Below the pieces are notes generated by a model. That model had not been told where the DNA came from. It searched no databases and saw only the letters and a list, made by a program, of their open reading frames with translations. From Gemmatimonadota bacterium (lineage in GTDB: Bacteria > Gemmatimonadota > Gemmatimonadetes > Longimicrobiales > Gaopeijiaceae): a DNA stretch of 53,117 nucleotides. The stretch lies in assembly GCA_009838975.1 (NCBI GenBank), contig VXQO01000159.1:1-53117 (forward strand), read 5' to 3'. The stretch's first letter is position 1. Each line of letters begins with the position of its first letter. Shown one piece after another: positions 1 to 53,117 of this stretch. The translations under genes and the position numbers were made by a program.

Positions 1-50
1 GGACGTTTTTGCGGGTGCCCCGCGTGGCTGGCTTGCCACTGTTATGGTGA

Positions 51-116
51 CAAGCAAGCCAGCATACCCCGTGTATAACACGGAGGCTGACGAGGGGCTT
101 GGCCCCTTCGAACCCC
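51..116 (+). repeat. Two-hairpin dispersed repeat, copy R1
   Basis: Begins CAAGCAAGCC, then a small stem GTGT-ATA-ACAC (71-81), then GGCTGACGAGGGG, a loop and CCCCTTCGAACCCC. The same layout recurs at 1815-1890 on the opposite strand and at 3742-3801. The second stem pairs GGGG with CCCC around about five bases. Read directly from the sequence; the family name is unknown to me. Confidence 0.65.
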
Positions 117-180
117 GAAAGCGCGACCGAGGTGGTCGCAAAGGCGTAACGGCCCCCCCCAACCGCCTCTCGGGCGGGCA

Positions 181-213
181 GGTGCCGGGGGGCGAGACGC
201 CCTGTCCGGCACC
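181..213. terminator. Strong stem-loop, possible terminator of the minus-strand nuclease gene
   Basis: Outer arms GGTGCCGG (181-188) and CCGGCACC (206-213) pair perfectly. Inside, GGGCG (190-194) pairs with CGCCC (198-202) around the loop AGA. It lies about 50 bp past the stop of the nuclease gene that ends at 265 on the minus strand. There is no T-tract, so a terminator role is inference; a structured RNA or protein-binding hairpin is equally possible. Confidence 0.4.
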
Positions 214-264
214 GACTTCGGCGCGGGACCGGCGCGATGCGCACAGCTGACCGCGAGTACCGGC

Positions 265-1608
265 CTACTTCGCTTCCTCCGCCTGGGCTGGGGACGCTGC
301 CTTGGCCCGAAACGCCAGGCACCGGAAGTAGTCGTTGATGCGCGTGTAGTCCGAGTCTTCCGCGTCCAGGAAGTCGGTCACGGCGTGCAGCACGGACTCA
401 GTGACGGCTTCGGTTGACGTTCCGGAGAGGATTTCGTCGCCGACGAGTCGATGTTGATAGACGTTGAAGTAGCCGAAATCCTTGGGCTTCATCGGATACC
501 TGTCGCGGCGGCGGCGGTCCACCGGCGTTTCGTGCATGAATGTCAGCAGGTCTTTCATCGCCTCTTTCTTTCGGCAACGCGCTGGGATCTCAAGCAACAC
601 ACTAATCTGTCGATACTCGAAAGACAGTTGCCACCGGCAGCACCAGGGAATCCCCAACGCCTGCGCCGCCTCCAACTCCCAGTTCAGCCAAGGTCCCCAG
701 ATCGTCGTCTCGATCCCCCGGCTCGTGAGCAGGTCGCGCACCTCGTCACGCAACCGCCCCGGCTCCTGCCCGAAGTCTCTCGCCAGCCGCACCACTGTGT
801 CGCGGTAGTGCGCATGACACTCCGGGACCATCGCCCGGATCTCTTGCTCTCCCCCCTCGTCGCCAAGCACGCCGAACATGTCCTTCAGCAGGGAATGGTG
901 GTCGTCCAGCAGCTTCCTGAAGTAGTCCGCGTCGCTGTCCTCCGGGCCGATCAGGCGGCCGACCGCCACGAGGTATTGCCGAATGAAGGCGGCCACTTCC
1001 TTCTGCCCGAAGGCGCCCTCGTCGTGCATCGTCTTGATCTGCCGGCCCACATCCCGCCAACTCACATGGGCAATCGCGTCCTTCGGATGCCTGTCCTCCC
1101 CTTCGATTCCCTTCCGTGAGGTGGAGAGCAGCACGCCGTGGCGCCTGTGGCCAGAGTACTTGGGGCGCAAGCGCTCCAGATGTGCCCGCGTCTGCTCGTA
1201 GTGTTCCGGCAAAGCCCGCGACGGCTTGTTCTCGACCGCGACAACGTGCCGACCCTGATCGCTCTCCAAAAAGATCACCACGTCCACATGGTAAAGCTCC
1301 CGCTCCACCCGCACCGCTTGCCCACCGTCCCCGCGCACGATCCTCCCCGGCAACTTCCCGGGCAACCTCGCCCGACGCAGAAACCACTCCAGAAAACCCC
1401 GTCCGATCCCATGGGTCTCGCCGGGATCCAGCAGCCAGGCCATGACATTGCTGTGACGAATCTCGTACTCCGCATAACGCAGCACGTCGAAGGCGTTGAA
1501 CTCGCGTGTTTTCACATAGTACTCGTGATACCGCAGGAACCCCGCATCCCCAACCAGCTTCTCCACCTCCTGCGCCCGTGTCATCGCGTCCTTCGCCTTC
1601 CGGTCCAT
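265..1608 (-). CDS. PD-(D/E)XK nuclease superfamily protein (PDDEXK_4-like)
   Basis: A 447-residue protein resembling the PDDEXK_4 group of PD-(D/E)XK proteins. Visible marks are the conserved N-terminal stretch NVMAWLLDPGETHG (about residues 54-67) followed by FLEWFL, then the nuclease core: Glu102/Glu104 before HVDVVIF with Asp109, and VVAVENK with Glu126 and Lys128, giving a D-X16-E-X-K signature. No membrane segment or signal peptide. The ATG at 1608 is preceded by GGAG at about 6 nt spacing, supporting this start. The remaining 300 residues have no domain I recognise. No methyltransferase or specificity subunit lies beside it, so it is not an ordinary restriction operon; related orphan nucleases occur in defence and mobile regions. 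Substrate unknown. Confidence 0.8.
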   Translation of the reverse strand: MDRKAKDAMTRAQEVEKLVGDAGFLRYHEYYVKTREFNAFDVLRYAEYEIRHSNVMAWLLDPGETHGIGRGFLEWFLRRARLPGKLPGRIVRGDGGQAVRVERELYHVDVVIFLESDQGRHVVAVENKPSRALPEHYEQTRAHLERLRPKYSGHRRHGVLLSTSRKGIEGEDRHPKDAIAHVSWRDVGRQIKTMHDEGAFGQKEVAAFIRQYLVAVGRLIGPEDSDADYFRKLLDDHHSLLKDMFGVLGDEGGEQEIRAMVPECHAHYRDTVVRLARDFGQEPGRLRDEVRDLLTSRGIETTIWGPWLNWELEAAQALGIPWCCRWQLSFEYRQISVLLEIPARCRKKEAMKDLLTFMHETPVDRRRRDRYPMKPKDFGYFNVYQHRLVGDEILSGTSTEAVTESVLHAVTDFLDAEDSDYTRINDYFRCLAFRAKAASPAQAEEAK

Positions 1609-2158
1609 CGTCGCTCCATGTCGGGGTTCTGATGTGATCGCCCTTCGGCTTAGTTCCAGCAGTCAGTCATGATACGCCGGAGGCCAGCCCCCTCGCACCA
1701 TTCGCCGCGGCGAAACGGAAGGCTGGCCAACCTTCCGCATGCGGCCGAGTGGCTGCCGCCGGGATCGGATGGGAGGCGGCCTTCCAGCTCGAACTCCGCC
1801 AGAGCGCGGACCTCAGGGGGGTCCCAGGGGGCACAGCCCCCTTGCCAGTCCGCAGTGTTCAACACTGCGTCGGCTTGCTTGCTTGCTTGACCACCTTAGC
1901 GTGGCTCAAGCCTGCCTTGGGCCGCCCGAAAACACGCTCCACAGCGACGCCCGAGACGGCGGTGGCCGACCCGTCACTCCTCGGTCACGGCGGGCCACCC
2001 TTCTGGCCCAGCAACTGTCCGGCCACGTCGGGCAACCAGCTCGACCCTGTGGAGCAGGGCTTCCCGTCGGCATTAGTCGAACGCATCGAGCCATACGATA
2101 CTCTGCATGACGGGGGAACTAGTCATTCTCCCACCCCCGCTTTAGGCCCAGTCCTCGG
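1609..2158. other. 550-bp gap between genes, contains repeat R2, no gene seen
   Basis: Several open frames cross this stretch on both strands, but they are rich in Pro, Ser, Arg and Gly, lack ribosome binding sites and overlap the palindromic repeat, so I read it as non-coding. It holds repeat R2 (1815-1890) and a (GCTT)4 run at 1873-1888. Confidence 0.55.
1815..1890 (-). repeat. Two-hairpin dispersed repeat, copy R2 (inverted relative to R1)
   Basis: Read on the minus strand it begins with CAAGC units and GCAAGCC, then the 13-bp palindrome AGTGTTGAACACT, then GGACTGGCAAGGGGG, a short loop and CCCCCTGGGACCCCCC. This is the R1 layout with diverged arms: stems are conserved while their sequence varies. 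The CAAGC unit at the edge is repeated four times here and twice in R1. Confidence 0.65.
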
Positions 2159-3118
2159 CTAACCCGAAGGCGTGGGAGCCCGTCTTGAGAGTGGGTTACA
2201 TGATATCGTGTAGAGGACTCTGAGGAGCTTCACAAGCCACGGGATTGCCCGGAGCGTGGGGACCATCCTCACTACTACGAGCAGCACCACCAACACTTCA
2301 CAGAGCCTTACGTTCTGGACGAGCTTTTTCCGGACCAGCTTGGCCTTGTCCGTGAGCCGCGCCAAGAGTTCGATCAGTCGACGGCGGCCCTCCCCACTCG
2401 TAGCCTGAGCGGCCTCCACGAGCTCCTGGAACCGCTCACCGATCGAGTCTGGATCAAGTTCGGCCACCAGACGCTGAATGGCCCTCGTGGCCTTCTCGGC
2501 GATCCTGCCTGCCTCCTCCGGGCCGATCGCGGCCAGCGCGTAGATTACGCCCCGACGCGCCTTGCTCCACCAGAGCTCGCCCCGATGCTTGCGGTGGGGG
2601 TCGATTCCGCCCACTAACCGGCGCACATCCTCCCCGACCTGGACTGGATCAAGCTCGGCAACGGCCTTCTGGAGTGGCTCGTAGGCTCTACGAGCCAGTT
2701 GGGCGGCCAAGGCGGGATCGATTCTTTGGAACGCCCGCCGGAGCGTCTGGCCCCTTCGCTCGCTCGGCACCTTGCCGGGTTGGAACTCCCTTACGATCGC
2801 TGCCAGCCGACGGACCCGAATCCTGACGACCACCGACCTGACTGTACCACCCGCCCTACGCAACGCGACGGTGATCGGCGCGGCGGGATTGACCCTGCGG
2901 GCCATGTGCCCGATCCCGGCGAGAAGCCGTCTCACGTGACCGGAAACCCGGCCCTCGTCGTCCTCCTCGAACAGCTCGTCCGCCGGAATATCGAATGCGA
3001 CAAGGTCGGTGCCCGTGCCACCGACGTCCGAAACCAGTTCCTCCACCGGAACCTCAATCACCCCAAGATCTGTGCCGGTGGCACGCTCAGTCGTCCGCCT
3101 TTTCCGAAAGCGACGCAT
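2159..3118 (-). CDS. Unrecognised Arg-rich protein with internal duplications and C-terminal membrane segment
   Basis: I do not recognise this family. From the GTG at 3124 it would have 321 residues, but GGAG at 3127-3124 overlaps that GTG and sits 5 nt before the ATG at 3118, so 3118 (319 residues) is preferred. The N-terminus carries two copies of a roughly 20-residue unit beginning TGTDL (about residues 17 and 38 in GTG numbering) with shared P..EL. The middle carries a second duplication: LQKAVAELDPVQVGEDVRRL (151-170) and IQRLVAELDPDSIGERFQEL (216-235). Near the C-terminus a hydrophobic run, VLVVLLVVVRMV, precedes a second apolar stretch, suggesting a membrane anchor or hairpin. It lies between inverted repeats R2 and R3. 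Function unknown. Confidence 0.6.
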   Translation of the reverse strand: MRRFRKRRTTERATGTDLGVIEVPVEELVSDVGGTGTDLVAFDIPADELFEEDDEGRVSGHVRRLLAGIGHMARRVNPAAPITVALRRAGGTVRSVVVRIRVRRLAAIVREFQPGKVPSERRGQTLRRAFQRIDPALAAQLARRAYEPLQKAVAELDPVQVGEDVRRLVGGIDPHRKHRGELWWSKARRGVIYALAAIGPEEAGRIAEKATRAIQRLVAELDPDSIGERFQELVEAAQATSGEGRRRLIELLARLTDKAKLVRKKLVQNVRLCEVLVVLLVVVRMVPTLRAIPWLVKLLRVLYTISCNPLSRRAPTPSG

Positions 3119-3185
3119 ATGCACTCCAGTCCGTTTCTCGCCGTCCCGCTTTCACCGACCGCCAACTTGGGGGAGTGTCTGCCCG

Positions 3186-3353
3186 ATGTCCATCTCGGCA
3201 AGTGATCCCGCAGAGTCGGGGGTCACGACGGGCCTCGGGGACCATCCAGATACGCGACGGCTGATCGGATACTACATCTGGGGATCGACGCTCGTGGCCC
3301 TAGTGGAGCGAACACCTGACCGAGGCGGGATTGCTCAGCGGGCCATCGACTAG
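3186..3353 (+). CDS. Possible small protein, 55 residues, unrecognised
   Basis: ATG at 3186 lies 10 nt after GGGGGAG. The product has a plausible mixed composition with the stretch RRLIGYYIWGSTLVALVERT, which could be a short amphipathic or membrane helix. Nothing else supports it: no homologue is recalled, and it stands alone in a low-coding stretch divergent from the 2159-3118 gene. It may be chance. Confidence 0.25.
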   Translation: MSISASDPAESGVTTGLGDHPDTRRLIGYYIWGSTLVALVERTPDRGGIAQRAID

Positions 3354-3741
3354 TAAGACATCACCGGAGTCGAGGTCGGTCGCCACGAGTAGGGGTCAGC
3401 AGCTTCCAAGCTCCTCTACCGGGGGTCCTTCCCGGGAGACTGTCGGCTTCCTGGTTTTAACAACGAGCTGGCGCCGATCTGAATGGGGCATGTGTCCCTC
3501 TCAACCGGTGGCTAGCGGGGAACCACCACGCCACGACACCCGATGACAGACCAAGTGTCCCGACACATTCGTGCAAGTTCGGATTCCGACAGGTATCAGC
3601 CATGTTGATTGCCTCGGGCTGGGGGCGGGACCCCGGCGTCCCACGTGCGTCCCCCGTCCAGCGTCTACCAGCGCAATGTCCTGTCATCCGAGCACCGTCG
3701 GGGGTGCTGGCACTGGGCGATCCATCGCGATCTCGCGGGTC

Positions 3742-3801
3742 CGTATACTCCAGTGTCATACATGGCGGCTGGCGAGGGGAATCACCCCCTCGAACCCCCT
3801 T
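3742..3801 (+). repeat. Two-hairpin dispersed repeat, copy R3
   Basis: Carries AGTGTCATACATGGCGGCTG, then GGCGAGGGG, a loop AATCA and CCCCCTCGAACCCCCTT. The second hairpin is nearly identical to R1 (GAGGGG loop CCCCTTCGAACCCC). The first stem is weaker (GTGT...ACA) and the CAAGC leader is absent, so this looks like a truncated or diverged copy. Confidence 0.6.
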
Positions 3802-3931
3802 GGCCGTGCCTGGGACGGGCGGCGGGAATACTAGGAACCGGAAGCCTGAGCGGCCCGGCGGCTTGACGGTCGGCGTAGCATTGAAGGACTCACGCATCGG
3901 CCGCAGCGGCGACAACTGACGGAGGATGGAA

Positions 3932-4147
3932 ATGGCAAGACGTAGGCGGGAGACCGTGGGGGAGTTACTGGCAACCCTAGTGCAGGTGAACGAACTCGCG
4001 ACACTCGACGGGTCGTTCCTCCAACCCAAGAAGGGGACGCCTGAGGCGCACCTCAACAAGGAACTCGACCGCATCAAACAGATTGCCGGCGGCGCGATTG
4101 CTTGGGCACGACGGAGCGGACTCGACGTTGAAGGAGCGACGAAATGA
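3932..4147 (+). CDS. Small conserved-looking protein of unknown function, 71 residues
   Basis: GGAGG lies directly before an ATG at 3926 and 6 nt before the in-frame ATG at 3932, so 3932 is the better start. The product begins MARRRRETVGELLATLVQ, is helical and mixed-charge, and has no signal peptide or membrane segment. Its stop overlaps the next ATG (ATGA at 4144-4147), which suggests coupling to the following ORF. I do not recognise a family. The strong ribosome binding site and balanced composition make it the best-supported small ORF in the accessory stretch. Confidence 0.5.
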   Translation: MARRRRETVGELLATLVQVNELATLDGSFLQPKKGTPEAHLNKELDRIKQIAGGAIAWARRSGLDVEGATK

Positions 4148-4335
4148 GCTACGCCGAGGGTGTCCAACGTACCAAAGGGGGAGTCTGGTCGGCGAGCACG
4201 GCCGTCTGTGACGAGGGGATCCTGCCGCGTGGTTTCCATTCGTGGGGAAGTTGCACCAACCTCGCCACACCCGCCGACACATCCGAGAGGGTTCAAGAGC
4301 GTCGAGCAGCATCCAAGTCAGAAAACACGAACTGA
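4144..4335 (+). CDS. Possible small ORF, 63 residues, overlapping the preceding gene
   Basis: Starts at an ATGA overlap with the stop of the 3932-4147 ORF, the arrangement of translationally coupled pairs. The product is Ser/Thr/Ala-rich with two cysteines and no recognisable domain, and its composition is unconvincing. Either the second member of a two-gene unit or an open frame by chance. Confidence 0.3.
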   Translation: MSYAEGVQRTKGGVWSASTAVCDEGILPRGFHSWGSCTNLATPADTSERVQERRAASKSENTN

Positions 4336-4501
4336 TAGGGGAACGGCGATCATGGCATGTAGTGTAAACCAATCAATATCAATGCTTTACAAAATCAATG
4401 CCCATCGAGCCATGGATGCGCCCACGCCGCCGATGCAGTGTGTTGGGCGGCATCGCACGGATGCGCCTGCCGCAGTGGACACCGGAGCAGGGGGCCGAAC
4501 C
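4336..4501. other. AT-richer leader upstream of comEA
   Basis: The stretch 4355-4400 is clearly richer in A and T than its surroundings, as expected of a promoter region, but I cannot assign a convincing -35/-10 pair. An open frame runs through it in phase with comEA, but its N-terminal translation does not look like ComEA, so I treat it as untranslated leader. Confidence 0.4.
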
Positions 4502-5179
4502 GTGACCGAAAGAGAACGAAAGAGCATGACGCGGGCGGGCATGTTGCTGGCAGGGGCGGCGCTCGTCCGCTTCATCGTGGCGCCGGCACCCGCCGAGAGC
4601 CCGTTGGAGGGACGCGAATCGATCGCCGACAGCCTGCTGGTTGCGGGTGATTCGGCACTTGAGGAAAAGGCGCGGAGGAGTCGTCCCTTCGAGCCGGGGG
4701 AGACGATCGACCCGAACGTCGCCGGGGATGTGGAGCTGGACCGGCTGCCCGGTGTGGGCGCGGCGAGGGCGCTGCGGATCGTGCAGGAGAGGGAAGAGCA
4801 CGGCCCCTTCACCAGCGTGGAGGACCTGGCGCGGGTCCCGGGGATCGGTCCGGCATCGGTCGAGCGCCTCAGACCGCTTCTCCGGGTCGACCGACCGGGC
4901 GGCGGGGCGCCGATCGGGACATCGGTTCCCGCCCGTGCCGCACATCCAGGCTCCACCCCGCGCGATGAGTCGCGCCCCGGCGGGCTGATCGACTTGAACC
5001 GGGCTACGGTATCCCAGCTTCGTGAACTCCCCGGTGTCGGTCCCGTGACCGCCGAGCGCATCGTCGACTACAGGCGTGAGCATGGGGGCTTTCGGACGGC
5101 CGAAGAGCTCATGGAGGTCTCGGGGATCGGACCCAGGACCCTTGAGCGGATCGCCCCGATGATCACGGTGAACCGGTGA
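4502..5179 (+). CDS. comEA: ComEA-like helix-hairpin-helix DNA-binding protein
   Basis: Competence protein ComEA binds incoming double-stranded DNA in the periplasm, where a pilus hands it over. From the GTG at 4502 the product has 225 residues. An N-terminal hydrophobic segment (MLLAGAALVRFIV, about 12-24) should anchor it. Two HhH units follow: one around LDRLPGVGAARALRIV and VPGIGPASVERL, the other around LRELPGVGPVTAERIVDYR and VSGIGPRTLERI. Typical ComEA has one such unit, so this one carries a duplicated DNA-binding region. The open frame extends upstream to 4160, but that part does not resemble the family; MTRAG at 4529 is another possible start. The stop overlaps the start of pilT. 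Confidence 0.8.
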   Translation: MTERERKSMTRAGMLLAGAALVRFIVAPAPAESPLEGRESIADSLLVAGDSALEEKARRSRPFEPGETIDPNVAGDVELDRLPGVGAARALRIVQEREEHGPFTSVEDLARVPGIGPASVERLRPLLRVDRPGGGAPIGTSVPARAAHPGSTPRDESRPGGLIDLNRATVSQLRELPGVGPVTAERIVDYRREHGGFRTAEELMEVSGIGPRTLERIAPMITVNR

Positions 5180-6348
5180 TCGCCGCGGCGTCGCAGGGAC
5201 GGAAGCGATCGCCGTCGATGAACTCGGGCCTCGAGCGGCTCCTGGAGGAGATGGTTCGCCGGGGGGCTTCCGATCTGCACCTGACGGTCGGGCTTGCGCC
5301 CCGGCTGCGCATCGATGGATCGCTGGCAGACGCCGAGGGCTGGAACGCCCTCGAGCCGGAGGACACGCACCGCCTCGTTCTTGCGTTGCTCAGCGAGAGT
5401 CAGAAGGACCGGTTCCGGGCCGAGGACGAACTCGACTTCTCCTTCGATCTGCCGCGACTGGCGCGCTTCCGCGGCAACTGTTTCCGGCAGCGGGGTCACG
5501 CGGCGATGTCGATTCGGCATATCCCGCATCGGACGACGTCGCTGGAGGATCTGGGATTGCCCCCCATCCTGAATCGCCTGGCAGGGCTCGCTCGCGGGCT
5601 GGTGCTCGTCACGGGGCCCACCGGCTCGGGCAAATCCACCACACTGGCGGCGATGGTGGATCACATCAACCGAAGGCGAGGCGGGCACATCATGACCATC
5701 GAGGACCCGATCGAGTTTCTGCATCCGCACCGCTCCTGCATAGTGAACCAGCGTGAGGTCGGCACCGACACCCGCAGCTTTGCGGCCGCGCTAAGGCAAG
5801 CGCTCCGTCAGGATCCGGACGTGGTCCTCATCGGTGAAATGCGTGACACCGAGACGATGGGCGCCGCCCTGACGATTGCCGAGACCGGGCACCTCGTGCT
5901 TTCCACCTTGCACACCAACTCGGCCTCGGACTCGGTGAACCGCGTGATCGACGCCTTTCCGCCGCAACAGCAGAGACAGGTGCGAACCCAGTTGGCCTCC
6001 GTCCTCCAGGGCGTGGTGACGCAATTGCTGCTTCCGCGTATGGGCGGGCGCGGGCGTGTGGTTGCAGCGGAGACAATGGTGTGCACGCCTGCGATCCGCG
6101 CGGTGGTTCGCGACGAGAAGGTGCACCAGATCGGATCTCTGATGCAGGCTGGCAGGCGATACGGAATGCAGACCATGAACGGTGCGCTTGCCGCTCTCTA
6201 TCTGAACGGCGATGTCACCCTCGAGGCGGCCCTCAGGGCGAGCGGCGATCCATCCGAACTCCTGCGCTCGGTGGGAGAGCCGCTGCCGGACGGCGTCGGT
6301 ACGTTCTCGGCAGGCTTCGACGCGGTGGACCGGGAGCGGGGACCATGA
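5176..6348 (+). CDS. pilT: Type IV pilus retraction ATPase PilT
   Basis: Hexameric cytoplasmic ATPase that depolymerises the pilus, driving retraction, twitching and DNA uptake. Seen: the N-terminal PAS-like region starting MVRRGASDLHLTVGLAPRLR, Walker A GPTGSGKSTT, Asp box (IMTIEDPIEF), Walker B (VVLIGEMRD), His box (AETGHLVLSTLHTN), and the C-terminal AIRAVVRDEKVHQ element of the PilT type. It lacks the long N-terminal domain and zinc Cys motif of PilB. GTG at 5176 overlaps the comEA stop; an ATG at 5218, matching the usual family N-terminus, may be the true start (376 residues). It overlaps pilC at the ATGA of 6345-6348. Confidence 0.92.
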   Translation: MIAAASQGRKRSPSMNSGLERLLEEMVRRGASDLHLTVGLAPRLRIDGSLADAEGWNALEPEDTHRLVLALLSESQKDRFRAEDELDFSFDLPRLARFRGNCFRQRGHAAMSIRHIPHRTTSLEDLGLPPILNRLAGLARGLVLVTGPTGSGKSTTLAAMVDHINRRRGGHIMTIEDPIEFLHPHRSCIVNQREVGTDTRSFAAALRQALRQDPDVVLIGEMRDTETMGAALTIAETGHLVLSTLHTNSASDSVNRVIDAFPPQQQRQVRTQLASVLQGVVTQLLLPRMGGRGRVVAAETMVCTPAIRAVVRDEKVHQIGSLMQAGRRYGMQTMNGALAALYLNGDVTLEAALRASGDPSELLRSVGEPLPDGVGTFSAGFDAVDRERGP

Positions 6349-7385
6349 CCGGGGTTCCGGCGCGGGAGGTGACGGTTTTCACGCGGCTCTTTTCCACAAT
6401 GATCGGTGCGGGGCTTCCCATCGTGCCGAGCCTGAACATTCTGGCGCGGCAGACGAAGAACAGGGCGTTCCGCAAGGTCATTCAGGAACTGTTGTACGAC
6501 GTGCAATCCGGGGACACCCTGGCGGGGGCGATGCGCCGGCATCCACGTGTATTCTCCGAACTGAGCGTCAACATGGTTGCGGCGGGCGAGGCGGCCGGCG
6601 CACTGGATACCATACTGCAGCGACTCTCGGACGTCCTCGAGAAGACCCACTCGCTGGCCCGGAAGGTCCGTGCAGCATTGATCTATCCGGCGATGATCAT
6701 CGCGGTAACGGTTCCGGCGGTTGCGATCCTGCTCGTCTTCGTGATACCCACCTTCGAGACGATGTTCGCTTCAGCGGGAGTGCCACTCCCGGTCCCGACC
6801 CGCGTGGTGATTGGCGCCTCCGGGTTGATACAAGGCTACTGGTGGGTGACCGTGCTCTTCCTTCTGGCGGCGCTCGCGGCGGCCGTGCGAGTGCGCGGTA
6901 CCGAAAGGGGGCGTCTGCTGACGGACCGTGTCACCCTGGGGATCCCGATCCTGGGAGACCTGTTGCGGAAGGCCGCCGTCGCCCGGTTCACCAGGACTCT
7001 GGGGACGCTGGTGGCGTCGGGGGTGTCGATCCTGGAGGGTTTGGAGGTTACCGCCAATACCGCCGGGAACCGCGTGATTCGCGATGCCGTGATGAAGTCG
7101 AGGGCATCGATCGCCGGGGGCGCCACCATCGCGGGTCCACTGGAGGAGTCCGGGGCATTCACCCCCATGGTGGTGCGAATGGTCGAGGTGGGCGAGCAGA
7201 CCGGGGGTCTTGACGACATGTTGACGCGGGTCGCGGACTTCTACGATCAGGAGGTGGACGCCGCCCTCGAGGTTCTGGTGGCGGCGGTCGAGCCGGTCAT
7301 GATCGTAGTCCTCGGTATCGTCGTGGGCGGGATCATCGTGGCGATGTACCTGCCGATCTTCGACATGATGAAGCTGGTCGGATGA
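6345..7385 (+). CDS. pilC: Type IV pilus inner-membrane platform protein PilC
   Basis: Polytopic inner-membrane protein of the GspF/PilC family on which the pilus motor ATPases act. 346 residues from an ATG overlapping the pilT stop. Two homologous cytoplasmic T2SSF domains are visible, each opening with the family pattern: FTRLFSTMIGAGLPIVPSL near residue 10 and FTRTLGTLVASGVSILEGL near 212. Membrane segments follow (AMIIAVTVPAVAILLVFVI, the VTVLFLLAAL stretch and VMIVVLGIVVGGIIVAMYL). Somewhat shorter than the common 400 residues because the N-terminal cytoplasmic lead-in is missing. Together with comEA and pilT it forms a tightly packed unit. Confidence 0.92.
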   Translation: MTGVPAREVTVFTRLFSTMIGAGLPIVPSLNILARQTKNRAFRKVIQELLYDVQSGDTLAGAMRRHPRVFSELSVNMVAAGEAAGALDTILQRLSDVLEKTHSLARKVRAALIYPAMIIAVTVPAVAILLVFVIPTFETMFASAGVPLPVPTRVVIGASGLIQGYWWVTVLFLLAALAAAVRVRGTERGRLLTDRVTLGIPILGDLLRKAAVARFTRTLGTLVASGVSILEGLEVTANTAGNRVIRDAVMKSRASIAGGATIAGPLEESGAFTPMVVRMVEVGEQTGGLDDMLTRVADFYDQEVDAALEVLVAAVEPVMIVVLGIVVGGIIVAMYLPIFDMMKLVG

Positions 7386-7454
7386 GGCGGCGGAGGCGGG
7401 TGCGCGGCTGCAACCGTATTGGCTTCGACGGGTTCACGGCTCCAGATTCCATTC

Positions 7455-7730
7455 ATGTCGCGAGCATTCGTAAGGGAAGACCGCGAGGATCGACCCCCGG
7501 ACTACCGGTTGCCCGCTCCCGGGTCCGACTACTACGACGAGGCGTGTGCCTGGGCGCTGATCACCGGCGCCGACGAGGGGGACACGCGCAGCGCGGAGTT
7601 CGCGACGGGGTGCCGATGGGGCGAACCGCGGCTGGTTCCTCACATTCGCGCGATCCTGGAGACGGCTGAGGCGCGGGATCAGACGCGGGTGGCCCAGCTG
7701 TGTCGGCGCTTCCTGCGCGCCACGACGTGA
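7455..7730 (+). CDS. Small conserved hypothetical protein, 91 residues
   Basis: From the ATG at 7455 the product begins MSRAFVREDREDRPPDYRLP, followed by a DYYDEA...ALITGADEGDT segment, SAEFATGCRWGEPRLVPHI and an amphipathic C-terminal helix with RRFLRA. I recall similar short proteins of unknown function in related genomes; the MSRAFV start also resembles the lead of some GreA/GreB-like proteins, but no Gre domain follows. No membrane segment or signal. The frame is open from 7419, but the family-like N-terminus supports 7455. Confidence 0.65.
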   Translation: MSRAFVREDREDRPPDYRLPAPGSDYYDEACAWALITGADEGDTRSAEFATGCRWGEPRLVPHIRAILETAEARDQTRVAQLCRRFLRATT

Positions 7731-7774
7731 CGCTGGGCAGGCGGCGCTCGCCCGGCGCCACCCGCGAGCTCAGG

Positions 7775-7804
7775 TTGTTTTCGACCGTACCGGTGCCGTA
7801 GTTT
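7775..7804 (+). promoter_or_regulatory. Candidate promoter of the sodium:alanine symporter gene
   Basis: TTGTTT (7775-7780) and TAGTTT (7799-7804) are separated by 18 bp. They lie in the 140-bp gap before the symporter, whose ATG at 7872 follows AAGGAG. Prediction from hexamer match only. Confidence 0.35.
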
Positions 7805-7871
7805 GCCCGGCGCCGACACGTTCGCCGTGCTGGGCAGCGGCGGCAAGTAACCCTCAAGGAGCCCGTTCGCC

Positions 7872-9566
7872 ATGGATTTCATCCAGCGAATCACCGATTT
7901 CCTGACCACATACGTCGTCGAGATCGGCATCCCGGTCGGAGGCGAGAACGTCCCTCTCATGGTGATCATCCTGCTCGGGATCGGGATGTACCTCACCCTT
8001 CGCCTGGGGGTTCTGCAGGTCCGCCGCCTAGGCCACGGGATCGCGGTGGCTTCCGGGAAATACGACGACCCGGACGACGAGGGCGACGTCACCCACTTCC
8101 AGGCGCTCACGACGGCGCTGTCGGCGACGGTCGGGATCGGCAACATCGCGGGTGTGGCGCTGGCGATCCACTGGGGCGGACCCGGAGCGCTCTTCTGGAT
8201 GTGGGTCACGGCGGCGCTGGGGATGGCGACCAAGTACTCCGAGGTCACGCTGGCGCAGAAGTACCGGGTCCACGAGGACGAGGGAGAGTGGGCGGGCACC
8301 GTTTCCGGCGGGCCCATGTACTACATCGAACGGGGACTGGGGCCGAACTGGAAGTGGATGGCGATCTTCTTCGCCGTCCTCCTCGGCATTACGGCCTTCC
8401 TGACCGGCAACGGCGTTCAGGCGAACACGGTTGCCGACAACCTGGAGACGCAGTTCAACATCCCGACCTGGGTCAGCGGACTCGTGACGTCGGGGATTGT
8501 TGCAGCCGTCATCCTGGGCGGGATCTCTCGGATCGGGCGGGTGACCTCGGTGCTGGCGCCGGTGATGGCGGTCGTCTACGTCGTGGGCGCGCTGATCGTG
8601 ATCATCATGAACATCGGCGAAGTCGCGCCGACCTTCGCGCTGATCTTCCGCGAAGCCTTCAACCCGACCGCCGGAGTGGCGGGGACGGGGGTGGGTGCGT
8701 TCCTGGTGACGTTGATGTACGGGGTCCGGCGGGGGCTCTTCTCCAACGAGGCGGGGCAGGGCTCGGCGCCGATCGCCCACTCGGCGGCCAAGACCGAGGA
8801 GCCGGTTTCGGAGGGGGTCGTGGCGCTGCTGGAGCCCTTCATCGACACGATCATCATCTGCACCATGACCGGACTGCTGATCATCATGACCGGCGTCTGG
8901 TACGACCGCTTCGAGACCGAGATCACGCTGAGCGGCGGTGACCTCTCCTACCGGGCGGTGCAGGTGGACGGCGGCTACGTCGACATGAACCCGGACGCAC
9001 CGATCCGGATCGACGGCGGTGAGCACGCGGCCACCGGGCCCGACGACCCGCAGATCTCGTGGCACGAGGTTCCCGTGCCGGTGCTCTACGTGGACGAGGC
9101 GCAGACGCAGCCGTTCAGCGGCGTGATCGATCCGGAGTCGGGCACCGCCACCGGCGACGACGGTCAGACCTACACCTCTCTTCACGGCATGGCGGTGGAG
9201 AGCGGGGCACCGCTCACCATGGCTGCCTTCCGACGCGGGCTGGCGCCGCTCGGCGACTGGGGACACTACATCGTGGTGCTGTCCGTGCTGCTCTTCGGGA
9301 TCTCGACGGCGATCGCGTGGAGCTACTACGGCGACCGCTGCGCCAACTACCTTTTCGGTGCGCGCGCCCTGATCCCGTACAAGGTCGTCTTCGTGATGAT
9401 GCACTTCGTCGGCGCGGTTCTGCCGCTGAGCGTGATCTGGGCCATCGGCGACGTATTCCTCGCGATCGTGATCTGGCCCAACCTGATCGCGCTGGGCCTA
9501 CTTGCGCCCAAGGTGGTCGAGATGACGCGCGACTACTTCGGCAGGAGGCCCTGGGAGGAGCGTTAG
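7872..9566 (+). CDS. Sodium:alanine symporter (AGCS family) with a large soluble insertion
   Basis: Secondary transporter taking up alanine or glycine with sodium. Family marks are ALSATVGIGNIAGVALAI (about 78-95), GGPMYYIERGLG, and RRGLFSNEAGQGSAPIAHSAA (about 289-309), with about 10 membrane segments across the N- and C-terminal parts. At 564 residues it is roughly 100 longer than usual. The excess is one polar segment (about 355-455), between a helix ending in IIIMTGVWYDRF and the family sequence GAPLTMAAFRRGL. It is Asp/Gly/Thr-rich and predicted to lie outside the membrane. AAGGAG precedes the ATG by about 10 nt. No metabolic partner gene adjoins it. Confidence 0.9.
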   Translation: MDFIQRITDFLTTYVVEIGIPVGGENVPLMVIILLGIGMYLTLRLGVLQVRRLGHGIAVASGKYDDPDDEGDVTHFQALTTALSATVGIGNIAGVALAIHWGGPGALFWMWVTAALGMATKYSEVTLAQKYRVHEDEGEWAGTVSGGPMYYIERGLGPNWKWMAIFFAVLLGITAFLTGNGVQANTVADNLETQFNIPTWVSGLVTSGIVAAVILGGISRIGRVTSVLAPVMAVVYVVGALIVIIMNIGEVAPTFALIFREAFNPTAGVAGTGVGAFLVTLMYGVRRGLFSNEAGQGSAPIAHSAAKTEEPVSEGVVALLEPFIDTIIICTMTGLLIIMTGVWYDRFETEITLSGGDLSYRAVQVDGGYVDMNPDAPIRIDGGEHAATGPDDPQISWHEVPVPVLYVDEAQTQPFSGVIDPESGTATGDDGQTYTSLHGMAVESGAPLTMAAFRRGLAPLGDWGHYIVVLSVLLFGISTAIAWSYYGDRCANYLFGARALIPYKVVFVMMHFVGAVLPLSVIWAIGDVFLAIVIWPNLIALGLLAPKVVEMTRDYFGRRPWEER

Positions 9567-9589
9567 GGGGCTAGGACAGGGCGCCCGTA

Positions 9590-10834
9590 TCAGCGGCTGG
9601 TACGCGGCCGGTCGCTGGGCGGAGTCTCTTCACGGCTGTCCAGCACCCGTGCGGGCCGGAGTGCGTCGCGGCCGTAGCGGTCGTGGATGCGGTCCACGGC
9701 CCTTGCAATGGTGCGGTCGCGCTCGCTCTCCAGTGCAGCCTCGCCGCCGAAGAAATCCAGCTGCTCAGCGGGAGCCTGGCGGACCAGATTGGAGGCGCCC
9801 ACACCGAGGAGCCGGACAGGCGTCTTTCTGCGGTGGCGAAGACCGTGGAGCATGGACGCCGCGACCGTGAAGATCGCCCGGTCGGTCTCCAACCCCGCCG
9901 TCTGTGTGCTTCCAGCCTGCCTGGTGGTGAAGTCGTGGTCGCGGATCTTGACGGTAACGGTACGCGCCCGCAGGTCCTTTGCTCGGAGTTGGCCGCCTAC
10001 CCTGCAGCTCAGCTCCAGGAGACGCCGCTCCAGCTCGTCGTCGTCATCGACATCGGCGAAGAAGGTGCGTTCGGAGCTGATCGACTTGCGCCGATCACGG
10101 GCGTCCACCTCGCTGGCGTCGATGCCGCGCACCCGCTCCCACAGCCAGGCACCGCGGGCGGGCCCGAACCATCGGGAGAGCCAGGCGCGCTCCACGCGAG
10201 CCACGTCGGCACAGGTCGATAGCCCCTTCCCGGCGAGCTGTTTCAGGAAGGCGGGCCCGATTCCCGGCAGTTCCTCCAGCCGGAATCGAGCCATGAAGGC
10301 CGCTTCGTCGCCCGGTGGCACCACATGCACGCCGTTGGGTTTGGCCAGGCGGGTCGCCACCTTGGCCACGACGCGCTGCGTGCCGCCGCCCAGGGAGACG
10401 GCCACCTCGGTTCGCTCCCGCACCACGCGCCGAATGCGGTCGGCGGTCGCGGCAAGGTCCTCGCCCCTCAGCATCCGCTCGGTGCCGGTGAGGTCCAGGT
10501 AGAATTCGTCGACCGAGGCCGCCTGCACGACGGGCGACAGCTCCTTCAGCACGGCCTTCACGGCGCGGCTCCGTTCCACCACGGCGCCCCGTGGAACCGG
10601 GACCACGACTGCCTCGGGACACAGCTTGAGCGCCTGCGCGGTCGGCATCCCCGACCGGACACCGTACTCTCGCACCGCGTAGGACGCCGAGGTGATGACG
10701 CCCCTGCCGCTCCTGCCCCCCACCAGCAGCAGGGGGTGCTTGCCGGCACCTCCGGGATCCTCCAGCTGCGCCACCTGCACGAAGAAGCTGTCACAGTCGA
10801 CCAGGAGAATCCTCTTGGCACCTTGCGAGGGCAT
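9590..10834 (-). CDS. dinB: Y-family DNA polymerase (DinB / Pol IV-like)
   Basis: Low-fidelity translesion polymerase. The ATG at 10834 gives 414 residues starting [20 protein letters not shown]; the frame runs further upstream but only as antisense of the SOD gene. Seen: catalytic acidic residues in VDCDSFF and SVDEFYLDL, the palm sequence [19 protein letters not shown], an HhH-type thumb ([19 protein letters not shown]), a little-finger domain, and a C-terminal clamp-binding motif QLDFF. Divergent from the superoxide dismutase with 81 bp between them. No strong ribosome binding site is seen at this ATG. ImuB-type proteins are related, but the acidic residues here are intact, favouring an active polymerase. 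Confidence 0.88.
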
Positions 10835-10915
10835 CCTGTCTTTGGACAACGTTCTATCTCCCGCACGGCGCAAACGAATCGCCCGCAAGGTAACCGCTCT
10901 CAGGAGACCGGACAG

Positions 10916-11533
10916 ATGGCCTATCCCTTCGAGCTCCCCGATCTGGGGTACTCCCACGACGCACTCGAGCCGCACATCGACACCCGCACGATGGAAATCC
11001 ACCACGGACGGCATCACGCGGCCTATACCGCCAACCTGAACGCGGCCCTCGCGGGGCACCCCGATCTGCACGGGGTTTCCGCCGAGGAGCTGGTGGCGGA
11101 CCTTTCCTCGCTCCCGGCATCGATCCGCACCGCGGTGCGCAACAACGGCGGCGGCTACGTGAACCACAACTTCTTCTGGCAACTCATGACCCCCGGGGGA
11201 GAAGCGGTGCCTGGTGGTGCCGTGGCGGAGGCCATCGACGCGTCGTTCGGGAGCTTCGCCGACTTCCAGAAGCAGTTCGCGGCGGCGGCGGTCGGGCGCT
11301 TCGGTTCGGGCTGGGCCTGGCTTGTTGCGGGCGACGGAGGCTCCGTGGAGATCGTCTCGACCCCCAATCAGGACACCCCGCTCATGGAGGGCCGGACACC
11401 CATACTGGGGATCGATGTCTGGGAGCACGCATACTACCTGAACTATCAGAACCGCCGGCCCGACTACGTCGCGGCCTTCTGGAACGTGGTGAACTGGACG
11501 GTGGTGGCCCAGCACTACACCGGGGCGAGCTGA
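10916..11533 (+). CDS. sodA: Iron/manganese superoxide dismutase
   Basis: Converts superoxide to oxygen and hydrogen peroxide. 205 residues, full length for the family. Metal ligands are visible: His in MEIHHGRHH (His29), His in [11 protein letters not shown], and Asp/His in [20 protein letters not shown]. The sequence GSGWAWLV and the Gly-Gly around NNGGG are typical of Mn-type enzymes, though metal choice cannot be settled from sequence. No signal peptide, so cytoplasmic. AGGAG about 8 nt before ATG (10916) supports the start. Confidence 0.95.
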
Positions 11534-11666
11534 CCGCCGTCTCGCCCTGACGGGGACAGGGCCGCGCGCCGCGCGCCCTGCATCGCTGTTTGGTCGTTTG
11601 GCGCTTAGTACATATGTTTACTCTAGCGCGGTGTATCCGGCGAGGCGATCGGCAGGAGGTGTGACT

Positions 11667-12521
11667 TTGGGCGTGCAGCCGACGGGATCGAACACGACGC
11701 CGAAGGCGGGAGGCGGCACCGGATGGCAGGGTGGGGGCCTGGGTGCCGGCATTGCCTTCGTACTGGCCGCAATGTGTTGGCCGGCCCACACGGACGGGCA
11801 GAGCCTCAGCGGTGGCCGTCGGGTGATGCAGGAGCAGTTCGCGAAAGGCGAGGAGTACGACTACACGCCCCTGCGGGATGCCGCCCACGTCAAGCGGTTC
11901 GTGGAACTCGGGCTCCTCGTACCCGTTCCCGGGAACGCGGACTATCGCCTGCACGAAGTATCCTTTCCGTACGCGCGCCCGGAGGTGAAGCTGCTTATCG
12001 AGCGCCTTGCCCGTCAGTACCGGAACGCGTGCGGAGAGCAGTTGGTCGTGACCAGCCTCACACGGCCCCTGAACAGGCAGCCCCCCAATTCATCCCGCTA
12101 TTCGGTTCACCCTAGGGGGATGGCAGTCGACCTGCGCAGGAGCAATTCCCGCGCGTGCCGAAGCTGGTTGGAGGACGTCCTTCTCCACCTGGAGGCCAGC
12201 GGTACGCTCGACGTGACTCGCGAGCGCCGCCCGCCACACTACCACATCGCGGTCTACACGCGTGAGTATGCCACCTATGTGGATCGGCTGACGGACAACC
12301 GGAGCCGGACTGACAACACTCGCGTCGCGAATGCACTCGCGCCCGCAAACTCTTCCCGTCCCGACGTGATCAGATACACGGTCCGGTCGGGTGATTCGCT
12401 CTGGGAAATCGCCCGCACGTACGGCACCACGGTCGACCGCCTCAAGTCGGCGAACAACCTGCGCGGCTCGCGGATATACGCTGGCCAGTTGCTTCAGGTA
12501 ACCCCGTTGACCTCGCGCTAG
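11667..12521 (+). CDS. Exported M15-like (DUF5715-type) protein with C-terminal LysM domain
   Basis: Predicted cell-wall protein. AGGAGG at 11654-11659 lies 7 nt before a TTG at 11667, with GTG codons at 11661 and 11673 as alternatives; the frame opens at 11598. A hydrophobic segment (GAGIAFVLAAMCW) near the N-terminus is a signal peptide or anchor. The middle has SVHPRGMAVDLR, which fits the HxxGxAxD metal-binding pattern of M15 peptidases, and PPHYHIAVY as a possible second His motif. The C-terminus, YTVRSGDSLWEIARTYGTTV to LQVTPL, is a LysM peptidoglycan-binding domain. I assign DUF5715 from memory. It may trim or bind peptidoglycan; catalysis is unproven. Confidence 0.75.
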   Translation: MGVQPTGSNTTPKAGGGTGWQGGGLGAGIAFVLAAMCWPAHTDGQSLSGGRRVMQEQFAKGEEYDYTPLRDAAHVKRFVELGLLVPVPGNADYRLHEVSFPYARPEVKLLIERLARQYRNACGEQLVVTSLTRPLNRQPPNSSRYSVHPRGMAVDLRRSNSRACRSWLEDVLLHLEASGTLDVTRERRPPHYHIAVYTREYATYVDRLTDNRSRTDNTRVANALAPANSSRPDVIRYTVRSGDSLWEIARTYGTTVDRLKSANNLRGSRIYAGQLLQVTPLTSR

Positions 12522-12571
12522 CGGGCATCCGTCCGAGTATCACCAGGGTTCGCTGCGCCCGGTAGACAGCC

Positions 12572-13381
12572 TTGTCGGCGACTAGCGACGCGACCGGTTC
12601 GCGGACCGGCGACGGTTACCCCGGGATCACGGTGTCCATCGTGGTTCCTGCCTACAACGAGGCGGCAACGATCGAGCGGCTCCTCCGCCGGGTCGCCAGG
12701 GTTGAGCTGTCGAAGGAGGTCATCGTCGTGGACGACGGCTCCACCGATGGCACTCGCGAGCTGCTGCCCGGGCTCGAGGAGGCGGGACTGATCAACCGTC
12801 TGCTCATGCATGAGCGGAACCGGGGAAAGGGTGCCGCGCTGCGCACGGGTTTCGCCCACGCGACCGGCGACGTGGTGGTGGTGCAGGACGCGGACCTCGA
12901 GTACGACCCCGACGAGATCCCCCGGCTCCTTGCCCCGATTGCCGAGGGCAGGGCAGACGCGGTGTACGGATCGAGATTCCTGGGCATGGACCCGAATCAG
13001 GATGTGATCTTCCCCTGGCACGCGATGGGCAACCGGTTTCTGACCTTCCTCAGCAACTGCTTTACGGGGTTCAGGATCACGGACATGGAAACCTGCCAGA
13101 AGATGATCCGGACCGAGCTTCTCCAGGCGCTGCCGCTGACCGTCGATCGGTTCGGTATCGAGCCCGAAATCACCGCCCGCCTGTCGCAGGCGCGAGTGCG
13201 GCTGGTCGAGCTTCCGATCAGCTATACCAGCCGATCCTACGCGGAAGGAAAGAAGATCGGATGGCGGGATGGATTTGCCGCGATCTGGTTCATTGCGCGT
13301 TCAAGTCTCCTGGCGCCCAGGGCCAAACCATGGAAGGGTGCCCCGCCGGGTTGGCTGCAAACCGGCGTCCATCCCCGGTAG
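12572..13381 (+). CDS. Family 2 glycosyltransferase, polyprenyl-phosphate hexose synthase-like
   Basis: Resembles dolichol-phosphate mannose synthase-like GT2 enzymes, which load a sugar from a nucleotide donor onto a membrane polyprenyl phosphate. Seen: [39 protein letters not shown], the DXD-containing [17 protein letters not shown], and the DMETCQKM...RFGIEPEIT segment typical of this subgroup. No C-terminal membrane helices, so it would work at the membrane surface. The start is a TTG at 12572 with a poor ribosome binding site; a later GTG is possible. It lies just upstream of a TMTC-like GT-C enzyme and the pilin, so it may supply lipid-linked sugar for pilin modification. Confidence 0.85.
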
Positions 13382-13407
13382 GGGGGCGTTGCAGGGCTGC
13401 TGGTCAC

Positions 13408-13438
13408 CCAAAACGGAGTGCCCGCGGTGCCGTTTTGG
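13408..13438. terminator. Hairpin between GT2 and GT-C genes
   Basis: Perfect 9-bp arms CCAAAACGG (13408-13416) and CCGTTTTGG (13430-13438) with a 13-nt loop, starting 27 bp after the GT2 stop. No T-tract follows, so it may be a weak terminator, an RNA-stabilising stem or an operator. Confidence 0.4.
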
Positions 13439-13583
13439 CGCCAGCGGTGAAGACAGTCCCATCCAGCTATTCCAGCGCCCCTGAAACCGACTGATCTTCT
13501 CGCTGTTCCCTTCAAGCGAGATGGAATTCGGCTGGTCAAGCGCGCCTCCGGAAGCCGTCTCGCGGAGATCAGAGAAATGGGCA

Positions 13584-15407
13584 ATGGAATCGCTGGCAGG
13601 GTCTGGAAAAGGATATCGCGCGGCCTTTCTGGCAGCCGTAGTGGGAGTGCTGGCGTACGCAAACAGCATTGCCAACGGCTTCGCCTACGACGACAACCAT
13701 ATCATCGCTGGAAACGAGGACATCCAGCACCTGGAGAGGCTCGCCTCCACCGTCCGGGATCCCTACTGGCCGAACAGCTACGGCCGGGAACTCGGCCTCT
13801 GGCGTCCGGTGACCACCCTGGTCTACGGCCTGCAGTGGGCGCTCTGGGATGGCGATGCCGCCGGCTTCCACGCGGTGAATGTATTGCTCCATGGGTTCGC
13901 GTCCGGTCTGGTCGTCGTCCTTTTGGGATACCTCATGCCCCGACAGGTCGCCTTCACGGCAGGACTCCTGTTCGCCGTACATCCGGTGCACACGGAAGCC
14001 GTGGCGAACGTCGTGGGAATGGCGGAGATCCTGGCCGCAAATCTGTACCTCCTGGCCTGCATTGTCGCCGTCAGGGCAAGGGGACGCATGCGACCGGGAC
14101 CGCTGCTCGGGGTGCTCTCCCTCTATCTGCTGGCCACATTGGCCAAGGAACACGCCATTACACTGCCGGGGGCCGTACTCCTCCTCGATTGCGCACAACG
14201 CGACGTGCGGTTGACCCGCATCGGGGGTTACCTGGCGGACCGAGGTCCTCTCCATGCCGCCCTGGCGGCCGTCGCCGGCCTGGCACTCGCGGCCCGGGCA
14301 GCCGTGCTGGACGGAGTTGTCGCCCCGCTATCGCCGCTGGGGGCCGAGGTGCTCGCGAGCGGAGACGTGCCCCGGGTGTGGACCATTCTGGGCACCTGGC
14401 CGGTCGTACTCAGATTGCTCTTCATGCCACTGGACCTGTCGGCCGACTACGCGCCGGGCGTGATCACACTGGCCTACCGGTGGACGCCCGAGAGCGTGCT
14501 CGGGGTTTCCACGGGACTCGTGGCGGTGGCAGTCGCGTGGACGACCTGGAGAACCGGAGCAATGAAGCCGCGACGACCAGTCCCGCGGAGCGCGGGATTC
14601 GGCATCCTCTGGTTCATCATCACGTTCCTGCCCGTGTCGAACCTCCCGTTTCTCACAGGTGTCCTGCTCGCCGAGCGTACGCTCTATCTGCCGTCGGTGG
14701 GATTCTGTGCCGCGGCCGGCTGGATGGTCGTCGGACTGCGGAGGGAGCACCCCCGGGTGGGGAACGCTCTGATGGTCGCCATCCTGCTGGTGTTCTTCTG
14801 CCGAACCGTGGGCCGCAACCCCGTCTGGCGCGACAACGCCACGGTCTTCTCGACACTCATCCGCGAGTACCCCGAGTCCGGACGGGCGCAGTGGCTGCTG
14901 GGGGATCTCTACTTCGCTCAGCACCGGGACCGGCAGGGTCTGGCCGCCTACCGCCGTGCGATCGGACTCCTCGGCGGAAGCTATCCTCTGCTGTCCGAGG
15001 TAGGCCGTCGCCTGAACGCGGCAGGGCACGAAAGGGCAGGGGAGCACGTGCTGCGCAGCGCGTGGGAGCAGCATCCGGAGCTTGGGTTGGCACCCGCCCT
15101 GCTGGCCATCCTGTACGACCGGCAGGAGCGCTGGCAACTCGCCGGGGAAGCGGCCCGGGCGGCGCTGGACACCGATCCGACCAATGCGATCCACGCGCAC
15201 ATCCTGGCTCGCTCGCTGCAGGCACAAGGTCGTGCCCTGGAAGCAATCGAGGCGCGACGGACAGTAATACGACTTGGCGAAACGCACCCGCACCAATTCC
15301 GATGGCTGAAGGAACTTGAGAGACAGGCTTCCGAACACGAAGAGAGCTGGCCAGACAAGGCATCGCAGGGCGTCAAGAATCAACTTCACAATGGAGATTT
15401 CAAGTGA
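13584..15407 (+). CDS. TMTC-like membrane O-glycosyltransferase (GT-C fold) with TPR repeats
   Basis: 607 residues from the ATG at 13584; the frame is open from 13521. The N-terminal two thirds are polytopic, roughly ten membrane segments, starting with the family-like ANSIANGFAYDDNHII, where the Asp-Asp in the first periplasmic loop is the expected GT-C catalytic site, and later HPVHTEAVANVVG and LAERTLYLPSVGF. The C-terminal third (about 420-600) is helical TPR-like (AQWLLGDLYFAQHRD, LAILYDRQERW, IHAHILARSLQAQG). Eukaryotic TMTC proteins O-mannosylate; bacterial relatives are largely uncharacterised. Its stop overlaps the pilin start by 4 nt, making pilin the likely acceptor. Other secreted acceptors are possible. 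Confidence 0.75.
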   Translation: MESLAGSGKGYRAAFLAAVVGVLAYANSIANGFAYDDNHIIAGNEDIQHLERLASTVRDPYWPNSYGRELGLWRPVTTLVYGLQWALWDGDAAGFHAVNVLLHGFASGLVVVLLGYLMPRQVAFTAGLLFAVHPVHTEAVANVVGMAEILAANLYLLACIVAVRARGRMRPGPLLGVLSLYLLATLAKEHAITLPGAVLLLDCAQRDVRLTRIGGYLADRGPLHAALAAVAGLALAARAAVLDGVVAPLSPLGAEVLASGDVPRVWTILGTWPVVLRLLFMPLDLSADYAPGVITLAYRWTPESVLGVSTGLVAVAVAWTTWRTGAMKPRRPVPRSAGFGILWFIITFLPVSNLPFLTGVLLAERTLYLPSVGFCAAAGWMVVGLRREHPRVGNALMVAILLVFFCRTVGRNPVWRDNATVFSTLIREYPESGRAQWLLGDLYFAQHRDRQGLAAYRRAIGLLGGSYPLLSEVGRRLNAAGHERAGEHVLRSAWEQHPELGLAPALLAILYDRQERWQLAGEAARAALDTDPTNAIHAHILARSLQAQGRALEAIEARRTVIRLGETHPHQFRWLKELERQASEHEESWPDKASQGVKNQLHNGDFK

Positions 15408-15799
15408 CTGGACAAAAAGGATTTACACTCATTGAACTGCTGATTGTTCTCGTGATCATCGGCATTCTCGCCGCGATCGCGATCCCTCAGTTCACCCAGA
15501 CCCGTGAAATGGCCTACTTCGCGGCGATGAAATCCGATGTCAGGAACCTCGCGGCCCAACAGGAACTCTACTACGCCACGAACTACCAGTACACGAGTTC
15601 GCTTGCCAACCTGGACTTTGTCGCTTCCGAGGCGGTCAACGTAACCGCTGCCGCTACCTCTTCAGGGTGGTCCGCCACGGTTACCCACACTGCCCTGGGT
15701 GCAACGGAGGGGTGCGCGATCTATTACGGCAACGCGACCGCACCGACCATCGGGTCGGCGACGCCTGCCGAGGAAGGGCAGGTAGTGTGCACCAACTGA
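15404..15799 (+). CDS. pilA: Major type IV pilin PilA
   Basis: 131-residue prepilin starting at a GTG that overlaps the preceding stop (GTGA). Short leader MTGQKG, then the cleavage site G6/F7 and the mature N-terminus FTLIELLIVLVIIGILAAIA with the invariant Glu5. The globular part has a Ser/Thr-rich central stretch (VTAAATSSGWSATVTHTALG, about 80-99) and two cysteines (EGCAIYYG and VVCTN) that probably form the C-terminal disulfide loop. First of a run of pilin-like genes and the only one of major-pilin form. The overlap with a GT-C glycosyltransferase suggests that it is glycosylated. Processing would need the pilD product at 49363-50133. Confidence 0.92.
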   Translation: MTGQKGFTLIELLIVLVIIGILAAIAIPQFTQTREMAYFAAMKSDVRNLAAQQELYYATNYQYTSSLANLDFVASEAVNVTAAATSSGWSATVTHTALGATEGCAIYYGNATAPTIGSATPAEEGQVVCTN

Positions 15800-16269
15800 T
15801 CCCTCTCCGGGCACGAGGCTCGGCACCCCTGCGCTACGGTACGAGCGCGGGACACTCGCTCATCGAGGTCATGGTTGCTCTCGCGGTCATTGCGGTGTTG
15901 GCGCCACCGGTGTTGGGCGCGGCCACGAATCTGCGCACCTCCTTCGTGCTGCGCAGGGCCCAGGAAAGCGCCGTCCGGCTCCTTGCCGAGGCACGCTGGA
16001 CGGCCGTCAGGGACGGCAGCGCAGTCGTCGAGCTTGTGTCCGCCCCTCCCCACGGGCGGGTCGTCTCCGCCACCGGAGACACGGTGATGATCGCCGATCT
16101 CGGCCAGGGAGGCGTAGCGTTGCGACTGTCCCGAGACAGGCTGACGAGTCGGGTCCGCTACGGTCCGATGGGACTGGGCTGGGTATCGAGCCAGACGTTG
16201 CGATTCACAAGGAGGGACCAGGAACGGGCGCTGGTCATCTCATCTCTCGGACGGGTGGCACGGCGATGA
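15787..16269 (+). CDS. Minor pilin, FimT/GspH-like
   Basis: 160 residues from a GTG at 15787 that overlaps the end of pilA. The unusually long basic leader (about 24 residues) ends at G/HSLIEVMVALAVIAVLAPPV, a prepilin peptidase site with Glu5 retained. The remainder fits the GspH/FimT pattern: RRAQESAVRLLAEARWTAVRDGSAVV, then beta-rich segments. Minor pilins of this type prime pilus assembly at the tip; some FimT proteins bind DNA in uptake. The C-terminal part is Arg-rich, which would suit DNA binding, but that is inference. Confidence 0.8.
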   Translation: MHQLIPLRARGSAPLRYGTSAGHSLIEVMVALAVIAVLAPPVLGAATNLRTSFVLRRAQESAVRLLAEARWTAVRDGSAVVELVSAPPHGRVVSATGDTVMIADLGQGGVALRLSRDRLTSRVRYGPMGLGWVSSQTLRFTRRDQERALVISSLGRVARR

Positions 16270-16604
16270 ATCGATTCGGCGGGTCGCTCATCGAACTCAT
16301 TGCGGCGGTCATCGTCGTGGGTGTCGGTGTTACCGCGGTCGCGTCTCTGACTGCAACCGCTGCGCAGGCAACGGCGCGCGCCCGAGCCCTGGACGAGACC
16401 CATGCCGTGCTGCGGAACCTCGTGGACTCGCTCCGGCTGGCAGCGACACCCGGGGAAGGCCGGACTGCGCTCCCCTCGGGTACGGTCACCTGGGGTGTCC
16501 CCAGCGTGCCCGCGGAAGATGCCTGGGTGCAGTTCGACCATGTTGCGCTGCAGGACTCCATTCGGGTGCGCTTCACGGTCGTATCCGACCTGCATGTCCA
16601 GTGA
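16266..16604 (+). CDS. Minor pilin, PilV/GspI-like
   Basis: Short 112-residue pseudopilin whose ATG overlaps the previous stop (ATGA). The leader MNRFG precedes the cleavage site G/GSLIELIAAVIVVGVGVTA, with Glu at +5. The rest is a helix (ATARARALDETHAVLRNLVDSL) and a small beta domain. Its size and place between a GspH-like and a PilW-like gene fit the PilV/GspI role of linking the tip complex. Confidence 0.75.
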   Translation: MNRFGGSLIELIAAVIVVGVGVTAVASLTATAAQATARARALDETHAVLRNLVDSLRLAATPGEGRTALPSGTVTWGVPSVPAEDAWVQFDHVALQDSIRVRFTVVSDLHVQ

Positions 16605-16614
16605 GGTCCGCGGA

Positions 16615-17331
16615 ATGAAGCGATACGAGATGGGAAACCGGGGCTTCGGAATCGCCGAAGCGGTCGTCGGGTGCGCTCTCCTTCTTCTACTCGTCCAGGT
16701 CGCCTGGGGGATCACTGCGGTTCAGGCCACGTTGGCCGGCAGGATTGTCGGCGAGAGCCTGGTGCTGGACGAAGCAAGGCTGGTGCACCATCTGCTCGTG
16801 ACGGAGGTCGGTCAGGGGCTGGGCAGGATCGACTGGAGCCTGTACGGGGACGCACTTCAGTTGAGGGCGTTCAGGGGAGTTGGCCTCAGATGCCGCACAC
16901 AGCCGAACGCGGGCTGGGGAGTGGCCGTGTCAGGATACCGTGCGCCGGACCCGGACAAGGACTCGGTGCTGGTCTTCTCCGAGACCTCCGGCTGGCAGCT
17001 CTCCCGGCTGCAGCGTCGCACCCGCGGCAGCGGCCTGGACTGCCAGCACATTGCCGGCTTCGGCATAGAGGTATGGACGCTCGATCCCCCACACCCCGAC
17101 GCCGTGGCGGCCCTGTACTTCGAGCGAGGCGCGTACCGCTTTTCGGCTGGCGCATTTCGCTACCGGGTCGGGAACGGAGGGTGGCAGCCGCTGACGTCCA
17201 CTGGAATCGCATCGGACTCGGCCGGTCTCGCCACGGATGGCGCCAACGATCTTTCGGCCCGGGTGGTCTGGGACGATGCGGCACTTCCTTCGCGGACCCT
17301 CTCGTGGACGGTCCGGGGAGCACGCTGATGA
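16615..17331 (+). CDS. Minor pilin, PilW/GspJ-like
   Basis: About 237 residues from the ATG at 16615, with GAGG about 8 nt upstream. Leader MKRYEMGNRG, then FGIAEAVVGCALLLLLVQV, keeping Glu5. A long helix and a beta-rich domain follow, with cysteines in LRCRTQ and GLDCQH that could form a disulfide. Size and order match PilW/GspJ. The called frame ends at the TGA at 17326-17328, which touches the next ATG at 17328. Confidence 0.75.
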
Positions 17332-18368
17332 CCGCTCGTCACCTGGGGCAGGGAGGATTCGCACTGGTGCTTGTGCTTCTCGCGCTAACGCTCCTCACTG
17401 CCATCGCATCCATGGCTCTGGCGGCATCCGTCGGACAGCTTCGCGCGGCGAGCATGGCGGGCCGAGTATTGTCCGAACGCACGGCAGCCCGTGCTGCCGT
17501 CGACGCCGTGCTGAACACCACCCGGGGGCTTCCGGCCTCGCAGGTTGGCGACTCCGCGGTGGAACTGGTCCGGAGACCATTCGCCCGGAGCGGCTGGCAG
17601 CGTGTCCTCGACCTCCGTCTGACCACGGAGATGCACGCCTTTCTGGGTGAGGCAGTGCTGATTGGCGGCGTTCCGGTGAGCCACGCACGTCTGGTGTGGT
17701 GGATGGATCCGGAAGCCCGGATTGCTGCCCACGCCGGAGCAGTGGAATCCGGTACGATCGCAATCGGTCCCGGCGCCCGCGCGCTGACCGATTCGGCCAC
17801 GTCCGGACGTACCGGCATTCCTTCCTGCCATGACCTCACGCGACTGTCGAATGTCCTTGCGGGGAGGCCGCTACAGGTTGCGTCCGGGCTCCCGTCGCCT
17901 CCGGAGTGGGGTGCCGGGGGCGATGGCTCCGACTTTGCGCGGGTCAGGCTCGGCTGGTTCGGGAGACGCTTGCTCTCGCGGCTGGCCGATCACTCGGCTG
18001 CCGCGGGAGGCCCGCTCCCCTCGGCCCGCTGCCCGGGGTGCTGGTCGGGGCTGGTGTACAGCCACGGGGACAACGAAGTGATCCGACAGGGAGCGGGTGT
18101 ACTCGTCGTGGATGGTGACCTGACCTTCGCACCCGGCTCGTCCTGGACCGGGCTCATTCTGGTGGCAGGTGACGTCACCGTCCACGACACCGCAAGGATC
18201 CAGGGGCTCGTGCGCGCGGGTGGGTCGGTCACGCTGGAGCCGGGTTCCGAGGTGGACGGATCAGCATGTTCGGCATTCCGGGCGCTCCAGGCCGCCAGTT
18301 CACTGGCCCGACCAATTCCCTTGCCGGGGCGGTCACGACTGGCTCCCGTGGCACCGGCATCGAGGTAG
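17328..18368 (+). CDS. PilX/GspK-like pseudopilin with a repetitive C-terminal domain
   Basis: 346 residues. The ATG at 17328 directly follows the previous stop. N-terminus: leader ending in GQGG, then FALVLVLLALTLLTAIASMA without Glu5, as in GspK/PilX tip proteins. The C-terminal 110 residues contain short regular turns, GVLVVDGDLTFAPGSSWTG, LILVAGDVTVHDTARIQG and LVRAGGSVTLEPGSEVDG, that look like rungs of a beta-solenoid. Cys pairs (RCPGCW) may bind metal or form a disulfide. Expected to cap the pilus with the three preceding minor pilins. The solenoid could be an adhesive or anchoring tip. Confidence 0.7.
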   Translation: MTARHLGQGGFALVLVLLALTLLTAIASMALAASVGQLRAASMAGRVLSERTAARAAVDAVLNTTRGLPASQVGDSAVELVRRPFARSGWQRVLDLRLTTEMHAFLGEAVLIGGVPVSHARLVWWMDPEARIAAHAGAVESGTIAIGPGARALTDSATSGRTGIPSCHDLTRLSNVLAGRPLQVASGLPSPPEWGAGGDGSDFARVRLGWFGRRLLSRLADHSAAAGGPLPSARCPGCWSGLVYSHGDNEVIRQGAGVLVVDGDLTFAPGSSWTGLILVAGDVTVHDTARIQGLVRAGGSVTLEPGSEVDGSACSAFRALQAASSLARPIPLPGRSRLAPVAPASR

Positions 18369-18372
18369 CGGG

Positions 18373-19410
18373 ATGGGCATCTTCGGCAGGAAGAAGACGA
18401 CCGTGGGACTCGACATCGGCAGTGCCTTCGTGAAGCTGGTGGAGATCGACCACATGGGGGACCGCCCCGAACTCCGGCGGATCATGTCGCGACCGATCCC
18501 GCCAGGGGCTGTCGTCGACGGAGAGGTCACCAATCGGGAACTTCTGTCCGACGCCGTGCGCGCGTTGCTCGAAGCCGCTGCTCTCCAGTCACGTGATGTG
18601 ATCACCGCCCTGGGCGGCCACGATGTGTTCGTCAAGAAGGTCGAACTGACGCGCGTGCCCCATGTATCCGTACGCGACCTGATTGCGCGGGAGGCGCAAC
18701 GCAGGGTTCCATTTGACCTCCAGAGCGTCCATCTCGACTACCAGACTCTCGGACCAACCCCCCCGGATGGGAGCATGGAGGCGCTGCTCGTTGCCGCCAA
18801 GAAGGAGCGCGTGCAGGCGCGCATCTCACTGCTGGAAGATGCCGGTGCCGCAGCCGCACTGCTCGATGTGGAGGCGCTCGCGCTCTGCAATGCTCTGTGT
18901 CACAACTACCGCTGTGCGTCCGAAGGTGTCGTGGCCCTCGTGAATCTCGGTTACGAGGTCACGAACATCGTAGTCCTCGAAGACGGATTCCCGGCACTGA
19001 TTCGAGATCTGCCCCTGGGCTTGAGACGTTTTGGCGAACTGCTGCAACGGGTGCACGGGCTGCCAGTCGAATTGGTGGAGGAGGTGATCCAGGGCCGTGG
19101 AGATCTCCAGGGACTCGATCGCGCCGTGGAGACGGGTGCGGACGTAATCGCGGTCGGGATCGAGCGGGCGTGCGCCATTCTCGGATCGCGGCGGCCGGGC
19201 GGCGGACTGGGTAGGGTGTTCCTGAGTGGAGGCGGCGCCTGCCTGGCGGGGGTGACAGAAGCGCTTGGACATCGAATGAAGGTGGACACACGTGTCGCCA
19301 ACCCCTGCGAACGCGTTGCCGTTGCCCCGGGTTTGCGGGGTCGCAGCGCACTGTCGGGCGCAGCGCCGCTGTTCTTCCAGGCGATCGGGCTCGCACTCCG
19401 CAACTCATAA
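18373..19410 (+). CDS. pilM: Type IV pilus assembly protein PilM
   Basis: Actin-like cytoplasmic protein that binds the N-terminus of PilN and links motor to alignment complex. 345 residues from ATG 18373. Seen: VGLDIGSAFVKLVEI (nucleotide-binding phosphate 1 loop), ALGGHDVFVKKVELTRV, VALVNLGYEVTNIVVLEDG (phosphate 2), and RVFLSGGGACLAGVTEAL (adenosine motif). Normal length for the family. The order pilM-N-O-P-Q follows. Confidence 0.92.
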   Translation: MGIFGRKKTTVGLDIGSAFVKLVEIDHMGDRPELRRIMSRPIPPGAVVDGEVTNRELLSDAVRALLEAAALQSRDVITALGGHDVFVKKVELTRVPHVSVRDLIAREAQRRVPFDLQSVHLDYQTLGPTPPDGSMEALLVAAKKERVQARISLLEDAGAAAALLDVEALALCNALCHNYRCASEGVVALVNLGYEVTNIVVLEDGFPALIRDLPLGLRRFGELLQRVHGLPVELVEEVIQGRGDLQGLDRAVETGADVIAVGIERACAILGSRRPGGGLGRVFLSGGGACLAGVTEALGHRMKVDTRVANPCERVAVAPGLRGRSALSGAAPLFFQAIGLALRNS

Positions 19411-19439
19411 CGCCGGCGTCACTCCGGAAAGGCTCCTGC

Positions 19440-20126
19440 ATGTTTGAAGTCGATCTCCTACCTGGCAACCGGGGCACCGGAACGAGGACCGGGAAAGGGA
19501 AACCTGGAAGACGTCCGTCGCGTGTGCCAGCACGGACGCTCCGGGGAGTCCTCCTTGACGGCTGGGTGCTGGGCTCGTGTCTCATTGTGCTGGGCTCCTC
19601 GGGTATCTGCATTCGTCTGGCTCTGGGGATGTCACAACGGATTGCACGGCTCGACACGACCCTTCGGGAGGCGCTTCAGGATTCCGTGCGCGTGGCCGAG
19701 CGGTTGCGGACGGGCTCGCTACTGGAGGACAGGCGGGACTCCCTGGCCGCCCGTGTGGCACTGATCGAGGAGAGTGACGCACGGCGATACGATTGGCCCC
19801 ATCTCCTGGAGGAGATTGCCGTCGCCACGCCGGAGCGAGTGTGGATCACCCGAATCAGCGACGTGACTTCCGGTCGGCCACGGATCCGATTCCGGGTGGA
19901 AGGGAAAGCCCTCGACAGCTTCGGCCTGACTCGTTTCTGGAATGCGCTTGAGGCCTCCTTCTTCGTGAAGGACGTGGAGCTGGTCGCTACGGAACACAAT
20001 CCGGTCCCGGACATGGGGCCGGACGCCAACGCCCCTGCCGCATATCACTTCGCTATCGAAGCGGGCTGGGAGGAGCCTCCACACGACATTCTGGACTTCG
20101 TTTCACTCGAGGAGATGGGGACATGA
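19440..20126 (+). CDS. pilN: Type IV pilus assembly protein PilN
   Basis: Inner-membrane alignment protein. It opens with MFEVDLLPGNRG, the PilM-binding motif type (INLLP), then a basic linker, one membrane helix (VLGSCLIVLGSSGICIRLAL, about 44-63), a coiled-coil stretch and a periplasmic ferredoxin-like domain (WPHLLEEIAVATPERVWITR). 228 residues, slightly longer than usual because of a Lys/Arg/Gly-rich linker between motif and helix. It ends 4 nt into pilO. Confidence 0.88.
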   Translation: MFEVDLLPGNRGTGTRTGKGKPGRRPSRVPARTLRGVLLDGWVLGSCLIVLGSSGICIRLALGMSQRIARLDTTLREALQDSVRVAERLRTGSLLEDRRDSLAARVALIEESDARRYDWPHLLEEIAVATPERVWITRISDVTSGRPRIRFRVEGKALDSFGLTRFWNALEASFFVKDVELVATEHNPVPDMGPDANAPAAYHFAIEAGWEEPPHDILDFVSLEEMGT

Positions 20127-20752
20127 GGACTCTGCTCCCGAACGACCCCCTGGCCAGGAGCGCCTGCCTCCTCGCACTCCTGGCGCTCCTCGGCGCGTAC
20201 TTCTTCTACACCTACCTGCACCGGCCCCGGTTGCAGAGAGTCGAGGTCCTGACGCTACGGATCGAACAGTTGGCCAGCCTGAGGCAACAGCACACTGTGG
20301 GGCACCCATCCCGGTTGGAAGACCTGGAAGGGCGTCTGGCGGCGTACGCGGCCTACCTGTCCCGGCTGGAATCTCTCGTCCCCACCAGCCAGGACGTTGT
20401 GGCGCTCCTCGCGGCGATATCGGCAGAGGAGCGTCGGACCGGGGTTGAAGTCACGACGTTGAGACCGGAACCGCGCGAGTCGGGAGACGTCTACGACCGC
20501 TGGTCCTATCAGTTGGTGGTAAGAGGTCCGTATCACTCAATCGCGTCCTTCATAACGGCAGTCGCTTCGCTGCAACGGATCATGATTGCCTCCGATGTCA
20601 CCATCACTCCGGAACCCGCCTTCCCTGCCGATGCCGTCGGTTCGAGCGTTTCCCTCGTGGCGAGCTTTCGGATTCACACCCATGTCGTTCCTGGGCCGAT
20701 GGTCCAGGACGCTTCGACCCCGCCCGCTGACGAGGATTCGCATCTGCCATGA
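20123..20752 (+). CDS. pilO: Type IV pilus assembly protein PilO
   Basis: 209 residues with one N-terminal membrane helix (ACLLALLALLGAYFFYTYL, about 14-32), a coiled coil and a periplasmic domain containing VPTSQDVVALLAAISAEERRTG and YHSIASFITAVASLQRIM, both typical of PilO. It pairs with PilN in the inner-membrane alignment complex. Overlaps both neighbours by 4 nt. Confidence 0.9.
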   Translation: MRTLLPNDPLARSACLLALLALLGAYFFYTYLHRPRLQRVEVLTLRIEQLASLRQQHTVGHPSRLEDLEGRLAAYAAYLSRLESLVPTSQDVVALLAAISAEERRTGVEVTTLRPEPRESGDVYDRWSYQLVVRGPYHSIASFITAVASLQRIMIASDVTITPEPAFPADAVGSSVSLVASFRIHTHVVPGPMVQDASTPPADEDSHLP

Positions 20753-21324
20753 CGGTCAACCGATCATTCGCCGCCATATCCGGGACGATCCCGTTCCGTC
20801 TTCCAGCCCTCGGGCTCTGGCCAGTGGCCGCATGGGTCACGGCACTCCTGGAGGCTGGATCCGTCAGACCCCAACAGGCGCCGCCGAGCGTACACGCTGC
20901 GGCTAACATCGGCCAGGACACCGTGGCGGCGGGCATATCCGAACCGTCCAGTGGGTTGATACACGAACGAGAATCTTTCGTCTACACGGCGCGGCAAAGG
21001 GATCCGTTCGTTCCACCAAAGCGCTCGACGACGACGGGCGCATTCACGGATGCCATCCGGCTTCTCGGCATCATCCGCCACGATCGGGCCGACCTTGGTG
21101 TGATCCTGCTGGACACCATGCGGACAGCTGTCGATGAAACCGATTCCCGGGTCCCGGACGGGAGCCCACCGCAAGCGGTTCGACTGCGCCTGGGACAAAC
21201 TCTGGGTGACATGCGTCTGACCCGGATCCACTCGGACCACATCTTGCTGGAGGCGGACGTGCCCACCGGGGTCGTTCGCCGGGTGCTCCGAGTTCCTCGG
21301 ACCAACGAGAGGATCCCGTCGTGA
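20749..21324 (+). CDS. pilP: Type IV pilus assembly protein PilP-like
   Basis: 191-residue exported protein placed exactly where PilP belongs. A weak hydrophobic N-terminus (LPALGLWPVAAWVTALL) is the signal or anchor; no clear lipobox Cys is seen, unlike classic PilP lipoproteins. FVYTARQRDPFVPP corresponds to the RDPF box of PilP, followed by a beta domain (IRLLGIIRHDRADLGVILLD, VRLRLGQTLGDMRLTRI). It would connect PilN/PilO to the PilQ secretin. Confidence 0.8.
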   Translation: MTVNRSFAAISGTIPFRLPALGLWPVAAWVTALLEAGSVRPQQAPPSVHAAANIGQDTVAAGISEPSSGLIHERESFVYTARQRDPFVPPKRSTTTGAFTDAIRLLGIIRHDRADLGVILLDTMRTAVDETDSRVPDGSPPQAVRLRLGQTLGDMRLTRIHSDHILLEADVPTGVVRRVLRVPRTNERIPS

Positions 21325-22733
21325 AGGGGCTCAGGTTGGGTGCACTGCTCACGATTCTCTCTGCATCGGGAGGCGTTGGATTGCCGGAGGCCGGTGCCAT
21401 GGCACAGGAGGCGGCGCCGACCAGGGAGGCATCACAGGAAGAGATTGGCCGCCCGATCGATGTCACCTTTGTCGACACCCCAATACGGGACGCGCTATTC
21501 ACCTTCGCCGCGTTTGCGGGTCGCTCGATCGTGTCCGGAGCGGATGTACAGGGGCGCGTGTCGGCCGAAATCCGTGATCAGCCGTGGGATGTTGCGCTGC
21601 GGACGCTGCTGGACGCCTACGGCCTGGTATCTCGGGAGCAGGACGGGGGCATCATCCTGGTAGAGAGGGCCGGCACTCTCATGGAACAGGAGGCCGTTCT
21701 TCCCCTTGAGACCATGGTTCTCAGGGCAACCTATATCGAGGCTGGCGAACTGCAAAACCTGGTGATGCCACTCCTGACGGAACGCGGCAGGGCATCCATC
21801 GGCTCGCGCACCAACACCCTGGTCGTCACCGACATCCCGCGGGTTCTGGACAGGGCAGCCGACCTTGCGGGCGAGGTCGATATCCCGGTGGGCCAGGTCG
21901 ACATCGCGGCCAGGATCATTTTCGTCAACCGAACCGGGCTCGCCGGGTTCGGCATTACCTACGACCTCAAGGATGTGGGGGGCAATCAACTCAACCTCCT
22001 TACTCCGGGCTTCGTCGATCTGGACGGCGACGGCGTTCTGTCCCTGCCGGAGGAGCAGGTCCCGGCAGGCACGGATGTGATCTCGCTCGGGGGCAACTCG
22101 CTTGCAGCACTGGGCAACGCTGCCGACCGCATCTCCAACCCTACTCTTTCCCTGCTGACCTCGCTGGTCGTGGGGCGCACTACGCTAGTCGGCTTCATCA
22201 GCGCGCTCGAATCGGCACAGTTGACGGATGTCGAAGCCGAGCCGTCGGTTCGCGTCATGAACAACCGGACTGCCAGAGTCGTGGTGGGGGAGGAAACACC
22301 GGTACGGGTGCTCGACGCCGGTGCCCAGGTACAGTCCGGAACCGGTGGGGACGGGCGCGGTGCATTCCCGGTCGCCACCGTGGACTACAAGGAGACGGGG
22401 GTGATTCTGGAAGTGGCGCCGCGCATCACGGAGAGCGGTCAGGTTCTTCTGAGTCTCTCGGCCGAGAGATCATCGGCGGACTTGGCACCTTCGGATGTGG
22501 GATTCGTCTTCCGTCGGCAGATGGCGGAATCGCAGGTTCTGGTTGACAACGGGCAAACCGTCGTGATCGGCGGCCTGACCGTCAGGGAGGTCGCCGAGGT
22601 GCGCTCGGGCATCCCTCTGCTCATGGACATCCCGCTCATCGGCCGCCTGTTTCGCTCCAACAGGGAGTCGTCCATCCAACGCGATCTGCTGATCATGGTC
22701 ACCCCGACGATCGTGGGCTCCGCTTCCCCATGA
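21321..22733 (+). CDS. pilQ: Type IV pilus secretin PilQ
   Basis: Outer-membrane channel for the pilus. 470 residues, short for PilQ: the signal peptide (LGALLTILSASGGVG) is followed directly by an STN/N0-like domain (IDVTFVDTPIRDALFTFAAF), one N1-like domain (LRATYIEAGELQNLVMPLL...NTLVVTDIPRVLDRA) and the secretin domain with VEAEPSVRVMNNRTARVVVGEETPV and the C-terminal VDNGQTVVIGGLTVREV...GIPLLMDIPLIGRLFR. The AMIN domains that bind peptidoglycan in longer PilQ are absent, so anchoring must come from elsewhere. The GTG start overlaps pilP. Confidence 0.92.
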   Translation: MKGLRLGALLTILSASGGVGLPEAGAMAQEAAPTREASQEEIGRPIDVTFVDTPIRDALFTFAAFAGRSIVSGADVQGRVSAEIRDQPWDVALRTLLDAYGLVSREQDGGIILVERAGTLMEQEAVLPLETMVLRATYIEAGELQNLVMPLLTERGRASIGSRTNTLVVTDIPRVLDRAADLAGEVDIPVGQVDIAARIIFVNRTGLAGFGITYDLKDVGGNQLNLLTPGFVDLDGDGVLSLPEEQVPAGTDVISLGGNSLAALGNAADRISNPTLSLLTSLVVGRTTLVGFISALESAQLTDVEAEPSVRVMNNRTARVVVGEETPVRVLDAGAQVQSGTGGDGRGAFPVATVDYKETGVILEVAPRITESGQVLLSLSAERSSADLAPSDVGFVFRRQMAESQVLVDNGQTVVIGGLTVREVAEVRSGIPLLMDIPLIGRLFRSNRESSIQRDLLIMVTPTIVGSASP

Positions 22734-22811
22734 ACCGGGCCTTTGCTATCTATGACAACCCGCCCGCAGCCGGCAGGACCGGCGAGTCAGGACCCGAACT
22801 CAACCTGCTAG

Positions 22812-24044
22812 ATGCCGCAAGCACATCTGTCCTTTCACACCGCAGGGGAATCCCACGGACGCGGCCTGGTGGCCGTAGTGGAGGGGTTGCCCGCGGGTCT
22901 GCCCCTGGATCCCGCCACCGACATCGATCCGGAGCTGACACGCCGACAGGGTGGATACGGCAGGGGGCGGCGGATGCAGATCGAGTCTGACCGTGCGGAA
23001 ATCGTTTCGGGCCTGCGCCTGGGCGTCACGCTGGGTTCGCCGCTCTCCATGGTGATCTGGAATCGTGACTGGCAGAACTGGACAAAGGCGATGGCGCACG
23101 AGTTTCCCGATCCGGCAGGGAATCCGAAGGCGCTCCGCCCCGTGTACCTGCCGAGACCGGGCCATGCGGATCTCACGGGTGTTCTGAAGTACGACCGCCG
23201 CGATGCCCGCGACATTCTCGAGCGGGCATCCGCGCGTGAGACCGCGGCCCGGGTCGCATGCGGTGCTGTGGCAAAGACCCTGCTTCGTGGGTTGGGAGCG
23301 ACCGTGGGCAGCTACGTCACTCGTATCGGGAACATCGAGACCGGCCCGCCGGAAACGATTCCCGACGACCTGAACGCAGCTGCAGACGCCTCACCCGTTC
23401 GCACCCTCGATCGGGGCGCCGAGTCTGCCATGATCGCCGCGATCGACACGGCCAGGAAAGAAGGCGACACCCTTGGGGGCTGCTTCGAGGTCGTGGCCAG
23501 GGGTCTGCCGGTCGGGTTGGGAAGCCACGTTTCCTGGGATCGCAAGCTGGACGGGCGCTTGGCACAGGCGGTGATGTCGGTGCATGCCATCAAGGGTGTC
23601 GAGATCGGCCCCGCATTCATCAACGCGGGACGTCCCGGATCCCGGGTCCACGATGCCATCTATCGTGACGGGGACGCGCAGCGCGCGGGAGGCTACGGAC
23701 GGAGGGGCAACCGGGCCGGGGGCCTGGAGGGCGGAATCACGACGGGCGCACCGCTGGTGGTCCGCGGCGCGATGAAACCGATATCGACTCTCCTCCGCAA
23801 GCGTCTCCCGAGCGTCGACCTGAGGGACGGCTCTACAAGGGAAGCTGCTGTCGAGCGCAGCGATGTCTGCGCGGTTCCCGCGGCCGCCGTCGTCGCCGAG
23901 GCGATGGTTGCGCTGGTACTGGCCGATGCGGTTCTGGAGAAGTTCGGTGGCGACTCGATCGGCGAACTGCGGCGCAATTTCGAGTCGTATGTCGATTACC
24001 TCACCTCGCGCGGCTTTGGCGAACGCGAGTGGGAGGGCCCATGA
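22812..24044 (+). CDS. aroC: Chorismate synthase
   Basis: Catalyses the last step of the shikimate pathway, EPSP to chorismate, using reduced FMN. Full length at 410 residues. Seen: HTAGESHGRGLVAVVEGLPAG at the N-terminus, RRQGGYGRGRRMQIESD, RPGHADLTGVLKYDRRDARDILERASARETAARVACGA, and near the C-terminus RSDVCAVPAAAVVAEAM. The ATG at 22812 lies 78 bp after pilQ. It overlaps aroK, so two steps of aromatic biosynthesis are paired here. Confidence 0.96.
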   Translation: MPQAHLSFHTAGESHGRGLVAVVEGLPAGLPLDPATDIDPELTRRQGGYGRGRRMQIESDRAEIVSGLRLGVTLGSPLSMVIWNRDWQNWTKAMAHEFPDPAGNPKALRPVYLPRPGHADLTGVLKYDRRDARDILERASARETAARVACGAVAKTLLRGLGATVGSYVTRIGNIETGPPETIPDDLNAAADASPVRTLDRGAESAMIAAIDTARKEGDTLGGCFEVVARGLPVGLGSHVSWDRKLDGRLAQAVMSVHAIKGVEIGPAFINAGRPGSRVHDAIYRDGDAQRAGGYGRRGNRAGGLEGGITTGAPLVVRGAMKPISTLLRKRLPSVDLRDGSTREAAVERSDVCAVPAAAVVAEAMVALVLADAVLEKFGGDSIGELRRNFESYVDYLTSRGFGEREWEGP

Positions 24045-24649
24045 GAGCAACCCCTCCCGCGGCAATCGCCCAGGACGCGGCCGGATTCTTGCGGCGCATC
24101 GTCATCATCGGATTCATGGGAGCCGGGAAGTCCACGGTGGGATCAGTACTGGCTCGTTGCATCGGATGGGATTTCGTCGATCTGGACGACGAGGTGGCAC
24201 GGCGCGAGGGAATGCCCGTGCATGAGATCATCCGCGAGCGCGGAATAGCGGGCTTCCGGCGTGTAGAGTCGACGGTGGGCCGGGAGCTTCTGCGATGCCG
24301 GGCCACAGTGATTTCCGTCGGTGGGGGCTGGCCGGCGGAATCGGGTCACATGGACATGCTCGACAGCACAACTGTGTCGATCTGGCTCCGAGTAGGCGCA
24401 GAAACGGCGCTGGACAGGATCGCGGGGTCGGACACGGCAAGACCTCTACTGCAGGTCGATGACCCGGTGGGGACGGCGGAAGCTCTGCTCCGAGAGCGGG
24501 TCCCTCACTACCGGCGTGGGAACATCGTCGTGGATACGGAGGACAGGGCGCCGGAAGAGGTGGTCATGGAAATACTGAAGCACATCAGCCCTTCGAAGGA
24601 CACGCCGGTGACCGGGAGGGCAGGATGGAAAGGGAAAGAACGCGAGTGA
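24041..24649 (+). CDS. aroK: Shikimate kinase
   Basis: Phosphorylates shikimate with ATP. GGGAGGG lies 3 nt before the ATG at 24041, which overlaps the aroC stop. Seen: Walker A GFMGAGKSTVG, DLDDEVARREG (Mg and substrate), FRRVESTVGREL, VISVGGGWPA and the lid region SDTARPLLQ. 202 residues, slightly longer than usual because of an 18-residue N-terminal lead and a short basic tail. The stop overlaps the start of topA. Confidence 0.93.
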   Translation: MRATPPAAIAQDAAGFLRRIVIIGFMGAGKSTVGSVLARCIGWDFVDLDDEVARREGMPVHEIIRERGIAGFRRVESTVGRELLRCRATVISVGGGWPAESGHMDMLDSTTVSIWLRVGAETALDRIAGSDTARPLLQVDDPVGTAEALLRERVPHYRRGNIVVDTEDRAPEEVVMEILKHISPSKDTPVTGRAGWKGKERE

Positions 24650-27309
24650 AGCTGGTGATTGTGGAATCGCCTGCCAAGGCGAAAACGATCGGGAGGTTCC
24701 TCGGACCGGAATACCGGGTCGAAGCGTCGTACGGACATATCAGAGACCTTCCCCGTTCTGCCGGCGAGACACCCAAGCGGATTCGCGACAAACCCTGGGG
24801 CCGGCTCGCCGTCGATACCGAGGGCGGCTTCAGGCCCGTCTATATCGTCCCGCGGGAGAGCCAGAAGTACGTACGGGATCTCAAGAAGACCCTCGCCAAG
24901 GCGGACGAAGTCCTCCTGGCGACAGACGAAGATCGTGAGGGTGAGTCGATCAGCTGGCACCTCCTGCAGGTCCTCAAGCCAAAAGTTCCGGTCAAGCGGA
25001 TTGCCTTCCATGAGATAACCCGCGCCGCCATCGATGCCGCGCTTGCAGATCCCCGGGCAGTCGACCAGCGGCTGGTCAAGGCCCAGGAAGCGAGGCGCGT
25101 GCTGGATCGCCTCTACGGGTACACGCTTTCACCGGTCCTCTGGAAAAAGGTGCGGACCAAACTCAGCGCTGGCCGCGTCCAAAGTGTCGCCCTGCGGCTC
25201 ATCGTCGACAGGGAAGAGGAACGCCGCCGATTCAAGGTTTCGGAGTACTGGCGGGTCCGGGCAACGCTCGCAGGCAGCGGCGGAGAGTTCACGGCCACGC
25301 TCGTGAGTGTGGGAGCGAAGCCTGTCGCCACGGGGAAGGACTTCGACTCGTCGACCGGTGAGCCGATTCCTTCTTCCAGGGCGCTTGCCCTCGGAGCGCA
25401 GGCGGCGTCGACCATCGCAGAGGCCGCGCTCGATGCGACACCCTGGTTCGTGGCCGATGTGCAACGCAAGTCCAGCAGGCAGCAACCGGCGCCACCGTTC
25501 ACCACGTCGACGCTCCAACAGGCGGCGAGCAGCCGTCTCAGGATGTCCCCGAAACGCACGATGCTCATCGCGCAGCGCCTGTATGAAGGCGTCGACCTGG
25601 GAGGGGGCGATCGGGAGGGGCTCATCACCTATATGCGCACGGACTCGGTGACGCTGTCCGGCAAGGCACTGGGTGAAGCCGGCCGGTATATCGACCGTGT
25701 GTTCGGGAGCGACTACTACCGGGGACCAAGGCGCTACAGGACCAGGTCGAAGGTCGCGCAGGAGGCGCACGAGGGCATCCGCCCCACGGAGATCGGACGA
25801 ACCCCTGGAAGCCTCGCGAGATTCCTCGGGAAGGACGAGTTGGCACTATACCGGTTGATCTGGGACCGTACCGTAGCATCCCAGATGGCTGATGCCGAGG
25901 TCGATCGGACCAGGGTGGACCTTTTGGCCCGCATGGAGGGGACCGACCACACCTTCCGTGCCAGCGGATCGGTGCTTCGCTTCCCCGGCTTTCTCAAAGT
26001 GTATGGTGACAAGCGAAAGGATCAGCTCCTGCCGCGCCTTGAGGTCGGCGACAGGATCCACGCCGAGACGGATTCGGAGTCGCACTCGGCGGACACGCCG
26101 GAGCCGGAAGGAGTACCCGTGGTCGTGCGTGCAGTCGAGCCGGAACGGCGGGAAACCAGGCCCCCTCCACGCTATTCGGAGGCGTCGCTCGTCAGAAAGC
26201 TGGAAGAGGAAGGCATCGGAAGGCCTTCGACCTACACGCCTACGATCACAACCATCCAGGACCGCGACTATGTGCGCAAGCGCAGTGGTTCCCTGGTCCC
26301 GACCTACACGGGAATGGCGGTCAATCAGTTGTTGAAGGAGCATTTCCAGCAGTATGTGGACGTCGGCTTCACGGCGCGCATGGAAGATGCCCTCGACGAC
26401 ATTGCCGCTGGCGAGGCGGATGCGCGTGGCTTTCTGGAGGCCTTCTACCGTGGCGAAGGCGATGATCCCGGCCTCGCACGCAAGATCGAAGAGACCCTGC
26501 CCGCGATCGACTATCCCGCGATTCCGATCGGTGTCGATCCCCATACCGGCCAGTCGATCCGGATCAGGATCGGCAGGAACTCGGCCTATGCCGAGCGCCA
26601 GGGCGGAGGAACGGTAAGGCGGGCGACAATACCCGATGACCTGCTCATCGACGAACTCACGGTGGACCGGGCGACGGAGTTGCTCGAAGCACCGGCCGGC
26701 TCCGCGGAACCTATCGGAACGGATCCCGACACGGGTTCACCGGTATACGTCAAGGTCGGTCGCTACGGACCGTACGTGCAGCTGGGAGAGTCCCGCGGAT
26801 CGACAAAGCCGCATTGGGTCGGACTACCCGGGGGAGTGGAGCCGTCGGACGTGACCCTGGAGTATGCGTTGCGGCTACTCTCCCTGCCGCGGTTGTTGGG
26901 CAGGGATCCATCCAGCGGCGAGGAAGTCAGAGCCGGTCTCGGACGGTACGGTCCCTACGTCCAGAGGGCGCGGGAGTACCGTAGCCTCGAGTCCCTGGAG
27001 CAGGCCTTCGAGATTGGCTTGGACGAGGCCCTTGCGCTTCTGGCGCGTGAAAAGACCGGCAGGCGGCGGACGAGGCGGGTGCTCAAATCCGTGGGCACAC
27101 ATCCGGAGACAGGTTCCCCGATCGAACTGCTCGAAGGACGCTACGGCCCCTATGTGACCGACGGCAGCGTCAACGCCAGCATCCCGAAGGGCAGGGACCC
27201 TCTCACCACATCGCTCGAAGAGGCGATGGAACTGCTTGCGGGTGCCAGCGCTCGCAGGAAGCAACGCCGCCCGCGCGCGCGGGGCGGGTCCAGGGCACGG
27301 CGGGCTTGA
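24646..27309 (+). CDS. topA: DNA topoisomerase I (type IA)
   Basis: Relaxes negative supercoils. The GTG at 24646 overlaps the aroK stop and gives the usual N-terminus (M)KLVIVESPAKAKTI; an in-frame ATG at 24625 with GGGAGGG upstream is the alternative. Seen: Toprim domain with LLATDEDREGESISWHL, the active-site Tyr in GLITYMRTDSV (Tyr329), and KLSAGRVQSVALRLIVDRE. The C-terminus has no Cys4 zinc fingers; instead there are about four Toprim-C repeats, each with DP.TG and GRYGPYV (IGTDPDTGSPVYVKVGRYG, LGRDPSSGEEVRAGLGRYG, VGTHPETGSPIELLEGRYG). 887 residues. Confidence 0.95.
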   Translation: MKLVIVESPAKAKTIGRFLGPEYRVEASYGHIRDLPRSAGETPKRIRDKPWGRLAVDTEGGFRPVYIVPRESQKYVRDLKKTLAKADEVLLATDEDREGESISWHLLQVLKPKVPVKRIAFHEITRAAIDAALADPRAVDQRLVKAQEARRVLDRLYGYTLSPVLWKKVRTKLSAGRVQSVALRLIVDREEERRRFKVSEYWRVRATLAGSGGEFTATLVSVGAKPVATGKDFDSSTGEPIPSSRALALGAQAASTIAEAALDATPWFVADVQRKSSRQQPAPPFTTSTLQQAASSRLRMSPKRTMLIAQRLYEGVDLGGGDREGLITYMRTDSVTLSGKALGEAGRYIDRVFGSDYYRGPRRYRTRSKVAQEAHEGIRPTEIGRTPGSLARFLGKDELALYRLIWDRTVASQMADAEVDRTRVDLLARMEGTDHTFRASGSVLRFPGFLKVYGDKRKDQLLPRLEVGDRIHAETDSESHSADTPEPEGVPVVVRAVEPERRETRPPPRYSEASLVRKLEEEGIGRPSTYTPTITTIQDRDYVRKRSGSLVPTYTGMAVNQLLKEHFQQYVDVGFTARMEDALDDIAAGEADARGFLEAFYRGEGDDPGLARKIEETLPAIDYPAIPIGVDPHTGQSIRIRIGRNSAYAERQGGGTVRRATIPDDLLIDELTVDRATELLEAPAGSAEPIGTDPDTGSPVYVKVGRYGPYVQLGESRGSTKPHWVGLPGGVEPSDVTLEYALRLLSLPRLLGRDPSSGEEVRAGLGRYGPYVQRAREYRSLESLEQAFEIGLDEALALLAREKTGRRRTRRVLKSVGTHPETGSPIELLEGRYGPYVTDGSVNASIPKGRDPLTTSLEEAMELLAGASARRKQRRPRARGGSRARRA

Positions 27310-27345
27310 GTTGCGGACAAGTGACCGGCGTGACCGTCGCAGGCG

Positions 27346-27505
27346 GCGTCCGATGAGCTCGAGCCGGGTGCGGGTCGAACCGCTGGCTGACGCGCCAGGC
27401 AGGAAGGCCGAGGGTCGCGATGCGCTTGCAGCACGTGCTGACCGTTTCCTGAGGCGGTGGATTGCAGATTACAGCGTCCTCCCAACCAGGAACATGGCCA
27501 TATGA
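27346..27505 (+). pseudogene. Probable C-terminal remnant of trmFO
   Basis: Between topA and xerC a frame reads PMSSSRVRVEPL, then GRKAEGRDALAARADRFLRR and WIADY, and ends at a TGA overlapping the xerC ATG. This resembles the tail of TrmFO, the folate/FAD-dependent tRNA m5U54 methyltransferase, which ends PMN.NFGL...L followed by K.ER......RA...L..W. The position is also right: topA-trmFO-xerC-hslV-hslU is the order known from Bacillus subtilis and others. Only about 40 codons match; the 400 upstream residues are missing and topA ends at 27309. An independent 50-residue ORF (ATG 27352) is the alternative. The identification is inference from motif and position. Confidence 0.5.
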
Positions 27506-28407
27506 CAAACCAGGTCGCGTCGTTCCTCGACCATCTCGAACTGGTCCGCAATCTCTCGCAAAGGACCATCGCGGCCTATCGGCGTGATCTCTGCGACCTG
27601 GAAGAGTTCATCGGTGTTCATTTCGGCCGAAACAACTTTCGGTGGCAAGAGGTGGACCGGAGCGTCGTCAGGGCGTTCCTGGGCGAATCGGGCCGCCGCG
27701 GTCTCGCACCCAGCACGATCGCGCGCAAGCTGTCCGCGATCCGGGCTTTCTTCCAGTACCTCCACCGGCAGGGCGAAGTATCCACGAACCCCGCCCGGCG
27801 AGTCCGTGGTCCCAGGCGCGACCGGACCCTTCCGGGCCACATGCGAGTTGACGAAATGGAGGAACTCTTTCGCTGGACGGCGTCGCAGGCGGCCCAGCGC
27901 AACGACCTCACCATGACCCGTCTGCTTGCAGCCCTGGAGCTGTTCTACGGGAGTGGCCTTCGCCTCGCCGAACTGGGCTCGCTGAACGTGGCTTCCATGG
28001 ACCTTGACCGGCTGCAACTGCGTGTTCTGGGCAAGGGAAGGAAGGAGCGGATCGTACCCATCACCGACTCGGCCGCAAAGGCGGTTCGCAACTACCTGCC
28101 CCGGCGTGCGGAGGTGGTGGCCTCGGGCTGCGAGGCGCTCTTCGTGGGCCGTCACGGAAACCGGCTCTCCAATCGGTACATCCAGCACACGGTCCAGGCG
28201 GCGATCACCCGCTATGCCTCGGCAGCCAACCTGTCCGTACACTCGCTCCGTCACACCTTTGCCACTCACCTCCTCGATGCGGGGGCGGACCTGATGGCCG
28301 TCAAGGAACTCCTCGGCCACGCGTCGCTCGGCACCACGCAGATCTATGCCCATACCTCGAAGGAGAGGTTGCGCAGGGCATACCTGGGCGCCCACCCGAG
28401 AGCCTAG
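27502..28407 (+). CDS. xerC: Tyrosine recombinase XerC/XerD
   Basis: Site-specific recombinase that resolves chromosome dimers at dif. 301 residues from ATG 27502. N-terminal SAM-like domain ([26 protein letters not shown]) and complete catalytic set: Arg154 (GSGLRLAEL), Lys178 (GKGRKER), His247 and Arg250 ([12 protein letters not shown]), His273 ([10 protein letters not shown]) and Tyr282 (IYAH). Chromosomal context with topA and hslVU points to the housekeeping Xer rather than a phage or integron integrase. No dif-like site was identified. Confidence 0.92.
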
Positions 28408-28504
28408 CACTTCCGGGCCTCCAACCCCCTACCGGGGGCAATCCCACGCCTCTACCTTTAAGATCTTGACCATCGTCCGCCCCCGTGTGCGGGCCTATCC
28501 CAAC

Positions 28505-29104
28505 ATGGATTCCAGATCTCCCTCCCGCATGCGGATACGTCCTGCCGCGTCCATTCACCCCGGCGTCCCCGTGCACGCAACCACCGTAATCGCCGTCGCC
28601 CGCGACGGCCGGGTGGCGATGGCGGGCGACGGTCAGGTAACGATGGGCGACGCCGTCGTCAAGGGAGCCGCGCGAAAGGTGCGGCAGCTCGCGGACGGGA
28701 GGATTCTCGCCGGCTTCGCAGGTGCGGTAGCGGATGCGTTCACCCTTTTCTCCCTGCTTGAAAGCAAGCTGGAGCGATGGCCCTCCAACCTCTCCCGCGC
28801 CTGCGTGGAACTGGCGAAGGAGTGGCGGACCGATCGCTATCTGCGCCGTCTCGAAGCGCTGCTTGTGGTGGCGGACCGGAGCCACCTCTTTCTCGTGGGC
28901 GGCGACGGCAACGTCATTGAGCCCGACCAGCCGATCCTCGCCATCGGTTCCGGCGGAGCCTATGCGCTCGCGGCAGCCCGGGCGCTCTACGAGCGCTCCG
29001 ATCTGAACGCGCCGGACATCGCCCGACGGAGCCTCGAGATCGCCGCCGACATCTGTGTCTATACCAACCGGGAAATCACCTTGCTGGAGCTGGACCCCGA
29101 ATGA
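28505..29104 (+). CDS. hslV: ATP-dependent protease peptidase subunit HslV
   Basis: Proteasome-like threonine peptidase that docks on HslU. The conserved core begins [23 protein letters not shown]; the first Thr of this run is the expected catalytic N-terminal nucleophile. From ATG 28505 that Thr is residue 26, so a 25-residue propeptide would have to be removed; a GTG at 28571 would leave only three residues before it. Seen also: [42 protein letters not shown] and [10 protein letters not shown]. Its stop overlaps the hslU start, consistent with coupled synthesis of the complex. Confidence 0.92.
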
Positions 29105-30648
29105 CTTCCGCGACCTCCTCGACGGGGCTGCCCGCTACAACCGAGCCGCCCGAAGCCGATTTCCGCGAAGATCCGCCCCACTGGCTCGACCAGTTCACAC
29201 CACGTGAGGTCGTCGCCGAGCTGGACAAGTACATCGTGGGCCAGTCCGAGGCGAAGAAGGCGGTTGCGATTGCGCTGCGGAACCGCTGGCGCCGTCAGCA
29301 GGTGGACGACGAACTTCGAGACGAGATACTGCCCAACAATCTCATCATGATCGGACCCACAGGGGTGGGCAAGACCGAAATCGCACGCCGCCTCGCTCGT
29401 CTCGCAGGGTCTCCGTTCATCAAGGTGGAAGCTTCGAAGTTCACGGAGGTCGGCTACGTCGGACGGGATGTCGAGTCGATGGTCCGCGACTTGGTCGACA
29501 CGGCGGTGGCGATGGTTCGGACGGCGCGCGAAGACGAGGTGGAGGACGAAGCCGAACGGCGAACCGAAGAGCGTCTCCTTGATCTGCTGCTTCCGGAACC
29601 CCCGCGGGCGGCTCCGAAGCCTTCCGCCCCGGACAGCGACGGAGAAAGCGCGGCGCCGACGCAGGTCGATCCCGGAGCGAGGCTGTTCGTTGCAGGTCCC
29701 CGGGGTGTCACGGGGCAGAACGAGACGACCCGCGCCGAAGCCGACCCGGCGGTTGCGGAACGCCGCAAGCGCACGCGTGAAAAGCTGCGCAAGCTCCTGC
29801 GGGACGGGCACCTGGAGGACCGGAGCGTGGAGCTCAACGTCCAGCAGGGCGCACCGGTCAGCGGCATGATGTTGCCGATGGGGGGAATGGACGGCATGGA
29901 CCTCAACTTCACCGAGATGCTCCAGGACCTCCTGCCGAAGCGTTCGAAGCAGCGCACCGTGACCGTGTCCGAGGCGAGGCGCATTCTGCTCCAGGAGGAA
30001 CTCGATCGCCTTGTGGACATGGACGAGGTGGTCAACGAGGCGCTGGACCGCGCCGAGGAGCTCGGGATCATCTTCCTCGACGAGCTCGACAAGGTGGCGG
30101 GTGGACGGGGAGGCGCCGGCCCCGACGTCAGCCGCGAGGGCGTTCAGCGCGACCTGCTGCCCATCGTGGAAGGGTGCAACGTCCAGACCAAGTACGGCTT
30201 CGTGCGCACCGACCACATGCTCTTCATCGCGGCCGGCGCCTTTCACGTCGCGAAACCGACCGACCTCATACCCGAACTCCAGGGGCGCTTCCCCATCAGG
30301 GTGGAGCTGAACAGCCTCAACGCGCCGGAGTTCGAGCGCATCCTGCGGGAGCCGCGCAATGCCCTGGTGAGGCAGTACCAGGCCCTGGTCGAGGCCGATG
30401 GGGCGTCGGTGGATTTCACCGACTGCGGCATCAGCGAAATCGCGCGGATCGCCGCCGACCTGAACAACCGCATGGAGAACATCGGTGCGCGCAGACTCCG
30501 AACCGTGCTGACCACCCTGTTGGAAGAACTCCTCTTCGATCTCCCGGACGAGGGCCGCGGCGAGACCCTGGTCGTGACCGGCGACTTCGTGCGCGAGAAG
30601 CTCGAAAAGATCGTCTCGGACGACGACCTGAGCCGCTACATCCTCTGA
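29101..30648 (+). CDS. hslU: HslU, ATPase subunit of HslUV protease
   Basis: AAA+ unfoldase partner of HslV. Seen: [25 protein letters not shown], Walker A GPTGVGKT (85-92), the pore loop region [13 protein letters not shown], Walker [14 protein letters not shown], and the sensor/arginine region with GRFPIRVEL. The C-terminus [10 protein letters not shown] matches the tail that inserts into HslV. At 515 residues it is longer than the usual 440-460: a Pro/Ala/Asp-rich stretch (about 160-215) extends the intermediate domain, and an 18-residue Thr/Ser-rich lead precedes the core. Confidence 0.95.
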
Positions 30649-30659
30649 CCTGCGCCGGC

Positions 30660-31568
30660 ATGTCCAACCCCAAACGCGACTTCATCGACATCGCCCGGCA
30701 CGGTCCGGACCGTCTTCGTCACCTGCTGGAGCTGACCGGGCGCGTGAAGTCGGGCGGCATTCCCGGGCGCCCGCTCGCCGGCCGCTGCCTGGCCATGGTC
30801 TTCCGCAAGAGCTCGACCCGAACCCGGGTCAGCACCGAGGCCGGCATGGTCCAGCTGGGAGGTCACGCCATCATGATCTCGGACCGCGACTCGCAGATGG
30901 GACGCGGCGAGAGCGTGCGCGATACGGCACGGGTGCTCAGCCGCTACGTGGACGCGATCCTCGTACGCACGTTCGCGCACGAAGAGGTCGTCGAGCTCGC
31001 CCACGAGGCGACGGTCCCGGTCATCAACGGCCTTACCGACCTCCTGCACCCCTGCCAGGTCCTTGCCGACCTCTTCACGGCCATCGAGGAGTTCGGCAAC
31101 GACCTCGAATCGCTCACGGTGGCCTGGATCGGCGACGGCAACAACATGGCGAACTCGTGGCTCAACGCCGCGGCCCGGCTCGGGTTCTCGCTGCGGCTGG
31201 CCTGTCCGGGCGGGTACGAGCCCGACTCGGACATTCTGGCCCGGGCGCAGTCGTTGGCGGAGGTACAAAGGGTCGAGACCCCTGCCGAGGCCGCCGAGGG
31301 GGCGCATGTGGTGACGACCGATGTGTGGGCTTCGATGGGACAGGAGGACGAGCAGAGCGCGAGGGAGCTGGCCTTCCGTGGCTTCCAGGTCGACGCTTCC
31401 GTGATGGCGCGGGCGCACTCTTCCGGTATCTTCCTCCACTGCCTTCCCGCGCACCGGGGCGAGGAGGTGTCGGCGGAGGTGATCGACGGTCCGCGTTCCC
31501 GAGTGTTCCGGGAGGCCGAGAACCGGCTGCACGTCATCAAGGCCATATTGCTGGACCTGATCGGCTGA
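30660..31568 (+). CDS. argF: Ornithine carbamoyltransferase
   Basis: Makes citrulline from ornithine and carbamoyl phosphate in arginine synthesis. 302 residues from ATG 30660, 11 bp after hslU. Seen: the carbamoyl-phosphate site FRKSSTRTRVS, ILVRTFAHE, LTDLLHPCQVLADL, WIGDGNNMANSW, and HCLPAHRGEEVS, which holds the ornithine-binding Cys; DVWASMGQEDE is the SMG loop of OTCases, distinguishing it from aspartate carbamoyltransferase. No other arg genes adjoin. Confidence 0.95.
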   Translation: MSNPKRDFIDIARHGPDRLRHLLELTGRVKSGGIPGRPLAGRCLAMVFRKSSTRTRVSTEAGMVQLGGHAIMISDRDSQMGRGESVRDTARVLSRYVDAILVRTFAHEEVVELAHEATVPVINGLTDLLHPCQVLADLFTAIEEFGNDLESLTVAWIGDGNNMANSWLNAAARLGFSLRLACPGGYEPDSDILARAQSLAEVQRVETPAEAAEGAHVVTTDVWASMGQEDEQSARELAFRGFQVDASVMARAHSSGIFLHCLPAHRGEEVSAEVIDGPRSRVFREAENRLHVIKAILLDLIG

Positions 31569-31623
31569 ACCGCGCCGCCGCCTGGCGGGCACGGGCCGCA
31601 AGAGAGGGCCGTCAGGCCCGGGG

Positions 31624-32739
31624 ATGACAATGAACGACACACTGATCAAGACACCGCTCCACGACGTTCACAGCGCGCTCGGCGCCAGGATGGTGCCCTT
31701 CGCGGGCTACGAGATGCCGATCCAGTACCCGCGCGGCATCCGCGCGGAACACGCCGCCGTCAGGACTGCCGCAGGCCTTTTCGACGTGTCCCACATGGGC
31801 GAGTTCACCGTGCGCGGGCCGCAGGCGGAGGCGCTGGTTCAGTACCTGACCGTCAACGACGTGGCGCGCGTCGCGCCCGGACAGGCGCAGTACTCCGCCC
31901 TCTGCAACGAAGACGGGCGCATCCTCGACGACCTTCTGGTCTACCGCTTCGCCGACCACTTCGTTCTCGTCGTGAACGCCAGCAACCGGGAAAAGGACTG
32001 GAAGTGGGTGACCGACCACGCGGCCGGTTTCGATGTCGAGATCTCGGACGACTCCGACAACGTCGCCCTGATCGCGCTGCAGGGCCCGGCCAGCCAGGCG
32101 ATCCTCGCGTCCCTTACCGACGTGGACCTCGATACGGTGGGGTACTACCGCTTCGCCGAGGGTTCAGTGGCAGACGCGCAGTGCGTGGTCAGCCGCACCG
32201 GGTACACCGGGGAAGACGGTTTCGAACTCTATCTCCCCGCGGCTTCCGCCTCTGCCGTCTGGAACGCCCTGTCGGTGGCCGGCGAGCCCCACGGCATCAC
32301 GCCGGCGGGGCTGGGGGCGCGCGACTCGCTGCGTCTCGAGATGGGATACGCCCTGTACGGCAACGACCTGAACGAGGAACACACCGCGCTGGAATCGGGC
32401 CTGGGGTGGATCGTCAAGCTGCACGCAGGCGACTTCATCGGCCGCGATGCCCTCGCCGCCCAGAAGGCACGGGGCGTGTCCCGCCGCCTCACCGGGATCC
32501 GACTCACCCAGCGCGGCTTTCCGCGTCCCGGCTACCCCATCGTCCACGACGGCGTCGAGGTGGGTACCGTCACCTCGGGTGTGGCGAGTCCGTCACTCGG
32601 CGAGGGCGTCGCGCTCGGCTACCTGTCGGTCGGCGCGGCCCGGCCCGGCACCGAAGTTGGCATTGTCATACGGGGCCGGACCATCACCGCGCGCACCCAG
32701 CGGCCTCCGTTCTACACCAAGGGGTCGATCCGCAGGTAG
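31624..32739 (+). CDS. gcvT: Aminomethyltransferase, glycine cleavage T protein
   Basis: Transfers the aminomethyl carbon from lipoylated GcvH to tetrahydrofolate, releasing ammonia. 371 residues, full length. Seen: [39 protein letters not shown] opening, [56 protein letters not shown] and the C-terminal [21 protein letters not shown]. The downstream gene is not gcvH or gcvP, so the rest of the system must be elsewhere. An ATG at 31630 is an alternative start. Confidence 0.95.
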
Positions 32740-32766
32740 TGCGCCGCACGTCGCCGGAGCCGTGGC

Positions 32767-34410
32767 ATGGCTGAGACCATTCTCGTAACCACGCACGACC
32801 TTCCCCTCGCAGGCGAGTTGCGCGACGGTTTCCGCCACGCAGGCTTCAAGGTCGAGCTTCTGACCGCGGGTGAACGGGTGGACGGCGTCGAGGACCCGGT
32901 GCTGCTGGTCCTCACCGGAGGCGCCGGCACCGCGGCCGCAAGGCGACACGTGGAGCAGGCATCACGCCTGGGGCTGCCCGTCTTCGCAATGGTCGCGCCG
33001 GGGCACACGGATGCGCAGGCCGACGCTGCCAAAACCGCTACCACCTTCCTCGCCCCCGCCGATGCGGAAGAGATCGTGCTGGTGGGAACCAGGGCGATCG
33101 AGCGCAAACGGCTGCGCAGGGCTACGGGCATCGTCGGCGAGACCGACGCGATGGTCGAGGTCATGGAGCGCATCGTCCAGATCGCCCCGGTGGACGCCAC
33201 CGTACTGATCACCGGCGAATCGGGCACGGGCAAGGAGCTGGTCGCCCGGGGAATCCATGCTCTGTCGCGACGCCGCCATCGGAGTTTCATCCCGGTCAAC
33301 GTCGCCGCCCTGTCCGAGACCCTTCTCGAAAGCGAACTCTTCGGCCACGAGAAGGGTTCGTTCACAGGGGCCATCGACACGCGCAAGGGGCTGTTCGAAC
33401 TGGCTTCACGCGGCACGATCTTTCTCGACGAGATCGGTGAAATGCCCCTCCAGACCCAGACGAGGCTTCTGCGTGTCCTCGAACAGCAGGAGTTCCATCG
33501 GGTAGGCGGACAGAAGATGATCCGGGTGAACGTACGGATCATCGCGGCGACCAATCAGCGCCTGGAGCGCCTGGTCGTCTCGGGGGCGTTCCGGAAGGAC
33601 CTGTACTACCGCCTGAACGTCCTCACGATCGCTCTGCCTCCCCTGAGGGAGCGCCGTGCGGACATCCCGCGCCTGATCGACACCTTCGTCCACGAGGCCA
33701 GCGAGCGCCACGACCGGGGCCCGTTCCGCGGTATCTCGGACGAGGCGATGGAGATCCTGGTGCGCCACCGCTGGCCCGGAAACGTCCGCGAACTGCGCAA
33801 TCTGGTCGAGAGCATGGTGGTCCTCGCGCCGGGGCGCAGAATCCGCCCGGAGGACATCCCCGATGACGTGCGGTCGGGGGACGGGGGCCTCGCCCTGGTT
33901 CCGGCCCCTCGGGGCGATCGGGGACAGGGCGACGATGTGGTTGCGTCCCTGCGGCCCCAGTTGGAGTTCATCTTCCGTACCATGATGGAAATGAAGGTCG
34001 ACATCGAGGACCTGCGCAGGGAGTTCGAGCAGTTCCAGGCAGAAGAGCATCCCGATCGCATGCTGATCTCGCCGAGGGTGGCGCGGGAGGTGAGCGGCAG
34101 CGGCGACGCGAGCACCTCCGCCGACGAGATCGTCTACGATCGGTGGCCGACTCGCGAGGAGGCGCCCCCCATGGGCGAGAGTGAGGTCGGCGATCCCGCA
34201 CCCCCGACCGGCGATTCCCCGCCCGAATCCGACGAACCCGCCGCCGTCGCCTACCAGTCCGGCATGACGCTCGAGGACATGGAGCGCGAAGTCATCCACG
34301 CCGTGCTGAATTCGGTCAGCTGGAACCGCCGCGAGGCCGCGGAGACTCTCGGAATCGGCGAGCGAACGCTCTACCGCAAAGTCAGGAAATACGGCCTGGA
34401 AGAGGACTGA
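32767..34410 (+). CDS. Sigma-54-dependent transcriptional activator with degenerate receiver-like N-terminus
   Basis: 547 residues. Residues 1-115 have receiver-like alternation (ILVTTHDLPLAGELRDGF, VLLVLTGGAG, VFAMVAPG), but no phospho-acceptor Asp at the expected strand end, so control by a kinase is unlikely. The AAA+ domain is complete: Walker A GESGTGKE (150-157), GSFTGA (197-202, the sigma-54 contact loop with Ser for Ala), Walker B IFLDEIGEM. A roughly 130-residue insert with coiled coil (RTMMEMKVDIEDLRREFEQF) separates it from a C-terminal Fis-type HTH (NRREAAETLGIGERTLYRK). GGAG lies 8 nt before the ATG. Target genes unknown. Its 3' end overlaps the convergent lipoprotein gene by 40 bp. 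Confidence 0.88.
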   Translation: MAETILVTTHDLPLAGELRDGFRHAGFKVELLTAGERVDGVEDPVLLVLTGGAGTAAARRHVEQASRLGLPVFAMVAPGHTDAQADAAKTATTFLAPADAEEIVLVGTRAIERKRLRRATGIVGETDAMVEVMERIVQIAPVDATVLITGESGTGKELVARGIHALSRRRHRSFIPVNVAALSETLLESELFGHEKGSFTGAIDTRKGLFELASRGTIFLDEIGEMPLQTQTRLLRVLEQQEFHRVGGQKMIRVNVRIIAATNQRLERLVVSGAFRKDLYYRLNVLTIALPPLRERRADIPRLIDTFVHEASERHDRGPFRGISDEAMEILVRHRWPGNVRELRNLVESMVVLAPGRRIRPEDIPDDVRSGDGGLALVPAPRGDRGQGDDVVASLRPQLEFIFRTMMEMKVDIEDLRREFEQFQAEEHPDRMLISPRVAREVSGSGDASTSADEIVYDRWPTREEAPPMGESEVGDPAPPTGDSPPESDEPAAVAYQSGMTLEDMEREVIHAVLNSVSWNRREAAETLGIGERTLYRKVRKYGLEED

Positions 34411-35048
34411 GCGACCGGCGGAATCCGGCCGCGTTCGGCCTCCACGGCACTCACGATGTTGGACCAGGATGCATCCTCCTCGCCCTGGTACGACACCACG
34501 ACGTCTCGCGAGAGGTCGACCGACGCCGGATAGGCGTACACGGCCACGGCGCTCTCCTGCTGTCCGAGGCGCTGGCTTCCCCAGCCCGGCGTGATCGCCC
34601 GTATGGCCAGCGGTCGCTCCCGGAGACCCCTCGAGATGAGGTGCAGATCCTCCGGCTGAAACTCGGCACCCGGACGCATGCTCGAAAATGTCACCAGAAA
34701 GAGCACCGCTTCGGCCTCGCCGGTACCGCGACCCTGGGCGGAAGCATGGGCCCGGGCGATTCGGGTCAGCCGGTCCCGGGTATCCGGCGCGGCCGCCTGG
34801 AGCACCCATCCGACCAGCGGTGTGAGCTCGACGCGCACATCGCCCACCGTCATCCGGACCGAGATTTCGTCCTGTCGCAGCGTACCGGATCTGCCCGGCT
34901 CCGGGTCGGCTCCGGGCCGGGGCGCCACCGCCGGTGCATCGGCGCCCGCCGAAGTGGATGCCGGCGCGCACCCGGTTCCACCCAGCAACGCAGCGGACAG
35001 GGCGGCCGAGGCCCATCCGGCGGCATTTCCAACACGGCACCGCATCAC
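34371..35048 (-). CDS. Putative lipoprotein of unknown function
   Basis: 225 residues with a lipoprotein signal: basic start, SAALSAALLGGTGC with lipobox Cys27, then a Pro/Ala/Gly-rich linker. The folded part has alternating strands (ISVRMTVGDVRVELTPL, EAVLFLVTFSSM, SAVAVYAYPASVDLSRDVVVSYQ), suggesting a beta-sandwich. No family is recognised. It starts at a GTGATG overlapping the engB stop and is the last gene of the lon-engB run; its end overlaps the sigma-54 activator by 40 bp on the opposite strand. Confidence 0.7.
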   Translation of the reverse strand: MMRCRVGNAAGWASAALSAALLGGTGCAPASTSAGADAPAVAPRPGADPEPGRSGTLRQDEISVRMTVGDVRVELTPLVGWVLQAAAPDTRDRLTRIARAHASAQGRGTGEAEAVLFLVTFSSMRPGAEFQPEDLHLISRGLRERPLAIRAITPGWGSQRLGQQESAVAVYAYPASVDLSRDVVVSYQGEEDASWSNIVSAVEAERGRIPPVAQSSSRPYFLTLR

Positions 35049-35644
35049 GATTCCTCCTCGAGCAGGGCTTCCATGGCGGCCAGCAGCTGGTCGGCTCCCT
35101 CACCCGTTCTAGCGGAGCTCTCCACGACCTGTTCCTCCGAAACCCCGAGCTTCCGCGCGACCGGTTTCACGATGCCCGCTTCCCTGACCCTCGACTTCAG
35201 CTTGTCGACCTTGGTCAGCGCAATCAAGGTCGGCGTTCCGGTCTCGGCCAGCTGCCCGACGAACTCCAGGTCGCCCGCGGTGGGCGGATGCCGCGAATCA
35301 ACCAGATACACCACGCCACGCAACCCGGCGCTCCCGGCCAGATACCACTTGACCAGGATCCGCCATGCATCGCGCACCTCTCTCGGTGCCCGCGCATAGC
35401 CCGACCCCGGCAGGTCCACCAGGTGGAACGACTGGTTGACCTCGTAGAAGTTGAGCGCCTGCGTCTTGCCGGGCGATGCCGAGACCCGCGCGATCTTCCG
35501 TCGCGGGCGTCCCAGGAGCCGGTTGATCAGCGACGACTTGCCGACATTGGATCTGCCCGCGAAGGCGATCTGGGGAAGGGAGGAGGGAAGGGTCTGACCG
35601 GGCGTGACCACCGATCCGGCGAACTCGACGCTGCGGATGAGCAC
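35045..35644 (-). CDS. engB: Ribosome biogenesis GTPase EngB (YihA/YsxC)
   Basis: Essential GTPase for large-subunit assembly. GTG at 35644 preceded by GAAGGA at 6 nt; the ribosome binding site overlaps the lon stop. G1 GRSNVGKSSLIN, G2 region SASPGKTQALNFYEV, G3 DLPGSGYA, G4 TKVDK, G5 SARTGEG. 199 residues, normal. The frame is open further upstream into lon, but the family N-terminus (M)LIRSVEFAGS fixes the start. Confidence 0.94.
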   Translation of the reverse strand: MLIRSVEFAGSVVTPGQTLPSSLPQIAFAGRSNVGKSSLINRLLGRPRRKIARVSASPGKTQALNFYEVNQSFHLVDLPGSGYARAPREVRDAWRILVKWYLAGSAGLRGVVYLVDSRHPPTAGDLEFVGQLAETGTPTLIALTKVDKLKSRVREAGIVKPVARKLGVSEEQVVESSARTGEGADQLLAAMEALLEEES

Positions 35645-35654
35645 GGGCGGTCCT

Positions 35655-38075
35655 TCAGGTGACGTGAAGGCTGCCCGGGCCGGGAGCGAGTCCTTCCCCG
35701 CGGCGTGCCGTGCCCCGGCGTGAGACGAGCGCCTCCCGCAGCACCTGGTCCATCGTCTCGACCGGCACCATTTCGACCCCGGAACGGACTTCATCGGGCA
35801 AGCGCTCGAGGTCCACCGCGTTCTGCGCCGGGAGCAACACCCTGCTGATGCCGCCACGAAGCGCCGCCACGGCCTTTTCCTTGATCCCGCCGACCACCAG
35901 CACCCGCCCTCGCAGCGTGATCTCGCCGGTCATCGCCAGATCGGCGCGCGTAGGCGTCTCCGTCAGCGCCGAGATCAGCGCCACCGCGATCGTGATCCCG
36001 GCCGATGGCCCGTCCTTGGGGGTGGCTCCCTCCGGAATGTGGATGTGGATGTCCACCTCGCGGTGGAACTGTTCCTGCAGACCCAGCCAGCGGGCACGCG
36101 AGCGCGCGTAGGTTACCGCGGCAAACGCCGACTCCTTCATCACTTCGCCCAGGGTGCCGGTCAGCTGGATCTTGCCCGACCCCGGCACCACCGCGACCTC
36201 CACCTCGAGGACTTCGCCGCCCGCGGCCGTCCAGGCCAGCCCGCACGCGATCCCCGACCGGTCCGCACCTTCCTCCCGGCTCGGCGGCAGGTGCACGGGC
36301 GGTCCCAGCAGCTCGCGCAGGTCACCCGTCTCCACACGCCCCGGGAGCTCCGCCCCGCTCGCCGACGCCTGTCGGGCCAGCTTCCGCGCCACCCGGGAAA
36401 GACGCCGTTCCAGTTCGCGCACCCCCGCTTCCCTCGTATACTCGGTCACGATCGTCTGTACCGCCTCGTCGGAGATCTCCGGCGCGTGCTCGGCCAGTCC
36501 GTGGCGGTCGACCTGCTTCGGCCACAGAAACTGCCGCGCGATCACCCTCTTTTCCGTGTCCAGGTAGCCCGGCAGGCGGATCACCTCCATCCTGTCGCGC
36601 AACGGTCCCGGCAGCTCTCCCAGCGTGTTGGCGGTAGTGATGAAGAGGACGTTGGAGAGGTCGAATTCCAGCTCCAGGTAATGGTCGGTGAATGTTCGGT
36701 TCTGCTCGGGATCGAGGACCTCCAGCAGGGCAGCTCCGGGGTCGCCGTGGAAGTCCCTGGCCAGCTTGTCGACCTCGTCGAGGAGGAAGACGGGATTGCG
36801 GGAGCCGCTCTTGCGCATCCCCTGGATGACCCGTCCGGGCAGCGCGCCCACATACGTCCGGCGATGCCCGCGAATCTCGGCCTCGTCCCGAACCCCTCCC
36901 AGACTCACCCGTACGAACTTGCGATCCAGACAGCGGGCGATGCTTCGTCCCAGCGACGTCTTCCCTACGCCGGGTGGACCGACAAGGCACAGGATCGGTC
37001 CCTGGAGCCGCCCGACAAGCGAAAGCACGGCGATGTGGTCGAGAATGCGCTCCTTGACCTCTTCGAGGCCGTAGTGTTCGTCCTCCAGAACGCGCGCCGC
37101 CCGCTCCACGTCGAGACTGTCCCGCGTTTCGGCCTCCCACGGAAGGGCCAGGATCCAGTCGAGGTAGGTCCGGATGACCGAAGCTTCCGGTGCGACCGGA
37201 TTCATCCTGCGCAGGCGCTCGAACTCCCTGGTGGCGCGGTTGCGCGCCTCGCCGGGAAGGGGAGTCTCCTCGATGGTGGACTCCAGTTCCGCCCACTCGG
37301 GGTCGGTCCCGCCGGCCTCCGGATGGCGCCCTCCGAAGCCACGGCCGGGCTCGGGCGGTTCCGCGCCGAACTCCGACTCCATCTGGAAGCTGATCTGTTC
37401 GTCCAGCTTCTGCTGGATCTGGAGCACCTCGATCTCCCGCACGAGGATCGCGAGCAGAATCTCGAAGCGGGCCCCGATATCGACCGTCTCCAGCAGCTCC
37501 TGCCTCTCGGCGCTGCCGACGAGAAGATGGCCAGCGATCAGATGGGACAGACGGAGCCGGTCGCCGATCTCCGAGATCGCCCCCGGCAGCGCGTCGGGGA
37601 TCTTGTCGGAAAGGCGCGCGTACCGGCCGAACAGCTTGGTGACCTCGCGGACCCGCGCGGCAAGAGCGGGGTCCGTCGGCGGGTCGGGCTCGTACTCCCA
37701 CTCGGTCAGGAGTTCCACCGAAGCCCGGAAACCGTCGCCCGAGGGCAGGTGCTCCGCTATTCGGGCTCGTCCCAGTCCCTCCATCACCACGCGCGCCGTC
37801 CCGTCGGCCAGATGCGACACCTGCACGATCCTGATCACGGTTCCCGCGCGGTAGAGGTCCCCGCGCCCGGGGTTCTGAACGCCGGGGTCCTTCTGGCCCA
37901 CAAGAAGGGCGAGCCCTCGACCCGCCTCCGCCTGCTCCAGCGCCGCGACCGAGGGACGCCGACCGATCAGCAGGGGCAGCACCATGTAGGGGAAGTAGAC
38001 CAGATCGCGCAGTGCGATCACCGGCAGTTCGTCCGGTATTTCAAACGAACCGTCGAGCCGGTTCACCGTGCTCAT
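35655..38075 (-). CDS. lon: ATP-dependent protease La (Lon)
   Basis: 806 residues from the ATG at 38075; the longer frame upstream runs into clpX and is not Lon-like. N-terminal substrate-binding domain (LPVIALRDLVYFPYMVLPL), AAA+ domain with Walker A CLVGPPGVGKTSLGRS and Walker B PVFLLDEVDKL, and the C-terminal protease domain with the Ser/Lys dyad in PKDGPSAGITIA (Ser691) and VGGIKEKAVAA (Lys732). A Gly/Glu-rich stretch around 240-260 interrupts the N-domain helix bundle. It lies between clpX and engB on the same strand. Confidence 0.95.
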   Translation of the reverse strand: MSTVNRLDGSFEIPDELPVIALRDLVYFPYMVLPLLIGRRPSVAALEQAEAGRGLALLVGQKDPGVQNPGRGDLYRAGTVIRIVQVSHLADGTARVVMEGLGRARIAEHLPSGDGFRASVELLTEWEYEPDPPTDPALAARVREVTKLFGRYARLSDKIPDALPGAISEIGDRLRLSHLIAGHLLVGSAERQELLETVDIGARFEILLAILVREIEVLQIQQKLDEQISFQMESEFGAEPPEPGRGFGGRHPEAGGTDPEWAELESTIEETPLPGEARNRATREFERLRRMNPVAPEASVIRTYLDWILALPWEAETRDSLDVERAARVLEDEHYGLEEVKERILDHIAVLSLVGRLQGPILCLVGPPGVGKTSLGRSIARCLDRKFVRVSLGGVRDEAEIRGHRRTYVGALPGRVIQGMRKSGSRNPVFLLDEVDKLARDFHGDPGAALLEVLDPEQNRTFTDHYLELEFDLSNVLFITTANTLGELPGPLRDRMEVIRLPGYLDTEKRVIARQFLWPKQVDRHGLAEHAPEISDEAVQTIVTEYTREAGVRELERRLSRVARKLARQASASGAELPGRVETGDLRELLGPPVHLPPSREEGADRSGIACGLAWTAAGGEVLEVEVAVVPGSGKIQLTGTLGEVMKESAFAAVTYARSRARWLGLQEQFHREVDIHIHIPEGATPKDGPSAGITIAVALISALTETPTRADLAMTGEITLRGRVLVVGGIKEKAVAALRGGISRVLLPAQNAVDLERLPDEVRSGVEMVPVETMDQVLREALVSRRGTARRGEGLAPGPGSLHVT

Positions 38076-38152
38076 CGTCCCGCTCCGCCGACGGCGCGGG
38101 ACGCAACCCCGCTTCGGACGCCGAACGCAGGCGGGATAGCGCCCACGGGCCG

Positions 38153-39424
38153 TCAGGCTTCCTTCCGCTGCGCCTCCGGCCGCAGGACCAGGAGAGGCGG
38201 AACCCTGCCGCGGGCACACTCGGGGGTGACGACCACCTCCCGCACGTCGCTTCTTGACGGGACCTCGAACATCGTGTCCCGCATGATCTTTTCCAGCACC
38301 GCCCTCAGCCCGCGGGCTCCCGTGCCGCGCTCGAGCGCCCGCCGCGCGATCTCCTTCAGGGCGCCCGGATCGAGAGTCAGACCGATGCCCTCCAGTTCGA
38401 ACATCTTCTGATACTGCCTCACCAGCGCGTTCTTCGGTTCCTGCAGGATCCTCACCAGGGCCTCCTCGTCCAGTTCCTCCAGCGTCACGGTCACCGGAAG
38501 GCGCCCGACGAGTTCCGGAATCAGGCCGAATCTCTGGAGATCGGTGGGCTCGAGCCACTCCATGGGGTCGAGTGCCGTCCCGTCGTTGATCCCGGCCGGG
38601 ACGTCGGCTTCGTCCGCCCTCGCGTTTTCAGCTTCCCCGAAACCGATCTGCCGCTTCCCCAGCCGGTGTTCGACGATCTTGTCGAGCCCCTCGAACGCGC
38701 CCCCGCAGATGAAGAGGATGTTCGTGGTGTCGATCTGGACGTATTCCTGCTGGGGGTGCTTCCGTCCACCCTGGGGCGGTACGCTCGCGACGGTCCCCTC
38801 GAGGATCTTGAGAAGCGCCTGCTGCACCCCCTCGCCCGACACGTCCCGGGTAATGGATGGATTCTCCGACTTCCGGGCGATCTTGTCGAGTTCGTCGATG
38901 TAGACGATCCCGCGCTGGCACTCGGCGTTGTTGAAGTCGCTCGCCTGCCAGAGGCGAACCAGGATGTTCTCCACGTCCTCCCCGACATATCCCGCTTCGG
39001 TGAGGGTCGTCGCGTCGGCGATGGTGAAGGGGACCTGGAGGATCCGCGCCAGCGTCTGCGCCAGAAGCGTCTTCCCGACCCCCGTCGGCCCGACGAGAAG
39101 CACGTTGGCCTTGTCGAGTTCGACGCCCCCGAGTCGTTCGCGCTGGTGGACCCGCTTGTAGTGGTTGTAGACGGCGACCGCGAGCGAGCGCTTGGCCTGC
39201 TCCTGTCCGATCACGTACTCGTCGAGGGCCGCCTTGATCTCGTCCGGCTTCAGGACGGCGACGGAGGCTTCCTGATTCTCACGCTCCTCCTCTTCGGCGA
39301 GGATCTCGTTGCAGAGCGATATGCACTCGTTGCAGATGTAGACGGACGGACCGGAGATGAACTTCTTGACCGTGTCCTTGGATTTCCCGCAGAAACTGCA
39401 GCGAAGGTGTCTATCGCTCGTCAT
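38153..39424 (-). CDS. clpX: ClpX, ATP-dependent unfoldase
   Basis: Hexameric unfoldase that feeds ClpP. 423 residues. N-terminal zinc-binding domain with Cys9, Cys12, Cys31 and Cys34 ([16 protein letters not shown]), then Walker [14 protein letters not shown], Walker [15 protein letters not shown], the IGF-loop region ([13 protein letters not shown], for ClpP docking) and sensor [13 protein letters not shown]. Its ATG overlaps the clpP stop (TGA/ATGA), so the two subunits are translationally coupled. Confidence 0.96.
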
Positions 39425-40047
39425 TTGTCCTCCTGCTTCCGCGGGGCGCCCCGTCCATGCCCGTTGTCGTTCCGAAGGACCTGGTCGACCAGGCCGTACG
39501 CAACCGCCTCGTCGGCGCTCATCCAGCGGTCCCGGTCCACGTCGGTGTTGATCTTCCGGATCTTCTGTCCGGTGGTGTCAGCCAGGATCCGGTTGAGACG
39601 CTCCCTTGTTCCGAGGATCTCCCTGGCGGCGATCTCGATGTCGGCGGCCGTACCCTGATACCCGGAAGACGGCTGATGCAGCATGATACGCGAATTCGGC
39701 AGCGCGTTCCGCTTGCCCCTGGCGCCCGCCGAAAGGAGCAGCGCGCCCATCGAAGCGGCCATTCCGACGCAGTAGGTCGACACGGACGCGCGCAGGTGGT
39801 TCATGGTGTCGTAGATCGCCAGGCCCGCGTACACGCTGCCTCCGGGCGAGTTGATGTAAAGGTAGATGTCGCGTTCGGGGTCGTCGGCGTCGAGGAAGAG
39901 GAGCTGGGCGACGATGATGTTCGCAACGTCGTCGTTGATCGAACTCCCGAGGAAGACGATGCGGTCCATGAGCAGCCGGCTGAAGATGTCGTAGCTGCGC
40001 TCGCCGCGGCTGGTCCGTTCGATGACATATGGAGGATAGGTTGCCAT
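39421..40047 (-). CDS. clpP: ClpP, ATP-dependent protease proteolytic subunit
   Basis: Tetradecameric serine protease core. 208 residues, with catalytic Ser99 ([13 protein letters not shown]), His124 (IMLHQPSSG) and Asp173 ([11 protein letters not shown]), and the hydrophobic N-terminal loop region [18 protein letters not shown]. The position between tig and clpX, 19 bp after tig, is the classical tig-clpP-clpX order. Confidence 0.97.
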
Positions 40048-40066
40048 CCGTTTGCAGCTCCCTTGT

Positions 40067-41359
40067 CTATTCCTCTACTTCGATGCCTGACTGTGCCATC
40101 AGGAACGCGAAGAGTCTCGCGTCCGTAAGGCCGCGCTCGATGTTGTCCAGCCCACCGGACTTTCGCAGGCGAGATCGCACGCTCGAGGGGGATTGCCCGG
40201 TCTGACGAGCGATCTCCTTCACCCTCTCGCCGATCTCCCGTTCGGAAGCGCGGAGCCCGTGTTCGTTCACGATCCGCTCCACGAGGAGTTCCCGTCGGAC
40301 CGCGAACTCCGAAGCCGGCCGCAACTCCTTCCTCAGCTCCTCCAGCTTCTCCGGCTCCAGGTCGTCGGCATCGCGGAGAAGAGCGTCGGTATAGACTTCC
40401 ACCATGGCGTCGGGGACATCGAACGGGTTGGCCTCCACGACCATGTTGAGCAGCCGCTCACGGAACTCCGCCTCGGCCCTCGCCTTCACGTCACCCTCGA
40501 TGTCCTCGCCGATCCGGGCACGCAGGGCCGCCAGATCGTCGAAGTCTCCGAGGGACGCGGCGAAGGCGTCGTCCAGCTCCGGCAACTCGGGGACGCGACG
40601 CGACACCAGTTCGATCCTCAGGAGGTGACGCGTGCCCGCCCGATCCCCGTCGGGGTGGTCGTCGGGGAAGGCGACCTCGAACTCGTTCGCATCGCCGACC
40701 GCCAGCGTGTGGATCGCATCCTCGATATCGGGCAGCGCCTGTTCCTCGCCGAGCACCAGATCGTACTGCCGCGGGTCAGCGTCTCCACCGCCGTCCTCGG
40801 CACCTTCCGGCTGCGTCAGGAGGACCGTCACGGAATCCCCGGGCTCCGGGCGTCCGTTTTCGGCCGTCCTCCACACCGCGCGCTCCTTGCGCAGCCGCTC
40901 GAGAATGCCCTCCACGGCTCCGTCCGGCACGGTCACGGGCGGACGTTCCAGCCTGAACCCCCCGAGTCGTCCAGCATTGACTTCGGGCCGCACCTCGAAG
41001 GAAGCCCGGAAGGACAGCGAGTCGTTGTCGGTGTATCGCAGATCGGTCACGTCCACCTCGGATACCGGATGCAGACCCTCGGAGTCAATTGCCTCCCTGC
41101 ACGCCTTCTGGACCGCCCGGTCGACCGTCTCCCTGTGGATGTCGCCGCCGTAGTGCTGGAGGATGACGCGCGCGGGCGCCTTGCCCTTCCTGAACCCCCT
41201 CAGCTTCACGCGCGACGCGTACTTGCGGAGCACGGCACCGTGTTCGGCGGCCACGAATTCGCCCGGAACCACCACCTCGACGGACCGGTGACAGCGCTCG
41301 CCCTCGGTGACCGTGACCTGAAGCCGGGGCGGATCCCGGCGCTTGGCGGCCGCGTTCAT
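40067..41359 (-). CDS. tig: Trigger factor, ribosome-associated chaperone
   Basis: 430 residues. The N-terminal ribosome-binding domain carries the GFRKGK signature ([15 protein letters not shown]), followed by a PPIase-like middle domain ([32 protein letters not shown]) and a helical C-terminal chaperone domain ([21 protein letters not shown]). The middle domain is poorly conserved, so prolyl isomerase activity is uncertain. The ATG lies only 21 nt after the 3' end of tRNA-Leu, so tig is probably read from the tRNA promoter and its leader released by tRNA processing. Confidence 0.94.
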
Positions 41360-41380
41360 GGCCCTTCCGCCGGCCTCTCA

Positions 41381-41463
41381 TGCGAAAGGGGGGACTCGAA
41401 CCCCCACGGCCAGCGGCCACAAGATCCTAAGTCTTGCGCGTCTACCAGTTCCGCCACTTTCGC
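41381..41463 (-). tRNA. tRNA-Leu (anticodon UAG)
   Basis: Minus strand. Acceptor stem GCGAAAG pairs with CTTTCGC with discriminator A. D-arm GGCGGAACTGGTAGACGC, anticodon stem CAAGA/TCTTG with loop CTTAGGA giving UAG, a class II variable arm, and T-arm GGGGGTTCGAGTCCCCC. The 3' CCA is not encoded. It reads CUN leucine codons. It sits immediately upstream of tig. Confidence 0.95.
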
Positions 41464-41493
41464 TCCTCCAGGGTGGTCGCCATTGCGTATCGA

Positions 41494-41521
41494 AAGGTAA
41501 CGTCCCGCGGCATCCGACCAA
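41494..41521 (-). promoter_or_regulatory. Candidate promoter for tRNA-Leu and the tig-clpPX operon
   Basis: On the minus strand TTGGTC (41521-41516) and TACCTT (41499-41494) are separated by 16 bp, about 30 bp before the mature tRNA 5' end. The hairpin at 41544-41571 lies just upstream and would insulate it from degP. Predicted from hexamer match and position. Confidence 0.4.
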
Positions 41522-41543
41522 GTGGCCATTCCCCGCAAGCGAA

Positions 41544-41571
41544 GGGGCCGGCCCCCGAAAGGACCGGCCCC
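41544..41571 (-). terminator. GC-rich hairpin downstream of degP
   Basis: Perfect arms GGGGCCGG (41544-41551) and CCGGCCCC (41564-41571) with a 12-nt loop that can extend the stem. It lies between the degP stop (41659) and the tRNA promoter, as expected for a terminator, but lacks a T-tract. Confidence 0.5.
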
Positions 41572-41577
41572 GCTCGT

Positions 41578-41621
41578 CAGGCTCCGCGGCGCGTGACGCC
41601 AGGCTCCGCGGCGCGTGGCGC
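41578..41621. repeat. 22-bp tandem duplication
   Basis: Two adjacent copies of a 22-bp unit starting CAGGCTCCGCGGCGCGTG (41578-41599 and 41600-41621), differing at one base (A/G). It lies in the gap between degP and the terminator-like hairpin. Confidence 0.75.
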
Positions 41622-41658
41622 CGGGCACCGCAGTCACCGCATCGTCGTGCCCCGCATG

Positions 41659-43215
41659 CTACCTGGGGACCCGGATGTTGTACAGCGTCGGCGCCATGTT
41701 CCGGCCGGGGTCGGTGCTGGGGCAGGCAGCGACGACCGAGACGACCTCTCCGGGTGCCACATCCTCGAGGACATCACTCACATCATCCTCGCTCTGAATC
41801 TCCCGGCGCTCGATCTCGGTGATCACGCATGTGCGGACGATGCCGCGATTGTACGCGGGGCCGTTGGGCTGGACCTCGGCGACCACCACCCCGTCGGTGC
41901 TCTCCAACTGAAGCTGCCGGGCGATTTCAGGCGTCACATCCACCAGGTCGACGATACCGATCCTGTCGGCGGCACGGGGCTGCCGAGAGGGCGCTTCCGC
42001 CACCTCCCCGGAATATGGCATTTCCTCCAGCCGCACTGTCACTTCGCGCGGCCTGCCGTCCCGATAGATGGCGATGCGCACCTGGTCGCCAGGCGACTTC
42101 AGCGCAATCTTGTGTTGGAGGTCGTTGCCCGTGAGCACCTTTTCGCCATCGACCTCCCTGATCACGTCACGGAATCGCAATCCCGCCCGCTCAGCCGGCG
42201 TGCCCGGGTTCACACCCTGGACCAGTGCCCCGCTAACATCGGGAAGCCCCATCGCTTCGGCGTCCTCGGCGCTCACCGCCCAGATCGATACCCCCAGAAA
42301 AGCTCGCTTCACCCTTCCGTACGCGATCAGGTCGTCCATGACACGGTGGGCCAGGTCGATCGGAACGGCGAACCCGTATCCCTGGTAGACGCCCGTGGCA
42401 CTCACGATCGCCGCATTGATGCCGATCACCTGACCCTGCAGGTTGACCATGGGCCCTCCGGAGTTGCCCTGGTTGATCACAGCGTCCGTCTGGATGAAGT
42501 CTTCGATCGCCAGGGCGGAGTTGCCCGAGTAATCGGGATCTTCCTCAAGCGACCGGTTGATCAGCCTGAGCGACCGGCCCTTGGCCGATACGATTCCCGC
42601 CGTCACCGTGTAGTCCAGGTTGGCGCCCGCGCGGCCGAAGCCCGGGTTGCCGATGGCCAGCACCCACTCGCCCACGCGGACCTCCGCGGAGGACCCGAGC
42701 GAAGCCACGGGGAGATCCGTTCCGTCGATCTTGATGACGGCGATGTCGGTCGTCGGGTCCGTGCCGACCACTTGCGCTCCGAACTCGCGCCCGTCGAGGA
42801 GGGTTACGTCGATCTGCTGCGCGTCCTCCACCACGTGGTTGTTGGTCAGGATGTATCCGTCGTCCGAGATCACGAAGCCGCTGCCGCTGCCGGGGGCGAT
42901 GTCGGGAACGTCGCGGGGCGGCACCCCGAAGAGCCGTTCCCAGCCGCGGAGTTCGCTGCTCCGGCGAACCTGCTGGCGCGTGGTCACGATGCGCACGACG
43001 GCGGGCGTGACCGCGTCGGCAACGTTCACGAAAGCTTGACTCAGATCGAGTGCGGGCTGCACTTCGGCCTGGGAGACCACCGGAGCGGTCTGCACCGGCG
43101 GCGGGGTGAAGGGTCTGTCCGTGAAGCCGAACTGGGAAGCGATGCCCAGCCCGACAAGAAAGGAGGCCGCAACGGATAGCGCGACCTTCGTCTTGGCCCT
43201 GAGTGGATCGTACAT
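41659..43215 (-). CDS. degP: Periplasmic serine protease DegP/HtrA
   Basis: Envelope protease/chaperone. ATG at 43215 gives 518 residues starting MYDPLRAKTK, with one N-terminal hydrophobic segment (VALSVAASFLVGLGIASQ), probably an uncleaved anchor or signal. Catalytic triad His127 (LTNNHVVED), Asp157 (DPTTDIAVIK), Ser252 (NQGNSGGPM). Two PDZ domains follow, the first with FLGVSIWAVS and GALVQGVNPGTPAERAG, the second degenerate with GVVVAEVQPNGPAYNRG. The frame is open to 43245. It is separated from dnaK by a hairpin and carries an 11-bp palindrome upstream. Confidence 0.93.
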   Translation of the reverse strand: MYDPLRAKTKVALSVAASFLVGLGIASQFGFTDRPFTPPPVQTAPVVSQAEVQPALDLSQAFVNVADAVTPAVVRIVTTRQQVRRSSELRGWERLFGVPPRDVPDIAPGSGSGFVISDDGYILTNNHVVEDAQQIDVTLLDGREFGAQVVGTDPTTDIAVIKIDGTDLPVASLGSSAEVRVGEWVLAIGNPGFGRAGANLDYTVTAGIVSAKGRSLRLINRSLEEDPDYSGNSALAIEDFIQTDAVINQGNSGGPMVNLQGQVIGINAAIVSATGVYQGYGFAVPIDLAHRVMDDLIAYGRVKRAFLGVSIWAVSAEDAEAMGLPDVSGALVQGVNPGTPAERAGLRFRDVIREVDGEKVLTGNDLQHKIALKSPGDQVRIAIYRDGRPREVTVRLEEMPYSGEVAEAPSRQPRAADRIGIVDLVDVTPEIARQLQLESTDGVVVAEVQPNGPAYNRGIVRTCVITEIERREIQSEDDVSDVLEDVAPGEVVSVVAACPSTDPGRNMAPTLYNIRVPR

Positions 43216-43239
43216 CGTATCTCTCACCGGTTGAAAGTA

Positions 43240-43250
43240 CACCATTGGTG
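43240..43250. promoter_or_regulatory. 11-bp perfect palindrome upstream of degP
   Basis: CACCA-T-TGGTG, about 25 bp before the degP ATG and overlapping the presumed leader. It could be a small operator; no known regulator is assigned, and a match of this length may be chance. Confidence 0.3.
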
Positions 43251-43260
43251 AAAGGTAGGA

Positions 43261-43298
43261 CGCGCGGCGAAGCGGCGCCGTTGCCGCCCCGCCGCGCG
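43261..43298 (-). terminator. Hairpin just after dnaK
   Basis: Outer arms CGCGCGGCG (43261-43269) and CGCCGCGCG (43290-43298) pair perfectly, with an inner GCGGC/GCCGC stem. It begins 5 bp after the dnaK stop on the minus strand and is followed by a short pyrimidine-rich stretch. Probably terminates or attenuates dnaK transcription before degP. Confidence 0.5.
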
Positions 43299-43303
43299 AC
43301 TGC

Positions 43304-45226
<1,923 letters not shown>

Positions 45227-45374
45227 TCTGCTTTCCTTTTCCTGGTGTCGGCTCCGGCCGACGGTTGGCGGAATCGCCGTTCGCGTGCGTTCCCCGGGGG
45301 GTCCATGCGAAACGTAACCCCGAGGGCTGGAGCAAATAGCGTGCCGCTGGACAGGGGGCTGGTCGCATCGGCGT

Positions 45375-45389
45375 CTGCCATTTTGGCAG
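45375..45389. promoter_or_regulatory. Palindromic operator-like site A (CTGCCA-TTT-TGGCAG)
   Basis: Perfect 6-bp arms with a 3-bp spacer, about 150 bp upstream of the dnaK start. A close second copy follows 42 bp away, centre to centre. Confidence 0.55.
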
Positions 45390-45416
45390 GAACTCGGCCG
45401 CCGCGCACCGAAAACC

Positions 45417-45431
45417 CTGCCATTCTGGCCG
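45417..45431. promoter_or_regulatory. Palindromic operator-like site B (CTGCCA-TTC-TGGCCG)
   Basis: Shares CTGCCATTYTGGC with site A, with one mismatch in the right arm. It overlaps the position of the -35 element of the putative permease promoter. Confidence 0.5.
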
Positions 45432-45526
45432 GTTCGGGTCCTCCGAAGTATTCTAGGGTGCCACAATCTCCGTTTGCGAACGGTCAAGCACGGCCGCGCA
45501 CCTCCCGAACCCATCCATTGGATCCC

Positions 45527-46921
45527 ATGGTCATGTCCCCAACCGCCGCGTCCGTCGCCGACGCCCTGCTGGCCGCGTTCCCGCCGGAAGCCGGCTTGCA
45601 GGAGGGCGGGGGAGTCGACCTGCTGGTCCGGTTGCGCGGGCTCCTGGGCGTTGTCCTGCTCACCATGGGCGCGTGGGCCCTCAGCGTGAACCGGCGCCGC
45701 ATCCCCTGGCGGATCGTGCTGTGGGGGCTCGGCCTGCAGTTCATCTTTGCGCTCCTCATTCTGCGCACGCCCTTCGGAGAGGGCGTATTCGCCACCGCCA
45801 ACGACGTGATCCTCGCGGCGGTGGGCTTCACCCTCGAGGGCGCCCGTTTCCTCTTCGGTGATCTCGTCTACAACAACGTCCCCGTGGGCACCGGCGAGCC
45901 CGGCAACGCGGGCTTCGCCGCCGAGGGACGGGTCGTGGCCCGCACCGGGGCCTTCGTCGCCTTCAACGTGCTCCCCACGATCATCTTCTTCGCCTCGATC
46001 ATGACCGTGCTGTACCACCTCGGCATCATGCAGAGGATCGTGGGCGGAATCGCCTGGGTCATGCAGCGCACCATGCGCACGAGCGGTGCCGAGACCCTGT
46101 CGGCGGCGGGCAACATCTTCGTGGGACAGACCGAGGCGCCCCTGCTCGTCAAGCCGTTCGTCGACAGGATGACGCGATCCGAACTGATGGCGGTGATGAC
46201 CGGAGGATTCGCCACGGTGGCCGGAGGGGTCATGGCCGCCTATGCGGGGATGCTGGTGGGGTTCTTCCCCGACATCGCCGGACACCTCATGGCGGCGTCG
46301 CTCATGTCGGCCCCCGCCGCGCTGGTCGTGGCCAAGCTCATGGTGCCCGAGGAGGAGCGCGCCGCGACCGCCGGTCAGCTGAAGACGGAAGTGGAGCGGC
46401 CCGACGTGAACGTCATCGAGGCCGCGGCCCGCGGGGCGAGCGAGGGGCTCAAGCTGGCACTGAACGTCGGCGCGATGCTGCTCGCCTTCCTGGCCATGAT
46501 CGCGCTCCTGAACGCCGTGCTGGGGTGGGCGGGCGGTCTGGTCGGGATCGGGGGCCTTTCGCTGGAAGGGATTCTGGGGTGGCTGCTCGGACCGGTCGCC
46601 TGGGTGATGGGGGTCCCCTGGCAGGATGCGGCGTCGGTCGGTTCGCTCATGGGACTGAAGACCGTAGCCACGGAGTTCGTGGCCTACCTGGGCCTCGCCG
46701 ACGCCATGGCGCAGGGGGAACTCACGCCCCGCGCCGCCACCATCGCCACCTACGCGCTCTCCGGCTTCGCCAACTTCTCGTCGATCGCCATCCAGATCGG
46801 GGGGATCGGGGGAATCGCGCCCAGCCGACGCCAGGACCTCGCCCGCCTGGGGCTGCGCGCGATGATCGGGGGTTCGATCGCGGCCTTCATGACGGCGGCG
46901 ATCGCCGGCATGCTGATTTGA
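45527..46921 (+). CDS. nupC: NupC-type concentrative nucleoside transporter (CNT family)
   Basis: 464-residue polytopic permease coupling nucleoside uptake to sodium or protons. Family marks: the opening [61 protein letters not shown], the substrate-site segment [54 protein letters not shown], and C-terminal [16 protein letters not shown] and [18 protein letters not shown]. Its stop overlaps the start of a purine nucleoside phosphorylase, making an uptake-and-salvage pair. ATG 45533 is an alternative start. Confidence 0.94.
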
Positions 46922-47766
46922 CCGCAGCGCGCGCGGAGGCCGGAGCGGCGCAGATCGCCGAGTGCGGGCGCATCCTCGTGGAGCGCGCAGGCTTTCGTCC
47001 GCGCGTGCACCTCATCCTCGGTTCGGGGCTCGGCGGGCTGGCCGCGCGCGTCCGCGATCCCGTGACCGTTACCTTCGGCGACCTCCCGGGCTTCCCGGAC
47101 ACGTCGGTCGAGAGCCATGCAGGTGAATTCGTCCTGGGACACATCGCCGGCGTCCCGGTCGTGGTCCAGTCGGGCCGTTTCCATGTCTACGAAGGATACG
47201 GCTCCGGGATCGTGCTGGCGCCGGTCCGGACCGGCCGTGCCGCCGGGGCCCGAATCGTGGTCCTGACCAACGCCGCCGGCGGGATCCGCTCCGATCTCGT
47301 GCCCGGCTCGCTGATGCTCGTCGACGACCACCTGAACGCCATGTTCCGCGCCCCGCTCGCCGGGCCGACGCACGAGCACGAAGAGCGCTTCCCCGACATG
47401 AGCCGCCCCTACGACCCGGCGCTGCTTTCCCTGGCGGAAGCCGCCGCGCTGGAGGCTGGCATCGCGCTGCCAAGGGGCGTGTATGGCGCAGTCCACGGTC
47501 CCAGCTTCGAGACCCCGGCCGAGGTCCGGGCCCTGCGGACAGCCGGCGCGGACGCGGTCGGCATGTCGACCGTGCCGGAAGTGCTGGCGGCACGTGCCGG
47601 AGGTCAGCGCGCGCTCGCGATTTCCGCCATCACGAACCGCGCGGCCGGTCTGGGGCTCGAACCCGTCGACCACACCGCGGTCATGACCTACGCGTCGGTG
47701 GCCGGCCGCACGCTCGAGTCGCTGCTCGAAACGCTGCTACCCTCGATGGCGACTTCCGTGAAGTGA
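46918..47766 (+). CDS. Purine nucleoside phosphorylase (trimeric type)
   Basis: Splits purine nucleosides with phosphate to base and ribose-1-phosphate. 282 residues from a TTG at 46918 that overlaps the permease stop (TTGA). Seen: [14 protein letters not shown] (phosphate loop), [72 protein letters not shown] and SAITNRAAG, all of the PNP/MTAP family. The SNP-type loop favours nucleosides over methylthioadenosine, but this is not decisive. Its last 79 bp overlap thiD on the other strand. Confidence 0.93.
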
Positions 47767-48548
47767 TCGAGGGGCCCGTTCCCCGCCCCCAGCCCCGGCG
47801 CGCCCGCAATCGCGCTGCGGACCCAGGCCACCGCCGGTGCCACGGCGTCGCCCAGCGGCACGCCCCGGGCCAGACCCGCCGCGATGGCGGCGCTAAGCGT
47901 GCACCCGGTCCCGTGCGTGTGCCGCGTCTCGATGCGGGAGCCGCGAAAAACCCGCCGCACCCTTCCATCCCAGAAGAGATCCACCACCTCGTCGCCTCCC
48001 AGATGGCCACCCTTCACCAGCGCGGCCCCCGCCCCGGCCTCCACGAGAACCCTCGCGGCCGCCTCCATCCCGTCGACACTCCCCTCCGACACCCCCGTCA
48101 GCATCACCGCCTCGGGCCAGTTGGGCGTCACGACCGCCGCCAGCGGCACCAGTTCGTCTCGAATGGACGCCACGGCGTCGCGCGACAGCAGCGAATCGCC
48201 GCTCGTCGCCACCATCACCGGGTCGAGCACGTAGCCACCGAGCCTCCATCGCCGCAGCCCCGCCGCAACCGCCCGCACGATTCCCGCGTTGGCCAGCATT
48301 CCGGACTTTACCCCCCGGGGGGGTATATCTCCCGCAACGCTCTCGATCTGCGCCGCAACGATCCGTGAAGGCACCGCGTGCACCGCCTGCACCCCCAGCG
48401 TATTCTGCGCGGTGACGGCGGTCAGGACGGAAGTTCCGTAGACTCCCCACTGGTGAAATGTCTTGAGGTCCGCCTGTATCCCCGCACCCCCGCCGCTGTC
48501 GCTGCCTGCGATGGTGAGGGCGACGGGAACCGCTGGTTGGCTGTCCAT
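47688..48548 (-). CDS. thiD: Hydroxymethylpyrimidine/phosphomethylpyrimidine kinase
   Basis: Phosphorylates HMP and HMP-phosphate in thiamine synthesis. 286 residues. Seen: ALTIAGSDSGGGAGIQADLKTF, TAVTAQNT, VKSGMLANAGIV, YVLDPVMVATSG, TPNWPEAVMLTG, ALVKGGHL and the catalytic anion-hole HGTGCTLSAAIAAGL. The C-terminus carries about 20 extra Ser-rich residues encoded within the overlap with the phosphorylase gene. No other thi gene or thiamine riboswitch is seen nearby. Confidence 0.93.
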   Translation of the reverse strand: MDSQPAVPVALTIAGSDSGGGAGIQADLKTFHQWGVYGTSVLTAVTAQNTLGVQAVHAVPSRIVAAQIESVAGDIPPRGVKSGMLANAGIVRAVAAGLRRWRLGGYVLDPVMVATSGDSLLSRDAVASIRDELVPLAAVVTPNWPEAVMLTGVSEGSVDGMEAAARVLVEAGAGAALVKGGHLGGDEVVDLFWDGRVRRVFRGSRIETRHTHGTGCTLSAAIAAGLARGVPLGDAVAPAVAWVRSAIAGAPGLGAGNGPLDHFTEVAIEGSSVSSSDSSVRPATDA

Positions 48549-48592
48549 GGCGACGGGCTGGGCGAGCTGGCTGGACGGAAAGGAACGACGGC

Positions 48593-49366
48593 TTGATCAG
48601 CAAATCTAGGGCACGGCTGCTGCGGCGTCTTGCGGCGCGCCGCATGCGCGAACGCGAGGGTCTGGCGCTGGCCGAAGGTCCCCGGGTCGTCCGCGAGGCG
48701 CTCCGGTCTCCCGCCCGGGTCCTATGGACCGTCGTCGGAGCCGAATACGCGGGCTCGGAGCCGGGGCGCGGGGTGCTCGCCGATTGCCGGAACCGAGGTG
48801 TGGAGGTGGAGCTTCTGCCCGACCGCGAGGTCACGGAGTTCGCATCCACGGAGAGTCCCCAACCCGTCATCGCCTGCGTGAGCACCCCCTTCGCCGTCCG
48901 GCTGCCCCTCTCGCACGGGCGCTACCTGATGCCGCTCGGCGTGCAGATCCCCGGCAACCTCGGGACCCTGATCCGCTCGGCGTGGGCCTTCGGCCTCGAC
49001 GGCATCGTCGTGCCCGGGGGCACCGTCGACCCGTGGAACCCCAAGGTGGTCAGGGCCTCGGCGGGGGCAGTCTTCCACGTGCCGCAAATCGCCGCGCCGG
49101 GCTCGGCCGCAGGCGCGGCCGGCGACGCGATGGCCGGCGTCAACCTCCTGTGCGCCGATCCGGCAGGCGTCCCGGCCGATCAGGTTCCGGAGGTCGGGGC
49201 ACGGGACTGGGTGCTGGTGGTCGGCAACGAGACCGGCGGGCTTCCGGCGCACATCGTGCGTCGGGCCCGCGCGGTTTCCATTCCGATGCGCCCCGGGGTC
49301 GATTCCCTGAACGTCGCGGTGGCGGGCTCGATCCTCATGCACCTCCTCACAAGGCACACTGCGTGA
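48593..49366 (+). CDS. SpoU/TrmH-family RNA 2'-O-methyltransferase
   Basis: SPOUT-fold SAM-dependent methyltransferase for tRNA or rRNA ribose. TTG start at 48593 with AAGGAA 8 nt upstream. The N-terminal substrate-binding domain (REGLALAEGPRVVREAL) is followed by motif 1 GVQIPGNLGTLIRSAWAFG, motif 2 WVLVVGNETGGLP and motif 3 IPMRPGVDSLNVAVAGSILM. In motif 1, IPGNLG replaces the common DPGNLG/DPRNVG. 257 residues. The stop overlaps pilD. Target nucleotide not predictable. Confidence 0.88.
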   Translation: MISKSRARLLRRLAARRMREREGLALAEGPRVVREALRSPARVLWTVVGAEYAGSEPGRGVLADCRNRGVEVELLPDREVTEFASTESPQPVIACVSTPFAVRLPLSHGRYLMPLGVQIPGNLGTLIRSAWAFGLDGIVVPGGTVDPWNPKVVRASAGAVFHVPQIAAPGSAAGAAGDAMAGVNLLCADPAGVPADQVPEVGARDWVLVVGNETGGLPAHIVRRARAVSIPMRPGVDSLNVAVAGSILMHLLTRHTA

Positions 49367-50133
49367 GCGTCGGGTGGCCGGTGGCGCTGGGGGCGCTCGC
49401 CGGTGCTGCCGCGGGCTCGTTCGTCAACGTCTGTGCGATGAGGTGGCCGGCGGGCCGGTCGGTCATCTCGCCTCCGTCGCGGTGCACCGGCTGCCGGGCG
49501 CGGATCCGGTGGTTCGAGAACGTCCCGGTGGCCGGCTACCTGCTCGTGGGCGGACGCTGCTCCCGTTGCGGTATGCGCCTGAGCGTCCAGTACCCCCTGG
49601 TCGAGGTGGCCGCCGCGGTGATCTGGGCGGGGATGGCCGCGCGCTGGGGCGTGACGCCCGAGGCCCTGCGCGGCAGCCTCTTCCTGACGATCCTGCTGGG
49701 GATCGCGGTCACCGATGCCCGCACCTACATCATCCCGGACCAGTTCTCGCTGGGGGGCGCGGCGATCGGCCTGGCGCTCGCGCCGCTTCCGGGCGGACCG
49801 GACTTTGCGGAGTCGGCCTGGGGCGCGGCGCTGGGGTTCGGCTTGATGTGGCTGATCGCGGTGCTGGGGAAGTTCCTGATGGGCAGGGACGCGATGGGGG
49901 GCGGCGACGTCAAGATGATGGCGATGGCGGGCGCGTTCCTGGGGCCGGCGGGCGTCCCGGTGACGCTCTTCGCGGGATCGGTGCTGGGCGCGCTGGTCTT
50001 CGGCCCGATCTCGCTCAGGACCGGCAGGCTCGTGCCGTTCGGGATCTTTCTGGCGCTGGGTGCGGGGATCGCGTACACCTGGGGCGATACGATCGTCGCC
50101 TGGTACATGGCAACGATCCTGGGCGCGGAGTGA
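49363..50133 (+). CDS. pilD: Prepilin leader peptidase / N-methyltransferase PilD
   Basis: Inner-membrane aspartic protease (A24) that cleaves the G/F site of the prepilins at 15.4-18.4 kb and methylates the new N-terminus. 256 residues from a GTG overlapping the upstream stop. Seen: AGAAAGSFVNVCAMRWP, the cytoplasmic zinc-type Cys pairs CTGC and CSRC, the first catalytic Asp in GIAVTDARTYIIPD, the second in GGGDVKMMAMAGAFLG, and about seven membrane segments. Both functional domains are complete. Confidence 0.94.
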   Translation: MSVGWPVALGALAGAAAGSFVNVCAMRWPAGRSVISPPSRCTGCRARIRWFENVPVAGYLLVGGRCSRCGMRLSVQYPLVEVAAAVIWAGMAARWGVTPEALRGSLFLTILLGIAVTDARTYIIPDQFSLGGAAIGLALAPLPGGPDFAESAWGAALGFGLMWLIAVLGKFLMGRDAMGGGDVKMMAMAGAFLGPAGVPVTLFAGSVLGALVFGPISLRTGRLVPFGIFLALGAGIAYTWGDTIVAWYMATILGAE

Positions 50134-50142
50134 TCCCGGGGG

Positions 50143-50751
50143 TCAGGGGTCGCTGCAGTCCCTCTGAAACCCGCAGTTGAGGCAGACGATCTTGCAGTGC
50201 CGCTCCAGCGCCGGGCCGCCGCAGAGTTCGCACGTCCTGTCGGCCAGGTAGCGCCGGCTCAACTCCACGTAGTGGCCCGCGCTGCGCTCGGTCCACGAGG
50301 CCGCCCCCTCCCCGAGCGGCCTCACCCGTCCCGGCACGCCGGCCACCAGGCTGCGCGGGGGGACCCGGGCGCCCTCCTTCACCACCGCCCCGGCCGCGAT
50401 CACGCAGCCCTCTCCCACCTCGGCGCGCTGGAGCACCACGGCGCCCATTCCCACCACCCCGCGGCGTCCGATCCGGCAGCTCTCCATGATGGCGCCGTGC
50501 CCCACCGTGACCTCCTCCTCGATTACGGTGGGCCCCTGATCGCTGGTGTGGATGACGGCATTGTCCTGTACGTTGGCCCGCGCCCCGACACGAATGCCGT
50601 GCTCGGGGTGATCGCCGCGGAGCACGGCGCCGAACCAGACGCTGGCCTCGCTCCCGATCTCGACATCGCCGATCACCACCGCCGTGGGCGCCAGGAACGC
50701 CGACCCCGCGATGCGCGGGCGGCGCCCTTCGAAGGGCACCACGACGGCCAT
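50143..50751 (-). CDS. Gamma-carbonic-anhydrase-like protein with C-terminal zinc ribbon
   Basis: Residues 1-150 form a left-handed beta-helix of hexapeptide repeats (VVIGDVEIGSEASVWFGAVL, VTVGHGAIMESCRIG, VVGMGAVVL) of the YrdA/PaaY gamma-CA group. Of the three zinc His, His68 (NAVIH) and His85 (VGHG) are present, but the third (five residues on, HGC in relatives) is Glu90 (MESC). Residues 172-202 add a zinc ribbon, CELC and CLNC with HCKIVC between and an RDCSDP tail, which I recall as a small stand-alone protein in related bacteria. 202 residues. Start overlaps the stop of the CorC-like gene. Enzymatic activity uncertain. Confidence 0.85.
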   Translation of the reverse strand: MAVVVPFEGRRPRIAGSAFLAPTAVVIGDVEIGSEASVWFGAVLRGDHPEHGIRVGARANVQDNAVIHTSDQGPTVIEEEVTVGHGAIMESCRIGRRGVVGMGAVVLQRAEVGEGCVIAAGAVVKEGARVPPRSLVAGVPGRVRPLGEGAASWTERSAGHYVELSRRYLADRTCELCGGPALERHCKIVCLNCGFQRDCSDP

Positions 50752-52004
50752 CAGCGCGGTGCGTCGGGCGGGGGACCGCGGCGCAGGCGCGCTTTCAGCA
50801 CCTGCGTGTCCGTGGCCTCGACGACCTCCACCTGCACGCCGTCGGCCGTGAACGACCGGCCCACCTCGGGAACGTGGCCCAGTTCCTCCAGGATGAATCC
50901 GTTCACCGACCGGTGCTCCCCCGCCTGCAACTCGAATCCGAAACGCTCGTTGATCTCCCGGATGTCCGCTGCCCCCAGGGCCAGGATTTCGTCCTCGGCG
51001 ACCCGCGTGACCGGGTCGACGTCTACGTCGGTCTCATCGACGATCTCCCCGACCAGCTCCTCGAGGACGTCCTCCAGCGTGATCAGCCCGTCCGTGCCCC
51101 CGAACTCGTCGGCTACGATCCCCATGTGCATGCGCCGCGCGCGGAATTCGGCGAGCAGCTTGCCCAGCGACAGCGAGCCGGGCACGTACATGGCCTCCCG
51201 CGCGAGCTCGCGCAGCGGAGCGTCGTGCCGCCCGGCGACGTACGCGCGGTAGGCGTCGCGGACGTGGAGGATGCCGGTCACGTCGTCGACGCTTTCGCGG
51301 TAGACCGGCACGCGCGAGTAGGGGACCTCCTCGAGCTCGGGCAGAACGTCGCCCAGGAGGCGCGAGTCCTGCCAGGCGAGGATGTCCACGCGCGGGGTCA
51401 TCGCGTCCCAGGCGTTGAGTTCGTCCAGCCGGAAGGCCCGCTCGACCAGGCGGCTCTCCTCGGCCTCCACGATCCCGGCGCCCTCACCGATCTCGAGCGC
51501 CTCGCGCACCTGGAGTTCGTCGGCGGAGGCCTCCGAGCGCCCCGACACGCGGCCGAGCAGACGTCCCAGCGCGAAGAACGGGTAGAGAAGGCTGCCCGCG
51601 ACGCGCGCGGTCGCGCGCAGGGCCGGAGCCGCGGCGAGCGCGAGCCGCACGGGACGGCGCCCGGAGAGGGCGCGGGGCCCCACCTCGCCGGCCAGCAGCA
51701 CGCAGAGCACGACCACCGGACCACCGATCCACATCCCGCGCGGGCCCCACAGGACAGCGGCGGCCGCCACCCCCGCCGCCGCTGCACCCAGGCTGCAGAT
51801 GGCGCGCAGAACCCCCAGCGCGGAGGTGCCCGCCTCGCCGGTGCGCAACTCGGCCAGCGCGTCGGCCCCCGCGAAGCCCTCCTCGGCGAGGATGCGCGAC
51901 CTGGAATCGCCGATCTTCGACACTGCCGAGAGCGTGGCCGTCAGCCCGGCCGCGACGAGCAAGAGCAGGACGAAGGCTGCCGTCAGTCCCGCGATCAGCG
52001 CCAT
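50751..52004 (-). CDS. CorC/HlyC-type membrane protein (DUF21-CBS-CorC_HlyC)
   Basis: 417 residues. An N-terminal membrane region (FVLLLLVAAGLTATLSAVSKI and later apolar segments), a CBS pair (TPRVDILAWQDSRLLGDVLPEL...YSRVPVYRESVDDVTGILHVRD and MYVPGSLSLGKLLAEFRARRMHMGIVADEFGGTDGLITLEDVLEEL), and a C-terminal CorC_HlyC domain. Members are proposed magnesium or cobalt exporters, or regulators; none is proven here. The DUF21 part is Ala/Arg-rich and weakly conserved. Confidence 0.88.
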   Translation of the reverse strand: MALIAGLTAAFVLLLLVAAGLTATLSAVSKIGDSRSRILAEEGFAGADALAELRTGEAGTSALGVLRAICSLGAAAAGVAAAAVLWGPRGMWIGGPVVVLCVLLAGEVGPRALSGRRPVRLALAAAPALRATARVAGSLLYPFFALGRLLGRVSGRSEASADELQVREALEIGEGAGIVEAEESRLVERAFRLDELNAWDAMTPRVDILAWQDSRLLGDVLPELEEVPYSRVPVYRESVDDVTGILHVRDAYRAYVAGRHDAPLRELAREAMYVPGSLSLGKLLAEFRARRMHMGIVADEFGGTDGLITLEDVLEELVGEIVDETDVDVDPVTRVAEDEILALGAADIREINERFGFELQAGEHRSVNGFILEELGHVPEVGRSFTADGVQVEVVEATDTQVLKARLRRGPPPDAPR

Positions 52005-52053
52005 GGCGCCCGTCTGTTACAACTCGGAGGTCGGTCGTCGGGTGACGCGTCCT

Positions 52054-53028
52054 CTAGATCCATTTCTTGCTCTCGCTGAGCAGTTCCCGAATGACATCGC
52101 GGGTGGACAGGCCCTCGGCCTCGCCGTCGAAGTTGATGACGATGCGGTGGGCGAGGATCTGCGGCGCGATATCGTGAATGTCCTGCATGGTGGGCGTGGG
52201 CGCTCCGCGGAAGACGGCCCGCGCCTTGGCGCCGAGAACCAGGTACTGCGAGGCGCGCGGGCCGGCGCCCCAGCTGATGTACTTCTTGGCCACGGCGGCC
52301 TGCTCCTCGCCTCCCGGCCTTGTCGAGCGCGCCAGCCTCACGGCGTAGCTCACGATCGACGGGGGCACCGGCGTGCGCCGCACCAGCTGCTGCAGCTCGA
52401 TGATCTCGGACCCGTGCACGACCGGCTCGATCGGGATGTCCTGCACCTCCTGGGTCAGCGTCGCGATCCTCTCCTCCTCGTCCCGGCTCGGGTAGTGGAT
52501 GCGGAGATCGAACATGAAGCGGTCGAGCTGCGCCTCGGGCAGCGGGTAGGTGCCTTCCTGCTCGATCGGGTTCTGCGTGGCGAGCACGAAGAACGGCGGG
52601 TCGAGGTGGTAGGTCTTGCCCGCCGCGGTGACGTCCCTCTCCTGCATCGCCTCGAGCAGCGCCGCCTGCGTCTTCGGCGGCGTGCGGTTGATCTCGTCGG
52701 CGAGGATGATGTTGGCGAAGATCGGCCCCCGCACGAATCGGAAGACGCGCTCTCCCGTGATCTTGTCCTCCTGGATCACCTCCGTCCCCGTGATGTCCGT
52801 GGGCATCAGGTCCGGAGTGAACTGGATGCGGTTGAACTTGAGGTGCAGCGCCTCGGCGAGCGTCGAGATGATCAGCGTCTTGGCGAGCCCGGGCACCCCG
52901 ACGAGGAGCACGTGGCCGTTGGCCATCATGGCGGTCAGGATGCTGTCGACGATGTGCTGCTGGCCGACGATGCGGCGCTGCACCGCGGTGCGCAATTCCT
53001 CGCCGATCTCGCCCGCGCGCCGCAGCAA
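52054..53028 (-). CDS. MoxR-family AAA+ ATPase
   Basis: 324 residues. VGQQHIVDSILTAMMANGHVLLVGVPGLAKT holds the Walker A, followed by RIQFTPDLMPTDITGTEV, Walker B NIILADEINRTPPKTQAALLEAM, ATQNPIEQEGTYPLPEAQLDRF and the helical lid. MoxR proteins act as chaperones that insert metals or activate partners, usually beside a VWA/DUF58 protein, which would be expected downstream but the next gene on this strand is the CorC-like one; the partner may lie elsewhere. Start is a TTG at 53028 with no strong ribosome binding site; the frame stays open to the window edge without another clear start. Confidence 0.92.
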   Translation of the reverse strand: MLRRAGEIGEELRTAVQRRIVGQQHIVDSILTAMMANGHVLLVGVPGLAKTLIISTLAEALHLKFNRIQFTPDLMPTDITGTEVIQEDKITGERVFRFVRGPIFANIILADEINRTPPKTQAALLEAMQERDVTAAGKTYHLDPPFFVLATQNPIEQEGTYPLPEAQLDRFMFDLRIHYPSRDEEERIATLTQEVQDIPIEPVVHGSEIIELQQLVRRTPVPPSIVSYAVRLARSTRPGGEEQAAVAKKYISWGAGPRASQYLVLGAKARAVFRGAPTPTMQDIHDIAPQILAHRIVINFDGEAEGLSTRDVIRELLSESKKWI

Positions 53029-53064
53029 CTGTACGTCGCGGTCGGAAGAGTGCTCGGGCGGTAT

Positions 53065-53099
53065 CTTATAGACATAACCGATCCCACTAGACCGTACAA
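53065..53099 (-). promoter_or_regulatory. Candidate promoter of the MoxR gene
   Basis: On the minus strand TTGTAC (53099-53094), TTATGT (53077-53072, 16-bp spacing) and TATAAG (53070-53065) form a promoter-like, AT-rich cluster before the TTG start. Which hexamer is the true -10 is not clear. Prediction only. Confidence 0.35.
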
Positions 53100-53117
53100 T
53101 GTGTAGTATGACGTGAT

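Follow-up and report, generated by a model that had tools for sequence, protein, structure and literature searches.

We identified the stretch between topA and xerC in this Gemmatimonadota genome as the scar of a deleted trmFO gene, a reading to which we give a probability of about 95%. It holds that a single internal deletion in an ancestor left both ends of the gene and abolished the enzyme, that the tRNA most likely lacks m5U54, and that the 3' end would have been kept for xerC while the rest would be decaying neutrally. TrmFO (TIGR00137) is the folate/FAD-dependent tRNA uracil-54 C5-methyltransferase, and m5U54 is the near-universal "T" of the T-loop. The locus qualifies as a pseudogene: 16 loci of the genus hold an intact orthologue at this position, and a disabling out-of-frame deletion is seen in three genomes. 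The window, i.e. the whole stretch of DNA analysed (53,117 nt, contig VXQO01000159.1), belongs to a 4.5-Mb assembly that is 96% complete (G000); many of its nearest Gemmatimonadota MAG relatives carry isolate names that we take to be sponge-survey labels.

The scar is bordered on the left by topA (24625-27309; like all features below, on the + strand unless stated otherwise), a type I DNA topoisomerase gene matching TIGR01051 above its cut-off with 731 bits, and on the right by xerC (27502-28407), whose best-scoring family is TIGR02224 (E 1.6e-93). We set the xerC start at 27502 and not at the upstream GTG at 27457, following the homologous start in relatives. Next come hslV (28346-29104; proteasome family PF00227) and hslU (29101-30648), the latter assigned from its translation and position rather than by a profile scan. 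The frame at 27350-27505 (PM-S-S...WIADY...MAI*) corresponds to the last ~51 codons of trmFO. Scans of the 64-aa frame against the general NCBIfam and Pfam libraries returned no TrmFO match; general profiles cannot resolve so short a frame, and 16 intact TrmFO C-termini were therefore assembled into a profile specific to the genus. With this profile the window frame scored E 1.2e-14, its counterparts in two sister genomes 1e-16 (G013) and 6e-18 (G015), and the next-best frame in the searched set 0.09; in bits, the window frame reached 52.0 versus a maximum of 13.7 among 20,000 shuffles. The segment PMNxNWGLV[DE]P and the tail before xerC are thus present as a decayed homologue from which WGL is lost: the sisters retain PMNSN, which has become PMSSS in the window. 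WGL is invariant in 16/16 intact loci and has become RVR in all three scars, which indicates that the peptide is no longer under selection for TrmFO function. That a GC-rich intergenic frame merely mimics the end of TrmFO, as the silence of the general libraries might be taken to mean, is refuted by the profile score that none of the shuffles approached, by the still closer frames of the sisters and by the trmFO N-terminus found at the same locus.

This N-terminus had been missed by the first-pass annotation, which correctly recognised the C-terminal piece but took the remnant to be a 3' end only. Directly after topA, at 27321-27347, the sequence GTG ACC GGC GTG ACC GTC GCA GGC GGC encodes VTGVTVAGG, the GTG start and codons 1-9 of trmFO with the N-terminal FAD-binding strand. 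It aligns with MSQVTVAGGG of G005 and MSHVTVAGGG of G009, the closest relatives in which the gene is intact, and shares with them the A of VTVAGG, a mark of this pair, as other relatives mostly have VTVVGGG. A remnant of nine residues is beyond the power of an N-terminal profile of 12-20 residues, and six-frame motif counting was used instead: among the 106,230 codons read in six frames across the window, VTVAGG has a single occurrence, the one within 27321-27347. The full FAD-binding motif VTVxGGGLAG was not found in the scar, where the frame reaches a stop after VTVAGG, and the catalytic cysteines and folate site are gone with the middle of the protein (about residues 10-391). From the GTG at 27321 to the TGA ending at 27505 the scar measures 185 nt, compared to 1,329 nt for the intact gene in G005 and G009. 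By this length difference ~1,144 nt are missing, that is about 86% of the gene rather than the "about 90%" estimated earlier. This is no multiple of three, and the reading frame does indeed change from the 5' piece to the 3' piece. Given that both gene ends are present, the locus represents one internal, out-of-frame deletion, whose junction can be placed to within a few bases at 27348-27349. The junction itself created a mini-frame of 11 codons (27321-27356), whose TGA overlaps the ATG at 27353 (ATGA, 27353-27356) of a 50-aa frame lying inside the 3' piece; the arrangement is identical in G013 and G015.

The ancestral state is well documented within the genus (g1). A trmFO match is present in 19 of its 23 genomes, 18 of them above the family cut-off, and all 16 intact loci that were read have the order topA, trmFO, xerC and carry PMNSNWGLV[DE]P or a close variant in the TrmFO C-terminus. 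Close relatives therefore did carry trmFO at this site, and the conserved slot between topA and xerC proposed in the first-pass annotation is borne out, with hslV and hslU following xerC in the window. The stop of trmFO overlaps the start of xerC by ATGA or GTGA in every intact locus (GTGA in G002 and G021), and the window likewise retains ATGA at 27502-27505, the TGA of trmFO lying over the xerC ATG, as already noted at first reading. The same scar is found in two other MAGs, G013 and G015, whose topA is 96-99% and XerC 97-99% identical to those of the window; in the XerC tree the three genomes are grouped with high support. Being common to three genomes, the scar is not an artefact of assembly and must be older than their divergence. 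The deletion therefore arose once, in the ancestor of these three species. One later change is private to the window: its topA stops 15 nt (five codons) upstream of the stop in G013 and G015 (...AGVADK*), through a two-base difference from the sisters (CG to TT) that makes a TGA at 27307-27309. This early stop undoes the GTGA overlap with the trmFO start (27300-27324) that both sisters have kept.

No trmFO was detected elsewhere in any of the three scar genomes by the family search. In G000 no full-length TIGR00137 match exceeded the curated cut-off of 428.65 bits, and the only match, at 50.7 bits, is MnmG, which is full length and lies well above its own cut-off. As the G000 assembly is 96% complete, a relocated copy keeps a small probability, although all three assemblies would need to have missed it. 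In the family as a whole, 20 of the 121 genomes lack a trmFO match. All 11 genomes of genus g12 are among them; some of the others are incomplete assemblies. The losses in the scar clade and in g12 look separate, making at least two. In g12 (G033 and G059-G068), the gap between topA and xerC of G033 is only about 100 bases and no remnant is visible. Within g1 itself, G008 (locus L064) has also lost trmFO; its gap between topA and xerC holds a faint resemblance to a 5' end (ATVVGCG), and a TGA there overlaps the ATG of xerC. This is perhaps a second deletion with a different end point. Neither G008 nor G033 yielded a 3' remnant with the genus C-terminal profile, and the XerC tree does not resolve the branching order among the scar clade, G005/G009 and G008.

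What does the loss mean for the tRNA? The first-pass annotation had considered either loss of m5U54 formation by this enzyme or its replacement. The gene is indeed lost; a replacement of the TrmA type was not found, as TIGR02143 had no match in G000 and the TrmA/RlmD family (PF05958) had none in the 23 genomes of the genus, a search that a very divergent member could escape. PF05958 was matched in 31 of 59 searched genomes, all 31 outside the genus. With trmFO gone and a replacement of known type absent, m5U54 is most likely missing from the tRNA of the scar clade. Alternatively, the modification could still be made by an unrecognised enzyme that took over from TrmFO. TruB is retained in G000, as is MnmG, and U54-U55 is kept in 30/30 tRNAs readable at that position, with a T-loop of GTTCR. 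Nonetheless, U54 is to our knowledge conserved for structural reasons in essentially all tRNAs, so its retention says little about m5U54. Moreover, Mollicutes without TrmFO and TrmA have been shown to lack the modification: it was absent when measured both in M. capricolum, which has no TrmFO, and in Spiroplasma citri, which has a trmFO pseudogene (PMC7226160). Together with the failure to find the TrmA/RlmD family in the genus, this makes an unrecognised enzyme very unlikely, and we infer that m5U54 has been lost. As PF05958 is absent from the whole genus and present in many related genera, m5U in 23S rRNA is probably missing as well, judging from gene content.

A further question regards why the 3' end of the gene remains. 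Across the three genomes the scar has accumulated 15 changes in 181 sites; four intergenic stretches on these contigs predict 11.3, and fourfold sites predict 23.7. On the G013 branch alone the scar is slower than fourfold sites predict (3 changes versus 14.5), but the intergenic comparison is preferred, as individual genes evolve at very different rates here, apparently owing to recombination. The hslV interval in this count began out of frame, so that its zero is not a fourfold-site count; the intergenic comparison is unaffected. The scar as a whole fits an intergenic-like rate, with no sign of constraint by that comparison. A minus-strand gene at 41659-43245 carries 95 changes in 310 fourfold sites on the G013 branch versus 0 on one of the remaining branches and 4 on the other, which looks like an import by recombination. 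The 50-aa frame is free of stops and indels in all three genomes, and 6 of its 12 variable sites are synonymous. Such a proportion would also be expected under weak coding constraint, and 12 sites are too few to decide.

A scenario compatible with these data would begin with a normal trmFO between topA and xerC in the common ancestor of the three species. A single internal deletion would then have taken out ~1.14 kb and joined codons 1-9 out of frame to the last ~51 codons, and the 3' end would have stayed because the start of xerC and its probable ribosome site lie inside it, leaving the remainder to decay neutrally. The candidate site, AGGAAC at 27488-27493 within the final trmFO codons, was recognised by reading the sequence and is unchanged across the three scar genomes. 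We infer that a deletion extending into this region would have come at the expense of xerC expression. The earlier suggestion that the remnant is kept because xerC translation depends on it is thus only partly sustained: the xerC start and its probable ribosome site would explain the 3' end, while selection on the frame itself is not supported. A stronger version of that suggestion is a translation relay, in which ribosomes would pass from topA through the 11-codon frame and the 50-aa frame to xerC, so that the leftovers of a dead gene would be retained for coupling. In its favour, the overlaps form an unbroken chain in G013 and G015: a GTGA links the end of topA to the GTG start of the mini-frame, and an ATGA each links the mini-frame to the 50-aa frame and the latter to xerC. 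All three scars, moreover, remain open. However, the earlier topA stop has broken the first link in the window, the scar changes as intergenic DNA does, and in G008 and G033 xerC still adjoins topA although the profile picks up no 3' remnant there. We therefore regard the relay as unlikely, and favour a scar that is probably decaying neutrally and whose 3' end would be spared for xerC.

Here a widespread enzyme of tRNA modification has been lost with both breakpoints still visible, within one genus of ordinary genome size. Intact and broken trmFO alleles can be compared among near relatives, as in a natural knock-out series, and the bacteria bearing the scar would offer natural test cases for the role of m5U54. 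The locus resembles a TrmFO gene in its position, in both of its ends and in the 4-base overlap with xerC; unlike one, it lacks about 86% of the coding sequence and has an out-of-frame junction, and the enzyme cannot be made. The trmFO scar dates the loss well, but the event is of an ordinary kind: other members of the family have lost the gene too, and losses accompanied by pseudogenes are already documented in Mollicutes (PMC7226160). The closest parallel is the trmFO pseudogene of Spiroplasma citri, since in Mollicutes, too, the gene has been broken or lost in the absence of TrmA, and m5U54 was measured there as absent (PMC7226160). In contrast to the reduced genomes of that group, the scar described here sits in a 4.5-Mb Gemmatimonadota genome and is a dated internal deletion.
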